Shown here: in pieces, positions 1 to 64,000 of the stretch | How the letters are laid out: each line of letters opens with the position of its first letter | How positions within the stretch are numbered: the stretch's first letter is position 1 | Assembly: GCA_021774575.1 (NCBI GenBank) | Contig: JAJFIX010000046.1 | Location: 1 to 64,000 of the forward strand | Length of the DNA stretch: 64,000 nt | From: Alphaproteobacteria bacterium | Lineage (GTDB): Bacteria; Pseudomonadota; Alphaproteobacteria; UBA6615 | Direction of reading: 5' to 3' | Position numbers and translations under genes: made by a program | Notes under the pieces: generated by a model | The model's database searches: none | Seen by the model: the letters and a program-made list of their open reading frames with translations, nothing else | Told to the model about the DNA's origin: nothing

Positions 1-1
1 C

Positions 2-133
2 ACAGACCTCTCCGTGTTCTCACAGGTCGAGCTCAATAGGTTTGCACGTGAATTGAATGAGAGACCACGAAAAACCTTGCAATATGAAACTCCGGCAGAG
101 AGATTTAACACCTGTGTTGCAGCGATCAATTGA
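2..133 (+). mobile_element. C-terminal end of an IS30-family transposase (cut by the window edge)
   Basis: Frame 2 is open from the first bases to a TGA at 131-133 and gives 43 residues. They read like the end of IS30-type DDE transposases: a [20 protein letters not shown]-like stretch followed by [11 protein letters not shown]. This tail (LNERPRKTL, then P-A-E) is a well known signature of the family. The catalytic DDE core would lie upstream of the window, so I cannot tell whether the element is intact. I did not identify a terminal inverted repeat downstream. Confidence 0.85.
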
Positions 134-192
134 ATTCGCAGTTAGTTAGCGGACATACGAACGGGCCGTTTTCCATGAAAAAGTCGGAATGA

Positions 193-278
193 TGTGACCC
201 CAAGGTCACAGTTGGCGGATGGAGTGGGACCGTCTCCACTTGAGGTGCAAGTCCTTGCAAACTGCGGGTTTTCGCCCG
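193..278. other. Run of four short hairpins beside the IS30 end
   Basis: Four small inverted repeats follow one another within 86 bases. They are TGTGACC/GGTCACA (193-210, loop CCAA), AGTGG/CCACT (223-240), TGCAAG/CTTGCA (246-259) and CGGG/CCCG (265-278). The stems are exact apart from possible G-U extension of the second. There is no T-run after any of them, so they are not typical intrinsic terminators. They could be IS-end or intergenic structured DNA, or a small structured RNA; I recognise no family. Confidence 0.4.
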
Positions 279-317
279 GAGAGCCTTGCTCGTGTGTAGC
301 ACAAAAGTGTAACAGTT

Positions 318-863
318 TTAATCCGTGGCTTGAGCAGCTTTCTCGACTGGCGCCGATGTCAATCCAACCAGACCGCCCTCGTGCTCCCCGAGATCATCCG
401 AAGACTCTTTCAAGAAGTCGCGAAATCTCTCACTAAATATGTGGCCGCGTATATCCCACCATTTTCTAAATCCCGGCAAGTTGTAATAAGACGAGATAGC
501 GTTCTCCCACCCAGCCCGGTTTTCCTGATCCATGAATCCGTTTTCCCACTGATAGTGGATATTTTCGAACTGCCGGAAGATCGTCGTGAAAAGAAAACCG
601 GCGCGCTGTTGCTCAGCCATATCCAACGCGTCAAAATTTGCCAGTCCGGCAAAAAAAATTCTGGCAAGGTCCTTATCGGCAGCAATTGCTGTCGTTGAGC
701 TAACAACCTCGGAGATGACCGATTGGTAGGTTGCGCCCTTGACGCTCCTGGTATTCCGCCGCATCTGCTCGCCAACAAAAACCAACGAGGCGATAATGCC
801 GAGTGCCGCAATGATTTCGGCAATTGCGCTGAACGTAGCCATCGTCATGGTCGGTTTCTCCAT
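318..863 (-). CDS. Hypothetical protein with one N-terminal membrane segment
   Basis: 181 residues. An N-terminal hydrophobic segment (about residues 8-30, IAEIIAALGIIASLVFVG) is followed by a soluble part rich in aromatic and charged residues, with WENGFMD and a W-W pair near residue 138. I recognise no catalytic motif. The shape, a single TM anchor with a helical body, matches a frequent uncharacterised protein type in marine Proteobacteria, but that is an impression, not a family assignment. The first Met gives a short lead into the TM segment; Met at codons 6 and 8 are alternative starts. It lies alone between the IS30 tail and the agl cluster, transcribed towards the IS. Confidence 0.6.
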   Translation of the reverse strand: MEKPTMTMATFSAIAEIIAALGIIASLVFVGEQMRRNTRSVKGATYQSVISEVVSSTTAIAADKDLARIFFAGLANFDALDMAEQQRAGFLFTTIFRQFENIHYQWENGFMDQENRAGWENAISSYYNLPGFRKWWDIRGHIFSERFRDFLKESSDDLGEHEGGLVGLTSAPVEKAAQATD

Positions 864-1233
864 GGATTATTTGTGCAGAGGTGGATCGTCGTTCGAGCGG
901 CGAACGGAACACCCAACAGCTTTGTGATCAGCGAAAGGTTCATGGTTTGCTCCTCCGGCACAAGTGTTCACGGGCAGGAGCCTAAGTACGACCTACGACA
1001 ATATCAAGTTTTGCCGAGCGGTATGTGACCTGCCCCCACGGTTAGTATCACTTCCTAGTTTAGACTGAGGTGCCCCTAGATTTGTAGACGCTTTGCTCGG
1101 TAATTCTGCGTGAAGTCCAGGTAGCTTAGGTGCATGTCCAAGAACCCGGCAGTAGGTCAATCTGTAGATAATGCCGATGGCGGTACAAATGTCAGTAGAC
1201 GAGAAGCGACACGTCAATAAGGGACTGGCAAGA
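864..1233. other. Intergenic stretch, no gene seen
   Basis: About 370 bases lie between the upstream side of the hypothetical gene and the 3' end of the alpha-glucosidase gene, both on the minus strand. Only shadow reading frames were found. It should hold the promoter of the hypothetical gene and the end of the agl transcript, but I see no convincing hairpin-plus-T-run terminator. In rhizobial agl operons the ATPase gene aglK follows aglA; no trace of it is visible here. Confidence 0.5.
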
Positions 1234-2901
1234 CTAGCCAATTTGACCAAAGAAGCACTGCCATGGCGGTAGAACCAGTGTTTCATCATCAATCATTGCA
1301 GAAAACCCGTGGCCAACAAGTGGTTGGATTTGCGATCCAGGCATGGTCTCCCAGGTGACTTGCTCATTTGAAAGGTTGAACACGCATAAGGTTTTCCCGT
1401 CGGCGTCTGAGCGGATTAAGGGTAATATAGGGCCTTCGACCGGGAGGTATTCGATTTGTCCATTGCGCAAAATGGGATGGCGTTTGCGAAATGTGAGTAA
1501 CCGCCGATAGGCGGCAAGTATCGAGTTTGGGTCGGCCATTTGTGTGTCATGTGCCAGGTCCATCTGCGCCTTCGAAATCGGCAACCAAGGTTCCGCAGTA
1601 CTGAATCCCGCATTGGCCTTTTCCGAAGACCACGGATAGGGTGTGCGGCATCCGTCGCGACCGGCGACGAGGGGCCAGAGGGCTTTGCCGAACGGATCGA
1701 CGATGTCGTCGAAAGCGATCTCGCCGTCGGGCAAGCCCAGTTCTTCTCCTTGATAAATACACATGGACCCACGCAGCGAACACAGCAGCGCTAAAGTGCA
1801 TTTGGCAATCTCAGAGGGATCTGCGCCTTTTACGGTAAACCGAGTAATGTGGCGAGAAACGTCGTGATTGGAAAATGACCAGCATGGCCAGCCGCCGCCT
1901 TCGATTTTTCCGTATCGCTCGATCACGCCGGAAATAAATGACGCCGAAAATTCCGGGCTAAGGAGGTCAAAGGTGTAGCATTGATGTAGCCGGTCACCTC
2001 GGGTAAACGCCGCCATGCGCTCAAGGGATTCCGGCGACGGACCGATTTCTCCAAGACCTACAACGCCCTTATGTTTGTTGAGCAGTTTTCTAATATCGCC
2101 CAGGTAGTCGAGCAGTTCGGGCATTACATTATCATGAACATGATCTTGATAGGCGTAAGGCAATATAGTCGTTGCCGCATCGCCTCCTTGTGGTCTTACA
2201 CCGGGGTTATCGCGCAAATCTTGATCATGAAAAAAACAATCGATAGCGTCGAACCGGAAACCGTCGACCCCACGATCAAGCCAGAATTCCAGAACATTTA
2301 GAAGAGCATCACGGACATCGCTGTTATGTAAATTTAGATCCGGCTGCTCGGCAGCGAATTTGTGCAAATAATATTGCCGACGTCGCGGGTCCCACGTCCA
2401 AGCCGGCCCACCAAAATGGCTTTGCCAATTGTTCGGCGGCGTACCATCCGGTTTTGGGTCGGCCCATACGTACCAATCTGACTTGGCGTTATCGCTGTTT
2501 TTACGACTTTCCTCAAACCAAATGTGCTGGTCCGAGCTATGGGACAGAACCTGATCAATAATTACCTTGAGGCCCAAATTATGAGCCACCTCTATGATGC
2601 GGTCGAAATCTGTAAGAGTTCCGAATATTGGGTCGACATTGGTAAAACCAGAGATGTCGTATCCAAAGTCCTTCATTGGTGATGGATAGAAGGGCGATAT
2701 CCAGATCGCATCCACCCCAAGGTCCGCAATCACGTTGAGGCGTTCGGCAATTCCGTTGAGATCCCCAACCCCGTCACCATTGGTATCTAGGAGCGACCTC
2801 GGGTAAATTTGGTAAATTACAGCGCCATGGGCCCACTCGATATCATCGTTCCAACTTTGTTGCATCGCGCGACCCTGGTTGTGGTTACCGTCTGGCATCA
2901 A
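1234..2901 (-). CDS. aglA: Alpha-glucosidase, GH13 family (AglA type)
   Basis: Cytoplasmic retaining alpha-glucosidase of the GH13 family, which splits alpha-glucosides brought in by the adjacent ABC importer. The GH13 framework is clear in 555 residues: VIYQIYPRSL near residue 28, the catalytic nucleophile Asp218 in GFRFDAID, the acid/base Glu285 in GLGEIG and the third carboxylate Asp348 in FSNHDVSR. There is no signal peptide. It is the last gene of the aglE-F-G-A order, 6 bases after the stop of the AglG permease, so translation is probably coupled. The ATG at 2901 is the first available start; Met13 (MQQSW) is an alternative. Exact substrate (maltose, sucrose, trehalose or others) cannot be read from sequence. 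Confidence 0.92.
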   Translation of the reverse strand: MMPDGNHNQGRAMQQSWNDDIEWAHGAVIYQIYPRSLLDTNGDGVGDLNGIAERLNVIADLGVDAIWISPFYPSPMKDFGYDISGFTNVDPIFGTLTDFDRIIEVAHNLGLKVIIDQVLSHSSDQHIWFEESRKNSDNAKSDWYVWADPKPDGTPPNNWQSHFGGPAWTWDPRRRQYYLHKFAAEQPDLNLHNSDVRDALLNVLEFWLDRGVDGFRFDAIDCFFHDQDLRDNPGVRPQGGDAATTILPYAYQDHVHDNVMPELLDYLGDIRKLLNKHKGVVGLGEIGPSPESLERMAAFTRGDRLHQCYTFDLLSPEFSASFISGVIERYGKIEGGGWPCWSFSNHDVSRHITRFTVKGADPSEIAKCTLALLCSLRGSMCIYQGEELGLPDGEIAFDDIVDPFGKALWPLVAGRDGCRTPYPWSSEKANAGFSTAEPWLPISKAQMDLAHDTQMADPNSILAAYRRLLTFRKRHPILRNGQIEYLPVEGPILPLIRSDADGKTLCVFNLSNEQVTWETMPGSQIQPLVGHGFSAMIDDETLVLPPWQCFFGQIG

Positions 2902-2907
2902 ATTGTG

Positions 2908-4071
2908 TCATCCGCCCTTGACGGATCCGGCGAGCAGGCCGCGGACAAAGTATCGTTGCAGGGCGAAGAATACGACCAACGGTACGATGATCGAGATGAA
3001 AGCGCTGCTGGTTAGAATTTCCCAATTTTCACCGCGTGAGCCCAATAACTCACGCAATTTCGATGTCAGAACAATTTGATCGTCGCGCTTGCCTAGAAAA
3101 ACCAGTGCGACTAACAGATCGTTCCAGACCCAAAGAAATTGGAAGATTGCAAATGAAGCAAGTGCAGGAATTGACAACGGCAAGAGCAACTTGGAAAATA
3201 TTTGGAAATGTGACGCGCCGTCGATTTTAGCCGACTCAATAAGGTCGCGGGGCAGGCTGGTCATATAATTACGCAACAAATAAATCGCCAGCGGTAAACC
3301 AAACCCGGTATGGGCGAGCCATATGCCAATATAAGATTTGGCTTCGATGCCCAGCACCGAACCGAGAGTGTTGTACATTCGTAAAAGCGGAATAAGCGTC
3401 ATTTGCAGAGGTACGACTAACAAACCAACAACAAAAACGAAGATCAGCTGGCGCCCTGGAAATTTCATCCATGAGAAGGCGTAAGCCGCGAAGGCGGCGA
3501 TGAGGATCGGTATGATAGTTGCGGGAATTGCGACAGTGAAAGTATTGACAAATGACTGGCCAATTTTTTCAGATGTCAGAACCTCCCGGTAATTGGCCAG
3601 GGAAAATGTCGGGGGAATTGTCGCAACAAAAAAGAAGCGTTGGCCTCTTTGCAAGTCGAAAGGAATGGCCGATACATATTCGTATGACCCATCTTCCCAC
3701 AGGGTAAACCGCTTGCCATCGCCGCGGACCAGCGTTTCGCCGGGCTGATAGGCCCCAAGATCGTTCTGCTGATCGCCGAATGAAAGGATCGACTTGCTGC
3801 TTCCTTCTGGAATAAAACTTCCCGCAATAACAAATTCGCCCTCGCGCTCGAATTGGGCATCACTTGGTCCTGTCCGGCCACGTTCATTGCGTTCTGTTGT
3901 GATCAACGCAGTCCACCAGCCCGATATAATCAACTGATCTTTGTCGCGCAGGGAACTGATAAAAAGCCCGGCCGTGGGGATGGTCCAGATGAGACAGAGA
4001 AAAAGCAGCAGCAAGGTTGCCGCGAGGCGGCCGGGAGACATGTTGAGGAACGGGATTTTTCCAGACATCAC
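2908..4071 (-). CDS. aglG: Alpha-glucoside ABC transporter permease AglG
   Basis: Inner-membrane permease of the CUT1 sugar ABC family, 387 residues. An N-terminal TM segment (about 18-37) is followed by an unusually large periplasmic loop of about 120 residues, then the conserved permease core starting near FSLANYREVL. The EAA loop is visible in ESAKIDGASHFQIFSKLLLP, which docks the ATPase. The large loop after TM1 is characteristic of AglG rather than of MalG-type proteins. Its start overlaps the end of aglF by four bases (ATGA), a sign of translational coupling. It would form the channel with AglF. Confidence 0.9.
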   Translation of the reverse strand: MMSGKIPFLNMSPGRLAATLLLLFLCLIWTIPTAGLFISSLRDKDQLIISGWWTALITTERNERGRTGPSDAQFEREGEFVIAGSFIPEGSSKSILSFGDQQNDLGAYQPGETLVRGDGKRFTLWEDGSYEYVSAIPFDLQRGQRFFFVATIPPTFSLANYREVLTSEKIGQSFVNTFTVAIPATIIPILIAAFAAYAFSWMKFPGRQLIFVFVVGLLVVPLQMTLIPLLRMYNTLGSVLGIEAKSYIGIWLAHTGFGLPLAIYLLRNYMTSLPRDLIESAKIDGASHFQIFSKLLLPLSIPALASFAIFQFLWVWNDLLVALVFLGKRDDQIVLTSKLRELLGSRGENWEILTSSAFISIIVPLVVFFALQRYFVRGLLAGSVKGG

Positions 4072-5078
4072 AAGTCCTCCTCGGCTTTAAATCGTTTGAT
4101 GTTCCAGATCATGATCGGTACCACGGCAACCATGATAACCAAGGCGATTGTACTGCCACGCCCAAAATCGCCGCCGCCCCGAAACATCCAATCAAACATC
4201 AGATTGGCAAGAATTTCGGTGTCCCATTGTCCGTTCGTCATGGCCAGGACAATATCAAATATTTTCAAGACAATGATCGTAATAGTGGTCCATACAACCA
4301 CAATTGTGGTCATAATTTGGGGTATCATGATGCGGAAAAAAATCTGAATTTCACTTGCCCCGTCGATCCGGGCTGCCTCCACCGTTTCTTCGGGAACGCC
4401 ACGCAGCGCGGCGCTGAAGATGACCATGGCAAATCCGGTCTGAATCCAAACCAAGATCGCCATCAAAAAGAAATTATTCCAAAATGGGATCGCCATCCAT
4501 GTTTGCGGTTCACCGCCTAAGGCAACGACAACGGCATTCAAAATGCCAATTTGAGGCGAGTCACCGGCTCTGAAATCATATACAAATTTCCAGATAACGC
4601 TGGCGCCAACAAAAGAGATTGCCATTGGTAGGAAGATGAGTGATTTGGCGATCGGGCCCCACTTAAGTCGATCTGCTAGAACCGCAACGAGAAGGCCCAA
4701 TGCGGTGCACATCGACGGAACGATGACCAGCCACATGAGATTATTTAAAATGGATTGTTGAAAATCAGGGTCGCGCAGGGCCCATAAATAATTGCTCAGC
4801 CCAATGAATTGGGACCCCGACCGATCAAAGAGGCTAAGTCTCGCAGTCTCGAAAACGGGATAGACGAGATAAATAACCAAGATAATGAGCGCTGGCGAAA
4901 CGAACAGCCAGGGCCGAATAGCTGTGCGAATGCGATCGCGGGCGATATGTGTTCCGTCGGCCCTGACGCTATCAGCCGCGAGGCGGTCGAGCAGGACGTT
5001 CGACCCGACATAATAGAATATGCTTACGCCAATGCCTGCCCCGACGACAAGTGCAGCATTCAATATTTGTTGCAACAT
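4068..5078 (-). CDS. aglF: Alpha-glucoside ABC transporter permease AglF
   Basis: Second CUT1-type permease, 336 residues. It has an extra N-terminal TM (about residues 7-28) before the MalF-like core that begins with RPWLFVSPALIILVIYLVYP. The EAA motif reads VEAARIDGASEIQIFFRIMIP. The extra helix and overall length match AglF proteins. It follows the binding-protein gene after a 106-base gap that contains a strong hairpin, and its stop overlaps the start of aglG. It partners with AglG and the periplasmic AglE; the energising ATPase is not encoded here. Confidence 0.9.
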   Translation of the reverse strand: MLQQILNAALVVGAGIGVSIFYYVGSNVLLDRLAADSVRADGTHIARDRIRTAIRPWLFVSPALIILVIYLVYPVFETARLSLFDRSGSQFIGLSNYLWALRDPDFQQSILNNLMWLVIVPSMCTALGLLVAVLADRLKWGPIAKSLIFLPMAISFVGASVIWKFVYDFRAGDSPQIGILNAVVVALGGEPQTWMAIPFWNNFFLMAILVWIQTGFAMVIFSAALRGVPEETVEAARIDGASEIQIFFRIMIPQIMTTIVVVWTTITIIVLKIFDIVLAMTNGQWDTEILANLMFDWMFRGGGDFGRGSTIALVIMVAVVPIMIWNIKRFKAEEDL

Positions 5079-5130
5079 GACCTAGCCTGTCGGTGATCAC
5101 CCGATATGGGCACTCGAATTTAAAGATGAT

Positions 5131-5160
5131 GGGCAGGTCGAGTTTTAACTCGACCTGCCC
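5131..5160 (-). promoter_or_regulatory. Intercistronic 14-bp perfect hairpin between aglE and aglF
   Basis: GGGCAGGTCGAGTT (5131-5144) is exactly complementary to 5147-5160, leaving two central T bases; in practice a 13-bp stem with a four-base loop. On the minus (transcribed) strand it lies just after the aglE stop and before aglF, with no T-run behind it. Such hairpins after a binding-protein gene are known in mal-type operons to protect or partially terminate the upstream message, so that binding protein is made in excess over permeases. That role is inferred here. Confidence 0.75.
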
Positions 5161-5184
5161 GATAGATTTCTATAACGCGACCGA

Positions 5185-6555
5185 CTACTTGATTGCGTCC
5201 CAGCTACGCTGGATGTCGCCTGCAACCGATGCGGAGCTCGCACCACTGACATAGTCGACCATACCCGTCCAGAAGCTGCCCGCGCCAATGGCACCGGGCA
5301 TTAGATCCGAGCCATCGAACCGGAACGTCGTTGCGTTGAGCAGGATTTCACCCTGCTTGCGCAGTGTGTCGTTGGCATAGGCGTCGATGTTCACGCCCTT
5401 ATGCGGTGTCAAGAAACCGCTCTGGGCCATCCACAACTCGTTGGCAAGGGCCGTCTGCAGAAATGCCAAGAACTGACGAGTTGCCTCGTTGTCTTCGGTA
5501 ATCGCCCAAACGGTGCCGGCACCAAGAACAGGATTGCCAAGATCTTCGCCTGCAAAGGACGGAAAATAGAAGAAATCTGCATCAACACCGAGTTCGGTTC
5601 CATCTGGGAAGAAGGAGGATATGAAGCTCGCTTGGCGATGCATAAAGCAATCTGCCGGAACCGAGAACATGCCCGTTGGGCTGTCACGGAAATCCGTCGA
5701 GGCGACGGCCTGGGCCCCTCCGTTTACGAAGGCATCGTTCTTGGCAAAACTACCGAAAACGTCAATAGCATTGGTGATGCGTGGATCGGTGAAGGGAATT
5801 TCGTTGGTCACCCAACCGTCATAGACTTCCGGGGCCTGTGTGCGTAGCAGAAGATCTTCGACCCAATCGGTGGCGGGCCAACCGGTTGCATCACCCGATC
5901 CTAGGCCGATGCACCAAGGGGTGCCGCCATCGGCGACGATACGTTCGCTCAGCGCAATCAACTCTTCCATTGTCTCGGGAACGTCGTAACCGGCATCTTC
6001 AAAGTTTTCAGGCACGTACCAGACCAGGCTTTTTAGATCGACTTTGAAGAAAAATCCGAAAAAATCATCGTTACCATTCGCGTCGGTAAAGGTGCCAAGG
6101 TCGACCCAAGACTGACCGGCCGCATAGTTATCGACAACCCAGCTTTCAACATCGTCACCGAGCGGTACGAGCCCACCCTTCGACGCCTGGTCGGCAGCAA
6201 GACCCGGTTGTGGGAACACTGCAATATTGGGCGGGCTACCGGCAGCGATGTCGATGACGATTTGCTGCTCGAAACTGTCAGAGCCGGCGAAGTCGACATC
6301 TGCACCGGTGGCCGCTTCGAAATAGTTCAGGACGCTGACCACCAAGTCTCTGTCGGGTCCAAGCCACGGACCGAAAATTGATACTTCCTGGCCGCTGAGG
6401 TCCATGGCCTGGAAGGGCGCCAAATCGCTCCATGTAAAGCGCGAATCTTCGCCTATCGCAAAGAGCAGGTTTTGACCGTCTTGACCCAAAGCGGGGGCGG
6501 CGAACGTAGCTGCGACGGCAACGCTGCCGAGAGCCGATATGATTTGTTTTTTCAT
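5185..6555 (-). CDS. aglE: Alpha-glucoside periplasmic substrate-binding protein AglE
   Basis: Extracellular solute-binding protein (family 1) of the alpha-glucoside importer, 456 residues. A classic signal peptide (MKKQIISALGSVAVAA...PALG) predicts export to the periplasm with cleavage near residue 24. The mature protein shows the usual two-lobe binding-protein composition, with aromatic residues such as ATGWPATDWVEDL that often line sugar sites. It is the first gene of the transporter set and lies 108 bases after the LacI-type regulator gene on the same strand. The ATG is preceded by a GGAGAA ribosome site (TTCTCC on the plus strand at about 6562-6567). Confidence 0.92.
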   Translation of the reverse strand: MKKQIISALGSVAVAATFAAPALGQDGQNLLFAIGEDSRFTWSDLAPFQAMDLSGQEVSIFGPWLGPDRDLVVSVLNYFEAATGADVDFAGSDSFEQQIVIDIAAGSPPNIAVFPQPGLAADQASKGGLVPLGDDVESWVVDNYAAGQSWVDLGTFTDANGNDDFFGFFFKVDLKSLVWYVPENFEDAGYDVPETMEELIALSERIVADGGTPWCIGLGSGDATGWPATDWVEDLLLRTQAPEVYDGWVTNEIPFTDPRITNAIDVFGSFAKNDAFVNGGAQAVASTDFRDSPTGMFSVPADCFMHRQASFISSFFPDGTELGVDADFFYFPSFAGEDLGNPVLGAGTVWAITEDNEATRQFLAFLQTALANELWMAQSGFLTPHKGVNIDAYANDTLRKQGEILLNATTFRFDGSDLMPGAIGAGSFWTGMVDYVSGASSASVAGDIQRSWDAIK

Positions 6556-6663
6556 GACGTTTTCTCCTGTTTTTGTTGGATTATTTTCGTTAGTTTTTTT
6601 GCGTCGTTATTTACTTAGGCTGGGTTTTCCTCTCCTTAATTGCTGCCTGCCTGCGCTGCGAAC

Positions 6664-7692
6664 CTAGGGGTATAGCCGCGCGTGAGATTGTCGTTCGATA
6701 AGTCGACAGGAAATTTTATCTTGTGTAGTACTGCCCTTTGCTCCGGGTGTTTCAAGCAGTTGACGGACGGCACGGCGACCCATCTCATATAGCGGCAACG
6801 CCACTGTCGTTAACTTCGGACGCAACATGGCCGACATTTCCTGATCGTCGAACCCGATCACGCTAATATCGCGCCCAATTTGTAATTTGGTTTCCTTGAT
6901 TGCCTCGTAGCAGCCCAAGGCGACGGTATCATTGATGCAGAACAAGCTCGTCGGCGGGTCATTCTCGGCCAGTAGCTCGTGGGTTAACTTATAACCCTGT
7001 TCCGCCGACCAGTCTGAATGGCGTACCAGTGTGTCGTCGTAGGCAATGCCGGCACCAGACAATGCATTGCAATATCCAAACATGCGATCGCGACCGGCAT
7101 AGATGCTCTCACCACCGGCGATAAAACCGATGCGCCGATGCCCCGACGAGATCAAAAAATCAACAGCCATGCGACCGCCGCCAATGTCGTCGGGCATGAT
7201 TGAGCGCAGGGATTTATCTGCCACGTCGCAATTCAGCAAAATCGTCGCGTTTTCATATAAAGTACTGGGCGGGTGCGCTTCACGTGCCGTGCGGGTGGCG
7301 TAGACAAACGCTTCGACTGGATAATCTAGCGCCATTTCAACGGCCGCATTGATAATATTGCGGTCGCGGGTTGTGTTGACGACAAATAGTATTTTGCCGC
7401 TTTCCCAAGCGCATTCTTGCGCCCCCATGATGAGTTTGCCGGCGTAGGGACTTGAGGCGATATCGTCGGTGACAAATGCGATGGCGTTGGTTCTTGATGT
7501 GGAAAGCGCGCGTGCGGTGTGATTTGGCCGATAACCGAGCTCATTAATGCTCGCCAACACACGCTGACGCGTTATTTCGCCAACGCTGCCGCGGCGGACG
7601 TCGTTAACGACAAACGAAACGGTGGTTGGTGATACGCCTGCATGACGGGCCACCATACTTACCGTCGGCTTTCCTGCTTTCGTTTCGACCAC
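6664..7692 (-). CDS. aglR: LacI-family transcriptional regulator of the glucoside cluster (AglR-like)
   Basis: 342 residues with an N-terminal LacI helix-turn-helix (VSMVARHAGVSPTTVSFVVND, cited in part; hinge near ALSTSRT) followed by a periplasmic-binding-type effector domain. Start is GTG at 7692 because GGAGG lies about nine bases upstream; no in-frame ATG precedes it. It is placed immediately upstream of aglE, as aglR is in rhizobia, and divergent from the beta-glucosidase gene. A perfect 12-bp palindrome in the shared upstream region is a plausible operator. Effector is inferred to be a glucoside or glucose. Confidence 0.88.
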   Translation of the reverse strand: MVETKAGKPTVSMVARHAGVSPTTVSFVVNDVRRGSVGEITRQRVLASINELGYRPNHTARALSTSRTNAIAFVTDDIASSPYAGKLIMGAQECAWESGKILFVVNTTRDRNIINAAVEMALDYPVEAFVYATRTAREAHPPSTLYENATILLNCDVADKSLRSIMPDDIGGGRMAVDFLISSGHRRIGFIAGGESIYAGRDRMFGYCNALSGAGIAYDDTLVRHSDWSAEQGYKLTHELLAENDPPTSLFCINDTVALGCYEAIKETKLQIGRDISVIGFDDQEMSAMLRPKLTTVALPLYEMGRRAVRQLLETPGAKGSTTQDKISCRLIERQSHARLYP

Positions 7693-7750
7693 TTTGCATG
7701 GCCTCCGCAGTTGATCGTACGCGTCAGTGTTTCAAATTTACGACAATTAG

Positions 7751-7762
7751 TAAACCGGTTTA
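7751..7762. promoter_or_regulatory. Candidate LacI-type operator TAAACCGGTTTA
   Basis: A perfect 12-bp palindrome with a central CG, the usual form of LacI/GalR-family operators (central CpG read by the hinge helices). It lies between the divergent regulator gene (start 7692) and beta-glucosidase gene (start 7822), where a repressor could control both. I found no second copy before aglE or the GH15 gene, so control of those genes from this site would need to act through readthrough from the regulator promoter. Confidence 0.6.
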
Positions 7763-7821
7763 TCAAAATGTTGTTTCGAGCTATTAGTTAGCTGCCATCA
7801 ACAGCGAATGGGAGATCATTT

Positions 7822-9183
7822 ATGACCTCGTCGGATCGAAACTTTCCCAATGATTTTGTCTGGGGAACGTCGAGTTCAGCGTTTCAGATCGAAGGTGCTA
7901 CCCGAGAGGACGGGCGGGGCGAAAGCGTTTGGGACAGGTTTTGCGCGCGTTCGGGCGCAATAGCCGATCACTCCAATGCCGATATCGCTTGCGACCATTA
8001 CCACCGTTACAGCGAAGATATTGATCTCATGGCTGCGCTCGGTACCCAGGCTTACCGGTTTTCGCTGGCCTGGCCGCGCATAATACCCGACGGCCATGGT
8101 GCCATTAATGCCGACGGAATCGATTTCTATGACCGATTGATTGACCGGCTTTTGGCCGCTGGAATCGAGCCCTGGATCTGCCTTCATCACTGGGATTTAC
8201 CCCAGGCCATAGAAGACCGTGGCGGATGGCGAAACCGCGATACCGCCGATTGGTTCGGTGAATATACTGCAGTTGTGGCCGGCAAATTTAGCGACCGAGT
8301 GCGCCGCTTTGCACCTATTAACGAACCAAATGTCCTCATTTGGGTCGGTTATAACGCAGGCATTCATGCGCCGGGGCAAAGACCTCGCGATGAGTGCATA
8401 GCCGCAATCCATCACATAAATCTGGCCCACGGTAAGGCAATTAAAAGCCTGCGCGACGTCGACGCAGACCTTATCTGTGGAAATATCGTAACAATGGCAC
8501 CGGTGGTGGCGCCGGGCAGCGCTGCTGACCAAATTGCGGCAGCGGAACTAACGGACTGCCTGTGGCGGCGGGTGATGGTCGATCCACTTATGCTGGGGCG
8601 GTATCCGGACCTCCTCGCCGATGAAATTGCCCCCTATATTCTCGACGATGATATGGCGCTTATTTCACAACCGCTCGATTTCTTTGGCCTTAATCATTAT
8701 AACCGCCTCTACGCGGCTCAAGACCCTTCGTGCAGTTTTGGCGTTGGCGAAACGTCGCCGCCAGAGGGTGTGGCGACAACCGATATGGGATGGCAGATCG
8801 ACGGTTTGGCGCTGCTTGAACAATTGCGCGATGTTCGCGATCGATACAATAATCCTGAAATTTATGTGACGGAGAATGGTGCCGCTTTTCCCGACGAACA
8901 GAATTCAGCAGGGCAAGTGATCGATCAGCCGCGCGTGGATTTTTTATATGAATATCTCTGCGCCGTGCACGATGCGATTGGTGAAGGGATTAAAGTTCGC
9001 GGCTATTTTGAGTGGTCACTGCTCGATAATTTTGAATGGAGCCTCGGTTATTCCAAAAGGTTCGGCTTGGTCCATGTTGATTACGCCACCCAGAAACGCA
9101 CTCCCAAAAGCTCGTTTTGGTATTTGAAGGAAGTTTTTGCTGCCAATGAGTTGTTACCGCCAACGCGCGATTACCGCCCCTAA
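7822..9183 (+). CDS. Beta-glucosidase, GH1 family
   Basis: Cytoplasmic retaining beta-glucosidase, 453 residues, the normal length of bacterial GH1 enzymes. The N-terminal signature is present (FVWGTSSSAFQIEGA), as are the acid/base Glu168 in INEP and the nucleophile Glu351 in YVTENG. The ending WSLLDNFEWSLGYSKRFGLVHV holds the glycone-site Glu-Trp. No signal peptide. It is divergent from the LacI regulator and shares an operator-like palindrome with it, which ties it to the same sugar response. Its stop codon overlaps the stop of the convergent GH15 gene by four bases. Confidence 0.93.
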   Translation: MTSSDRNFPNDFVWGTSSSAFQIEGATREDGRGESVWDRFCARSGAIADHSNADIACDHYHRYSEDIDLMAALGTQAYRFSLAWPRIIPDGHGAINADGIDFYDRLIDRLLAAGIEPWICLHHWDLPQAIEDRGGWRNRDTADWFGEYTAVVAGKFSDRVRRFAPINEPNVLIWVGYNAGIHAPGQRPRDECIAAIHHINLAHGKAIKSLRDVDADLICGNIVTMAPVVAPGSAADQIAAAELTDCLWRRVMVDPLMLGRYPDLLADEIAPYILDDDMALISQPLDFFGLNHYNRLYAAQDPSCSFGVGETSPPEGVATTDMGWQIDGLALLEQLRDVRDRYNNPEIYVTENGAAFPDEQNSAGQVIDQPRVDFLYEYLCAVHDAIGEGIKVRGYFEWSLLDNFEWSLGYSKRFGLVHVDYATQKRTPKSSFWYLKEVFAANELLPPTRDYRP

Positions 9184-10988
9184 AATGCGGCGTTCCAGTC
9201 GTGGCTCAATTTCATGGCGCTATTGATCAGCCCAACCATCGAATAGGTCTGGGGGAAATTTCCCCACAATTCCCCAGTCTCGATCGCAATGTCCTCCGAC
9301 AAGAGGCCCAGTGGATTGAGGTGGGTCAGCATGTTTTCAAATAATTCTCGCGCTTCAGCGGTCCGACCAATATCGGCGAGTGCGTCGATATACCAGAAGG
9401 TACATATAGTGAAGGCGTTCACCGGTTTGCCGAAATCATCCTCGCCGACATAGCGGAAGAGGTGGTCGCCATGCCGCAGAGTTTTGCCGATTGCCTCGAC
9501 GGTGCCGATAAACCGAGGGTCATCCGCAGCGACAAACCCGAGCTCATGCAACAAGAGCAAGCTAGCATCCAAATTGTCGCCTCCGAAACTGGCAACATAG
9601 CTGCCAAGTTCGGCATTGAAGGCCTGATTGTTAATGCGCATCTTCATGGCGTCTGCGTGCTGGCGCCAGTAATCGAGGCGAGACCCAAGATCAAGGATAG
9701 CGGCGATCCGGGCAAGGTTATCTGCAGCGGCCCAACACATCACGGCGGAAAATGTATGCACAGAGGAAGAGTTGCGGAGTTCCCACAGCCCCGCATCGGG
9801 CTGGTCAAAAACCTCGACGGCCTTTTCTCCTAAGCGCTCCAGTCGTTCAAATAGGGCGACGTTGCCGGGGTTTTCCAACCGCTGGTCGAAGAAAATATGA
9901 CTCAACGCCATAATCACGGCGCCGTAGCTATCGTTCTGTGTTTGGCGAAACGCATCGTTGCCCACACGAACGGGACCCATAGCGCGGTAACCGGCAAGGG
10001 TGTCGATCTGGCGCTCGGTCAATTCGCTTTCGCCCATTACGCCATAAACCGGCTGCAATACGCCGTTCGACAATGATGCGAGCAAGTTGCTGATATAATA
10101 GGAATAATCCTCTAACGTTCGTGTGGCGCCTAATCGATTGAGGACGCGAACGACAAAATAGGCGTCTCGAAGCCAGCAAAAACGATAATCCCAATTGCGT
10201 GACGACCCCTCAAATTCGGGCAAAGAAGTGGTAATCGCGGCAACGATAGCGCCGGTTTCCTCGACGCTGCACAGTTTCAATGTGACGGCCGCACGAATGA
10301 CCTCCTTTTGCCACTCAAAGGGAATGCTGAGATATCGTGTCCATTCGCGCCAATAATTTCGCGTGCGCTCGAAATAGATCCGACCAATGGCTGCTATTGG
10401 CCCTTCCGCCGGCTCGTCGGGGCCAAACATAAGGGTTAGTTCTTGGTTGAGCAGGAATGGTTTTTCTTCAGCAATGAACGAGGTTCGCCCGTCCGTCGTC
10501 AGCCGCAAAACCGTGTCTTGCATAACATAGCGAATATAGTTTGTGCCCCGCGTGGTCTTGGGGATACGAGCTCCGTAATCGCATGTCGGACGGACAATTA
10601 TCCGCACACGCGGGTGACCGGCGACAGGCCGCAGGTGGCGAACGAGTTTTAGCGGTCGAAAAATACGATCATCTTGGTAAAAGCGGGGCGCAAAATCGGT
10701 TACCTCAACTGCCGAACCCTGGAGGTCATAGAGGGTCGTCACAAGAATTGCCGAATTATGCAAATATCGCTGTTCACTATGGGAATAGTCGGCCAGCTCG
10801 ATCGCAAAATAACCCTGGTCCGCCGCCGCTCCACCGGGCTCGAGCAATGAGCAAAATACGGGATCGCCATCGACACGGGGCAGACACATCCAGCTTACGG
10901 TTGCGGTTTTGTCGATCAGCGCAGCGTAGGCGCAATTGCCTATTACGGCGATATCAAGGTTTTTGAGTATGGGGTTTTCCACGGTCAT
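9180..10988 (-). CDS. Glycoside hydrolase family 15 protein (glucoamylase/trehalase-like)
   Basis: About 602 residues from ATG 10988 (a TTG at 11003 would add five residues; ATG has an AGG seven bases upstream and is preferred). The N-terminus (LDIAVIGNCAYAALIDKTATVSWMCLPRVD) and the (alpha/alpha)6-barrel motifs RNWDYRFCWLRDAYF and GELWGNFPQTYS are typical of bacterial and archaeal GH15 enzymes. These remove glucose from alpha-glucans or trehalose by inversion; the catalytic Glu is expected in the ETGELWGNFPQ stretch. No signal peptide. Convergent with, and overlapping, the GH1 gene. Substrate, glucan or trehalose, cannot be decided. Confidence 0.88.
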   Translation of the reverse strand: MTVENPILKNLDIAVIGNCAYAALIDKTATVSWMCLPRVDGDPVFCSLLEPGGAAADQGYFAIELADYSHSEQRYLHNSAILVTTLYDLQGSAVEVTDFAPRFYQDDRIFRPLKLVRHLRPVAGHPRVRIIVRPTCDYGARIPKTTRGTNYIRYVMQDTVLRLTTDGRTSFIAEEKPFLLNQELTLMFGPDEPAEGPIAAIGRIYFERTRNYWREWTRYLSIPFEWQKEVIRAAVTLKLCSVEETGAIVAAITTSLPEFEGSSRNWDYRFCWLRDAYFVVRVLNRLGATRTLEDYSYYISNLLASLSNGVLQPVYGVMGESELTERQIDTLAGYRAMGPVRVGNDAFRQTQNDSYGAVIMALSHIFFDQRLENPGNVALFERLERLGEKAVEVFDQPDAGLWELRNSSSVHTFSAVMCWAAADNLARIAAILDLGSRLDYWRQHADAMKMRINNQAFNAELGSYVASFGGDNLDASLLLLHELGFVAADDPRFIGTVEAIGKTLRHGDHLFRYVGEDDFGKPVNAFTICTFWYIDALADIGRTAEARELFENMLTHLNPLGLLSEDIAIETGELWGNFPQTYSMVGLINSAMKLSHDWNAAF

Positions 10989-11144
10989 CTGCAGCCTGTT
11001 CAATAATAGAATTCATAGCATTGTCATGTATGGAGGTTCTTTGTGATGCAAGTGAAAATTGGGCGCCGTCACATTGGCTTGACCAATTTGACAACCTAAG
11101 TTTTCAGCCTGCACCACTTCAGTTTAGAATTCACACCGGGCCCT

Positions 11145-11810
11145 CTACCGATTATGGCTTTGGTCGTATCCAAGTTTCTCCATGGTGGCGCCGTTCACTT
11201 CTGAAAATAATTTCAATTTTTCATCTGAAAATGACTGGCGCCAATCACTTTTTGGGCGGACCCATTTTCCCCCACTGACGGCAATTTTATCCCTACTAGG
11301 AATGGTTTGGGAAATAGGTTCTCTATCCAAATATACAGCAAGCTCGGCAATAACCGAACTTAGTTCCTTAACCAGGCTCTCGTACTTGAGGAAAAGGCAG
11401 TTGGGCCTTGACCATGGTGCCCAAGCTTCCAAATGTGCTGTCCAAGTGGAAAATTCATAGATATTATGTCCGGTAATGAAATTCTCCAGAGGAACTGTCC
11501 GTTTATAAAATTCCCACAGGCTAATACTCGCAGCTCGACCATCGCGTACTATATAAATCGTATCTTCACTACTTTGTGGTAAAGAGTGCGTCTTGACCAG
11601 AGGAATAGTGAGTTCTGGTAGGTATAACTTGCCGGTTGCATCGAATTTGTGTTCGATGTGGCCAACATATTGAGCCAGGGCTTCGTTTCCCCCTAAATCA
11701 TTTGGGTAGATACTTGCGGATTTTAGCCCGAAGCAGTGATTGAGGATTGTTCTCAAGAGCGTGTTGCCGCTTCGCGGATAAGAGGCGAGCCAAACGAAAC
11801 TTTGTGCCAT
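11145..11810 (-). CDS. Sulfotransferase-domain protein
   Basis: 221 residues with the 5'-PSB loop for PAPS at the very start (WLASYPRSGNTLLR, residues 7-20) and the 3'-phosphate region IYIVRDGRAASISLWEFYK near residue 85, both diagnostic of cytosolic-type sulfotransferases. It would transfer sulfate from PAPS to a small molecule, glycan or protein; the acceptor is unknown. It stands alone after the carbohydrate genes and before a low-density stretch, with an AGGGAGC ribosome site just upstream. Slightly short for the family, but all core motifs are present. Confidence 0.85.
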   Translation of the reverse strand: MAQSFVWLASYPRSGNTLLRTILNHCFGLKSASIYPNDLGGNEALAQYVGHIEHKFDATGKLYLPELTIPLVKTHSLPQSSEDTIYIVRDGRAASISLWEFYKRTVPLENFITGHNIYEFSTWTAHLEAWAPWSRPNCLFLKYESLVKELSSVIAELAVYLDREPISQTIPSRDKIAVSGGKWVRPKSDWRQSFSDEKLKLFSEVNGATMEKLGYDQSHNR

Positions 11811-12572
11811 TTTTTGCTCCCTAAATTGACGTCGTTTTGAAAATTGCTGCAGTAGCTAGTTGGGCGTTCATCTGTCGCAAATACGACACGCATACTTTGG
11901 TCCGCCCGTCCCGCACAGAGTCACAAATTCGGTGCAACGTATTTTAGACGCAAAGTTTACCGAAACAGAGCCGTGGTGGTGATTAGCATCATAATTAGTC
12001 ATGAAGGTAAAACCAAATTCGAGATATCACCTTTTCTTTTTCTAGGTTTCAATCCAAAAAAATAGGTTATGCAGATCGCTCTCGGCGAGCAATGTCTGCT
12101 TTGGCTTCTGGCTGCATTGACAGGTTAAGTTGATCGCCAGCGCGGGGATTTAACGAGCACGCCAATTAGCGTGTCAATGTCCTGTGAATTCTGTTAGCAA
12201 CAATTTCCCGCAGGTTGTTTGCCGTGGGGACGGATTGCTGAAAGCCCAATTGTTGATTGACAAAACTGGAACATATTTTTTGCGGGTTACCAACCCGTTT
12301 GGAAAATCAGTGTGAGGTAAACTGTCTGGAAGAAATCGGACATTAGGAGCAGGCCGTTGTTTGATAGTAGGAGTGTTGCGATACAAACGACCGCGTTCAA
12401 CCCGACACAAGTTCTGCAGTTGGTAGGCGACGCAGCGCGAAACACCAGCCGGTCGGGCTCCGCGCACCGAGTTGATTCCCAGAACGGTTCTATTGAGGTA
12501 GGTTCCAATTCACGTGCTTACACCAAGTTTAATCAGGCATTGTTTTTATATCGGGGCAGCAGAATTCTGCAG
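11811..12572. other. Gene-poor stretch upstream of the sulfotransferase
   Basis: About 760 bases without a supported gene. It must contain the sulfotransferase promoter (minus strand, near 11830). Short open frames between 12174 and 12570 are antiparallel and composition-poor and look like noise; some of the plus-strand frame ending at 12635 may be decayed 5' sequence of the Sel1 pseudogene described next. Confidence 0.5.
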
Positions 12573-12881
12573 AAACTAGAGCAAGCGCAGTCATGGCTCT
12601 ATTCCTCCGCTGAACTAGGGTGCGCTAGGGCATAGTGTATTCTCAGCAGTATGTTTGCCCTCGGCATCGGCGGCTTTCGCCAAGATTTTGAACAAGCGCG
12701 GATCTGGGGGGTGGAGGCCGCTGAACAAGGTAATGCGGTAGCCCAATTCAACCTCGGGGAAATGTTTGCATATGGCTACGGGGTGCAGCAGAACATCGTT
12801 GCAGGCTAAAAATGGTTGGCCTTGGCGTCGGCGAGCGGACAAGAACGAGCAGTGGAGCTTGGGCGACTTCTGGCTGCCTGA
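12573..12881 (+). pseudogene. Decayed Sel1-repeat (TPR-like) gene with two in-frame stops
   Basis: One reading frame carries clear Sel1-like repeats: EQAQSWLYSSAELGCARA, then a TAG (12633-12635), then ILSSMFALGIGG..DFEQARIW and EAAEQGNAVAQFNLGEMF, AYGYGVQQN, then a TAA (12807-12809) and KWLALASASGQERA before the final TGA at 12879-12881. Both stops fall where the Sel1 consensus expects Gln/Tyr codons, one base away (CAG to TAG; TAC/TAT to TAA). No start or signal peptide is recognisable upstream. Sel1 proteins are usually periplasmic or secreted scaffold proteins; this one looks dead. Confidence 0.75.
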
Positions 12882-13387
12882 ATGACAGTTGGGTTAAATC
12901 ACCAGATCTTTAACAGATGCAACTATCACGCCGAAGCACTCGACGGGTGGGAACGCGCAATCGTCGTCTGAATTATGACGGCCAGAGATTATGGCGGTTA
13001 CGGTGAGTTAATACGCCAAATAAATCGTTTTTGATCGGTAACGCCTTCGTCACTTTTATCAACAGTCCCGTCGAGATTTCCACGCTATTAACATTTTCTC
13101 AGTGATCACATGTTTTTGATCACGTGTACCACATATTTCCACATCTTCACATTTGACAGGCTCAGCTAAAATGCCCCGTTCAGCTGGACCAGTGACAGCT
13201 GCGTACAACGCATAACTAACCCGACGTTAGGTCAAGGGTTGGTCAACAACGTCAATCGGCAGACCAGTCAATTTCTACGCTGGTAACTAACGAGCGTCGC
13301 AGGGGGGCTATAGTTATTACCACTGGTCATGATCGCCTAGCTTCCTTTGATGCGGCAAATATTTCTACACGGACCAAATTTCGGTAT
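12882..13387 (+). promoter_or_regulatory. Upstream region of the giant autotransporter
   Basis: About 500 bases with no separate gene. It contains a direct repeat TGATCACATG (13103-13112) and TGATCACGTG (13117-13126), spaced 14 bases apart, a possible regulator site. The autotransporter frame is open back to a TAA at 13217-13219. AGGGGGG at 13301-13307 is the only strong ribosome-site-like sequence before the gene. Confidence 0.4.
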
Positions 13388-16300
13388 TTGACCGGCATTT
13401 TGTGCTGGGCAATGGCATTTGCTGTTGTCGCATTGGGGCCTGGTCGGGCTCAAGCGGCTGGCCCACCGACCTTGCCTCCGTTGGCGGCATTAATTGCAGC
13501 CGCGTTTGCCGACATCACGACCCTTGTTATAGCGCCTGCCGTTGGCCCGACGGTCAACGCGGCCGCGGCATCACCGGTGACAACCGATAGTCAGACAGAT
13601 GCATTTACGCCCGTGCATGCCGATGTGACGACCACTGCTTTGGCGGGTGATGCAGCGGGTGAAGATCTAACCAATAACGCTGTCATCTCCAACACAGGCA
13701 CTGCAGAAGCAGAAATAATTACCGGTGGCCTCGTTGTCCCTCTCAACGCCCTCTTTGGTACGGCGGATGAGGGTGTCACAGCTAACGCCGATATTACCGG
13801 CATCGGATTGGGCAACGGCGGCGTCAATTACCTGACCAACGGCGCGTCCGTAACATCGGTCGCCAACGCCAATGCCAAGAGCGGTAACGTTGATATCAAT
13901 CTAATCGAACTTGAGAAAGTCGACGCCAATATTTTGGCAACGGCAATTGCCACTGGGATTTCCGGCGGCGCTTTTCGCGACGTGATCTTGAATAACGCTC
14001 TGCTGACGGCAACGGCGAATGCCGATGCCGAGCATTTTGACGGCGAGTTCAATATTTTGAACACAACATCGGGCGAGATGAATGTTGCCGCCCAGGCAAC
14101 GGCGACCGGCATTGATGGCAAGGCCGGCGATGACGTGATGATCAACACGGATACGATAACAGCAACAGCCAACTCCGAAACAGATTTGACCAGCGTCACC
14201 CTGAGCATTGGCGATGCGGCGATTCTGGACCTTTCGGTGTTCGAGGCGTCGGGGGATACGGCGCCGATTTCAGAGGCCGACGCGATCGGTATCCAAGGTG
14301 GTAGCGGCGCCGATGTGGCGATCAATAGCGGTACAATTAATGCGACGGCAAATGTCGAGGTTGATACGGTAACAATCGGTGTTACTGGTTTTGGCGTTAC
14401 TGACGCTGGCACTATTGCCGGTATTTTTAGCGCCGATCCACAGGTTGACGCCGCAACGACAGCCGTCGCCACTGCTATCGGCATAGACGGCGGCACGGGG
14501 GCCGACCGGCTGGCCAATAGTGGCACGATCAATGCCACGGCCACGTCAGACGCAACCAGCACCGGCGTCACCGTTGCCGTGCCTGTGCCAAACTTGCCGA
14601 CGCCACTGTCGTTCTTGCCCGGCTTTAATATTATCGGAGTAGGCACCGGTGACGATGCCACCGCTTACGGTATAAGCGGCGGCGACGATAACGATTTTAT
14701 TGGCAACGAGGGCAATGTGGCGGCAACAGCCACGTCCAATGCCCTTGCCGTCTCCGTAGGGGTAGAGCTGCCCGATCTTTTGAGTGATGAGAGCGATGAC
14801 CCGACCATTAGCACGGGCTTTTCTGTCACCGACGCGGCGACGGAATCCGATGCCACCGCCACGGCTCTTTTCGGCGGCGGCGGCAATGATACACTTAGAA
14901 ATTTAGCCGAAACGCTGACGGCAGCTGCGACGTCCGATTCCCAAACCACTGCTGTCAGTGTCATCCTGACCCAGGGCGGCACAGGTTTTACCGGTCGTCT
15001 CAACGCGGCACGTACCTCTGTCATTTCGACAGCGAACGCGATTGGTATGGACGGCGGTGACGGCAACGACATTATGGCCAATTCGGGCACTCTGATCGAT
15101 GCCGATGCCGATGCGGAAGCCGACAATGTTAGCGTCACCGCCCAAATCACTTATGCCGATGATCCGGGCTCGGTTTTGATCTCGGTCGCTGGTATGGCCA
15201 GTGAAACCGAGGCGACGGCCAATGCGTCGGGAATGGATGGCGGCGATGGCAATGACGAGATACAAAATGACAACGCCATTGATGCCGATGCCATATCCGA
15301 CGCATTGGCCGTGGTCGTCAGTGTTGCCATAAACTTTAACAAAGATACCGGCCTTGCTGCCGGTGTTCAGCTTATTGATACAGATGTAACGGCGAACGCT
15401 ACCGCAGAAGGACTCAGTGGCGGCAACGGCAATGATATGCTGGTAAACAACGGCACGATCAATACGGACGCGACGGCCAATGCGACCGGCACAGTCCTTA
15501 GTTTCGGACTTGCCGGCGCCTGGTCACAGGGCGCGTCGATTGCCGTGGCTGTCGCCGATACGAGTACCAATGCCAATGCCGATGCGGTCGGTATTTCCGG
15601 TGGAGACGGCGACGATACGATTTCCAACATGGCGAGCGTGACAACCAATTCAACCGCCAATGCAAACTCTTTAGGCGTCAGCGCGACGGTGGCGATGACC
15701 AAGGATACCGGGTTCGCCGCCGGGGTGACGGCCCTTCGCACCGGCGCCTACGCGGATGCAGAATCATACGGTATTGCCGGCGGTGAAGGGGCCGACACAA
15801 TTTTCAATCAAGCCGACATCGCCGCGACGGCCAATGCCCAATCGGATGCAGCCAGCATCGGTATATCTCTGGCCTTCACCAAAACCGGGGCTTCACTCGG
15901 TGTCTCTTTGGTTGACGCTCAAACCATGGCGACCGCTGCCGCCGCCGGTATTGTTGGCGATGTTTTGGATCAAATTGATAGCAGTGGCACGCTGGATGTG
16001 ACGGCCATGGCTGACGCGGCTTCGATCGGTGTCAGCACGAGTTTCGCTATCGCCTCAAGCGCCGGGTTAACAGCCGGTGCCTCACTTACCAAGGCCGGGA
16101 CTGTTGCTGACGCAACGGCCACCGGTATCGTTGGCGGTGGGCTAGCTGATACTCTGACGACGACCGGTACATCCGATATTTTGGCCGATGCTGATACCAG
16201 TAGTGTTGGCGTCGGGGTAACTGTCTCGGGAACAAAAACGGGCGTTGCGTTAGGTGTGTCGTTGGTCGATACGGCTACAGATGGCAGAGCGGTCGCGACC

Positions 16301-19300
16301 GGTCTTTCGGGGAATGAGGGTGCCGATAGTCTCGCAAATACCGGAACTCTCAATGTTACGGCCGACACCGACGCGTCTTCGACCGGCGTATCCGTCTCTA
16401 TTTCAGCAGCGATGAAAGCTGGCGTATCCGCTGGCGCGGCGCTAGGGCGCGCGACCGGCGAAGCCCATGCTATTGCCACTGGGATCGAGGGTGGCGCAGA
16501 CGGGGATACGATTACCAATTCGGGAACCGTCAATTCAACCGCGAACGCCGATATCACCAGTGTTGGTGTTTCGGTTGGCCTATCTGGTACGTCAACGGGC
16601 GTTTCATTGAGCGCCGCGCTCTCTGATACGAGTGCAATTGCCGAAGCTATTACCAAGGGTCTCTTCGGTGGCTGGGGAGACGATATCATCGTTAGTACCG
16701 GGGCGGTGAACGCAACGTCTGTTGCTGATGCGGCGGCGACCACGGCTTCGGTGAGCGTCGCGGTCGCGGCAACCGGTATCGCCGCGGGCGTTTCTATGGC
16801 GCGTTCGCAAACCGAGGCGAGCGCCGATGCGGTCGGGATCGATGGCGGTCACGGCAGCGATATGATCACGACATCGGGCACCATCAACAGTATAGCCGAC
16901 GCTGACGCCGACGGCGTTGCGGTCGCGGTTACGATTTCGGCTTCCGCCAAAGGTGCATCGGCTGGTGCGGCTTTCACGGATGTTGGCGTCAGCGCCGACG
17001 CGACCGCCGCCGGTATTCGCGGCGGCGACGAGGCGGGGGCTCCAGACACCCTTGGCGACAATATTTTGAATAACGCGATCATTAATTCGACGGCAGATGC
17101 CGACGTCACCGGTACCGCTGTTGGCGTCACCGCGAGCATATCCTTCGTCCCACTCGGCTTCACTCAGGTTAACGCCGCCGCCGACGCAGCTGCAACTTCG
17201 GTCGGTATCGACGGCGGATTGGGCGCCGACCTGATCAACAACATGAACAGTGTGACCTCAAATGCTCTAGCCGGAGTTATCGGTACATCGGTGGGTGTCA
17301 CACTGGCGATCGGGGCCACTCTTGGCGATTTGACCGCCAATTCCATTGCGACGGCGACGGGTATCGATGGCGGTGACGGCGAAGACGAGATCCTTAATAC
17401 CGGCAGTATTGCCGCCAATGCGACCTCGACTGGAACCGGCATCGCGATCGGTATCGGTATGGCCGGCGCCTCTCTTACCGATGGCTCGACCAGCTCGACC
17501 GCAACGGCGACTGGTATTGATGGCGGCGCCGACAAGGATATTATCGACAATCGGGCGGCTGTCGATGCCGTCTCAAGTGCGACGGTGGTCGGCGTGTCGG
17601 TGAGCGCGACGTTGGGCGCCGGCGCGGCACTAAGCGACGTCAGCACGACGGCCGATGCGACGTCGACCGGCGTTGACGGCGGTGCGGGGAATGATGAGAT
17701 CGTCAATAGTGACACCCTGACGGCGACAGCAACCTCGAGCGGTGTCGGTGTTTCGGTTTCTGTGGCGATAACCGGCGCAGCACTTGCCGATGCTTCGACC
17801 AACTCAAACTCGACGGCGACCGGTGTCGATAGTGGTACTGGTTCAGACGTCATCGATAACCAAGGCGTAATTGACTCCAATGCGACCTCGACTGTGACCG
17901 GTGTCTCGGTCTCCATTGCGCCAACCGGCGGCTCACTCACGGACGCCACATCAACCGCGACAGCAACAGCCTACGGGGTCGATGGTGGTGACGATATCGA
18001 TCAGATTCTCAATCAAAATACGATTGATGCCGATGCTATCGCGACGGCAACTGGTGTCGCGGTTTCTCTGACGATGACTGGGGCCGCCCTTAGCGATTTG
18101 GTAACCAAGGCAAACGCCATGGCGGCCGGGGTCAGTGGTGGCGCGGGCAACGATATTATCGACAATCAAGATACGATCAACGCCACGACCAGCGCCACGG
18201 TAACGGGGGTTTCGGTGAGTGCGGTCGGTGTCGGGGCAAGCTTGGGTGATTCGTCCAGTAACGCGGTTGCAACAAGTTATGGCATCGGCGGCGGCGCCGG
18301 CGATGACACGATTACCAACAGCGCAACTCTGAATACCTCGGCAACTGCCGGAGGCACGGGCGTGACCGTCGCAATTTCCGGGGCCGGGGCAGCGCTGGCA
18401 GACGGCGCGACAACGACGAGCGCCTCGGCAAACGGAATAGGTGGTGACGCGGGTGAAGACACGATTGTCAATTCAGGCGCGATGGACATCGACGCCACAG
18501 CCGATGTCACCGGGGTTTCGGTATCCGTCGCCATTGCCGGTGCGGCGATCGGCGATCTGACGTCGAAGTCGGAGGCCGAGGCACGGGGCATCGACGGTGG
18601 CGACGACAACGATATCATCACCAATACCAATACCATCGATCTAGACGCCGACGCCGACGCGACCGGGGTTAGCGTTAGTGTCACCGTTGCCGGGGCCGCG
18701 ATCGCCGAAGCGTCGAGCAGCGCCAACGCCGATATCACAGGTATATCGGGTGGGCTCGGTGCCGATAATGTGGTCAATCAGGGCACCATAACCGGTACCG
18801 CCAACGGTAATGCAACCGGCACCAGCGTTTCTGTCGGTGCCTTTGGTGCCGCTCTCGGCGATCTCAGTACGACCAGTCGTGCAACCGCGACCGGCATCGA
18901 AGGCGAAGCGGGAGACGACAGGTTAGAGAATGCCGGCACGATCGATCTCGATGCGATCGCGAAGGGCGGTAGCACGTCGGTTGGGGTAACATTGGTCGGT
19001 GGCGCATTAACCACGGATTTGGTGACCGTCGCCGACGCGCTGGTTACCGGCATGGCCGGCGGCGCTGGCGCAGACACTCTAATCAACAGCCTGAAGATCG
19101 ATATACTGGCTGACGCCGACAGCGATGCGACTGCGGTCTCGGTCGGGGTGATCGGCGGTGCGTTATCAGGCGGGGGCACTCGCTCGGCATCCCAAGCAAT
19201 AGGGTTTGACGGCGGTAGCGAAAAGGACATCGTTATCAACAGCGGCGAAGTGATCGCTGCGGCGACATCTCGGGCCGAGGCGGGTTCAGTCTCGGTCAGC

Positions 19301-22300
19301 CTCGCCGGTTATGCGGCAACCGAGGGCGCATTGTCGTCAAAATCGACAGTCTACGGTGTGACCGTGGGCGACGGCGATGACGAGGTCTTAAACACCGGAA
19401 CCATGGACCTAGACGCGACCGCGACGACCTCCGTGAGTGGCACAAGCGTTTCAATTGCCGGCGCCAGCAATAACAGCCCGAAATCCGACGCGGCGGCAAT
19501 CGCCACCGGGTTGGATGGTGGCGAAGGACATAACATGCTGATCAACCGAGGCAGCATTACCCTCGATACGACAGCAACAATGGGGATGAGCAGCGCCGGT
19601 TTCACCTTTGCCGGAAGTGCAAGCGCCGACGGCTTCCTCGAGGCCAATGTGGAGGCGGCCGGAATGCGCGCTGGAAGTGGCAACGATTTACTTTCAAACG
19701 AGGGCGTTCTTAGAATTACAGCCACCGCGAATTTATCCAGCACCGGCGATAGCACCGCTGCATTCGGCAGCTCATCAGCCGGCGATTCTACCTTGGCGGT
19801 TGCTTCGGCCTATGGGCTCGACGGCGGCAATGGCAACAATATGTTTCTCAATTCTGACGCCATGGACGTCACCGCAACGACAAACATCAGCGCCAACCAG
19901 GCGGCTTATACATTTGGTGGTGGAAGCAGCTCCGATAGCGTGTTGACATCGCGCTCCCACGCGGTCGGCATAAATGGTGGCAATGGTATCGATCAGGTGC
20001 AAGTTGACGGCACTTTGAATGTGACATCTGAGGCAAATCTCACCTCCAGCGGCAGTTCCAATTCTACCTTCGGCGGGTCATCATCCGAAGCCGGAATGTC
20101 AGCTCAAACAACAGGTGTGGGCATTAACACCGATGGCGCCGCCGATATCGTTGTCATTACCGGTACTGTCGCGGTCGTGGTCGATGCCGACGGGACGGTC
20201 AACAATGACTCGAGCACAGGTGTGGCGCTCTTTAGCGATGCCAAGGCGGTTTCCACTGTGACCATTACGGGCTCTGGTTTCGGCGTAGACCTGGGTGATC
20301 AAGCAAACCAATTTCTAAACGAAGGGCTGCTCTCTGTCGTGGTCGGCGGAACGGGCAAGGCCATTTCATCGGCGGAAGGAGACATCGGCATTATCGATGG
20401 CGACGCAAGGTCATTATCGAATGCCACCGCGAATGATTTTAACGCGTCCGGCATTGCGGCTGGAAACGGCAATAATGTGATCACCAACGATGGAGACTTG
20501 TTTGTTGTGGTCCAGCCGGCAGCAGAGGCTATTTCGGATGCGGATGGTGATGGAATTGACGGTGATGGCGACGCCGATTCAAATTCCAACGCCAATAATG
20601 CGGAAGCGGTCGGGATCGATGTCGGAAACGGTAACAACGTCATTACCAATATGGCGGGGGCATTGATCGATGTTGTCTCAAGGCCATTGGCAAAAGGCAG
20701 TGCGACAGCAGACGGCGACCTTGGGGGCGATGCCGATGCCGATACGAGCTTTCATGCCGACAACGCGTTAGCCATCGGCGTGCGGACAGGCAATGGCGCG
20801 AATAGGGTTATCAATGAAGGAACGATTTTGGCCCATGCCAATCCGAGCACCCAATCGACGGTCAGTTCGACGACCGATCCGCCGGTGCCGCCGAATTGTC
20901 CCTTCACCACAGACACCAGCACCGACCCAGATACCATCACGTACCATTGTCCCGCTGCCCCGACGCCGGGAACGGGGCAACTCGGCTCGACCAACAATGC
21001 GCGCTCATATGGTGTCATGACCGGGGCCGGTAACGACATTGTTGAGAACTGGGGATCGATCGAGGCCAAAATTACTATCAGTGCCGTGGTTACCTACGAT
21101 GTCGGCATCCAAACCGGCGGTGGGAACGACTTAGTCAAGCTCGGTGATGGGTCGTCGGTAATGGGTGATGTGGATCTGGGAAGTGGCGCCGATACGTTGC
21201 ACCTTATTGGTACGCCAACTGTGTCCGGTATTGTCGCGGGCAGCGGTGGATCCAACGCCCTGATTTTTGAAGGACCTGGGTTTTTTGCCAATGCTTTGGG
21301 CATATTTGCCGGTGGCAGCGCGACAAAGACACTGGACGGCACGTATTTGATCCGCGATTTACCCAATCTGACCCGCCTGCGGATGGAGTTGGGCACGCTG
21401 CGCTATGACGATGGAGTTTTTCCGACAAATTATACTATGGACGCGGGCGACGTATTCGAAGTGCGGGTCGATCGGATCGAGGGAAATGGAGCTTTTAGTG
21501 CCGCCGGAACCGTCACCAATGACGGCGAAATCATTGTCGAAAAGGGCCCGCACGCCTTTGCCGATGGCGATAGCTTCGACGTTGTAATCGGCGATACGGC
21601 CGTCGTCGGCACATTCGACACGGAAACCCTGCCATCAACCGCGCTGCTTGGTTTCAGCGTCATTTACGATCCCACGGTTACCCGGATTGCCGCAAACGTG
21701 GCCTCCTTTGGCTCGGTTCTTTCGGGCAGCGACCCATATGCCGATGCGGTCTCAGAGTATCTCAATCAAATCTTGGCCGGCTCGGATGGCGATCTATCAC
21801 TGTATCTTGGGCTCTTTCAAAATATGCCGGTGGGCACTAATTTCGACGACCTGTTCAATAGCTTGAGCGCCAACGTTTATGACCTGCTCGCGGTGACCCA
21901 AGCCGACGGATTGATCACAGCAGCGCAAATGCATCATGCTCGGATGGTCATGTGGCGTAACCTTGCGAGTGTTCTGGGTCAGGGTGGGGGGCAACCAGCG
22001 TTCTCACTTGAACTCGACGGTCTGCAAAACACCGCAGTTTTAGGCGATGCGCTGGGGCAAAATGGATCATCGGTTGGTAGCATTCTCACGGTCGCGCCTT
22101 GGGCAGGGGTGTTTGGCGGCGATACAAAATATGGTAGCCGCGGAACCGGAGATTTGCCATTTAGCGCCGCAAGCCGTGGCTGGGCGATGGGTGTTGATCT
22201 AGCCGCATCGGAGGGGTCGATGGCGGGCTTCAGCTACACTGGGTATACAACCCAGTCTGAAATTGATTCTGGCCTGCGAGCAATTGGCGACATCACTGGA

Positions 22301-22930
22301 CGCGCTATTTCCGGCTACACCAGTGTTCTGCTTAGTAAGACGACTTATGCCGAGATCGATTTCAGTCATGGCAATACAGAAACCGTTGTGACGCGCCAGA
22401 TCGGCAGCGGCGTCACAGCGCAGACAGCAACAGGCAGTTTCGAAAGCCGGATTGATACCGCCCATGTTGAACTCGGGCGATCTCTGCTGAACGACGGTAC
22501 GCGTGCAGAAGTGTTTGGGTCATTACGGTTCGCCCGGGTTTCCGATGACGGGCATACCGAGAGCGGTGGCGGTCCGGTCGCGCTCGTTGTTGATGAGAAC
22601 AAGTCTACGTTTCTGCAGTCGGAACTTGGGTTTCGCGCGGGGGTGCCAATTGCCGTATCGAACGGATTTGTCGTTCCCCGCATGAGTGCCTCATGGATCC
22701 GCGACTACAATGTTAGTGACCGCCCAATTTCCGCAGGGTTTGTCAGTGCACCGGGTACGAAATTCACTCATCCTGGCCGCCCGGTCGAGGGCGAAGCATT
22801 CAAGATTGGTGCCGGTCTACACGTTGTATCCACTCAAGCCGGTGTAGAGAGCAATCTTGGTTTCGAAGCCGAATTACGCGATAAAGCCGTGGGCTTCACC
22901 GGTTCCGTCCAAATTGATATTCGTTTTTGA
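13388..22930 (+). CDS. Giant repeat autotransporter (type V secretion, RTX-like repeats)
   Basis: About 3,180 residues. The order is: hydrophobic export signal (ILCWAMAFAVVALG...AQA, residues 4-23), a passenger of about 45 repeats (residues about 138-2590), a beta-helix-like connector, and a C-terminal autotransporter barrel from about residue 2905 ending in VQIDIRF, with the terminal Phe typical of outer-membrane barrels. Most repeats contain G-[ILVM]-x-G-G-x-G-x-D-x-[ILV]-x-N followed by a strand rich in T, A, V and S. Only two Cys lie in the passenger, in a Pro/Thr-rich insert near nt 20880-20960, possibly a disulfide. The passenger is acidic and Ala/Thr/Asp-rich. Probable surface adhesin or surface-layer-like protein; function is not known. 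TTG 13388 is the annotated start, but it has no ribosome site; the frame upstream encodes a basic stretch (STRTKFRYLTG) that would make a better signal peptide. Confidence 0.88.
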   Translation: MTGILCWAMAFAVVALGPGRAQAAGPPTLPPLAALIAAAFADITTLVIAPAVGPTVNAAAASPVTTDSQTDAFTPVHADVTTTALAGDAAGEDLTNNAVISNTGTAEAEIITGGLVVPLNALFGTADEGVTANADITGIGLGNGGVNYLTNGASVTSVANANAKSGNVDINLIELEKVDANILATAIATGISGGAFRDVILNNALLTATANADAEHFDGEFNILNTTSGEMNVAAQATATGIDGKAGDDVMINTDTITATANSETDLTSVTLSIGDAAILDLSVFEASGDTAPISEADAIGIQGGSGADVAINSGTINATANVEVDTVTIGVTGFGVTDAGTIAGIFSADPQVDAATTAVATAIGIDGGTGADRLANSGTINATATSDATSTGVTVAVPVPNLPTPLSFLPGFNIIGVGTGDDATAYGISGGDDNDFIGNEGNVAATATSNALAVSVGVELPDLLSDESDDPTISTGFSVTDAATESDATATALFGGGGNDTLRNLAETLTAAATSDSQTTAVSVILTQGGTGFTGRLNAARTSVISTANAIGMDGGDGNDIMANSGTLIDADADAEADNVSVTAQITYADDPGSVLISVAGMASETEATANASGMDGGDGNDEIQNDNAIDADAISDALAVVVSVAINFNKDTGLAAGVQLIDTDVTANATAEGLSGGNGNDMLVNNGTINTDATANATGTVLSFGLAGAWSQGASIAVAVADTSTNANADAVGISGGDGDDTISNMASVTTNSTANANSLGVSATVAMTKDTGFAAGVTALRTGAYADAESYGIAGGEGADTIFNQADIAATANAQSDAASIGISLAFTKTGASLGVSLVDAQTMATAAAAGIVGDVLDQIDSSGTLDVTAMADAASIGVSTSFAIASSAGLTAGASLTKAGTVADATATGIVGGGLADTLTTTGTSDILADADTSSVGVGVTVSGTKTGVALGVSLVDTATDGRAVATGLSGNEGADSLANTGTLNVTADTDASSTGVSVSISAAMKAGVSAGAALGRATGEAHAIATGIEGGADGDTITNSGTVNSTANADITSVGVSVGLSGTSTGVSLSAALSDTSAIAEAITKGLFGGWGDDIIVSTGAVNATSVADAAATTASVSVAVAATGIAAGVSMARSQTEASADAVGIDGGHGSDMITTSGTINSIADADADGVAVAVTISASAKGASAGAAFTDVGVSADATAAGIRGGDEAGAPDTLGDNILNNAIINSTADADVTGTAVGVTASISFVPLGFTQVNAAADAAATSVGIDGGLGADLINNMNSVTSNALAGVIGTSVGVTLAIGATLGDLTANSIATATGIDGGDGEDEILNTGSIAANATSTGTGIAIGIGMAGASLTDGSTSSTATATGIDGGADKDIIDNRAAVDAVSSATVVGVSVSATLGAGAALSDVSTTADATSTGVDGGAGNDEIVNSDTLTATATSSGVGVSVSVAITGAALADASTNSNSTATGVDSGTGSDVIDNQGVIDSNATSTVTGVSVSIAPTGGSLTDATSTATATAYGVDGGDDIDQILNQNTIDADAIATATGVAVSLTMTGAALSDLVTKANAMAAGVSGGAGNDIIDNQDTINATTSATVTGVSVSAVGVGASLGDSSSNAVATSYGIGGGAGDDTITNSATLNTSATAGGTGVTVAISGAGAALADGATTTSASANGIGGDAGEDTIVNSGAMDIDATADVTGVSVSVAIAGAAIGDLTSKSEAEARGIDGGDDNDIITNTNTIDLDADADATGVSVSVTVAGAAIAEASSSANADITGISGGLGADNVVNQGTITGTANGNATGTSVSVGAFGAALGDLSTTSRATATGIEGEAGDDRLENAGTIDLDAIAKGGSTSVGVTLVGGALTTDLVTVADALVTGMAGGAGADTLINSLKIDILADADSDATAVSVGVIGGALSGGGTRSASQAIGFDGGSEKDIVINSGEVIAAATSRAEAGSVSVSLAGYAATEGALSSKSTVYGVTVGDGDDEVLNTGTMDLDATATTSVSGTSVSIAGASNNSPKSDAAAIATGLDGGEGHNMLINRGSITLDTTATMGMSSAGFTFAGSASADGFLEANVEAAGMRAGSGNDLLSNEGVLRITATANLSSTGDSTAAFGSSSAGDSTLAVASAYGLDGGNGNNMFLNSDAMDVTATTNISANQAAYTFGGGSSSDSVLTSRSHAVGINGGNGIDQVQVDGTLNVTSEANLTSSGSSNSTFGGSSSEAGMSAQTTGVGINTDGAADIVVITGTVAVVVDADGTVNNDSSTGVALFSDAKAVSTVTITGSGFGVDLGDQANQFLNEGLLSVVVGGTGKAISSAEGDIGIIDGDARSLSNATANDFNASGIAAGNGNNVITNDGDLFVVVQPAAEAISDADGDGIDGDGDADSNSNANNAEAVGIDVGNGNNVITNMAGALIDVVSRPLAKGSATADGDLGGDADADTSFHADNALAIGVRTGNGANRVINEGTILAHANPSTQSTVSSTTDPPVPPNCPFTTDTSTDPDTITYHCPAAPTPGTGQLGSTNNARSYGVMTGAGNDIVENWGSIEAKITISAVVTYDVGIQTGGGNDLVKLGDGSSVMGDVDLGSGADTLHLIGTPTVSGIVAGSGGSNALIFEGPGFFANALGIFAGGSATKTLDGTYLIRDLPNLTRLRMELGTLRYDDGVFPTNYTMDAGDVFEVRVDRIEGNGAFSAAGTVTNDGEIIVEKGPHAFADGDSFDVVIGDTAVVGTFDTETLPSTALLGFSVIYDPTVTRIAANVASFGSVLSGSDPYADAVSEYLNQILAGSDGDLSLYLGLFQNMPVGTNFDDLFNSLSANVYDLLAVTQADGLITAAQMHHARMVMWRNLASVLGQGGGQPAFSLELDGLQNTAVLGDALGQNGSSVGSILTVAPWAGVFGGDTKYGSRGTGDLPFSAASRGWAMGVDLAASEGSMAGFSYTGYTTQSEIDSGLRAIGDITGRAISGYTSVLLSKTTYAEIDFSHGNTETVVTRQIGSGVTAQTATGSFESRIDTAHVELGRSLLNDGTRAEVFGSLRFARVSDDGHTESGGGPVALVVDENKSTFLQSELGFRAGVPIAVSNGFVVPRMSASWIRDYNVSDRPISAGFVSAPGTKFTHPGRPVEGEAFKIGAGLHVVSTQAGVESNLGFEAELRDKAVGFTGSVQIDIRF
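13799..21150 (+). repeat. About 45 internal protein repeats, each with a GGxGxD-like turn
   Basis: I counted about 45 copies of the motif by eye from GIGLGNGG (about 13799) to GIQTGGGNDLVKL (about 21104). In the centre the spacing is very regular: successive glycine codons at 17360, 17513, 17669, 17822 and 17975 are 153, 156, 153 and 153 bases apart, i.e. 51-52 residues. The first part has longer units of about 60-75 residues; the last part is more degenerate and replaces GG with TG, VG or AG. The regular centre suggests recent tandem duplication. Confidence 0.85.
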
Positions 22931-22973
22931 GGGTTTGCTCGCTTAAGCGGCCTTGAATTCTCATAAGAGGATG

Positions 22974-22992
22974 CCAGGCACAGTTTGCCTGG
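22974..22992 (+). terminator. Weak terminator-like hairpin after the autotransporter
   Basis: CCAGGCA (22974-22980) pairs with TGCCTGG (22986-22992) across a five-base loop, about 45 bases after the autotransporter stop. What follows is AGAATTCCCCCCAATTTT, only a short T-run, so termination may be weak or act with the convergent membrane-protein gene. Confidence 0.45.
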
Positions 22993-23027
22993 AGAATTCC
23001 CCCCAATTTTGGCAGGAAAAACCGACC

Positions 23028-24044
23028 TTACGTCAACGCTGCGCCCTTTGGTTTGGACGGCTTGAGTTGCATTTTATTGGTTGGGCCGAAGGCCTCCATG
23101 CGCCAGCCGATAGCCAGGCCCAGGCAAATCCAGACGATTTCGCGGCCGCGCCGGACAATGGCCACGGCCAAGCCCAACGCCGGGTTACCGGTGATTGCGG
23201 TGATCACGAGCACGAAGGCGCTTTCCTGAGCGCCGATGCTAGCCGGTATAAAAAACGTCGATGCGCGAACCATCTGGGTAAAGGCTTCGATGACCCAAGC
23301 TTCCTGAAAGGTCACGTCGTGGCCTAGAAAGTAAAAGGTGAAATAGATTGTGGTGACCCCAAAGACCCAATTGGAGAATGCAAACGCTAAGCTTATCGCC
23401 AGTTTCAGGGGGCGCTGCGTGTAGAAAGTGACCAGCCGGTTTTCCAATTTGTGAAGGTGTTCGAGCATGGGGGCGAGCTTGGCCGCCAGCCGACCGCGGA
23501 AAATGGTGCGTGTGACAACCGATGTGAGGCGCAGCCGTTGGATCAAGAAAAAGAGTGCGATGGCAATACAAAATCCACCAAACCCAAACGCGGCTGCGGT
23601 TCGCTCAGCATCGCCGATTTGGGGTATTCCAGCCGCCGCAAGCAAGCCAAAAGCAAGAAAGATCACTAGCGACATGGTGATCACTGTGCGCGCTAGCACC
23701 AGCGATGCAATCGCCTCGCCATAAGTCAGGCCAACGCGTTTTTTCAGTAGCAGCGCTTTTACCGGTTCGCCGCCAAAATGGCCGGCGGCCAGTACAAGAT
23801 TCAGCGCCTCGCCGATCATTTTGATCTGCCATAGGCGATAGGTCCACTTTGGCCGGGTGGGGATATTTTCGAAGGTGTATTGCCAGGAAATCACGTCGAC
23901 CAAGAATTCGATGGCAAAAATGCCGAGAATGACCAGAAAACCCCAGCCCACACGCTGCGCTATGGCCGCCGACTGCCCAATATCCGTCGTTGCTGCGACA
24001 ATGCCCAATCCGGCTACGCCGGCGATTAGGTAAAGATGCTTCAT
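23028..24044 (-). CDS. Lysylphosphatidylglycerol synthase-type/UPF0104 membrane protein
   Basis: Polytopic inner-membrane protein with about eight TM segments, 338 residues from ATG 24044 (MKHLYLIAGVAGLG); a longer frame to 24182 adds 46 polar residues that look non-native. The family motif region HFGGEPVKALLLKKRVGLTYGEAIASLVLART and the later IGAQESAFV are typical of the AglD/YbhN/HpnL flippase-like fold that moves or modifies lipids. It lacks a cytosolic aminoacyl-transferase domain, so it is not an MprF enzyme. Lies convergent to the autotransporter. A role in lipid or hopanoid transport is inference. Confidence 0.75.
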   Translation of the reverse strand: MKHLYLIAGVAGLGIVAATTDIGQSAAIAQRVGWGFLVILGIFAIEFLVDVISWQYTFENIPTRPKWTYRLWQIKMIGEALNLVLAAGHFGGEPVKALLLKKRVGLTYGEAIASLVLARTVITMSLVIFLAFGLLAAAGIPQIGDAERTAAAFGFGGFCIAIALFFLIQRLRLTSVVTRTIFRGRLAAKLAPMLEHLHKLENRLVTFYTQRPLKLAISLAFAFSNWVFGVTTIYFTFYFLGHDVTFQEAWVIEAFTQMVRASTFFIPASIGAQESAFVLVITAITGNPALGLAVAIVRRGREIVWICLGLAIGWRMEAFGPTNKMQLKPSKPKGAALT

Positions 24045-24465
24045 GCGGAACGCAAAGGCGTATTGGCGCTGAACCGGCGGTCGCGCCTCGTTCTGCCCAT
24101 CTTCAGGGGTGCCGAGTTCAGAGGACGTCGTGGAGTTAAATACTGACAAAATTGCAAGTACCCAAATTTGTAAAATAGGCATTCATGTTTGGTTGTTTGC
24201 GCGGCATCTGTCAAGGCTCATTAGGCTTCCTGTGGCGACGAGCGGTAACTCGTCGATCCATTTCCGACATGCGGTTGGCTACTGATATAGGGAGGGACTG
24301 GCGGCGGTTCCATTGCTGTCAAACGGTCCACATGGTCTTGTTCCTGGGAAATCGGTGCTGACTGTTTGTTCCAGCGAAATAACCGGCGTAGGCGAGCTGG
24401 AATTGGGGATAACCCATTGTATTCTAAGCATTGCGCGGGCTGGGGCGACTCGGTTCGGGCGATAG

Positions 24466-25626
24466 ATGGGTATGGAGCTACCGTATCGTATAGTTCGTTT
24501 GCCGAATGTCGCCGGAATAATACATGAAATTAGCGGGAAGATTTATGACTCCTCCGATCCGTCATTTTACTGTCTTCAAGCCCCATCCAGATCTTTCTAT
24601 GTTCGGGGGCCAAGTTTGCATCTCGACCGCGCGGGGAGGGTTTGCCCAATGACCGTACTCGGGCAACGGGCGACCCGCCATGAGCCGCTTTTACCGCCAC
24701 TTTTGCCAGTGTCCAAAAGCGGTGTTCTCGGGCGAACAAATGACCGGGTCCAACGGGGCCAGCGGGTCGAACTTGGCGGACTCCTACGTTCTAGCAAGAG
24801 GGTAACAGAACGCCGCCGCATTGATCTTATTGGGCCCGCTAAACCTCTTTCGCCGGTGCTTGCACCTGTGCTCTCACCCGTGCTTGGCATAGCCGCCAAA
24901 GGAGCAGGCGAGCGTATCGACGCCCGGATGAATGGCCGACAATTGGTTGCTCAAATTTCCTGTGCTGCAGTTGGCTCGTTCGGTCCTGTCCGCATACCTT
25001 GCGGCCTCGGATATCGGTCGGGGAATTTCTATAAGGTGTCGGTTAACGAGGTGACGTTCGAAGATGTGCATGGTTTGGATTTTTCACCAATACCGTCGCT
25101 GCGTCCCGTCGTCGCCCTAAAGCGAATTGTCGTTGGCGTGCGAAATGGAAAGCAGGTTTTGGTGGCTCAGGCAGAGGCTTATCAACGCCAAGCGCATGTT
25201 TGGTCTGGCCTGAAGGCAGCCGCCGCAGCGATGGGGGTGGTTACTGCGATCGGCGGTGTCGCTGCTTCCTTTAACGGGCATTTTATCGCCGGAGGGCTGA
25301 TCATGCTCATCGGGTTCTTGTGGGGCGTGGCGGCAATAATTTCCCACTCCAAGGGGGGTGCACTGGGTGAGGATCTCGCAATTTTGCGCCGCCATTGCGC
25401 CGTCCTTGAGGGACTAATTGGTACTGCCGATATAGTCAATTCGATCAAAGATCCGGGAAAGCGGAATGACGCCAAAGAGCGCCTGCTGCAGCAGGCCTTC
25501 AATATCGAAATTCCCACCGATGTGATGAGCAGGGATGAGGCAAGCACAAGCGCGGGCCAACATAAGGATGCGAGCCCTTTTCGCGCTGGGTTGACCTTTC
25601 CGGATGCCCCCAAGCCGCTAACGTAA
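24466..25626 (+). CDS. Hypothetical protein with two C-terminal-half membrane segments
   Basis: 386-codon frame, no family recognised. The first about 150 residues are Pro/Arg/Ser-rich without predicted structure and may be partly non-coding or belong to a later start. From about residue 155 the protein looks genuine: a GSFGPVRIPCG...NGKQVLVAQAEAYQ region, then two adjacent TM stretches (about 247-290, AAAAAMGVVTAIGGVAAS and GLIMLIGFLWGVAAIIS) and a helical tail with LLQQAFNIEIP. Convergent with nsrR; the two stop codons are only a few bases apart. I cannot offer a function. Confidence 0.55.
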   Translation: MGMELPYRIVRLPNVAGIIHEISGKIYDSSDPSFYCLQAPSRSFYVRGPSLHLDRAGRVCPMTVLGQRATRHEPLLPPLLPVSKSGVLGRTNDRVQRGQRVELGGLLRSSKRVTERRRIDLIGPAKPLSPVLAPVLSPVLGIAAKGAGERIDARMNGRQLVAQISCAAVGSFGPVRIPCGLGYRSGNFYKVSVNEVTFEDVHGLDFSPIPSLRPVVALKRIVVGVRNGKQVLVAQAEAYQRQAHVWSGLKAAAAAMGVVTAIGGVAASFNGHFIAGGLIMLIGFLWGVAAIISHSKGGALGEDLAILRRHCAVLEGLIGTADIVNSIKDPGKRNDAKERLLQQAFNIEIPTDVMSRDEASTSAGQHKDASPFRAGLTFPDAPKPLT

Positions 25627-25628
25627 TA

Positions 25629-26051
25629 CTAAATGAATTTGGACAATTCGTCGGCATTTCCCGTTATGTCATGAAGATTGTAGCCGGCTAATTCCTGGAG
25701 AAACGCCGAATTAGCTTTAGAAATAATATTTTTTAATGAGCAGCAACTTGCGATCGGGCAGGTGTTTTTTTCTTTGTTGAAGCATTCAACGATATCAAAG
25801 TCGTTCTCGGTGGAGAGCACGACGTCTTTTATATTAATTTCCTTCGGGTCCTTGGCAAGGAATATACCGCCGCCGACCCCTCTTTTCGTTTGCAGAAATC
25901 CATTTTTTTCCAAATGCGTCACCACTTTAATCAAGTGATTGCGCGACATATCAAAGGATGAAGATATTTCATCTAGCGATACTGGCCGGTCCTTTAAGGC
26001 CGCAAAAATGAGCGTCCTCAAGGCATAATCCGTAAATAATGTCAGACGCAT
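25629..26051 (-). CDS. nsrR: Rrf2-family NO-sensing repressor, NsrR type
   Basis: 140 residues with an Rrf2 winged helix (MRLTLFTDYALRTLIFAAL, then SLDEISSSFDMSRNHLIKVV) and a cluster-binding loop ECFNKEKNTCPIASCC. The Cys spacing matches the three ligands of the [2Fe-2S]/[4Fe-4S] cluster in NsrR proteins. Loss of the cluster on reaction with NO relieves repression. It is divergent from a truncated haemoglobin and reductase pair, exactly the kind of target expected, and a partial palindrome lies between them. IscR is less likely given the loop and neighbours. Confidence 0.88.
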   Translation of the reverse strand: MRLTLFTDYALRTLIFAALKDRPVSLDEISSSFDMSRNHLIKVVTHLEKNGFLQTKRGVGGGIFLAKDPKEINIKDVVLSTENDFDIVECFNKEKNTCPIASCCSLKNIISKANSAFLQELAGYNLHDITGNADELSKFI

Positions 26052-26080
26052 TTTTGGTAATTTTCACCCTTGAATTTAAT

Positions 26081-26101
26081 TGTTGCATCTAATATATAAC
26101 A
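26081..26101. promoter_or_regulatory. Candidate NsrR operator between nsrR and the haemoglobin gene
   Basis: TGTTGCATCTAATATATAACA is an imperfect 21-bp palindrome centred on 26091 (7 of 10-11 arm positions match). The left arm contains the TGCAT core seen in NsrR half-sites of enterobacteria. Its location, in the 79 bases between the divergent starts at 26051 and 26131, fits autoregulation and control of the haemoglobin operon. Confidence 0.45.
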
Positions 26102-26130
26102 TTTTTTATCTGATGTTAAGGAGCGGCTTC

Positions 26131-26496
26131 GTGACGACATTGTATGAACGCTTAGGTGGGCAACCAGCTGTTGAGACAGCCGTCGATATATTCTATCGCA
26201 AAATTCTCGACGACGCCCGAGTGAATTATTTTTTTGATCAAACCGACATGGACGGTCAAATCGTCAAGCAGAAGTCTTTCTTGACCATGGCCTTCGGAGG
26301 GCCAAACAAATATACGGGGAAAGACATGCGAGAGGGCCATAAGCACCTCATTGAAAGAGGCCTGAACGACGCACATGTCGACATTGTTATTGAGCATCTG
26401 GGCAGTACTCTAAAAGAACTCGGTGTCGCCGATGCCGACATTTCCGAAGTCGCAGCAATTGCCAATAGCGCGCGGGACGACGTTTTAAATCGCTAA
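26131..26496 (+). CDS. Group 1 truncated haemoglobin
   Basis: 121 residues from GTG 26131, which has AAGGAG seven bases upstream; an in-frame ATG at 26080 would add a hydrophobic, poorly coding leader and is rejected. It matches group 1 (trHbN) proteins: TTLYERLGGQPAVETAVDIFYRKIL at the start, the FFDQTDM region, GGPNKYTGKDM and the proximal haem His in MREGHKHL. Such proteins oxidise NO to nitrate when an electron donor is present. The next gene, 17 bases downstream, encodes a flavin/Fe-S reductase that could be that donor. Regulation by the divergent NsrR is likely. Confidence 0.9.
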   Translation: MTTLYERLGGQPAVETAVDIFYRKILDDARVNYFFDQTDMDGQIVKQKSFLTMAFGGPNKYTGKDMREGHKHLIERGLNDAHVDIVIEHLGSTLKELGVADADISEVAAIANSARDDVLNR

Positions 26497-26513
26497 TTGA
26501 GTGGACGGATGTC

Positions 26514-27530
26514 GTGGCTAGCCTAACATTTGGAAATGTCGACTATGCCCTTGAGAAGGGCGAATCCGTCCTTGATGGGCTCACACGACATGGTCAAACC
26601 ATACCCCATTCTTGTGAGGTCGGGTCCTGCCAAAGCTGTTTGATGCAGGCAAAAGCGGGCGACCCAGGAAGCATGGCGCAGGCAGGGTTGAATGAAGCGC
26701 TTAAAGCGCAAAACTTCTTCCTCGCCTGTCGATGTTTTCCTGATGAGGCATTGTCGGATGAGGCATTGTCTGTCGCCTTGCCTTCAATGGCGGATACGAC
26801 GGTAGAAGCTGAGATCGTCGCAATCGAAATGCTTTGCCATGACATCGTCGCTCTACGGCTAAGACCGGTTGAACAAATTTTTTGCCGCCCCGGACAATTT
26901 ATCAGCATTGTGCGTGATGGGGGTTCTCTGATCCGCAGTTATTCGGTCGCTAACCTGCCCGAGCGAGACGGATACCTGGAGTTACACATAAGAAAAATCA
27001 CCGATGGCCGAGTGAGTTCCTGGGCTCATGATGACGCGAGGATTGGTGAGAAGGTCACTGTCAGAGGGCCGGCGGGAAATTGTTTTTATATCCCAAGCGA
27101 TGAAGGCTCATATCCGATTTTGCTAGCCGGGACCGGGACGGGTCTTGCCCCCCTTGAAGGCATCGTTCTTGATGCCTTGGCGCAAGGCCATACCGGACCT
27201 ATTCATTTATTGCATGGCGCGCTCCGCGAAGACGATTTCTATCATATTGACCTGTTGAGGGCTCTTGTGGTTCGGCACGAGAATGTGAGCTACACGCCGT
27301 GTGTTTTGCACCCAGGCACGGATCACGACATTCTTGATCTCCAGGTCGGACCGTTAGATGAATTTGTCGATTCTGCCCTTGGCAAATTGGAGAAAGCCAG
27401 CCTCCGCACCTATTTTTGCGGCGCGCCGGAAATGGTTAATTTGCTCAAGCGCAAGGCCTTTATGGCCGGTGTCGCTTCAAGGAATAATTTCAGCGATCCA
27501 TTTGTCATCGCGGCTGATCGAAGAAGTTGA
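26514..27530 (+). CDS. 2Fe-2S/FAD/NAD(P)H oxidoreductase, probable haemoglobin reductase
   Basis: 338 residues in the class IA oxygenase-reductase order. An N-terminal plant-type [2Fe-2S] domain has Cys ligands in SCEVGSCQSC and a fourth in LACRC; an FAD domain has RSYSVAN; an NAD(P) domain has LLAGTGTGLAP and the C-terminal YFCGAPEMV. Start is GTG 26514 with GGACGGA upstream. A 15-base direct repeat (encoding DEALS twice, near residue 80) marks a small tandem duplication in the linker. It resembles the reductase half of flavohaemoglobin with an added ferredoxin; its place after the truncated haemoglobin suggests it feeds electrons to it. Confidence 0.85.
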   Translation: MASLTFGNVDYALEKGESVLDGLTRHGQTIPHSCEVGSCQSCLMQAKAGDPGSMAQAGLNEALKAQNFFLACRCFPDEALSDEALSVALPSMADTTVEAEIVAIEMLCHDIVALRLRPVEQIFCRPGQFISIVRDGGSLIRSYSVANLPERDGYLELHIRKITDGRVSSWAHDDARIGEKVTVRGPAGNCFYIPSDEGSYPILLAGTGTGLAPLEGIVLDALAQGHTGPIHLLHGALREDDFYHIDLLRALVVRHENVSYTPCVLHPGTDHDILDLQVGPLDEFVDSALGKLEKASLRTYFCGAPEMVNLLKRKAFMAGVASRNNFSDPFVIAADRRS

Positions 27531-27559
27531 TTTTCAATTAATTGCTTCCCACGGTGCTC

Positions 27560-27594
27560 CCCCATACTGTATCCGTCGACGTGACAGTATGGGG
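27560..27594 (+). promoter_or_regulatory. Hairpin that covers the fhs ribosome-binding site
   Basis: CCCCATACTGT (27560-27570) is exactly complementary to ACAGTATGGGG (27584-27594), an 11-bp stem with a 13-base loop. The last four stem bases GGGG plus A27595 form the Shine-Dalgarno sequence (GGGGA) that sits seven bases before the fhs ATG at 27603. In the mRNA the stem would hide this site. It lacks a T-run, so it is more likely a translational switch or RNA-protein site than a terminator of the preceding gene. Confidence 0.7.
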
Positions 27595-27602
27595 AACCTG
27601 AT

Positions 27603-29303
27603 ATGCCAACAGATTTGGATATTGCTCGGTCGGCGACATTCCAACCGATAGAAGATGTCGCCGAACGTTTAGGCCTGCATAAAGATGCGCTCATACTTCA
27701 TGGCCCCCATATTGCAAAACTGGATTTGGCCAAGCTGGACGCTGCCAATGGCGCAGGCGATGGCAATGGCGTCGCGGACAAAACCAGCACAAGTAAACTC
27801 ATCCTGGTGACGGCGATAACACCGACACCGGCTGGTGAGGGTAAGACGACAACCACGGTCGGCTTGGGTGATGCACTAAATAAGATTGGCAAGCAAACGG
27901 TAATCTGTCTCCGCGAACCTAGTCTTGGTCCGTGTTTTGGGCTGAAAGGTGGGGCGGCCGGTGGCGGGCGGGCGCAAGTCATTCCGATGGAAAAGATCAA
28001 TCTACATTTTACCGGTGACTTTCACGCTATTACATCGGCCCATAATTTATTGTCGGCGATGATCGATAATCATATTCATTGGGATAACAAACTCGATATC
28101 GATTTGCGTCGTGTTCAATGGCGTCGCGTGGTCGATATGAATGATCGTGCACTCAGGGAAATTACCCAGAGCCTCGGTGGTGTGGCCAATGGATATCCTC
28201 GTGAGAGTGGGTTTGATATTACCGTTGCCTCGGAAGTGATGGCCATCCTGTGTCTGGCGGAAAATTTGGCTGACCTGCAAGCCCGGTTGAGCAAAATTAT
28301 TATTGGCCAAACAAAAAATAAAGAACCAGTAACCGCCGGGGATTTGAATGCCGCCGGGCCAATGAGTGTCTTATTGAAAGATGCAATTCAGCCCAATCTT
28401 GTCCAGACCCTAGAGGGCAATCCGGCCTTCGTGCATGGGGGGCCGTTTGCCAATATTGCCCATGGTTGTAATTCGGTCATTGCAACGAAAACCGCGCTGC
28501 GTCTCGCCGATTACGTGGTGACCGAGGCTGGCTTTGGTGCCGATTTGGGGGCCGAAAAATTCTTCGATATTAAATGTCGCAAGGCCGGGCTCAAACCTGC
28601 GGTCGCGGTTCTCGTGGCGACGGTTCGCGCGTTAAAAATGCATGGTGGCGCCGCCAAAGAGGATCTCGGCCAGGAGAATGTTTCGGCTGTCGAAGGCGGC
28701 ATGAAAAACCTCTCCCGCCATATTCGAAATCTGAAGATTTTTGGCGTCCCCGTCGTAGTTTGCATCAATCGATTTTCCGGTGATACCGAGGATGAAATCG
28801 ACGCTGTCTGCTCTGGCGTTGAGAGCCTGGGTGTTCGGGCTGCAGTGGGAAACCACTGGGCCGAAGGCGGTGAGGGGGCCCAAGAACTCGCTGAAGTGGT
28901 TGTCGCCTTGGCCGAAAGCGGCGGCGGGCAATTCTCTCCGCTCTATGATGACGCGGTTCCGCTGTGGGAAAAAATTAAGACAATCGCCACGCGCATATAT
29001 GGGGCCGACGATATTATCGCTGATAAAATTGTCCGGGCTAGGATCCAGGACCTTGAAGATAGCGGATTTGGCAATTTCCCCGTTTGTATCGCCAAAACCC
29101 AATATAGTTTTTCGACCGACCCCAATTTGAAAGGTGCGCCTTCGGGCCACGTTGTGCCAATTCGCGAAGTGCGAATTGCCGGCGGCGCCGAATTCGTTGT
29201 TGTGCTCTGTGGTCAAATCATGGCGATGCCGGGACTACCGCGCATACCGGCGGCAGAAAACATGGGGCTCGATCAATCCGGCGAGATATACGGCTTATTT
29301 TAG
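27603..29303 (+). CDS. fhs: Formate-tetrahydrofolate ligase
   Basis: 566 residues, the family's usual length. It makes 10-formyl-THF from formate, THF and ATP. The ATP-binding loop [18 protein letters not shown] (about residues 76-93), [18 protein letters not shown], the [14 protein letters not shown] block and [16 protein letters not shown] are signature stretches of Fhs. Cytoplasmic. It follows the NO operon by 72 bases, in which a hairpin masks its ribosome site. Works with MetF and MetH, encoded later in the window, in one-carbon metabolism. Convergent with an MlaC-like gene. Confidence 0.96.
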
Positions 29304-29319
29304 CATTGCCGTGCCTCAA

Positions 29320-30069
29320 TCAATCGCTGCTGGAAACGATGATAGTCCCCAATTCGGCAACTGCCGCTTCTACAGAACCGCCGTTTCGCTGGATGGAATG
29401 CTCGAAGCTATTTCGCTGTGCCATTAGGAAACTGTGACCTCCTATGGTGATATCGAAAACTTTATATTCGTTCGCCGTGTGATTGAGGGTCCAATAGACA
29501 ATTGTCGAGACATTTTCGGCGACAAAAACAGTCTTTACCTCGACCGTTTCTGTACCGTTCAGCACGCCGTCAATTTGCTGTGCGCTGAAAATTTTAAACT
29601 CACCCACGGGCAAATTGTGGACCAGAGTATCTGCGACCAATACAGCCAGGGAGTCCCCAAACATAAGTTTCTCTTGGTCGGTTGCGCTGCGCCAATATCG
29701 GCCGAGTATTAATCTGGCGATATCTTCCGCAGCAAATGACTCTTGGAAAACCTGTCGAAGGGTCGCTTGACGTTGGCTGGAAGACAAGCTGTTGTCCGTC
29801 AGCGCCGACATTCCCTCGCGGGTTAAGATGTCGACAAACGCAAGTGCGGAACTAAAGTTTCCGTCTACGGCATCGGGACTGGGCTCGGCATTCGTCGGCG
29901 CCACTCCACCGACATCGTTCGAGACAAACTGGATCGAATTTGTCGCCACCGGATCGCCGGCGCTGGCGCTATGGATTTGCGACATCACCAATCCGAAAGC
30001 GAGGCCGACAATAAGAGGGGTGAAAGAACAAAGAATGCGCTCAGGTCGGGTTTCAATAATCCGTGTCAT
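29320..30069 (-). CDS. MlaC/Ttg2D-family periplasmic phospholipid carrier (copy 1)
   Basis: 249 residues with an N-terminal hydrophobic export segment (about 15-37, ending SASAG) and the MlaC fold pattern: a helical first half (REGMSALTDNSLSSSQRQATLRQVFQESF...IARLILGRYWR), then NTB-type beta strands with KVFDITIGGHSFLMAQRNSFE. MlaC proteins ferry phospholipids between the inner and outer membrane. No mlaD, E, F or B is adjacent, so it is an orphan. A second, shorter homologue is encoded at 53034-53714. It carries an unusually polar linker after the signal (about residues 40-70). Confidence 0.75.
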   Translation of the reverse strand: MTRIIETRPERILCSFTPLIVGLAFGLVMSQIHSASAGDPVATNSIQFVSNDVGGVAPTNAEPSPDAVDGNFSSALAFVDILTREGMSALTDNSLSSSQRQATLRQVFQESFAAEDIARLILGRYWRSATDQEKLMFGDSLAVLVADTLVHNLPVGEFKIFSAQQIDGVLNGTETVEVKTVFVAENVSTIVYWTLNHTANEYKVFDITIGGHSFLMAQRNSFEHSIQRNGGSVEAAVAELGTIIVSSSD

Positions 30070-30424
30070 TTCCGGCCTCTTTTCCGCGATTAGCAGGTTT
30101 GTTAGGCAGAAACTCTAAAGACTATATGTGCTGAAATTATTTACGATTCGTGAAAGTTTGTTAGCGAGTAAATGACTATCTTGTGTTCAATCGCGTCGTT
30201 CAAGGTAAATTTATATTATTTTTCATGTTGTTATGGGGCGGCGCATGTCGTCGGCCCGTTCTTCATACATATTACCAAGTAATTAACAAACATCGGTTGA
30301 ATTCTCGACGGCCCAAATATGTTACCATTAGCGCGTAACATTTCTTTATTTTTGGTTGATGTATTCGGACGAAATGTCGAGCGAAAATCAGGCTTGCATC
30401 GGACTCGCATTCATTTGCTATCTA
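30070..30424. other. AT-rich divergent promoter region
   Basis: About 350 bases between the MlaC-like gene (minus strand) and the B12 riboswitch (plus strand). No gene is seen. It should hold both promoters; the stretch is AT-rich, as expected, but I could not assign -35/-10 boxes with confidence. Confidence 0.5.
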
Positions 30425-30612
30425 CTCCGACTAGCGACGGTTCCCCGTCAGGGGACGTTTAAGAGGGAACAGGGACCAGCTAACACTGGTGCCCTGGCTG
30501 CCCCCGCAACTGTCTGCGGCGAGCGAGCGTTCAATAATGGCCACTGGGAAACTGGGAAGGCCGGACGATCCGCAACGACCCGCAAGCCAGGAGACCTGCT
30601 GTCGCAAGCGTT
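30425..30612 (+). ncRNA. Cobalamin (adenosylcobalamin-type) riboswitch
   Basis: The conserved blocks are all present in order: GAGGGAACAGGGACCAG, CTGCCCCCGCAACTG, GCCACTGGGAAACTGGGAAGG, then GACCCGCAAGCCAGGAGACC with the B12 box GCCAGGAGACCTGC at 30586-30599. This is the standard bacterial cobalamin riboswitch core. It lies in front of btuB and the rest of the B12 import operon, so high cobalamin should shut the operon off. The boundaries are my estimate from the outer pairing. Confidence 0.96.
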
Positions 30613-30647
30613 GCCCGACCGCCATCCGGGGTGAGATGGTGGAAGAC

Positions 30648-30693
30648 AAGCCTCTTGCGGTGACGCGCAACCGACGTGTTTGGAAAGAGGCTT
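30648..30693 (+). promoter_or_regulatory. Expression-platform hairpin after the B12 riboswitch
   Basis: AAGCCTCTT (30648-30656) pairs exactly with AAGAGGCTT (30685-30693). There is no T-run after the second arm, which points to translational rather than transcriptional control. The second arm contains AGAGG, eight bases before an ATG at 30698, so the stem would hide the ribosome site of a short leader ORF, not that of btuB itself, which is 140 bases downstream. Confidence 0.55.
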
Positions 30694-30697
30694 GGGA

Positions 30698-30844
30698 ATG
30701 AGATCGTGCGTGTCATTGCGCTGTTTTTCAATCTCCTTGCCGAATTCCAAATCACGTTTGTGGCCGATTGAATTTGGCCATCATGCGTACGTGCTAGGTG
30801 CACGTGGATGTCAAAAAGCGAGGGAAAGCTATGCAGGTTTTTAG
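30698..30844 (+). CDS. Candidate 48-residue leader ORF overlapping the btuB start
   Basis: Starts MRSCVSLRCFSISLPNSK and ends at TAG 30842-30844, 11 bases inside btuB in another frame. It has a good ribosome site (AAGAGG, then GGGA). Its initiation region is the part that the riboswitch platform hairpin would cover. It has three Cys in its first 40 residues and resembles nothing I know. It could couple riboswitch control to btuB translation, or be chance. Confidence 0.35.
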   Translation: MRSCVSLRCFSISLPNSKSRLWPIEFGHHAYVLGARGCQKARESYAGF

Positions 30845-32753
30845 AACAATATGGGCGCTCCCATTGTTTGTTATAGCCGGCTTAGGCGGCCAGGCGGCAG
30901 CACAGCAAAGCGTGGGCGTGGTTAAGGAATTGCCTCAGGTCGTTGTTTCGGCGAGCCGCGTGCCGGTGCCCACCGACGAGGTCGGGAGCGCCATCACGGT
31001 GATCGATGAGGAGGACCTTGAACGCCGGCAAATCCGCGTCGTCTCCGACGTGTTGCGGGATGTACCTGGGGTTGCCGTTAGCCGGTCTGGGCCGGCTGGC
31101 TCAATTACTCAAATACGGCTGCGGGGTGCCGAAAGTAATCAAACACTCGTCCTGGTGGACGGGATTGAAGTGAATAACCCAGCCTCTTTTTCCGAATTTG
31201 ATTTCGGTAATTTGTTGAATGCCGAAATCTCACGCATTGAAGTTCTGCGCGGGCCACAGAGTGCATTGTTTGGCAGCGACGCCCTTGGCGGTGTGGTCAA
31301 TATCATTACTAAACGGTCCGATTACGGCGACGGGGCGGGCGTTTTTGCGCAAGTTCAAGGCGGGTCCATGCGGAGCTTGGATCAGCTTTACCGTATCGGC
31401 TATGGGGGTGACTATTTTTACGTGACGGGTACTTATAACCGATTTCAAACCGACGGAGTTTCGGTTGCCAATATTGATAACGGCAATCCAGAGCGCGATG
31501 GTTTCAGAAACGAAATGGCTCGGCTGCAAGTCGGAGTTATGCCTTTTGAATTTCTCGAAATTGATCTCGTCGGCATTTTTTCCGACAGTTATTTAGACCT
31601 TGATTTCGGGTTTCCATTGCCCGCCGATAGTTTTGATAGGTCAGAGGTGCAACAACGCTTTGGGCGCGCGCAAGTGAAGGCGACGCTGCTTGATGGTCAT
31701 ATGGAAAATATTGCCAGTGCGAGTTTCGGCGATTCCGAAAGTAACTTTAAAGACCCGACTGGTGCCCAATCATTTTTTTCCGATGGGGAGAAAACAAAAT
31801 TCAATTTTCAAACGAATATTTTCGTCTCCACCCCACAATTTGTTGATGCTGAACATAGCTTGTCGTTGATGGTCGAACATGAAAATGAACGGCAATTTAC
31901 AATTGCCCCGGCGTTTGGCGCACCGGGAAAAATCGATGAAATTACGAATATTGGGTATGCTGCTGAATATCGTTTGGCCTTGATGGAGAGCTTGTTTTTA
32001 TCCTTTGGTGCGCGCTTCGACGACAATGACGCACTTTTTAGAGATGCCTTCACCAGCCGGATCACGGCCGCATATTTGATCGATGGGACCGATACGCGCA
32101 TTCATGCAAGTTATGGCAAGGGTGTGAAAAATCCAACATTATTTGAGTTGTTCGGCTCTACATTGAATTTTACCGGCAACCCAAACCTGACCGCCGAACG
32201 CAGTAAGGGGCTGGATTTCGGTGTTGAGCAATCATTGCTCGACGGGAAAATTATCGCCGATGTAACTTGGTTTTCAAATCGGATCAGCGGTCTCGTTACC
32301 GGAAGCGGCATGTCTGTCGCGAATTTGCCGGGAACGACCCGCATAGACGGAATTGAGGCAACCGTGTCGGCCGAGCCTTTGGCGGGCCTTGCCTTGGAAT
32401 TGGGTTATACATTTACCAACGGAACCGACCCAATGGGCGCACGATTGATCCGACGTCCGCGTCACATTGCCAGCGCCAATGCCAGCTACAGCAGGGACGT
32501 TATTGGCCGTCCCGTCAACCTGAATGCCAATGTGCGCTATAATGGACATCAGCGTGATAGTTTTGGGGCTGTTACCGCCGATCTCGACGACTATATTTTG
32601 CTCGGTATTGCCGCGACGGTAGAGCTATATGATGGTTTCGAAGTTTTTTCTCGGGGCGAAAACCTACTCAACGATCAACACCCCGACGTGTTCGGTTTCG
32701 GCACTGCGGGAATTTCAGGGTTTGCTGGCATGCGGTATAATATTGGGCGATGA
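30831..32753 (+). CDS. btuB: TonB-dependent cobalamin receptor BtuB
   Basis: 640 residues from ATG 30831, which has AGGGAAAG upstream; a GTG at 30798 in the same frame is less likely. Signal peptide (WALPLFVIAGLGGQAAA), TonB box-like ELPQVVVSASR, plug domain (VVSDVLRDVPGV, QIRLRGAESNQTLVLVDG, RIEVLRGPQSALFGSDALGGVVNIITK) and a 22-strand barrel ending in GMRYNIGR. It imports vitamin B12 across the outer membrane with energy from TonB. The riboswitch upstream and the btuF-btuC-btuD-tonB genes downstream make the cobalamin assignment firm. Confidence 0.94.
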   Translation: MQVFRTIWALPLFVIAGLGGQAAAQQSVGVVKELPQVVVSASRVPVPTDEVGSAITVIDEEDLERRQIRVVSDVLRDVPGVAVSRSGPAGSITQIRLRGAESNQTLVLVDGIEVNNPASFSEFDFGNLLNAEISRIEVLRGPQSALFGSDALGGVVNIITKRSDYGDGAGVFAQVQGGSMRSLDQLYRIGYGGDYFYVTGTYNRFQTDGVSVANIDNGNPERDGFRNEMARLQVGVMPFEFLEIDLVGIFSDSYLDLDFGFPLPADSFDRSEVQQRFGRAQVKATLLDGHMENIASASFGDSESNFKDPTGAQSFFSDGEKTKFNFQTNIFVSTPQFVDAEHSLSLMVEHENERQFTIAPAFGAPGKIDEITNIGYAAEYRLALMESLFLSFGARFDDNDALFRDAFTSRITAAYLIDGTDTRIHASYGKGVKNPTLFELFGSTLNFTGNPNLTAERSKGLDFGVEQSLLDGKIIADVTWFSNRISGLVTGSGMSVANLPGTTRIDGIEATVSAEPLAGLALELGYTFTNGTDPMGARLIRRPRHIASANASYSRDVIGRPVNLNANVRYNGHQRDSFGAVTADLDDYILLGIAATVELYDGFEVFSRGENLLNDQHPDVFGFGTAGISGFAGMRYNIGR

Positions 32754-32757
32754 TGAA

Positions 32758-33630
32758 ATGTTGTCTTGGCCGCAATTTGCACAAATTATCAGAGGCAGCG
32801 TAATTGCCGGATTAATCGGCATCATTGCGAGCCCCGGTGCTATTGCACAGGCAAACCGGATAGTCTCACTCAATTTGTGCACAGACCAACTTGTCATGCT
32901 ATTGGCTGATCGGGCTAATATTGCGTCGATTTCGGCACTGGCAGAGGACCCAGCTATTTCTGCCTATCCAGAAATGGCGGCGGGCTTGCATTTAAATTAT
33001 GGACTGGCCGAAGAGGTGCTCGCCTTGGAGCCCGATATTGTCGTGACCAGCAGTTTCGGCCTTGGTGCGACAACTTTTTTGTTACGAGCGCTAGGTCATG
33101 AGGTGATCGAAGTTGGGTTTGCCGGCTCTCTGGGTGACATTAGACGAAATATTGAAACCGTCGCCGACGCGGTTGGGCTGCCGACAGTCGGCGCTATGAT
33201 GGCTGCGCAATTTAGTCGCGGTTTGGCCTTGGCGACGGTCGATGCCGGCGAGCAACGGCCTTTCGCCGCGCTCTATTGGGCCAACGGGTTTACCTCGGGG
33301 GCGGGGACGCTACCCAATGGGGTCCTCGAGGCGGCCGGATTTCGAACCGTGGCAACCGAGCTTGGCATAAACGGGGTGCAGGAATTACCGTTGGAATTAC
33401 TGATAACCGCCGAACCCGATATCTTGGTCGTCAGTGAGATCCGCCAAACTTCGGCCCTGGCTAATGAGGTTTTTTCCCATCCGGCTTTGGAACGTGCCTT
33501 TGCGAGCAAACCGACAGCATTTATTCCCAATAGCCTGTGGAATTGCGGCACACCGGCCGTGCTTGATGCCTTTGCCCAACTGGCCCAGGTTCGCAACCGT
33601 TGGGTCGAAGATCAAAGTGGGGTCAAATGA
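32758..33630 (+). CDS. btuF: Cobalamin periplasmic binding protein BtuF
   Basis: 290 residues from ATG 32758, four bases after the btuB stop; the longer frame upstream overlaps btuB and is rejected. An N-terminal signal segment (GSVIAGLIGIIASPGAIAQ) is followed by the class III (BtuF/FhuD) binding fold, beginning RIVSLNLCTDQLVMLLA with LEPDIVVTSSF and the lobe-2 stretch EPDILVVSEI. It captures B12 in the periplasm for BtuCD. Its stop overlaps the btuC start (ATGA), so the genes are translationally coupled. Confidence 0.9.
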   Translation: MLSWPQFAQIIRGSVIAGLIGIIASPGAIAQANRIVSLNLCTDQLVMLLADRANIASISALAEDPAISAYPEMAAGLHLNYGLAEEVLALEPDIVVTSSFGLGATTFLLRALGHEVIEVGFAGSLGDIRRNIETVADAVGLPTVGAMMAAQFSRGLALATVDAGEQRPFAALYWANGFTSGAGTLPNGVLEAAGFRTVATELGINGVQELPLELLITAEPDILVVSEIRQTSALANEVFSHPALERAFASKPTAFIPNSLWNCGTPAVLDAFAQLAQVRNRWVEDQSGVK

Positions 33631-34616
33631 GCCCCGCGAGACTGCACGTTTTCTTGGGAGTCATGACCGCACTGGCTTTCGTCGGTTCGTTGCTGATAGG
33701 CCCGGCGGCGATCGGTCTCGACCAGACGATATCAGCCCTCTTCGGCGGTGATGTCGGGACGGTCGCGCTGATTGTCAAAGAAGTGCGCTTGCCACGTGCG
33801 ATTTTGGGCCTGACCATTGGCGCTACACTGGGGCTGAGCGGTGCTGTTCTTCAAGGATTTCTACGCAACCCCTTGGCCGAGCCGGGCTTAATCGGTGTTT
33901 CTGGTTTTGCCTCGCTAGGGGCCGTGTTGACATTTTACACTGGTGTATCGGCGGCATTTGCATTGGCGCTGCCTCTCGGTGGTATTGCTGGGGCGCTGAT
34001 TTCAGTCATGCTGTTACGGGGACTGGCAGGTCGGGATGCAAGCCCTCTTACTCTAATTCTTGCCGGTGTTGCCCTGGCTAGTTTTGCCGGGGCGTTGACA
34101 TCGCTGGCGCTAAATTTTGCACCCAATCCCTTTGCCGCGCTCGAAATCGTCTTTTGGCTGCTGGGGTCCTTGGCCAATCGCAGTATGGACCATGTCTATT
34201 TAGCTGTGCCGTTCATGCTGACCGGCTGGGTAATGTTGGCGTTTCTTGGCCGATCTTTGGATGCGTTGACTCTGGGTGAGGATGCCGCGCGCAGCCTCGG
34301 CTATAATCTTGGGCGGGTGCAGACCATGCTGATAATCGGCGTGTCTCTATCGGTTGGAGCGGCGACCGCCGTGGCTGGGGCGATTGGGTTTGTCGGGCTG
34401 GTTGTACCGCATATTTTGCGCCCTTATGTCGGCCACCGGCCGAGTGCCTTAATGCCGGCAAGTGCATTGGGCGGTGCGGTTCTGTTGCTGTGCGCCGACA
34501 TTGCGGTTCGCCTGGCAGCGCCCGACCGGGAGCTCAAAATCGGTGTATTGACCGCACTCATCGGGGCGCCGTTTTTCTTTATCCTAGTCTGGCGGATGCG
34601 GAAGGACATATCGTGA
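33627..34616 (+). CDS. btuC: Cobalamin ABC transporter permease BtuC (FecCD family)
   Basis: 329 residues, about ten TM helices. Family motifs include RLPRAILGLTIGATLGLSGAVLQGFLRNPLAEPGLIGVS, cited in part, and the ATPase-coupling and gate region GAIGFVGLVVPHILRPYVGHRP. The start at 33627 overlaps the btuF stop by four bases; the end overlaps the btuD GTG start. It forms the inner-membrane channel for cobalamin. The family also serves haem and siderophores, but the riboswitch and neighbours point to B12. Confidence 0.92.
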   Translation: MSPARLHVFLGVMTALAFVGSLLIGPAAIGLDQTISALFGGDVGTVALIVKEVRLPRAILGLTIGATLGLSGAVLQGFLRNPLAEPGLIGVSGFASLGAVLTFYTGVSAAFALALPLGGIAGALISVMLLRGLAGRDASPLTLILAGVALASFAGALTSLALNFAPNPFAALEIVFWLLGSLANRSMDHVYLAVPFMLTGWVMLAFLGRSLDALTLGEDAARSLGYNLGRVQTMLIIGVSLSVGAATAVAGAIGFVGLVVPHILRPYVGHRPSALMPASALGGAVLLLCADIAVRLAAPDRELKIGVLTALIGAPFFFILVWRMRKDIS

Positions 34617-35398
34617 GCGCGCCCTTGATTGCCGTCCATTCTCTCTCGGCTTCATTTGGCGCGACCAAGGTTCTTGAGGGCATAAATTTCGCCGTCGCGG
34701 CTGGCGAGTTGGTTGGACTTGTTGGCTCCAACGGCGCCGGTAAGACAACGCTTTTGCGGATGATGGCAGGGTTGCTGGAGGCGACCGCAGGAACGATAAC
34801 TTATGACAGCCTGAATATTTCGGCCGGTGATAACCAGGCCCGGGCCCGCGCTATTGCTTATCTGCCCCAAGCCGGCGCTATACACTGGGCCGTGTCGGTA
34901 GAAACATTGGTGGGCATGGGACGATTGCCCCACATGGGGGCGTTTGGCACCGGGACGGAGCGTGATCGCCAGGCCGTTGCTGCCGCCATGGCGGCGTGTG
35001 ACCTTGGTGGGTATGAGGGGCGTACCGTAACCAACCTGTCGGGCGGGGAGAAAGCCCGGGTCCTGCTCGCCCGGGCCCTTGCCGTTGAACCGAAAGTATT
35101 GCTGGCCGATGAGCCGGTCGCGGGCCTGGACCCAGCCCATCAACTCGAGGTGATGCAAAAACTGCGCGACCTTGCCCATGCGGGCGCCGGTGTCGTCGCT
35201 GTCATGCACGACCTCACCCATGCAACGAGATATTGCGACCGTGTAGTCGTTCTATATGACCGCTCAATCGCCGCCGAAGGTGTTCCCGGCGATATCTTAA
35301 CCCCTGATGTGCTGGCCAAATGCTTTGGCGTGCGCGCCCTCTATGGCGAGAGGGATGGGCGCTCCTTTATCGTGCCAGTGGATCGAGCCGAGGGATGA
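34613..35398 (+). CDS. btuD: Cobalamin ABC transporter ATPase BtuD
   Basis: 261 residues from GTG 34613, which overlaps the btuC stop. All ABC motifs are in order: Walker A GLVGSNGAGKTT, Q-loop AYLPQA, signature NLSGGEKARVLLARAL, Walker B KVLLADEPVAGLD and the switch His in VAVMHDLTHA. It powers BtuC. The end overlaps the tonB start, continuing the coupled arrangement. Confidence 0.93.
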   Translation: MSAPLIAVHSLSASFGATKVLEGINFAVAAGELVGLVGSNGAGKTTLLRMMAGLLEATAGTITYDSLNISAGDNQARARAIAYLPQAGAIHWAVSVETLVGMGRLPHMGAFGTGTERDRQAVAAAMAACDLGGYEGRTVTNLSGGEKARVLLARALAVEPKVLLADEPVAGLDPAHQLEVMQKLRDLAHAGAGVVAVMHDLTHATRYCDRVVVLYDRSIAAEGVPGDILTPDVLAKCFGVRALYGERDGRSFIVPVDRAEG

Positions 35399-36099
35399 CG
35401 CTGCGTGTTGACCATCGCTCAATACCCGTGGCACAACCCGCGAAACGTCGCCGGGCGACGGTGCTTGCGGTCGGGTTCTCTATTGCCGTGCATGCAACGG
35501 CGTTCGGCGCTGTCATGTGGCATCGAGGTGCCTCGGTTCCGGCGCAAGTTCTGATTGTTTCTCTCGCCGAGCTAGATGCGGCGCGCGAGCAGGGAGAGAA
35601 AAACGCCGATGCCGCTCCGCCCGATACGGAAACACTGGAGCAAACAGTTAGCCTTGCCGACCCGGTGATCGACCCAGCGCCGATAGATCTGCCGGTTGCA
35701 CCATCAAACCTTCAGGATTCGCGCCCTGCTCGCCAGCAACCGCAGAAACAGTCCGCAGCGCCCTCGGTCCAAGCCGCGGCGCTAAATCCGAGTTTGAGTG
35801 AGGGTGCGCAAACCCAGCCGCGCTATAACGGTCAGGGCCTATCTAACCCGCCGCCAAGTTATCCATTTTCCGCCCGGCGACGCGGCCAGGAGGGCGAAGT
35901 TATCTTGCGCGTACTTGTTAACGAATTAGGGGCGGCCGTCCGGGTCGACCTGCGACGATCAAGTGGGTATCGAAATCTCGATAATGCGGCGGCCGAGGCA
36001 GTGGCCGAATGGCGATTTATTCCTGCGTCATCAAATTCGGGCGAGCCGATGCCAGCCGAAGTAGATGTGCCGATTGTCTTTCGTTTGACCGGCGGGTAA
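35395..36099 (+). CDS. tonB: TonB-family energy transducer of the B12 operon
   Basis: 234 residues from ATG 35395, overlapping the btuD stop. N-terminal cytosolic tail with KRRR, a single TM (LAVGFSIAVHATAFGAVMW), a Pro/Gln-rich periplasmic linker and a C-terminal TonB domain (PPPSYPFSARRRGQEGEVILRVLV...SSGYRNLDNAAAEAVAEWRF). It transmits proton-motive force to outer-membrane receptors, here presumably BtuB. Finding a dedicated tonB as the last gene of the riboswitch operon suggests it is co-regulated with B12 uptake. exbB/exbD are not here. Confidence 0.9.
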   Translation: MTLRVDHRSIPVAQPAKRRRATVLAVGFSIAVHATAFGAVMWHRGASVPAQVLIVSLAELDAAREQGEKNADAAPPDTETLEQTVSLADPVIDPAPIDLPVAPSNLQDSRPARQQPQKQSAAPSVQAAALNPSLSEGAQTQPRYNGQGLSNPPPSYPFSARRRGQEGEVILRVLVNELGAAVRVDLRRSSGYRNLDNAAAEAVAEWRFIPASSNSGEPMPAEVDVPIVFRLTGG

Positions 36100-36113
36100 T
36101 CGCCTAGCCGTTG

Positions 36114-36154
36114 AAAAAAAAACGCCCCCAAGGAGGTTTATGTCCATGGGGGCG
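36114..36154 (-). terminator. Intrinsic terminator of the HtrA protease gene
   Basis: CGCCCCCA (36123-36130) pairs with TGGGGGCG (36147-36154). Read on the minus strand the stem is followed by nine T bases (36114-36122 on the plus strand are all A), a textbook intrinsic terminator for the gene at 36195-37247. A second small perfect hairpin, CCCAGC/GCTGGG (36159-36173), precedes it. It may also serve the convergent tonB end. Confidence 0.85.
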
Positions 36155-36194
36155 AATTCCCAGCTTGGCTGGGGTGAAGGTGGTGTTTAAGTCC

Positions 36195-37247
36195 TTAGGC
36201 GCGCTCGCCGATTGTGACCGATGTTGTTAATTCTTCGCCTTTGCGAAAAATGCCAACTTCGACGGTGGAGCCAATGTCTTTGCCGATAACCGCGCGGACG
36301 AGCTCGTCGGTATCTTCAATTGGCGTGCCATCGAGACTTAGAATGATGTCGCCTTCTAGGATACCTGCATCATCGGCCGGCGATCCTTCAACCACGCCGC
36401 CGACGAAAGCGCCCCTCGGGTCGTCGAGACCGGCGGCTGTTGCGACGTCCTCGGTGACCGACGAAATTTGTACACCGAGTTGTCCGCGTCTAACCGAGCC
36501 TGACTGACGCAATTCGGCAATCACATCTTGAGCAATCGACTGAGGAATGGCAAAGCCGATGCCGACATTACCGCCCCCACGCGAAAAGATTGCCGTATTG
36601 ATGCCGATTACCCGGCCGTTAATGTCAAATAACGGGCCACCGGAATTGCCGGAAATGATCGCCGCGTCGGTTTGAATGAAGCTGTCTAACGGACCGGAGC
36701 GGATGTCGCGCTCGACCGCCGAAACAATACCTGTGGTGACGGTTCCACCGAGACCGAAGGGCGTGCCGATGGCGATCACCGGATGGCCGACCTTGGCGGC
36801 GGCTGAATTGCCCCATTCGACCGACGGCAAAACCTGATCCGTTTCGACTTTCAACAAGGCAAGATCGACCAATTCGTCGGTACCCAGGACTTCGGCTGTA
36901 TATTCGCGACCGTCCTGCATGGTGATCGTGACTTCCTTGGAGTTTTCGACGACATGATTATTGGTTACGATAAGGCCGGTGCTATCGATGATAAAACCGG
37001 AGCCGATCGACCGACCCCGGCGAGGACCGCCAGGTCCCGATTGGCCACCATTATCTTCAGAATTTCTTGCGTTGATCCGCAGGCTGGAAATATTCACCAC
37101 TGCCGGCAACAGTCGCTCGGCGAGGGCTGAGACGTCGGTGACTTGAATTTGGGCCGCAGCAGGAACCGCGGTAATTGCAGGAGCTGCAACGATCAACAGG
37201 GCTGCAAAGGCGGCGCGGGCGGGGGAGGTAATAAGGCGGTTTTGCAT
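36195..37247 (-). CDS. HtrA/DegQ-type periplasmic serine protease with one PDZ domain
   Basis: 350 residues. Signal peptide (AAFAALLIVAAPAITAVPAAAQ) then a trypsin-like protease with the triad His98 (VTNNHVV), Asp128 (VDLALLK) and Ser202 (SGNSGGPLF). A single PDZ domain (about 255-345, with RGQLGVQIS and GILEGDIILSLDG) follows. One PDZ makes it DegS-like in layout, but a cleavable signal and no TM anchor point to a soluble periplasmic protein quality-control protease. Transcribed towards tonB and ended by a clear terminator. Confidence 0.9.
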   Translation of the reverse strand: MQNRLITSPARAAFAALLIVAAPAITAVPAAAQIQVTDVSALAERLLPAVVNISSLRINARNSEDNGGQSGPGGPRRGRSIGSGFIIDSTGLIVTNNHVVENSKEVTITMQDGREYTAEVLGTDELVDLALLKVETDQVLPSVEWGNSAAAKVGHPVIAIGTPFGLGGTVTTGIVSAVERDIRSGPLDSFIQTDAAIISGNSGGPLFDINGRVIGINTAIFSRGGGNVGIGFAIPQSIAQDVIAELRQSGSVRRGQLGVQISSVTEDVATAAGLDDPRGAFVGGVVEGSPADDAGILEGDIILSLDGTPIEDTDELVRAVIGKDIGSTVEVGIFRKGEELTTSVTIGERA

Positions 37248-37435
37248 TTTATGAAAGCTCCGGTACTAAGAGTTTGTGCGAGCTAAAACTCGCTCCTAAT
37301 ACTCCTCACGCGGCAGCATCCAAGATCCGGTCGCAAAACCTGCGATCACAAATGGGTGAAATGCCGAAATCGGGAATTTGAGTTATGTAAAAGTGGGCGC
37401 AGGTGCGCCTGTAACAATAGGAAAGGCAAGGTTTT

Positions 37436-37825
37436 ATGGCGCGACAAATTTTTCCTTCCGGCGGCCCTTTTGAGCCTATCTATGGCTATTCTCGCGCGGT
37501 TCGGGTTGGCGACCAGGTCCATGTTTCCGGTACGGCGGCGCGCCCACCCCATTTGGCCGGACGTGACGCCTATGCCCAGTCGAAGAATATACTCGAAATT
37601 ATTGCCCACGCGCTAAGTGAGGCCGGATCGCAGGTCGAAGATGTGGTGCGCACCGTCGTCTATGTTACCGATATTGGCGACGCACAAGCGGTTGCCAAGG
37701 CCCATCGCGAGGTCTTCGGTCACGTCCTGCCGGCCTCGACATTGGTCGAAGTTTCGGCATTGCTTGAACCCGATATGGTCGTTGAAATGGAGGCCTATGC
37801 GGTCGTTGAGTCGGATGGCAAATGA
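37436..37825 (+). CDS. RidA family protein (YjgF/YER057c/UK114)
   Basis: 129 residues, typical length. Core features include VRVGDQVHVSGTAA, the ILEIIAHALSEAGSQVEDVVRTVVYVTD segment, cited in part, and the end MVVEMEAYAVVES. RidA proteins hydrolyse reactive enamine/imine intermediates from amino-acid metabolism. The key Arg of canonical RidA lies in the VVRTVVYVTD strand; the C-terminal Glu is present in VEMEA. Ribosome site AAGGCAAGG precedes ATG. Its 3' end overlaps the convergent beta-propeller gene by 31 bases. Confidence 0.88.
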   Translation: MARQIFPSGGPFEPIYGYSRAVRVGDQVHVSGTAARPPHLAGRDAYAQSKNILEIIAHALSEAGSQVEDVVRTVVYVTDIGDAQAVAKAHREVFGHVLPASTLVEVSALLEPDMVVEMEAYAVVESDGK

Positions 37826-39060
37826 AGGTGATCGGTAACTGTCGCCGTTTTTATATCGACCATGGCAATATGGTCGTCGATCGCGCAGGTGACATAGGCA
37901 CGCTCACCTGTCTTGGTAAAAGCGGCGTGGGGTGACCCGGCGCCGACTTTAACTCGGGCCCGCTGGCGCAGCGTTTTTGCGTCATAAATTCGCGCATAGT
38001 CCGAGCTATACCCCGGCAGCACTAGGGTGGCCCCATCGGGAGAAATCGCGATTTCGTGGGGGTAAGCCTCTGTCTCCAGGTCGGTAACGTGGCCCAAGGT
38101 CTCGCTATCGAAAACGCTCACCCTATCGTCGAGGAAATTTGCGACGTAAACATGGGCGCCGTCGTGGCTGACTTCCGGGTGATGGGCCCAACCACCGGAG
38201 GCGACAGTGGCAAAAACCACCCCGTCAGGGGAAAATGCGGTCAGGGTGCCGTCAAAACTATTGGCGCAAAAGAGTCGAGTTCCATCCGGGGTGGCCGCGA
38301 TATGACCCGCACCGGCACCGGTCTTGATCCGGCCGACGATGCTCCCGTCATCCAATCTAACCTTGGCGACCTCGCCGTCACCGGCGCATGCGACGAACAG
38401 ATGCCGCCCGTCGTCGATGGAAAGACTGTCATGAGGGGTATCGCCGATGGAAACGATTTGATGCTCCCATGTGGCGTTAATATAACGCCCAATGGTCAGT
38501 GTTCCGCTTCCCGGTCCGGTCAGGCATACGGTTTCGGGACCGGCGGCAACCGGCAATTGCGCGCCGCCGGGTGCAGGCAGCCGCGCCGCAACGGTCAAAG
38601 TTTCAGCGTCCATGATGATGAGCTCACCGCCGGCAAAATCGGCCAAATAGAGCCATTTTCCGTCCGGGTCGATCGCTAGGTGCGACGCCTTTTTGGCAAC
38701 CGCGGCGACTTTCATAACCTCGCCCGTTGCGCCGTCGATGCGCGCCACCCGCGCCGCCCGTTCTGCCGTCCATAAATTGCCGTTTTTATGGCTGACAATA
38801 TGATGCAAACCGGGGGCGGCCGTGAGCGCCGGTGCTTGTGCCCGGGTAAGTGTGAGCAGCACGCCATCGGCGTCGTCTTGATGTAAGTCAAAACGAGCGC
38901 CAGCCTCAATTAGCCACATGTGCAAAGCTGGCGCCAGCACATCGAGCCGGGCTTGAACCCGGTCGCCGGGTGCTGCCGCGTCATAGGCGCCGAGCAATGT
39001 TCGCCCGGCTTCGGGAACGGAGTGTTGCGTTAAATCCAGGCGTGTCGAAGAAATCATCAT
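37795..39060 (-). CDS. YVTN-type beta-propeller protein with a TusA-like N-terminal domain
   Basis: 421 residues, no signal peptide. Residues about 5-75 follow the beta-alpha-beta-alpha pattern of TusA/SirA domains (LDLTQHSVPEAGRTLLGAYDAAAPGD, then WLIEAGARFDLHQ..DGVLLTLTR, both cited in part), but the usual catalytic Cys-Pro is changed to Val-Pro, so sulfur transfer is unlikely. From about residue 85 come seven or so propeller blades of the surface-layer YVTN type (IDPDGKWLYLADF, TPDGTRLFCANS, SHDGAHVYVANF, SPDGATLVLPGY). It is the second gene after the amidase, three bases apart. Role unknown; probably a sensor or binding protein. Confidence 0.75.
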   Translation of the reverse strand: MMISSTRLDLTQHSVPEAGRTLLGAYDAAAPGDRVQARLDVLAPALHMWLIEAGARFDLHQDDADGVLLTLTRAQAPALTAAPGLHHIVSHKNGNLWTAERAARVARIDGATGEVMKVAAVAKKASHLAIDPDGKWLYLADFAGGELIIMDAETLTVAARLPAPGGAQLPVAAGPETVCLTGPGSGTLTIGRYINATWEHQIVSIGDTPHDSLSIDDGRHLFVACAGDGEVAKVRLDDGSIVGRIKTGAGAGHIAATPDGTRLFCANSFDGTLTAFSPDGVVFATVASGGWAHHPEVSHDGAHVYVANFLDDRVSVFDSETLGHVTDLETEAYPHEIAISPDGATLVLPGYSSDYARIYDAKTLRQRARVKVGAGSPHAAFTKTGERAYVTCAIDDHIAMVDIKTATVTDHLHLPSDSTTA

Positions 39061-39063
39061 GCC

Positions 39064-40386
39064 TCACAATATCGGTAAGTCGAGCGCTGTTGCGGTCCAT
39101 CGCGCAACAGCAAATAAATGGGCTTGGCTGCGGTCCGGCGTGGTGTCTGCATTTACGAGTTGGATGCCCAGCGGCAGGCCTGTTTTACCAGTGCCAACAG
39201 GCAGGCTGAGTGCCGGGTAATGTAGCAAAGTCCAGAGGTGATTGAAAATGGGGTTGCCGGTGCTTTCCAATCCAATCGGAGCCTCGCCGGTGCTTGATAG
39301 GGTGAGCACTATTTCGCCCGGTTCGAGGAATGTTTGGAAGGCAGAGCGCCATTTTCTTGCGGTTTCTCTGGCGGCGTTTAACTCGGCCTCGGTGAACTGA
39401 AGACCAGCTTCGATTTGGGATCGTAGCTTCTCGCTGAGCTGGTTTTGGTTGTCGTGCCAATGGGATGCGTGGGTTACCGCAGCCTCTGTCAGCATCACCG
39501 TTCGGTGAGCCAAATCCAAATCGCTAAAATCGATCGGTAGCTCCTGCTCGCGGACCCGACCGCCGGCACTGGCCAGGTCCGAGGCAAATTTTTCCAGGCA
39601 AGCCTTGGCATCGGAATCCGCCTCGGCCCAGTGCTGTGAGCGGAATAACGCAAAACGCGGTGGCATGGAGGGATCCACGATGGCCAGCGGGTCTTGGTTC
39701 GACGGGGTACCGCCACTCAAAACGGCGGCCAAAATGGGTAGATCGCGGAGACTGCGGGCAAAAAAACCGCAGGTATCCAGGGAAGCTGCAAAAGGATATA
39801 TGCCGCCGGTTGGAAATTGGTCGAAGGCGGGCTTGTAGCCGACGATGCCACAAAAAGAGGCGGGGCGTAAAACCGACCCGGCTGTCTGTGTCCCCAGAGC
39901 GACAGGCACCTGAAAATCGGCAACCGCTGCAGCAGAACCGCTGGAAGAGCCACCGGGGGTGTGGTCGCTATTGTGTGGATTGGTCGTTGGGCCAGGCTCG
40001 AGGGCGGCAAATTCCGTGCTGACGGTTTTACCCAGAATAATCGCCCCGGCGGCTCTGAGCCGGCCGACAACAACGGCATCTTTTGCCGGGCGGTGTCCGG
40101 CATATATCGGCGAGCCATATTCCGTCGGCATATCGACGGTCTCGATTATATCTTTGAGGGCGACCGGAATTGCGTGCAAAATTCCGGTTCGGGGCATCTT
40201 GTCCATGGCCCGTGCCTGGGCCCGTGCCCCATCTGGGTTGATATATTTCCAGGCGTGAACCGTTTCGTCGCGCGCGCCAATCCGCGACAGCAGCGCCTCC
40301 ATCAATACGCTGGCGCTCATATCCCCGGAATTCATTTGGGTGATCGCCGCGTGCAGGGGAAGGGTGCTAGGATCGGTGGCGGTCAT
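39064..40386 (-). CDS. Amidase signature family enzyme
   Basis: 440 residues from ATG 40386 (MTATDPS); an upstream ATG at 40425 adds 13 residues and is less likely. The Ser-cisSer-Lys triad is visible: Lys78 in IPVALKDI, the cis-Ser in TPGGSSSGSAAAVA (about 147-148) and the nucleophile Ser171 in GTQTAGSVLRPAS. It hydrolyses a C-N amide bond; the substrate is unknown. It is not the GatA subunit, because no gatB/gatC are nearby and the sequence is atypical. First gene of a pair with the beta-propeller protein; divergent from an aldo/keto reductase gene with 62 bases between them. Confidence 0.88.
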   Translation of the reverse strand: MTATDPSTLPLHAAITQMNSGDMSASVLMEALLSRIGARDETVHAWKYINPDGARAQARAMDKMPRTGILHAIPVALKDIIETVDMPTEYGSPIYAGHRPAKDAVVVGRLRAAGAIILGKTVSTEFAALEPGPTTNPHNSDHTPGGSSSGSAAAVADFQVPVALGTQTAGSVLRPASFCGIVGYKPAFDQFPTGGIYPFAASLDTCGFFARSLRDLPILAAVLSGGTPSNQDPLAIVDPSMPPRFALFRSQHWAEADSDAKACLEKFASDLASAGGRVREQELPIDFSDLDLAHRTVMLTEAAVTHASHWHDNQNQLSEKLRSQIEAGLQFTEAELNAARETARKWRSAFQTFLEPGEIVLTLSSTGEAPIGLESTGNPIFNHLWTLLHYPALSLPVGTGKTGLPLGIQLVNADTTPDRSQAHLFAVARWTATALDLPIL

Positions 40387-40448
40387 GATTTGGCGATGCT
40401 TCCATACGCAAATATCCAGAAACAAAAATATAGAGGAAAAGCCACAAT

Positions 40449-41405
40449 ATGCGAACCCGTTTGCTCGGCAATACCGGCCTCGAAATATCTGAAATTGTCC
40501 TTGGCGGTGGGCGGGTCGGCGGCCTGTTCACCGATGGCGACGAAGCCGCTAGTCGCACCGGTTTCGAGTTGGCCATGGAAAGCGGCATTAACTGGATCGA
40601 TACCGCGCCCCAATACGGCAACGGAAAGTCCGAGGAACGACTTGGTGAACTTTTGCGCCACTATGATGCAACACCCTATATCTCCACAAAAGTTCGCCTC
40701 GATACGGATGATATGAGTGATATTGAGGGTGCTGTTGAGGCGAGCGTTGAAACGTCGCTGAGACGGCTCGGTCGCTCCCATGTCGATTTGTTGCAGCTGC
40801 ATAATCGGATTGGCAGTCAGGCTGGAATGCTGCCCCCTGAAATAATTCTCGGACCGGTCGCCGAGGCCCTGGCCAAGCAGAAAAAAGCGGGCCGGATCCG
40901 TCATTTCGGTTTAACCGCCCTTGGGGAAACCGAGGCCTGCCGGACGGTCATCGCCGCAGGGGCCTTCGAGACAGCGCAAATTTACTATAATTTGGTCAAT
41001 CCAAGCGCCTCCCGGGGGATGCCGGCGGCGTGGCGTGGTCAAGATTTTGGCAATCTGATGGCGACAGCACGAAAGGTTGGCATGGGTGTGTTGGCGATCC
41101 GGATATATGCCGCTGGCGCCCTGGCCACCGGAGGCAAATCCGTCGTCGAAAGCGATATCACGGGCGATAGCGCCGGGGCGGATGAACGCGACCGCGCCCG
41201 GTCGGTATTTTCTGTCCTCGATGGCGACCCGGCGGAATTGGCGCTTCGGTTTGCTCTCTCAAATCCCGTTGTTTCCGCCGCAATCGTTGGCGCCGGCGCA
41301 CCCAAGCATATTGAGACAGCGGTTTGCGCAGCAGCCAAGGGCTCCCTGACGGCCCAGGAATTGGATCGATTGGAAACCGTCTATGAAACGGGTTTTTCCG
41401 GTTAG
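40449..41405 (+). CDS. Aldo/keto reductase
   Basis: 318 residues with the AKR barrel: start MRTRLLGNTGLEISEIVLGGG, the catalytic Asp-Tyr pair in NWIDTAPQYGNGKSEERLG, Lys in ISTKVR, and SHVDLLQLHN. It resembles the L-fucose/D-threo-aldose dehydrogenase subgroup, NAD(P)-dependent, with a loosened NADPH pocket (NPVVSAAIVGAGAPKH). Cytoplasmic. Divergent from the amidase operon; its end overlaps the ORF of the next gene. Substrate not determinable. Confidence 0.87.
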   Translation: MRTRLLGNTGLEISEIVLGGGRVGGLFTDGDEAASRTGFELAMESGINWIDTAPQYGNGKSEERLGELLRHYDATPYISTKVRLDTDDMSDIEGAVEASVETSLRRLGRSHVDLLQLHNRIGSQAGMLPPEIILGPVAEALAKQKKAGRIRHFGLTALGETEACRTVIAAGAFETAQIYYNLVNPSASRGMPAAWRGQDFGNLMATARKVGMGVLAIRIYAAGALATGGKSVVESDITGDSAGADERDRARSVFSVLDGDPAELALRFALSNPVVSAAIVGAGAPKHIETAVCAAAKGSLTAQELDRLETVYETGFSG

Positions 41406-42069
41406 TGGGCTAAAAAAAATGCCTTCCATTATGAAATGTCCGGCTTTGAACTTTTCATGGTGTAGGAGCGCATTATATTGCGCTGCACTTTTTCCCTTAG
41501 TTTTCGCGCCGGTCATGGTCAGAGGGCAGAATGTTTTCGAAAGCTTTGCCGGCCAACTTCTGGCCGCATCACCCCGCCAAACGGACGAGGTTTTTTCCAA
41601 CACGGTGATTTTTATGCTCGAACATGATTTGTCGGGGGCAACCGGTCTCATCGTCAACCGGCCGATCAATGCGGTAAATATCTCCCAACTATATCGTTTG
41701 CTGGAATTTGAGCCGGAAACAGCGACTGAAACAGGCCTTGAGGTGCAGCTATTCTTCGGTGGCCCGGATCAGCCCGAAACCATGCTTATGCTTCATGAGA
41801 CGGTGACGGCGATTGCCGAAAGTCAGGTGATAAATTCCGACTATGTTATTTCGGGCTGGGCAAGTTTTTTGCGTCGCGTCGAGGCCACCGGCATTCCGCC
41901 CCGAGCTATTTTCACTCTAGGTCTGGTTCAATGGGCCCCAGGTCAACTCGAACGTGAGATTATTGCCGGAGCTTGGACCAGTCATGAGGCAAATCCCGAT
42001 GAGCTTTTCGGCAATGACCCTCTCGGGCTCTGGGGGCGTGTGTTGGCAGGCCAAAATTCGAAATTGTGA
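41383..42069 (+). CDS. YqgE/AlgH family protein with an N-terminal signal-like segment
   Basis: 228 residues. The family core is clear: FAGQLLAASPRQTDEVFSNTVIFMLEHD, cited in part, GATGLIVNRPI, FFGGPDQPETMLMLH and LGLVQWAPGQLEREI. The usual YqgE is about 185 residues and cytoplasmic; here a 45-residue extension contains a hydrophobic stretch (RSALYCAALFPLVFAPVMVRG) that looks like a signal peptide or anchor. The ATG at 41383 overlaps the end of the reductase gene; ATG 41419 is an alternative. Function of the family is not established. Confidence 0.82.
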   Translation: MKRVFPVSGLKKMPSIMKCPALNFSWCRSALYCAALFPLVFAPVMVRGQNVFESFAGQLLAASPRQTDEVFSNTVIFMLEHDLSGATGLIVNRPINAVNISQLYRLLEFEPETATETGLEVQLFFGGPDQPETMLMLHETVTAIAESQVINSDYVISGWASFLRRVEATGIPPRAIFTLGLVQWAPGQLEREIIAGAWTSHEANPDELFGNDPLGLWGRVLAGQNSKL

Positions 42070-42100
42070 GGCTTTTCTCGGAAATTGCCAGCGCCCGATG

Positions 42101-42460
42101 TCAGCTTATTGAAGTCAACTCTTTGCTAACGAATTCGGCCAATGTATCGAACATATATGTTGTTGGCCATGTTGCAGTTAATTCTCGACTCTGCGGCCAA
42201 GTCAGGTGAACAATCGCCACCTTTCTATTGAGTTCCGGGAGCCAAAAAAGAACGTCGTCGCAGTCTTCTCGTTTGGCCACGGCCCTGGCACTTTCGCGAT
42301 GAGGGTAGAGCCTGTGGCTGGCATTCAGCTCTTTCTGTAACTCGGCTTCGAATGCTGGCCCGAGTTCTGGGTGGTCCACAGAAAAGTACCACCACGGGGA
42401 AATCCATTGAATTTCCGCCAATTCATGGCTTAGCCATCGCGGCAATGATTCGGTTGCCAT
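42101..42460 (-). CDS. Small hypothetical protein, last gene of the TRAP cluster
   Basis: 119 residues, rich in Trp and His (LAEIQWISPWWYFSVDHPE near the start, KVAIVHLTWPQSREL near the end). Soluble, without motif I can name. Its ATG is directly next to the stop of the M20 hydrolase gene, so it is almost certainly co-transcribed and perhaps coupled. The composition looks genuinely coding. I have no basis for a function. Confidence 0.7.
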   Translation of the reverse strand: MATESLPRWLSHELAEIQWISPWWYFSVDHPELGPAFEAELQKELNASHRLYPHRESARAVAKREDCDDVLFWLPELNRKVAIVHLTWPQSRELTATWPTTYMFDTLAEFVSKELTSIS

Positions 42461-43723
42461 CTATTCGTTGTTCGCCAAACTCACCAGCGCGTGAGCGAGC
42501 AGCTTGGTTCCAGCGGCCAAGTCTTCGGGTTTTGCATTTTCGCTTTCATTATGGCTGATGCCCTTTTCGCAAGGGACGAAAATCATCGCAGCGGGGCACA
42601 GGGTTGCCAGATACATGGCGTCGTGACCGGCGCCCGAGATCATATCCAGGTTGGGTAAATTCAAGGCAGCCGCACTGGCGCGCAGCGCGGCGACGATGTC
42701 GGGGTCAAAGTGCGTTGGGGCAATGTGATAAAGTTCCTCAACCGTTACCTCGCAGCCCCGGACATGGGTTTGGCAAATGGCCTCGACCCCGTCACCGAGA
42801 CGGATCAAGGTGGCCGGGTCGGGATGACGCAGGTCGACGGTAAAAAATACATATGATGGAATTGTATTGGGCGAACCGGGCTTGGTTTCAAAACGGCCGA
42901 CGGTGAACCGCACCTTATCTTGGGCGTCGGCCATGAAGGCTTCCAAAGCGCCGATCATGTCGGTGGCCGACATCAAGGCATCGCGTCTCGATTTTACCGG
43001 AGTGGTGCCGGCATGGGCTTCCTCACCGGTGATCTCGACCCGGAACTGACGCATGCCTTGGATATCGGTGACAATGCCGATTTGTAAATTTGCGGCTTCG
43101 AGGATTGGGCCCTGCTCGATATGGGCCTCGATATAGGCGGCGGGGGTCTCTCGCTTGCGTTGGGGCAGGTTGGTGGTTGCCGCGAGGGTTTGGGCCAGCG
43201 CGTCGGTCAGAAGCATGCCGTCGCCATCGCGTAGTTGCATCAAATCGGCGGCGTCCATCTTGCCGACAAATACTGCAGACCCCATGGCGCCGGGTTGAAA
43301 TCGGCCACCTTCCTCGTTCGACCAGGCGACGACTTCAATTGAGGCCCTTGTCTCAATGCCTGCGTGGTGGAGTGCTTCTAGGACCTCCATGCCGGCCAGG
43401 ACCCCATAGGCACCATCGAATTTTCCGCCGGTCGGCTGGCTATCTAGATGGCTGCCGGTCATGATCGGCGGCAGTTCATCCTGTGTCCCGGCGCGGCGGA
43501 CGAAGAGATTGCCAATTGCGTCCGTTGAAACCGTGCAATCGATAGCAGTGGCCCAGTCAACCATGCGCTTGCGCACCGTCGCATCTTCCGCCGAAAAGGC
43601 CTGGCGGTTGACGCCGCCTTTTGGCGTGCCACCGATTGCGCCAAACTCCATATGGCGCCGCCATAGGCGGTCTTGGTCAATTGATATTGCCGCCGATATT
43701 GGCGCCTGGTCCGCATCCGTCAT
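42461..43723 (-). CDS. M20-family N-carbamoyl/allantoate-type amidohydrolase
   Basis: 420 residues of the Zn/Mn-dependent hydantoinase/carbamoylase group. Metal ligands are in GSHLDSQPTGGKFDGAYGVL (His, Asp) and WSNEEGGRFQPG (Glu), with a later His in GAGHDAMYLA. FGAIGGTPKGGVNR near residue 27 is typical of AmaB/HyuC/AllC-like enzymes. It would remove the carbamoyl group from an N-carbamoyl amino acid or a similar amide. Located directly downstream of dctM in the same direction, so its substrate may be what the TRAP system imports, or a product of it. Confidence 0.87.
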   Translation of the reverse strand: MTDADQAPISAAISIDQDRLWRRHMEFGAIGGTPKGGVNRQAFSAEDATVRKRMVDWATAIDCTVSTDAIGNLFVRRAGTQDELPPIMTGSHLDSQPTGGKFDGAYGVLAGMEVLEALHHAGIETRASIEVVAWSNEEGGRFQPGAMGSAVFVGKMDAADLMQLRDGDGMLLTDALAQTLAATTNLPQRKRETPAAYIEAHIEQGPILEAANLQIGIVTDIQGMRQFRVEITGEEAHAGTTPVKSRRDALMSATDMIGALEAFMADAQDKVRFTVGRFETKPGSPNTIPSYVFFTVDLRHPDPATLIRLGDGVEAICQTHVRGCEVTVEELYHIAPTHFDPDIVAALRASAAALNLPNLDMISGAGHDAMYLATLCPAAMIFVPCEKGISHNESENAKPEDLAAGTKLLAHALVSLANNE

Positions 43724-43765
43724 GGTTTCATATCTCAGTTTTATGACTTGAACGCCGATGGGTAC

Positions 43766-45136
43766 CTAAAACAGCCCCTGTATCCAAGCTTTAATAACCG
43801 GCATGGTATCAGGCAGCCAGAGCGTTATCTGCGGGAAAAAGATTAAGATCAGCAATGTGACGATATCCATGACCAGAAACCACATTACGCCACGGAATAT
43901 ATCTGTGAGTTTAACCTGATCGCCGACCACCCCCTTGATGATATAGACGGTCAATCCCACCGGCGGTGTGATCAAGCCGATCTCAAGATATTTTATCATG
44001 ATAATGCCGAACCAGATCAGATCAAACCCAAGCTCGGTCATGATTGGCGTCACCACCGGCACGGTGAGCAGCATGATTTCCAAGGGCCCCATAAATGTCC
44101 CGAGCAAGACGTAAACGGCAGAAAGAGCGAGCACAATGGCGATCGGCGGGACATCGAGATGAACCGCCCATTCGGCAAGTTCTTGAGCAACTTTCGAGGT
44201 GCCAATGAATTTGATCATCAAGAATGCGCCGATGATGATGACAAAAATGACCGCGACCTGGCGAACTGTATCGAGCAGGGCTTCTTGAATATTCTTACGG
44301 TTCAGTCGGCGGGAAATAAATCCAAGAATAAAGGCGCCCATCGCCCCGACCGCACCGGCCTCGGTCGGGGTCATGAAGCCGCCATAGATACCAGCCATAA
44401 CGAAGACAAATAGCAATACGATCCCCCAGGTATCTTTGAGTGATCGAATTTTTTCGCGTAGAGGGGCAGGCGGGACCGGTGGTGCTATTTCCGGGTTAAT
44501 GATGCTGCGCACAACAATCATTGCAATGTAGATGAGGGCCGAAAGTAAGCCGGGAATAATACCCGCGACAAAGAGTTTGCCGATATCGACCCCGGTGAAC
44601 CAGGCATAGATGATCATCAAGGTCGATGGCGGTATGAGCGAGCCAAGGGTGCCCGAGGCCGCGACAACACCGGTGGCTAGACCCTTATCATATTTAAAAC
44701 GCAGCATCTCAGGCACAGCGATTTTGCCCATGGCCGCGGCGGTGGCGACTGACGATCCACTGATCGCGGCAAAGGCTGCACAGCCAACCGTCGAGGCCGC
44801 GGCGAGGCCACCGGGAATGCCCGCCAGCCAAAGCCGGGCCGAATTATAAATATCGCGGGTAAAGCCGGACGCAAAAGCGACATATCCCATCAATAGGAAC
44901 ATTGGGATCGTGACGAGCTGAAAGTTCGAAACCGTGCTATAGGGAACCGTTCCCATGGAGGAAAACGCGGCTTCCAGACCGCGCCAAAGGCTGGGCTCAA
45001 AGCCGGGACGCCAGCCTTTCAACACAACCATCCCGACCAGCCCGACCGTGGAGAGCGAAATAGCGATGGGCACGCGCACGATCAACAAGATCAAGAGCAC
45101 GATCAGCCCAACAATACCGACGAAAAGAGGATCCAC
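43766..45136 (-). CDS. dctM: TRAP transporter large permease DctM
   Basis: 456 residues, about twelve TM segments, with DctM signatures such as MGYVAFASG, AAISGSSVATAAAMGKIAVPEM, PPSTLMIIYAWFTG and PTEAGAVGAMGAFI. It forms the sodium-coupled channel with DctQ for a substrate delivered by DctP. Unlike most TRAP operons it is separated from dctQ by two enzyme genes on the same strand. Substrate unknown; probably an organic acid. Confidence 0.92.
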   Translation of the reverse strand: MDPLFVGIVGLIVLLILLIVRVPIAISLSTVGLVGMVVLKGWRPGFEPSLWRGLEAAFSSMGTVPYSTVSNFQLVTIPMFLLMGYVAFASGFTRDIYNSARLWLAGIPGGLAAASTVGCAAFAAISGSSVATAAAMGKIAVPEMLRFKYDKGLATGVVAASGTLGSLIPPSTLMIIYAWFTGVDIGKLFVAGIIPGLLSALIYIAMIVVRSIINPEIAPPVPPAPLREKIRSLKDTWGIVLLFVFVMAGIYGGFMTPTEAGAVGAMGAFILGFISRRLNRKNIQEALLDTVRQVAVIFVIIIGAFLMIKFIGTSKVAQELAEWAVHLDVPPIAIVLALSAVYVLLGTFMGPLEIMLLTVPVVTPIMTELGFDLIWFGIIMIKYLEIGLITPPVGLTVYIIKGVVGDQVKLTDIFRGVMWFLVMDIVTLLILIFFPQITLWLPDTMPVIKAWIQGLF

Positions 45137-45166
45137 CCCAGCTCTCCTATAGACAGAACATGTATG

Positions 45167-46147
45167 TCATTGACCGTAGCAACCCGCTTGGCGGGCCTTT
45201 TGTATGACCAAGGCAAGAACTGTATCTATGGTTGGCGTGTCGATGCCGACCATGTTGCCCATTTCGGCAACGGCCGTTACCAGGGCGTCGATTTCCATCG
45301 GCCGTCCTAATTCCAAGTCTTGCAACATCGATGTTTTGTGCTCGCCGACATTGCGTGCGCCGTCGATGCGGGCATCGACATCAATCTTGAAATTGACACC
45401 GAGAGCCTCGCCGACCTGCTGGCCTTCAATCATCATTGCGCGGATGATGGCGCGGGTCCCACTATCCTCGGCCATTGTTTTTAAAGTGGCCCCGGTCAGT
45501 GCGGAAACTGGGTTAAAACTCAGGTTTCCCCATAACTTGACCCACATCTCGTCGCGAATGCGCGGCCGGATCGGCGCCTTTAGCCCGGCGGCAATCAGTT
45601 CTTTCGACAGCGCCTGAATGCGCTCGGTTTTTTCTCCACTGGGCTCGCCGAGAACGAAGCGTTCCCCATATTGATGTTCAATGACCCCCGGCGCGATGAC
45701 CTCGGTCGCCGGATAGACAACGCTGCCAATTACACGTTCCGGCGCGAGGTCGCTCCATAATTGACCGTCCGGGTCGACACTGGCGACCCGATGGCCTTCG
45801 TGTTTTCCGCCGATTTTGTAAAAATACCACCAAGGGACACCATTGATCGCGGTGACGATCGCCGTCTCCGGGCCGAGCAAGGCCTGAAGCGGTTGAGAGA
45901 TGGCGGGAACCGAATGGGCCTTTAGGGTGATGATGACAAAATCTTGTGGCCCGACTTCCGCCGGGTCATCGGTGCAGGTCGGGTGGGTGACGATTTCCGA
46001 ACCGTCGATTTTCAGTTCTAGCCCGTTTTCCTGCATAGCCTGCAAATGGGGGCCACGCGCAATCAGGCTCACGTCGGATCCTGCGGCACTCAACATCGCG
46101 CCGAGATAGCCGCCGATTGCACCTGCCCCGTAAATGCAGATTTTCAC
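45167..46147 (-). CDS. 2-dehydropantoate 2-reductase family (PanE/ApbA-like) enzyme
   Basis: 326 residues. N-terminal Rossmann motif MKICIYGAGAIGGYLGAML, the middle DEMWVKLWGNLSFNPVSALTG and C-terminal GRPMEIDALV are characteristic of the ketopantoate reductase superfamily (catalytic Lys in the VKLWGNL stretch). It reduces a 2-keto acid with NADPH. The start overlaps the ligase gene by four bases. Its place inside a TRAP catabolic operon suggests a catabolic relative rather than biosynthetic PanE. Confidence 0.85.
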   Translation of the reverse strand: MKICIYGAGAIGGYLGAMLSAAGSDVSLIARGPHLQAMQENGLELKIDGSEIVTHPTCTDDPAEVGPQDFVIITLKAHSVPAISQPLQALLGPETAIVTAINGVPWWYFYKIGGKHEGHRVASVDPDGQLWSDLAPERVIGSVVYPATEVIAPGVIEHQYGERFVLGEPSGEKTERIQALSKELIAAGLKAPIRPRIRDEMWVKLWGNLSFNPVSALTGATLKTMAEDSGTRAIIRAMMIEGQQVGEALGVNFKIDVDARIDGARNVGEHKTSMLQDLELGRPMEIDALVTAVAEMGNMVGIDTPTIDTVLALVIQKARQAGCYGQ

Positions 46148-47673
46148 CCGACAAGTCCCAGTTTTTCCGCCATTCCAATGCGCTGTAGTTTGCCCGTCGC
46201 GCCCTTGGGGATTTCGTCGAGAATGAGAATTTTGCGCGGAACCTTGAAGTCGGCCAGGCGTTTGGCGGCGAAATCTCGCAGGCTTTTTTCATCGGTTTCT
46301 GCGCCTTCACGCAGGACGGCGGCAGCGGCAACCTCTTCGCCGAGTTTGTCGTGGGGCATGGCGAAGGTCACGACCTGCTGGACCGCCGGATGGTCCATCA
46401 AAACCTCATCAACTTCCCTTGGGCTTATTTTTTCCCCGCCGCGATTGATGATTTCCTTCAAACGCCCCGTAATCGATACATAGCCCTCGGCATCGAGAAT
46501 GCCTTGGTCGCCGGTGCGGAACCAGCCATCGGTAAACCCTTCTTCATTGGCCTTTGGGTTGTTGGCGTAGCCTAGGGTGACATTGGCGCCGCGAATGACG
46601 ATTTCGCCGGTTTCACCGGAGGCCAAAATCGTTCCGTCACTGACTGACATGATCGCGACTTCCGGCCCGGCGGCACGCCCGACCGTGCCGGCCTTGCGGG
46701 TTTCCGGGGGCAGCGGGTTGCAAGCCATCTGATGAGCTGCCTCGGTCATGCCATAGGCCTCAATCACCGGGCAGCCAAAGGTCTCTTCCAGCGCCGCCAT
46801 GACCTGGGGCGGCAAAGATGAGGATGAGGATCGCAGAAACCGCAACGTATTATCGGCAATGATTTTCTCATTGCGACCGGCTCGCGATAATATGGCTTGA
46901 TGCATGGTCGGCACGGCCGTGCACCAGGTCGCATTTGCCGTATCCAGCCAGGAAAAATATTTCAGCGCGTTAAAGCCCGGTGTGCAAAAAATGCTGGCCC
47001 CGGCGCTCAGCGAGGATGAGACCGCCGCGATCAGCCCGTGAATATGGAATAGGGGCATGATGTTGAGGCAACGATCATGGGGCTCGAGCTTGGTTGTCGT
47101 CGCAATATTGCCCGCAGACGCGGAAATATTGATGTGGGTGAGAGGGACAATCTTGGGCCGCGATGTAGTGCCCGAGGTGTGCAAAACCAAGGCGATGTCG
47201 TCGGGCTGGGCCGGGCCACCGTTTGACGTCGGTGTGGCTTTTGTTTCTGCCTCAAGAGTGAAGTCACCGGCAGCCATGTTTTCGTCGGCGACGAGTTCGA
47301 GCACCGGGATGCCGTTTCGCAAGGCAACGTCTCTGGCCGGTGTTTCTACACCTTTGGCAACGATCAAGGCTTTGGCGCTTAGGTCTTTGAGGTAAAAGTC
47401 ATATTCCTCATCCCGGTAACCGGGATTGAGCGGTGCGGCGGTGGCTGCACAGGCGGTCGCGACAAAGGCCGTTGCCATTTCCGGGCCGTTCGGCAAGACA
47501 ATACCGACAGCATCGTTCCGGCCAATACCTAGCTCGTTCAAACGGGATATTGTCGTGGCGATAAGAGACCGGAATGCGCCATAGTTTAGGTCCACTCGGT
47601 CGGGCGCGCCAATAGCCGGGTCGTTGTCGCCGCCTTTTTGTAGGCAATCCATCAATGTCGTATTTTCGCTCAT
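46144..47673 (-). CDS. AMP-dependent acyl-CoA synthetase/ligase (oxalyl-CoA synthetase-like)
   Basis: 509 residues of the adenylate-forming superfamily. Core motifs: LVLHTSGTTSRPKIVPLTH (P-loop), EAYGMTEAAHQM, GWFRTGDQGILD, GRLKEIINRGGEKISPREV and the catalytic Lys in PKGATGKLQR. The ending and the N-terminal layout resemble the AAE3/Pcs60 oxalyl-CoA synthetase branch, but substrate cannot be fixed. It would activate an imported carboxylic acid to its CoA ester. Lies between dctQ and panE on the minus strand; a tandem 11-bp repeat array separates it from dctQ. Confidence 0.85.
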   Translation of the reverse strand: MSENTTLMDCLQKGGDNDPAIGAPDRVDLNYGAFRSLIATTISRLNELGIGRNDAVGIVLPNGPEMATAFVATACAATAAPLNPGYRDEEYDFYLKDLSAKALIVAKGVETPARDVALRNGIPVLELVADENMAAGDFTLEAETKATPTSNGGPAQPDDIALVLHTSGTTSRPKIVPLTHINISASAGNIATTTKLEPHDRCLNIMPLFHIHGLIAAVSSSLSAGASIFCTPGFNALKYFSWLDTANATWCTAVPTMHQAILSRAGRNEKIIADNTLRFLRSSSSSLPPQVMAALEETFGCPVIEAYGMTEAAHQMACNPLPPETRKAGTVGRAAGPEVAIMSVSDGTILASGETGEIVIRGANVTLGYANNPKANEEGFTDGWFRTGDQGILDAEGYVSITGRLKEIINRGGEKISPREVDEVLMDHPAVQQVVTFAMPHDKLGEEVAAAAVLREGAETDEKSLRDFAAKRLADFKVPRKILILDEIPKGATGKLQRIGMAEKLGLVG

Positions 47674-47695
47674 GATCTCTCTATCTCAGGCTAGA

Positions 47696-47739
47696 TTCAG
47701 GTTTGGTTCAAGTTTGCTTCAAGTTTGCTTCAAGTTTGG
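47696..47739. repeat. Four tandem 11-bp direct repeats between dctQ and the ligase gene
   Basis: TTCAGGTTTGG, TTCAAGTTTGC, TTCAAGTTTGC and TTCAAGTTTGG stand head to tail without a gap. The unit is one turn of the helix, so all copies face the same side of the DNA. The array ends one base before the dctQ stop codon (47741) and lies 23 bases from the ligase ATG. Confidence 0.85.
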
Positions 47740-47740
47740 G

Positions 47741-48388
47741 CTAACCCACTTTATCGAGCCGGTCCTGGACATGGTCTAGGTTCTCGTATCTCTCGGCGGG
47801 GATAAAAATCTGCATTGCCATGCGCAGGGTCCACCAGGCAAGGCCCAATGGAACGATGGCCCGACCGGGCCACTCTACAAGATAGAGAATGCTCGAATAG
47901 ACGATGGCGCCGCTGTAAAAATCTTCCGCCGCTCGTATGGCCGAAAACCATGCCGCACCTCCCATGATGACGACACCGACAGACAACGCGAAAAGGCGGA
48001 AGGCGAGATTAACATTGGCCGGCAATAGATCGGCGATGGCCGTCACTTCTATGTGGGCGCCGATTTTTTGTGCATTCGCTGCGGTAAAAAAGACCACAGC
48101 GACCATTAGCATCTGAGAAAATAAACTCGCATCGGGAATGGTTAGGGAGAAAATGCCGAATGTCGCCCGCAAAAGGATGGCGACAAATAGCAGGGCCATC
48201 AAGCCGACAATTGTTATCTGGGCAATGACCACCAGAGCGTGGTCGATGCGATCGACAACGGCGCGCAGCCCGGTCGGGCCGCGGAAAACGAGTATGGCTA
48301 GGAGTAAGGCGACTGAAGCCGCCAAAAACTTGACGACTAAAATTTCGGGTCGGTCCAGCAGGCCGCCAAAGCTGAAAATGCTATCCAT
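47741..48388 (-). CDS. dctQ: TRAP transporter small permease DctQ
   Basis: 215 residues, four TM helices in the C-terminal two-thirds, with the loop pattern FTAANAQKIGAHIEVTAIADLLP (cited in part) that marks DctQ proteins (usual R-x-G-x-H-I/V-x-V-D motif degenerate to KIGAHIEV). An extra hydrophobic N-terminal segment (KFLAASVALLLAILVF) makes it slightly longer than average. It bridges DctP and DctM. Separated from dctP by a perfect 12-bp hairpin. Confidence 0.9.
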   Translation of the reverse strand: MDSIFSFGGLLDRPEILVVKFLAASVALLLAILVFRGPTGLRAVVDRIDHALVVIAQITIVGLMALLFVAILLRATFGIFSLTIPDASLFSQMLMVAVVFFTAANAQKIGAHIEVTAIADLLPANVNLAFRLFALSVGVVIMGGAAWFSAIRAAEDFYSGAIVYSSILYLVEWPGRAIVPLGLAWWTLRMAMQIFIPAERYENLDHVQDRLDKVG

Positions 48389-48439
48389 TATACCGTCGTT
48401 CCGCCATTTATCCGACCAAGATACCTATATTTCATCAAC

Positions 48440-48468
48440 GAGCCCGCAGAGTATATCTCTGCGGGCTC
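48440..48468 (-). promoter_or_regulatory. Intercistronic 12-bp perfect hairpin between dctP and dctQ
   Basis: GAGCCCGCAGAG (48440-48451) pairs exactly with CTCTGCGGGCTC (48457-48468) around a TATAT loop. It follows the dctP stop on the transcribed minus strand and has no T-run, so it is best read as a 3'-end stabiliser or partial terminator that raises binding-protein over permease output, the same layout as between aglE and aglF. Confidence 0.75.
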
Positions 48469-48511
48469 TATGATACGCGTCCCAATTGGATGGGTCGTTA
48501 AGTTTTGAGCC

Positions 48512-49576
48512 TTAGTTCCAAGGGTAGCCGTTGGAAGTCACATCAGCAGCAACCTTGGCGATTTCAGCCTGGTAGGCGTCAAGGAAAGCCACCGCTTCCG
48601 GGAAACCGCCCGAGACATCATTGGCGCGTTTGAGGAAGGCATCCTGCATGGCGCCGCCCCAAATTGCGGCTTCGTCGGCCGATGCGTCGACCACAGTGAT
48701 GCCGTCGGCGACGAGAGACGCACGGATTTCAATTTCTTGCTCGATTTGACCACGGGTCAGGCGTTCGATCATCTCATCGCGCAGACCGTCGATGGCGCTT
48801 CTCGCGTCATCGGACAAGGCATTCCAGGTGTCGAGGTTCATCACGACAAAACCGGTATGCTGGCCCTGATTGATGACCGTTACCCAGTCGGTAACAGCCG
48901 CAAAGCCTTGGGTGCCGATGCCGGCCATGTAGTTAGAGCCGCCATTGACCGTGCCGCGTTCCATGCCCTGGCGCATTTCGCCGATGCTGACACCCGAGAC
49001 CGGGTTGGCATTCCAGCCATTGTCGCGGATTGCCGCAGCGAGGAAGGACGCGACACGGACATTCTCTCCATTATATTGATCTGGATTGGTGATTGCCGCA
49101 TCGCCGGTGCCCAGCAGGGCAACGCCGCCCCAGCTATAATGCCACAAATATTTCAGGCCAGCGGCTTCGATTTGGTCGTCGAAGGCCGAAAACTGGCTGC
49201 GCAAATTATCGAGGGCGCGGGTGGCGACATAGGCATCAGAAGACCCCGCGCCCGTATCGGCAATACCCCAAGCGCCGGTCTCGGCGAGGGAGAAGGATGC
49301 GGCCAGCTCGGCCATATCGACTTCACCAGCAGAAACAGCATTAAAATTGTCGCGGAATCGGCTTAAGGATTGACCCCAGCCGATATTGACCGTGACTTCG
49401 CCTCCGGTCCGCTCGGCCAACTGCTCGGCCCACCATTTCATGTCACCCGGTACGGAACCGCGATCCGGCGCCCAATAGGAATAAGTCAGCTCGAGCGCCT
49501 GTGCCGATGTGGCAAGGCCGGTGACCGTCAGTCCGGCAACCGCCGCGCTAAGGGCAACATTACGAAAATAACCCAT
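48512..49576 (-). CDS. dctP: TRAP transporter substrate-binding protein DctP
   Basis: 354 residues from ATG 49576, chosen because GGGAGGA lies just upstream and the product then begins with a good signal peptide (MGYFRNVALSAAVAGLTVTG, cleavage after SAQA); the 100-residue upstream extension of the frame is not coding-like. The DctP fold shows in LELTYSYWAPD, KWWAEQLAERTGGEVTVNI and MNLDTWNALSDDAR, typical of the family near its ligand Arg region. It captures a substrate in the periplasm and starts the cluster of seven minus-strand genes. Confidence 0.9.
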   Translation of the reverse strand: MGYFRNVALSAAVAGLTVTGLATSAQALELTYSYWAPDRGSVPGDMKWWAEQLAERTGGEVTVNIGWGQSLSRFRDNFNAVSAGEVDMAELAASFSLAETGAWGIADTGAGSSDAYVATRALDNLRSQFSAFDDQIEAAGLKYLWHYSWGGVALLGTGDAAITNPDQYNGENVRVASFLAAAIRDNGWNANPVSGVSIGEMRQGMERGTVNGGSNYMAGIGTQGFAAVTDWVTVINQGQHTGFVVMNLDTWNALSDDARSAIDGLRDEMIERLTRGQIEQEIEIRASLVADGITVVDASADEAAIWGGAMQDAFLKRANDVSGGFPEAVAFLDAYQAEIAKVAADVTSNGYPWN

Positions 49577-49651
49577 TATCGTTCCTCCCAAATTATCGTT
49601 TGTCGTATGATTGAAATCGAGCCGCAGTTTAACGAATGTTGAAGTGTGTGA

Positions 49652-49664
49652 AATGATTATCATT
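49652..49664. promoter_or_regulatory. Fur-core palindrome in the dctP/FAH divergent region
   Basis: The 339 bases between dctP and the FAH gene hold no gene but contain AATGATTATCATT, a perfect palindrome around one base. Its reverse AATGATAATCATT equals the central 13 bases of the classic 19-bp Fur box. It sits 76 bases upstream of the dctP ATG. The outer three bases on each side do not match. Suggests iron- or manganese-responsive control (Fur/Mur) or a chance core. Confidence 0.5.
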
Positions 49665-49915
49665 GGGTGAGGACTTTGATTGAGTTGCAGGCGAACCATT
49701 ATCGTTCTACGGGCGAACTTTTTTTGAGTGCTGCTAAAATATTGCCTTATCTCCTTGCTGGGCTTAGATTTCCGGTCGGTAAATTCTCCCAATGAGATGT
49801 AGACGAAAGACCAATAACTGATTATGAGAGTGCCGCCGCCAAAAGCCGTGCGGTAACATTTTCGTGAGAAATACATTGCGACCGGTAAAATCTGAGTAAT
49901 GAAGGTAAGAAAAAC

Positions 49916-50605
49916 ATGAGCACTGTTATCGATGCCGCACCGCGGACGACCCTAGAAGTTGCCGGAACCACTGACCGGTTTCCGGTGGCGCGTATTTACT
50001 GTGTGGGACGGAACTATGCCGAGCACGCCCGCGAGATGGGGCATGACCCAGATCGTGAGCCGCCGTTTTTCTTCATGAAGCCCGCCGATGCCATTCTGCC
50101 ATCCGGCGAGGATTTCCCCTATCCGGTCGCGAGCTCCAACGTCCATCATGAGATTGAACTGGTTGTTGCCCTGGGCAAGGGCGGCAAGGATATTCCCGAA
50201 GCCGATGCGATGGACCATATATACGGCTATGGCGTCGGTATAGACATGACGCGCCGTGATCTACAGGGCGAAGCCAAAAAGATGGGCCGTCCCTGGGATA
50301 CAGGTAAGGCCTTCGATCACTCTGCCCCCTGTACCAAAATTCACGCCGTGAGCGATATCGGCCATCCTGATGGCAGTGCCGCGATTTGGCTCGAAATTGA
50401 TGGTGAGACCAAACAGAAATCTGAGCTCGACAAGTTGATTTGGTCGATCCCGGAAGTGATTTCCTATCTATCCGGATTGTTTGAATTGCAGCCGGGCGAC
50501 TTGATCTACACTGGTACACCGGCCGGGGTTGGCGCTGTGCAGCGGGGAAATGCAATCCGCGGTGGGGTCGATGGCGTCGACATATTGGAAACCAAAGTCG
50601 TCTGA
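49916..50605 (+). CDS. Fumarylacetoacetate hydrolase family protein
   Basis: 229 residues. FAH fold motifs: YCVGRNYAEHAREMG, PPFFFMKPADAI, NVHHEIELVVALGKGG with the metal-binding Glu residues, GYGVGIDMTRRDLQ and DLIYTGTPAGVGAVQRG. Members hydrolyse or decarboxylate beta-diketo or oxo acids (fumarylpyruvate, oxaloacetate, acylpyruvates). With the GST gene next door, the pair resembles maleylpyruvate/fumarylpyruvate handling in gentisate pathways, but no dioxygenase is here. Divergent from dctP; convergent with the GST gene. Confidence 0.88.
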   Translation: MSTVIDAAPRTTLEVAGTTDRFPVARIYCVGRNYAEHAREMGHDPDREPPFFFMKPADAILPSGEDFPYPVASSNVHHEIELVVALGKGGKDIPEADAMDHIYGYGVGIDMTRRDLQGEAKKMGRPWDTGKAFDHSAPCTKIHAVSDIGHPDGSAAIWLEIDGETKQKSELDKLIWSIPEVISYLSGLFELQPGDLIYTGTPAGVGAVQRGNAIRGGVDGVDILETKVV

Positions 50606-50609
50606 TCGC

Positions 50610-51233
50610 CTAACTCAGGCCGATCATCAGATATTTCTGGTAGCCGGGTCGATTACAAAGCCGTGCGTAATAGGCTTCGAGGTTAGGCAGGGACGGGCGC
50701 TCAATGTCTAGGTTCATGTAGCGATAGGTAACCACGCCGACCGGAATATCGCCGATTGTAAAGTCTGCACCGCCGAGATAGGCGTTGGTGGTGAGGTGGG
50801 TATCGAGGATTTTCGCGGCGGCGTTGGCTTTTGCCACCGCCGTCGCGACGACGTCCATGTCGCGCTTGTCTTCGGGGGTGCGAATAAGGTTGAGAAAGGC
50901 TGGCAGCAGGGCTGGCCAAATGACTGTGAGCTGCCAATCCATCCAGCGATCGGCAAGTGCGCGGGCGCCGGGGTCGGCTGGGTAAAATCGGCTCCCGCCA
51001 CCATGTTTGGCGGCGAGATAGCGGACAATCGAATTTGATTCCCAAAGCACAAGATCGCCATCCTCAACCGTTGGAATGAGGCCGTTGGGGTTTTTTGCTC
51101 GGTACTCGGGATCATCATTGCCGCCAAAAGGGCCGCCAAAGTCGGTGCGTTCGAAGTCGAGGCCGATCTCGGCGCAGGTCCATAAGACTTTTTGGACATT
51201 GGAAGAGTTATTTCGGCCGATGATGTGCAGCAT
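50610..51233 (-). CDS. Glutathione S-transferase family protein
   Basis: 207 residues from ATG 51233, which has AAGGAAC upstream. Thioredoxin-like N-terminal domain with [15 protein letters not shown] (likely catalytic Ser), the cis-Pro in [11 protein letters not shown] and the GSH-binding Glu-Ser in [13 protein letters not shown]; all-helical C-terminal half ([15 protein letters not shown]). Cytoplasmic. Convergent with the FAH gene (four bases between stops). Could be a detoxifying GST or an isomerase acting with FAH. Confidence 0.87.
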
Positions 51234-51350
51234 TCTTGTTGTTCCTTGCGGCTTAAAATTCAAATGGAGGCTAATGATACCCCTTTCGGTGACCGAGGAC
51301 AGGGGGTAAAACACGGCTCCCACGGCAAAACGAATTTGGAGACAAAAAAA

Positions 51351-53030
51351 GTGGCGTCCTATCAATATATCTACGTCATGAAGGGGCTGACCAAAGCCTA
51401 TACTGGTGGCCGAAAAGTGCTCGAGGATATCTGGCTGAGTTTCCTGCCGGGAGCAAAAATTGGCGTGCTGGGAACCAACGGCTCGGGAAAATCGACCCTG
51501 CTGCGCATTATGGCGGGGCTTGATCGCGAATTTCAGGGTGAAGCTTGGGCGGCGGACGGCATTAAAATTGGGTTCCTAACCCAAGAACCCGAATTGGATC
51601 CTGACCGCGACGTGGTCGGCAATGTCATGGAAGGTGTCGCCGAGACCAAAGCGCTGCTCGACCGGTTCAACGAGGTGAGCGCCCGGTTTGCCGAAGAGCT
51701 GACAGACGACGAAATGGACGCACTCATTGAAGAGCAAGGTAGGTTGCAATCTGAGATCGATGCAGCCGACGCCTGGGACCTTGATCGCCACGTCGAAATT
51801 GCCATGGACGCCCTTCGTTGCCCGCCAGGCGATGCGGACGTGACCAAATTATCCGGCGGTGAGCGCCGACGGGTTGCCCTTTGTCGGCTGCTATTATCGC
51901 GCCCCGATATGCTTTTGCTCGACGAGCCGACCAACCATTTGGACGCGGAATCCGTTGCTTGGCTCGAGCATTTTCTCGAAAACTATCCGGGTACGGTTGT
52001 TGCCGTCACTCATGATCGGTATTTTCTCGATAATGTCGCGGGCTGGATTTTAGAGCTGGATCGCGGCAAGGGGTTGCCGTTTGAAGGCAATTATACCGGA
52101 TGGCTGGAGGCCAAGGAGAAGCGCTTGCTCCAGGAAGAGCGGGACGAGACGTCACGTCAACGCACCATTGCCCAAGAGCTGGACTGGATCCGTGCCAGCC
52201 CGAAGGCTCGCCAAACGAAAAGCAAGGCGCGTATCGCGGCCTACGAAGATATGGTCGCACGTGGTGGCGTTTCAAATATCGGGACGGCTCAAATCACCAT
52301 TCCAGCCGGTCCGCGCCTCGGCGATTTGGTGGTGGAGGCAGATCAATTGACCAAAGGGTTTGGCGACCGTCTGCTGATCGAAGATTTGTCACTGAAAATT
52401 CCGCCGGGCGCCATTGTCGGCATCATTGGACCCAACGGAGCCGGAAAAACAACTTTTTGTCGGATGCTGACGGGCGGTGAAATGCCCGACGGCGGCGCGC
52501 TAAAAATTGGTGAAACCGTTGAGATGGCCTATGTCGACCAGAGCCGTGACACACTCGACGGGTCGAAAAATGTCTGGGAGGAAATATCCGACGGTCTGGA
52601 TGTGATCGAGCTCGGCAAGGCGACAATTCAGTCACGGGCCTATGTTAGCGGATTTAATTTTCGTGGGCCCGACCAGCAAAAATCGGTCGGTCAACTTTCC
52701 GGCGGCGAACGCAATCGCGTTCATCTTGCCAAAATTCTGAAATCAGGGGCAAACCTGCTTTTGCTGGATGAGCCGACCAACGATCTCGACGTTGATACAT
52801 TGCGCGCCCTTGAAGAAGCGCTACTCGCGTTCGCCGGGTGCGCGGTCGTTGTCAGCCATGACCGTTGGTTCCTTGACCGTATCGCCACCCATATCCTTGC
52901 TTTTGAAGGCGAAAGTCGCGTCGAGTGGTTCGAAGGAAACTACCAAGATTATGAAGAGGACCGCCACCGTCGCCTAGGGGCGGCGGCGGACCAACCACAT
53001 CGAATTAAGTACAAACCGCTTAGCCGATAG
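51351..53030 (+). CDS. ettA: ABC-F family translation factor EttA
   Basis: 559 residues from GTG 51351, preceded by TTGGAGAC; the in-frame extension upstream overlaps the divergent GST gene and is rejected. Two ABC domains without TM segments: Walker [10 protein letters not shown] and GPNGAGKTT, signatures [15 protein letters not shown] and [15 protein letters not shown], Walker [13 protein letters not shown] and [12 protein letters not shown]. The linker includes the arm and the P-site tRNA interaction motif region ([15 protein letters not shown]). Start [12 protein letters not shown] is typical of EttA. It gates ribosomes in response to the ADP/ATP state. Confidence 0.94.
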
Positions 53031-53033
53031 GCG

Positions 53034-53714
53034 TTAGTTGGCAAATATCGCCGTTTCGGTTTCCGACCGGCGGCCGCGTAGCAGCACGTTTAATTCGGCA
53101 ACGCTGCCGCCATTTGCCCGCAAAACCTGATTAAACTCATCGCGCTGGGTGGCAAGCAGGCTGACCCCGGAAACGGTCACGTCCGAGACCTTGAAGATAT
53201 CACCGACACTGGTGACGACCCAATCTACCCGGGCCACGATGTCGCCGTCGTCGATGACATCGGTCCGCACCAAAGCGGCTTTTTGGCGCTCGCTGGGGGT
53301 GTCGACATTGATGGCGCGTTGCACCTCAATATCTTGGTCGGTGAAATTGGTGCTGATCATCTTTGACCATTGGTTGACCGTTACTTCTTCAAATAGCGAA
53401 ACATATTCCCGAAGGTCTTCTGGTGATGCCCCTCGTGCATTGCGTCCGAGTAGGAACCGGGCGATTGTGTTAACGGCAAAACGGTCGACGAAAAGCAGGT
53501 GAAACCGGTCGCGAATTTCTGTTTCGGTCAAGGTCTCGCTGCGCAGCAAGGCGACGCCATCGTCGGCAAGGTCTTGGATAAATTGGGCCGAGCGGTCGAC
53601 ATGTTCCTGGGCCACGGCCTTACCCGGCAGGGCGGCAAACGCACCGCCGACAGCTAAAAACGTAGCGACGATAAGAACTGTCAGTTTTTGCGTTCGGTTC
53701 ATGGGTTCCCTCAT
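53034..53714 (-). CDS. MlaC/Ttg2D-family periplasmic phospholipid carrier (copy 2)
   Basis: 226 residues. Signal peptide (LTVLIVATFLAVGGAFAALPGKAVAQ), then the MlaC fold: FIQDLADDGVALL, FAVNTIARFLLGRNARGASPEDLREYVSLFEEV (cited in part) and the strand pair VDWVVTSVGDIFKVSDVTVSGVSLLATQRDEFN. Close in layout to the protein at 29320-30069. No other mla gene is adjacent; it is convergent with ettA. Confidence 0.85.
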   Translation of the reverse strand: MREPMNRTQKLTVLIVATFLAVGGAFAALPGKAVAQEHVDRSAQFIQDLADDGVALLRSETLTETEIRDRFHLLFVDRFAVNTIARFLLGRNARGASPEDLREYVSLFEEVTVNQWSKMISTNFTDQDIEVQRAINVDTPSERQKAALVRTDVIDDGDIVARVDWVVTSVGDIFKVSDVTVSGVSLLATQRDEFNQVLRANGGSVAELNVLLRGRRSETETAIFAN

Positions 53715-53887
53715 AAAATTGATATATCCTATCGGATCGCGCAGATCATGCCCTCGGGTACGCGATGCGACTAATATGATTGAGGGCCAAACATCTGTGA
53801 TTCGTCCAGCAGAACCGACATATTTATTTGATTGAGCGGATCAAAAAGGTCCCGGAAGAAAGAGAAATTGCTGTTTACATCACATAA

Positions 53888-53895
53888 AGATATCT
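53888..53895. promoter_or_regulatory. Candidate operator upstream of the ArsR-methyltransferase/met operon
   Basis: An AGATATCT palindrome lies inside a longer, imperfect symmetric stretch CACATAAAGATATCTGTATATGTG (53881-53904), about 90 bases before the regulator ATG. ArsR-type regulators bind short AT-rich palindromes of this kind. No SAM or SAH riboswitch core was recognised in 53715-53986, so protein control is more likely. Confidence 0.4.
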
Positions 53896-53986
53896 GTATA
53901 TGTGCATTTCTTGTTTCACCGGCAAACCACAATTCCTGCGATTTTGTTGAGCATCGCCCTGGAATATTTAAGTACGGCTTCACCAT

Positions 53987-56926
<2,940 letters not shown>

Positions 56927-56930
<4 letters not shown>

Positions 56931-59584
56931 TTCCCACGTTTATCAATATTGGCGAGCGGACAAACGTTACCGGCTCGGCCAAATTTCGCAAATTAATCGA
57001 AGCGCAAGATTATGAGGCGGCAATTGACGTTGCTCGAGCTCAAGTCGAAAACGGCGCCCAGATCATCGACGTAAATATGGATGAAGGGATGCTCGACAGC
57101 GAAGCGGCGATGACGCGGTTCCTGAACCTCATTGCGTCGGAACCTGATATCGCCCGGGTGCCGGTGATGATCGACAGTTCGAAATGGTCGGTCATTGAGG
57201 CGGGGCTGAAATGCGTGCAAGGCAAGGCGATTGTAAATTCGATCAGCCTGAAGGAGGGTGAGGCGCCGTTTCTCAGCCAGGCCAAAAAGATCATGCGCTA
57301 TGGCGCTGCCGCTGTTGTCATGGCGTTCAACGAGCAGGGGCAGGCGGCAACGGCGGAGGAGAAATTCTCATTCTGTAAGCGCAGCTACGACCTGCTCGTC
57401 GGTGAAATTGGATTTCCCCCGGAAGACATAATTTTTGATCCAAATATCTTTGCCGTGGCGACGGGTATCGACGAACATAATGATTATGCCGTTGCCTTTA
57501 TCGACGCGGTTCGGCGGATCAAAGGGGAATTGCCCCATGCCCGGGTTTCGGGCGGGCTATCGAATATCTCGTTTTCTTTTCGTGGCAACAATGCGGTGCG
57601 CGAAGCGATGCATTCGGCCTTTCTATATCGGGCTATTCCGGCGGGTCTGGATATGGCGATCGTAAATGCGGGTCAATTGGCCATCTACGAGGACATTCCA
57701 GGAGAATTACTTGAACGGGTTGAGGATGTGCTGCTTAACCGGCGTGACGACGCGACCGACCGGTTGCTTGAGATTGCCGACAAATATCGGGGCGACGGCG
57801 CAGTGGCCAAGCAGAAGAATTTGGTTTGGCGCGATGGCGATGTCGCCGCGCGCATTGAATATGCGCTGATCAACGGCATTAACGAATTCATTGTTGCCGA
57901 TACCGAGGAGGCGCGCCTTAGCGTCGAGCGACCTTTGCATGTCATAGAAGGGCCGCTGATGGACGGCATGAATACAGTCGGTGAGCTGTTTGGGGCGGGC
58001 AAAATGTTTTTACCCCAGGTTGTTAAAAGTGCTCGGGTGATGAAGCAAGCTGTTGCCCATTTGACGCCGTTCATGGATGCAGAAAAACAAGCAGCCGGCG
58101 ACCAAAGTCGAAGTGCTGGAAAAATTTTGATGGCGACGGTTAAAGGCGATGTTCACGATATTGGTAAGAACATCGTCGGTGTTGTCTTGCAGTGCAATAA
58201 TTTTGAAATTATCGATCTCGGCGTAATGGTTCCCGCCGCCCAAATTCTTGAGCAAGCGCGTGCCCAGGGCGCCGACATGATCGGCTTATCCGGCTTGATT
58301 ACTCCGAGTCTGGATGAGATGTGCATGGTGGCTGCCGAAATGCAGCGCGGCGGCATGGACCTGCCTTTGCTTATTGGCGGGGCGACGACATCTAAAATCC
58401 ATACGGCGGTTAAAATTGCCCCGAATTATGATGGCCCGATTGCCTATGTCACCGATGCCTCGAAGGCGGTCGGCGTTGCCGGACGCCTCTTGTCGCAAGA
58501 CTCTGGCGAGACCTTTGCGCGCGAGCTCCGAGGGGAATATGACGGGTTGCGCGTTTCCCATGCGGCAAGCCGGCGGGAAGCAAATTTCGCCAACCTTGCC
58601 CAGGCGCGGGCCAATAAGGCGACAATTGAATGGTCGGGATATGCGCCGCCCAAGCCGTCTTTTCTTGGAGTGCGTACTCTTGAAGGTTACAACCTTGAGG
58701 AGCTTGCGGGTGCAATTGATTGGACGCCGTTTTTCCGAAGTTGGGACCTTGCCGGTCGCTATCCCAATATTCTTACCGATAATAAGGTAGGTGAAGCTGC
58801 GACATCGGTGTTTAAAGATGCCCAGGTCATGCTGGAAAAAATTATTGCAGAGAAATGGCTGCGGCCGAAGGCGGTGTTTGGTTTTTGGCCGGCAAACACG
58901 GTCGACGATGACGATATTCAGCTATACGCGGATGAGGGAAGGACAGAAACACTCAGTGTTATTCACACATTACGCCAACAAATGATGCGGACAAATACGC
59001 GGGCAAATTATGCCCTGGCCGATTTCATCGCGCCACAGGAATTAGGGACAAGCGATTATCTCGGCGGATTTGTGGTTTCGGCAGGCGAGGGTGCTGATGA
59101 GGCGGCCGCCGAATTTGAGGCGGCGGGCAATGACTATGATGCGATCATGGTAAAGGCCTTGGCCGACCGGCTGGCAGAGGCGTTTGCCGAACGGCTGCAT
59201 CAAAGAGTGCGCACCGAGTTTTGGGGATATGCCCCTGACGAACAGCTCAATAATGACGCCCTGATATCCGAAAGCTATTGCGGAATACGCCCGGCTCCCG
59301 GATATCCCGCATGTCCCGATCATACCGAGAAGGGAACGCTCTTCTCCCTGCTCAATGTGACCGACAGAATTGGCGTAAAGTTGACCGAAAATTACGCAAT
59401 GTGGCCGGCGGCGACCGTCTCGGGTTTTTACTTTGCCCATCCGCAAGCTCGTTATTTCGGCGTCGGTAAGATAGAACGAGACCAAGTTGAAGACTATGCT
59501 CGCCGCAAGGGTTTGGACCTTTCTGAGGTCGAACGCTGGCTGGCACCTAACCTCAATTACACGCCTCTTGCGACAACGGTTTGA
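56927..59584 (+). CDS. metH: Cobalamin-dependent methionine synthase, folate/B12/reactivation modules (MetH part 2)
   Basis: 885 residues. Order: pterin-binding domain ([27 protein letters not shown]), B12 cap, B12-binding domain with the cobalt-ligating His in [16 protein letters not shown] and [13 protein letters not shown], then the SAM-dependent reactivation domain with [15 protein letters not shown]. It takes a methyl group from 5-methyl-THF onto cobalamin and on to homocysteine held by the preceding protein. All modules of MetH are therefore present, cut once between modules 1 and 2. Confidence 0.96.
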
Positions 59585-59635
59585 CCTGAAAATGCTGGTA
59601 ACCGAGAATATGACTTAATTAAAGGGAGATTAGTT

Positions 59636-59806
59636 GTGGCCCGAACAGTAATTTGTCGTGACTGCGGGAAAAGTTCGCCGACATCCGAACGCTACTGCCC
59701 CCATTGCGAGGCGCTGCTTCCACGAACCGGCTCACGATTCGGCCCGATTGCCCTCACACTTATAATCGTGTTTGTTGCTTATCGGGTGCTAATAAGATTG
59801 ATCTGA
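59636..59806 (+). CDS. 56-residue zinc-ribbon protein with C-terminal membrane anchor
   Basis: GTG start at 59636 with AAAGGGAGA seven bases upstream; stop TGA 59804-59806. Residues 7-24 form a double CxxC zinc ribbon (ICRDCGK...YCPHCE) and residues 36-53 a TM helix (GPIALTLIIVFVAYRVL), giving a cytosolic ribbon and a tail anchor. I recognise no named family. It follows metH by about 50 bases on the same strand and could be transcribed with it. Confidence 0.7.
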   Translation: MARTVICRDCGKSSPTSERYCPHCEALLPRTGSRFGPIALTLIIVFVAYRVLIRLI

Positions 59807-59893
59807 TACCGGGCTCGGATAAGTGATTAAAATCCTGATGGCACCGGTAATTTTTGGTTTGAAAAAAATTGAAATTGAATTGGAGAGGAATTG

Positions 59894-60571
59894 GTGCTCA
59901 GGAAAAAGTTAAAGCGCCACAAAGTCAGAGAAGGTAAAATTGCCCTGATATTGGAGAATGCTGGGGTCGATTTGGTTCTCGACGTTGGGGCGAATATTGG
60001 TCAAACCTACGATAATTTGCGCCAGTGGGGATATGGCGGCCGCATTGTTTCCTTCGAACCGCTGCCCGACGCCCACCGAGAACTGGAGCGCAAGGCGGCC
60101 CGCGATCCGCTGTGGGAAATTGCACCACGGGCGGCTGTGGGCGCTGAGCCTGGAGAGGCTATGTTGAACGTCTCTGAGGCATCGGACATGAGCAGTCTTT
60201 TACCGGCGACCGAGACCGTTTTGCAGGCTATTCCTCGGACCAATGTTATCGATCGACTTGCCACACCGGTCATCACCCTTGATCAGGTTTGGGATCGCTA
60301 TAGTGCAGATGCAGCAAAAATCTTCTTGAAAGTCGACACGCAAGGTTTTGAGCGCCAAGTCTTAACTGGAGCCGCTAAAACGTTGCAGCGTATATGCGGT
60401 ATTCAAATGGAGTTGTCTCTATTCCCACTATATGAAGGCGAAGAACTTTACCTGTCGTTCTTACAAGATTTTCATGCGTTGGGATTTGCGCCCTATATGA
60501 TCGTGGAAACCAACTATTCACGACATTTGCGGCGACAGTTCCAGATTGACGCCATATTTATGCGAGAGTAG
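59894..60571 (+). CDS. FkbM-family SAM-dependent methyltransferase
   Basis: 225 residues from GTG 59894 (GGAGAGG at 59882-59888); a TTG at 59891 is too close to the ribosome site. FkbM motifs: VDLVLDVGANIGQTYDNLRQWG with the SAM-binding loop, IVSFEPLPDAHREL, the central Asp-Gln of FLKVDTQGFERQVL and a C-terminal AIFMRE. These enzymes O-methylate sugars or natural products. Convergent with a radical SAM gene 67 bases on; no glycosyltransferases are nearby. Target unknown. Confidence 0.87.
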   Translation: MLRKKLKRHKVREGKIALILENAGVDLVLDVGANIGQTYDNLRQWGYGGRIVSFEPLPDAHRELERKAARDPLWEIAPRAAVGAEPGEAMLNVSEASDMSSLLPATETVLQAIPRTNVIDRLATPVITLDQVWDRYSADAAKIFLKVDTQGFERQVLTGAAKTLQRICGIQMELSLFPLYEGEELYLSFLQDFHALGFAPYMIVETNYSRHLRRQFQIDAIFMRE

Positions 60572-60638
60572 ATCACAGGCCACGAGGGGGCGTTAGGTCT
60601 TTTCGTTAGATTTATCGGGCCGCCATATTTATCGTCGG

Positions 60639-61589
60639 TCAGGCAATGCTTTCTTTCAGCCGATTGAGAACCTTCTTTTCAATCCAATTACCTTCAAAAA
60701 CGGCGTTGTCGCAGGTTGAACAAGGTGATTGCTTGTCGCCGTAAAAACTCACCGAGCGTCGCCACTCGACGGCTCTTGGGTGGGTGTAAGCCTGAAAAAT
60801 ACTGTCGACATCGTGCAGCGAGCAGAAATGCATGTCGGCATGCTCTTTTGCATCGGTTCGGATACGGCAGCATGGAACGACTTTGCCCCCATACTCAATC
60901 GTAAATTGCGCCGCAGGGTCGAAACAGGGGTTGGTCCGGTTTTCATGTTGTTCCACTTCGGCAATAAGCTCACCCATATTGGATCCCATGACACGCATGT
61001 TGGGCTCATAGAGTTGGATGTCGATATTGCCGAACTTCGTCGTGCCCTTATACTGTTCGCCTGGACTCTCAATCGACATATTGATTTTTAGGCCGATTTT
61101 TTCTCGGTAAAAGCGAATTCTGGCCTGTACTTTTTGGTCGTTCAAATCTTCATTATTTCCGGTGTGGATTGAGAGGTGAATTTTGTTCAAGCCCGCGTCA
61201 CTCAAGCGCGTCAGATAGTCCTCATTCAGGAAATCACCATTTGAGAACACCGTTATTTGGGCGTTTGGGCAATGATCCCGGATTGTCTTGATGGGCCCGA
61301 TGATGCTTTCGTCAAACAAGGGCTCATTATAAAGGCTGAGATTAATGACGCCGGAATAGTTGATGGAAGCCAGGTTTTTTACAACCATATCGAGAATTTT
61401 ACTGTCAAGTTCCTGGTTTCCGGAAAGACGATCGATATATGAATTTGCGCAAAACCAACATTGCCGGTTGCAGTGGGAAAATGTTTCAAGGTTTATCCAG
61501 CTCACGGATTGCTTGAACAAATCCCGTGACGCCTCTTCGTCGAGATCGCTCCGAAAATGGTCCTTGTTGACCGGAATATCTCCAATCAT
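60639..61589 (-). CDS. Radical SAM protein with SPASM-type C-terminal cysteines
   Basis: 316 residues from ATG 61589, which has GGAGAG upstream; the 28-residue extension in the longer frame is rejected. The radical-SAM [4Fe-4S] motif is CNRQCWFC (C-x3-C-x2-C) near residue 40, followed by barrel strands INLSLYNEPLFDE and ITVFSNGDFLN. The C-terminal part has Cys in NPCFDP, VPCCRIR, MHFC and SPCSTCDN, matching an auxiliary cluster domain of the SPASM type. Substrate, peptide or other, is unknown. Convergent with fkbM; no obvious precursor-peptide gene is adjacent. Confidence 0.87.
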   Translation of the reverse strand: MIGDIPVNKDHFRSDLDEEASRDLFKQSVSWINLETFSHCNRQCWFCANSYIDRLSGNQELDSKILDMVVKNLASINYSGVINLSLYNEPLFDESIIGPIKTIRDHCPNAQITVFSNGDFLNEDYLTRLSDAGLNKIHLSIHTGNNEDLNDQKVQARIRFYREKIGLKINMSIESPGEQYKGTTKFGNIDIQLYEPNMRVMGSNMGELIAEVEQHENRTNPCFDPAAQFTIEYGGKVVPCCRIRTDAKEHADMHFCSLHDVDSIFQAYTHPRAVEWRRSVSFYGDKQSPCSTCDNAVFEGNWIEKKVLNRLKESIA

Positions 61590-61715
61590 AAATCTCTCCA
61601 CATTGCAGTGAATTTCTATGCATACAATAGGAATTGCCCCAGGATTATATATGCCAATAGAAGGGGCGGCCAAGGGGTATGCAAGGATTCCGTCAAAATT
61701 ATTTAGTGAAGACGA

Positions 61716-62654
61716 TTAGCTCGAATTAAACCCCAGTTTCCGCGCCACTGGCCTCTGCACCATTGGCAGTAAATAGACAGGAACCTGGCCGACGGCGACG
61801 AACAGGGCAATTTCCAAGGTTGCAGTGTCCCCGAGCATGGCTAAAACCAGGGCCAGGTTGCGATTGCCCGAGAGCATACCTGCCGTTAGCGCGGTTTTAA
61901 GACCTAGTGGCAGAAATATCAGGGCGCTTACTGTCTGGAAAAAGATGGCGGCACCGACCGCCAGGGCGGCCAGGGTGACGCCAAGTTTGGGATTTGCCGC
62001 GAGGGTTGCATGGGTGCCGTCGAAAACCGCGATGACGATCAACACCATAACCAGGACTATTATTCCGTCCAGGGAAGGGGCGTGTTTGGCCAAACCCTCC
62101 TCACCAATGAGTTTTCGCAAGGAAAGTCCGGCGATGAAGGACCCAAAGACGAGGGTCGCCAGCCGCAGGAATAATTCACCGATACTGATATCAATCTCTA
62201 CGCCCAAAACGATCAGCATCATTGGTGGCAGAATAAGCGGTGTGAGCAGGCTCGCCCCCATCAGCACAATGATCGCCAGTGCTGCGTCGATACCAAATAG
62301 CAGTGCAAGCGCCGGCACCGCCGTCAAGGGCGGCATCGCCGTATAAAATAGTAGTGGTGCCATCAATTCGCTGCGCACCGGTGCGATGGCGAGGAGGGTA
62401 AGGCCGATAACCAGGGGGGAGAAAACCAGCATCCAAACAATGACGGCGACCGCCTTACCCGGCCGCCGCGCATGTTGGCCCAACGCACTTGTCTTCACCC
62501 GAAGGACGCTCAACGTCAGCATCGAAAATATCAGCACCGGCAATACCGGCCCGACGAACTCGGAAGCCATGGGACTTAGTATGGCAACGCCTATGCCGAT
62601 TACAAAAGCAAGGGTAGCGTGTCGCGACAATTGGGTGAGCAAAAATTTAGGCAT
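61716..62654 (-). CDS. BASS-type (bile acid:sodium symporter-like) transporter
   Basis: 312 residues from ATG 62654 (MPKFLLTQLSRHATLAF), nine to ten TM helices. A longer in-frame start to 62714 adds 20 polar residues and cannot be ruled out. The fold and the broken-helix regions (FYTAMPPLTAVPALALLFG and MLSGNRNLALVLAML) match the BASS superfamily, which moves organic acids, bile-acid-like sterols or similar anions with sodium. No ArsB/ACR3 signature was seen. Substrate not determinable. Confidence 0.72.
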   Translation of the reverse strand: MPKFLLTQLSRHATLAFVIGIGVAILSPMASEFVGPVLPVLIFSMLTLSVLRVKTSALGQHARRPGKAVAVIVWMLVFSPLVIGLTLLAIAPVRSELMAPLLFYTAMPPLTAVPALALLFGIDAALAIIVLMGASLLTPLILPPMMLIVLGVEIDISIGELFLRLATLVFGSFIAGLSLRKLIGEEGLAKHAPSLDGIIVLVMVLIVIAVFDGTHATLAANPKLGVTLAALAVGAAIFFQTVSALIFLPLGLKTALTAGMLSGNRNLALVLAMLGDTATLEIALFVAVGQVPVYLLPMVQRPVARKLGFNSS

Positions 62655-62843
62655 TCGTTGGCGCCTGCCTGGATTAAATGTTGAGGGCGGGGAACTTGGC
62701 ATATTACCGCCCAATTCCTATCAGTATCCAATTCCTGTCATTATAGTGTGTGTGCAGGCCGTGTCGGTATGTGCATGTGGGCCAGAATTTGAGAATAGCC
62801 ATCAAACTGCCGAAACTCATTCGAATTTAATTGGGAGACGTTC

Positions 62844-64000
62844 TTGCTTGGTCCTCTTTATCATCGGGTCCTGCGAACAATTCGCAATGAACATACATTG
62901 CTGTTCGGTCTGGCCCTCGGGTTGGGGGCGGTTTCGGCCTATGGGGCATTGTTGTTTCGTTATGTTGTCGATCTCGTTCATGTGGTCGGTTTCGGAATTG
63001 TCTCGGATCAATTCTTGAACGCTGTGTCGGATCTGGCCTGGTGGCGGGTCCTGCTGGTGCCGTCCTTGGGCGGGCTTGCGGTCGGCCTGTTTTTGCATTT
63101 CACTTTAAAGAGCGAAAATCCACATGGGATTGCTCAAGTTATTGAAGCGTCGGCGCTGAGACGCGGGCGCATGTCGCTTCGCGCCGGTTTGGTTTCGGCA
63201 ATTGGGTCGGCGGTATCACTTGGTGTTGGTTCCTCGACTGGTCGGGAGGGGCCGGTCGTTCATTTGGGCGCCACCCTGGCAGCTTGGATCGCCGAGCGAT
63301 TACATCTGGGGCAGTCTTTGTCGCGGACCTTGCTTGGGTGTGGCGCGGCCTCGGCAATTGGCGCATTGTTCAATGCCCCTATCGCCGGTGTGTTTTTTGC
63401 CCTTGAGGTCATTACCGGGCGGGCGGCGTTGCGGAGTTTTGCCCCGATCGTCATTTCGGCGGTGACCGGGACGGTCATCGGGCGCTCCTATTTTGGCTCC
63501 GAGCCAGCGTTTAATATTCCCTCCAGCCATATATTGTCCTTGTGGGAATTTCCTGCATTCGCCTTGCTGGGGGTCTTTTGTGCAGGTGCGGCGATTACCC
63601 TAATGCAGTCGATATTTGGATCAAGGCGTTTGGTGCGGCGTATGGGATTGCCTATTTGGGCTCGGCCGGCCATTGGCGGGTTGATGCTTGGGTGCCTGGC
63701 GCTCTTTCTGCCGCAAATCCTCGGCGTCGGTTATGAGGCGACCGGTGCGGCACTGAGTGCACAATATGGGCTGGCTCTTCTTCTACTGTTGTTAACAGCA
63801 AAAATATTGGCGACCGGCATAAGCATTGGCTTTGGGTTTGGTGGCGGCGTATTTGGTCCTTCACTTGTGCTCGGTGCCTTCGTCGGTGGCGCCTTTGGTA
63901 TCGTCGCCGGATCGATTTTTCCCGGTATCTATTCGGGCACATCCGCCTATGCATTGATTGGAACCGGGGCGGTGGCAGGCGCGATCTTGGGCGCACCCCT
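62844..64000 (+). CDS. ClC-family chloride channel or antiporter (cut by window end)
   Basis: The frame opens with TTG 62844 (GGGAGA five bases upstream) and stays open to base 64000, at least 385 residues, with the 3' end beyond the window. ClC signatures: VGSSTGREGPVVHLGA (the GREGP selectivity motif), a preceding hydrophobic array and the later GGGVFGPSLVLGAFVGGAFG (GxFxP). It conducts chloride or exchanges chloride for protons. No in-frame ATG or GTG near the N-terminus gives a better start. A C-terminal CBS pair, common in such proteins, cannot be checked. Confidence 0.9.
   Translation, partial: MLGPLYHRVLRTIRNEHTLLFGLALGLGAVSAYGALLFRYVVDLVHVVGFGIVSDQFLNAVSDLAWWRVLLVPSLGGLAVGLFLHFTLKSENPHGIAQVIEASALRRGRMSLRAGLVSAIGSAVSLGVGSSTGREGPVVHLGATLAAWIAERLHLGQSLSRTLLGCGAASAIGALFNAPIAGVFFALEVITGRAALRSFAPIVISAVTGTVIGRSYFGSEPAFNIPSSHILSLWEFPAFALLGVFCAGAAITLMQSIFGSRRLVRRMGLPIWARPAIGGLMLGCLALFLPQILGVGYEATGAALSAQYGLALLLLLLTAKILATGISIGFGFGGGVFGPSLVLGAFVGGAFGIVAGSIFPGIYSGTSAYALIGTGAVAGAILGAP

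Follow-up and report, generated by a model that had tools for sequence, protein, structure and literature searches.

The locus examined lies in a 64-kb stretch of DNA (the window) from an alphaproteobacterial genome of 3.5 Mb and comprises three genes and the regulatory features listed below, with the basis for each gene or site call in brackets.

25629-26051, minus strand: nsrR, Rrf2-family repressor of 140 amino acids (Pfam Rrf2 and NsrR-model match)
26082-26100, strandless: predicted NsrR operator, GTTGCAT-N5-ATATAAC (palindrome and matrix score)
26118-26123, plus strand: AAGGAG, probable ribosome-binding site for globin translation (sequence)
26131-26496, plus strand: group 1 truncated haemoglobin, glbN-like, 121 amino acids (Bac_globin match and pocket residues)
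26514-27530, plus strand: NAD(P)H-dependent [2Fe-2S]/FAD reductase, 338 amino acids, GTG start (Pfam and PDB relatives)
26553-26741, plus strand: Fer2 [2Fe-2S] domain of the reductase, residues 14-76, with Cys34, Cys39, Cys42, and Cys72
26808-27089, plus strand: FAD-binding domain of the reductase, residues 99-192, with an RSYS motif at 141-144
27129-27443, plus strand: NAD(P)H-binding domain of the reductase, residues 206-310, with GTGTG at 206-210

The globin, reductase, divergent NsrR-type gene, and palindrome were all present at the positions given in the initial annotation. The divergent nsrR and globin genes are separated by 79 bp, and the palindrome (GTTGCAT-CTAAT-ATATAAC) lies ∼30 bp from either start codon. 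Only 17 nucleotides separate the globin stop codon from the reductase start, and the two proteins are encoded by separate open reading frames rather than as one fused chain. The GTG at 26131 is best read as the globin start, given that AAGGAG lies seven nucleotides upstream and that homologous genes start at the same point. A formate-tetrahydrofolate ligase gene sits downstream of the globin-reductase pair (hereafter glbN-red), and the 386-residue open reading frame beside nsrR (24466-25626) gave no match to Pfam or NCBIfam. Elsewhere in the window, an open reading frame of 3180 codons (13388-22930) contains degenerate repeats and an autotransporter-like C terminus.

Inspection of the globin sequence revealed a match to Pfam Bac_globin (E 6e-18), and the closest solved structures were Synechocystis cyanoglobin and the Tetrahymena group 1 truncated haemoglobin (E ∼1e-33). 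The residues expected to line the haem pocket are Tyr22 (B10), Gln43 (E7), Lys46 (E10), Gln47 (E11), and the proximal His70 (F8), in agreement with the group 1 class originally proposed for this protein. When 84 reductase-adjacent globins were compared, all of them (84/84) had Phe B9, Tyr B10, Gln E7, Gln E11, and His F8, and position E10 was Lys in 82 and Met in two. In Synechocystis GlbN this position is occupied by His46, the sixth haem ligand; from the Lys or Met found here, the paired-globin family is probably not locked in the hexacoordinate state of the Synechocystis type.

The reductase contains Fer2, FAD_binding_6, and NAD_binding_1 domains (Pfam, E 4e-10 to 4e-13), and no specific equivalog was found above cut-off in NCBIfam. 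An additional N-terminal [2Fe-2S] domain had been claimed for this protein and is borne out by the Fer2 match and by its four cysteines (Cys34, Cys39, Cys42, and Cys72), which are conserved in 84/84 pairs; the RxYS FAD motif and GxGxG NAD motif are almost invariant across the same set. The features of BenC/MmoC/GcoB-type reductases, namely an N-terminal plant-type [2Fe-2S] domain, an RxYS FAD motif, and an NAD domain, are thus all present. The top PDB match by sequence was GcoB, the three-domain reductase of a cytochrome P450 (E 9e-32), and GcoB also gave the best alignment to an AlphaFold2 model of the reductase (mean pLDDT 84), with a Z score of 29.2 over 318 residues and an rmsd of 9.8 that probably reflects domain placement. 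Next in the structural ranking were NqrF, BenC, and T4moF, and a Vibrio Hmp-type FAD/NAD domain aligned with the reductase part only (Z 26.3). Docking of the globin with the Fer2 domain through acidic and basic surfaces was ruled out, as both sides are acidic. A search of viral contigs with the reductase returned zero relatives.

Eighty related, named genome loci were scanned. The globin was followed by a reductase on the same strand in 76/80, mostly within a few nucleotides, and an Rrf2 regulator was nearby in 51/80. The gap between the two genes was <30 nucleotides in most of the 84 pairs, and no globin-reductase fusion was found among the fetched loci. Because dozens of genomes show the same genes side by side in the same order, the layout noted for the window is not a product of chance. 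Divergent nsrR, glb-red-nsrR, and nsrR-glb-red layouts were all observed. Hosts included Alphaproteobacteria and Gammaproteobacteria (many Legionella; Methylocystis), together with metagenome-assembled genomes labelled Planctomycetota, Acidobacteriota, and Marinimicrobia, labels that are possibly binning errors. Group 1 relatives of the globin at E 1e-15 or better were present in 32 of 385 genomes of the same class. These 385 genomes also contained 18 close reductases (≥159 bits, the next scoring ≤135 bits), 12 of which lay beside a close group 1 globin and three beside a divergent globin. Pairing is nevertheless not obligatory, since at three loci (L024, L026, and L028) NsrR and an operator-like site accompany a globin that has no adjacent reductase.

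The sequence class of the reductase also fits a general electron donor that serves an oxygenase, P450, or other partner and merely shares an NO-induced operon with a globin that itself only scavenges NO or O2, and a few close reductases (G190, G308:C106, and G216:C148) indeed had no globin nearby. Against this stand the adjacency to a globin in nearly all of the scanned loci, across several phyla, and the correlated divergence of the two proteins, the distance matrices of globin and reductase correlating with r = 0.64 across the 84 pairs as compared with a permutation maximum of 0.09, a correlation of which part would be expected from shared descent alone. The reductase scores are, moreover, well separated from those of generic reductases, and no oxygenase component lies beside the reductase at the window locus. 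A general donor role is accordingly considered improbable, and the globin remains the favored partner.

Several further arrangements were observed. At L154:3068-4531, L155, and L150, the order is reversed, a reductase family member preceding a divergent truncated globin. At L010 (G005:C30:38485), in a genome of the same family as the window, the globin has two stops and the reductase is split across frames, representing either a decayed pair or assembly errors. In gammaproteobacterial loci L062, L066, L072, L096, and L124, a gene for an HPP-family membrane protein is found beside the globin gene. The HPP family includes nitrite transporters.

The regulator matched Pfam Rrf2 (E 5e-33) and gave the best NsrR-model score in the genome (108.9 bits, the next Rrf2 protein scoring 38.9). 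Its Cys90, Cys98, and Cys104 align with the [4Fe-4S] ligands Cys93, Cys99, and Cys105 of Streptomyces ScNsrR. Arg12 is present, as is Asp8, the fourth cluster ligand in NsrR (PMC5411485); the other three Rrf2 proteins of the genome lack Asp8. Among 56 globin-adjacent regulators, the three-cysteine motif was found in 56/56 and Asp8 in 55/56. In a regulator tree, the window protein grouped with two other globin-linked regulators (98/99 support), this group lying near a Legionella-Francisellaceae group with weaker support (81/75). The assignment as an NsrR-type regulator is therefore upheld at the level of sequence by the three cluster cysteines, Asp8, and the best NsrR match in the genome.

The same protein scored below the NCBIfam NsrR cut-off (109 versus 182 bits) and nearly as well with the RirA model (107.8 bits). 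As RirA is an alphaproteobacterial regulator, it might be supposed that the window protein is instead RirA-like and that the pair answers iron or redox state, or O2, rather than NO. However, an NsrR linked to a globin in Legionella, and with a perfect operator, likewise fell under the cut-off (138.6 bits), so the cut-off, an annotation threshold rather than a biochemical definition, is narrow. The regulator also carries Asp8 as in NsrR and not the conserved Asn8 of RirA (PMC10510648), the operator is of the NsrR type, and the tree, which contained no RirA sequences, groups the protein with globin-linked NsrRs. A RirA-like, iron- or redox-responsive regulator is thus very improbable, and an NO-responsive NsrR is preferred.

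The palindrome matches the NsrR consensus gATGyAT-N5-ATrCATc (PMC1274295) at 11/14 positions and is a divergent variant. When the 64 kb were scanned with a weight matrix derived from 25 operator sites in relatives, the window excluded, 26082-26100 ranked first with 18.5 bits as compared with 7.3 for the runner-up, in keeping with the operator-like character ascribed to it beforehand. In the 200 bp upstream of globin genes, the best consensus match averaged 12.7/14 with a divergent NsrR and 9.3 with no NsrR nearby, the mean for shuffled sequences being 8.9/14; perfect operators preceded 17/41 globin genes with a divergent NsrR. The pattern GTTnnAT-N5-ATnnAAC was common to the window, L024, and L055, the three that group together in the regulator tree, and GTT...AAC looks like a clade-specific operator. 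A search for a wing or recognition-helix residue behind the GTT variant found the variant NsrRs to be all of one clade. A GTT...AAC site also occurred in an unrelated lineage (L113), where the NsrR lacks the Lys-Arg-Gly wing.

No further perfect match to the variant pattern was found in the 3.5-Mb genome, and glbN-red may therefore be the sole NsrR target there, as reported for Legionella. The only one-mismatch site, at C16:25253, was dropped as a target, as it lies inside repeat-rich coding sequence.

Taken together, the locus is best read as an NsrR-repressed two-protein NO dioxygenase, a reading to which we assign a probability of about 0.72. In the absence of NO, holo-NsrR would occupy the palindrome in the divergent intergenic region, repressing glbN-red; from the position of the operator, autorepression of nsrR is also probable. 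NO would then damage the [4Fe-4S] cluster of NsrR, and the operon would be expressed. The ferrous globin haem would bind O2, and reaction of NO with O2 would yield nitrate and leave the haem ferric, after which the reductase would re-reduce it with electrons passing from NAD(P)H via FAD and the [2Fe-2S] cluster. The proposed route is the one taken in Fer2-FAD-NAD reductases whose partners are oxygenases and P450s. We infer the dioxygenase turnover, the reduction of the globin by the reductase, the exit of electrons through [2Fe-2S], and the NO-responsive expression.

The same regulator and parts would also fit an NO-defence pair that is active chiefly when O2 is scarce and reduces NO, nitrite, or hydroxylamine at the haem via the reductase. 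The HPP genes beside the pair in several gammaproteobacterial loci point in this direction, as does the conversion of NO into N2O that the Bjgb/Flp proteins of Bradyrhizobium japonicum have been proposed to carry out when O2 is absent (PMC4724949). NO reduction by Hmp, however, proceeds at ∼1% of its dioxygenase rate (PMC4724949), and the invariant B10-E7-E11 pocket is tied to O2 stabilization and NO detoxification in the Tetrahymena truncated haemoglobin (cited in PMC3820574). Reductive chemistry as the main activity is accordingly regarded as unlikely, if somewhat less so than a general donor role for the reductase, and NO dioxygenation remains the preferred function.

No full-length flavohaemoglobin (Hmp) was found above cut-off in this genome. 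A candidate at C17:13790 was rejected, as the match is confined to the reductase portion, within a 691-residue open reading frame of other architecture. Among genomes with the pair, Hmp was present in 0/44 gammaproteobacterial genomes (background 12/185, ∼2.9 expected) and 0/10 alphaproteobacterial genomes (background 21/385, 0.55 expected), numbers that are weak and drawn from non-independent lineages. Exclusion of Hmp by the pair is only suggestive and was given up as a claim, the counts being too small and the genomes phylogenetically non-independent. Copper nitrite reductase was also looked for and was not found.

A second globin-reductase pair is encoded in the same genome (L017:7614-9050; G000:C31:217634-219049). 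Its globin shows 64-65% identity and its reductase 31-35%, HRCS replaces the RxYS FAD motif, and neither an Rrf2 gene nor an NsrR site was found nearby. A more ambitious scheme, put forward tentatively and rather doubtful as a whole, is that glbN-red is a widespread two-protein counterpart of flavohaemoglobin that moves as a unit among Hmp-lacking bacteria with its own NsrR lineage, that within the clade of the window GAT...ATC operators gave way to GTT...AAC, and that the NsrR-free second copy has taken on a different role.

Truncated globins were also observed in other settings. A third truncated globin of the genome (L015:1483-1932; G000:C31) has an N-terminal hydrophobic, signal-like stretch. 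Truncated-globin domains are present in CheA kinases (L018:2152-5235, L020:4721-7885, L044:1-2379, and L046:1-2976) with an HPt-globin-dimerization-ATPase-CheW architecture, some with a receiver and L046 with two globin domains; such proteins, which are possibly haem-based gas sensors, are encoded also by members of the family to which the window belongs. At L032:1471-3360 and L029, an N-terminal truncated globin is followed by repeated PAS-like domains, and L029 contains a methyl-accepting-type signalling sequence in a separate open reading frame. Two and three tandem truncated-globin domains are encoded at L096:2267-3109 and L102:1458-2741, respectively, with no paired reductase nearby.

For few truncated haemoglobins is the native electron donor known, and their standing as true NO dioxygenases is therefore in doubt. 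A globin and a reductase that are conserved as a pair and controlled by an NO sensor supply a directly testable donor candidate and hint at how NO may be dealt with in bacteria that lack flavohaemoglobin. The proposal that the pair is a two-protein equivalent of flavohaemoglobin is partly supported, through its components, their pairing, and the lack of full-length Hmp in the genome; it had been made earlier for Legionella, as discussed below. As proposed for the pair, Hmp uses a globin together with an FAD/NAD(P)H reductase to dioxygenate NO, and it is the commonest NsrR target, but its 3/3 globin is fused to the reductase in a single chain that has no [2Fe-2S] domain. The reductases GcoB (5ogx), BenC (1krh), MmoC, and T4moF share the order of N-terminal [2Fe-2S], then FAD, then NAD domains, but they are ∼21-26% identical when structurally aligned and serve oxygenases or a P450 instead of a globin.

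Experimentally, the nearest counterpart is Bjgb/Flp of B. japonicum, an adjacent single-domain haemoglobin and flavoprotein in joint NO defence, mutants in either of which are sensitive to NO donors (PMC4724949). Bjgb, however, is homologous to the globin domain of Hmp, whereas the window globin is truncated, and the Bjgb/Flp operon is under NasS-NasT nitrate-assimilation control rather than NsrR; Flp has also been proposed as a donor to NasC (PMC4724949).

In Legionella pneumophila, glbN-lpg2536 was predicted to be the sole NsrR target and proposed to carry out Hmp-like NO oxidation (Rodionov et al. 2005, PMC1274295), a prediction later cited as evidence that ferredoxin reductases donate to truncated haemoglobins (Gardner 2012, PMC3820574); no experimental test of this pair was found in the openly accessible literature. 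As at the window locus, a cyanoglobin-type truncated haemoglobin and a ferredoxin-reductase-like protein are encoded in a single operon preceded by an NsrR site. Loci of Legionella species, L. pneumophila itself being absent from those compared, share the window layout of divergent nsrR, operator, globin, and reductase, but their operators are of the form GATnnAT-N5-ATnnATC as opposed to GTTnnAT-N5-ATnnAAC. A two-protein NO dioxygenase under NsrR is therefore not a new kind of system, having been predicted for glbN-lpg2536 (PMC1274295). Unlike Legionella, the window host is alphaproteobacterial, a class in which the 2005 survey encountered essentially no NsrR, orthologs being absent from its genomes except one (Rodionov et al. 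2005, PMC1274295). What is new relative to the Legionella system is the NsrR-globin-reductase module in Alphaproteobacteria, the breadth of the module, the GTT...AAC operator in a small NsrR clade, and, in the same genome, a second NsrR-less pair whose reductase is without the canonical FAD motif.
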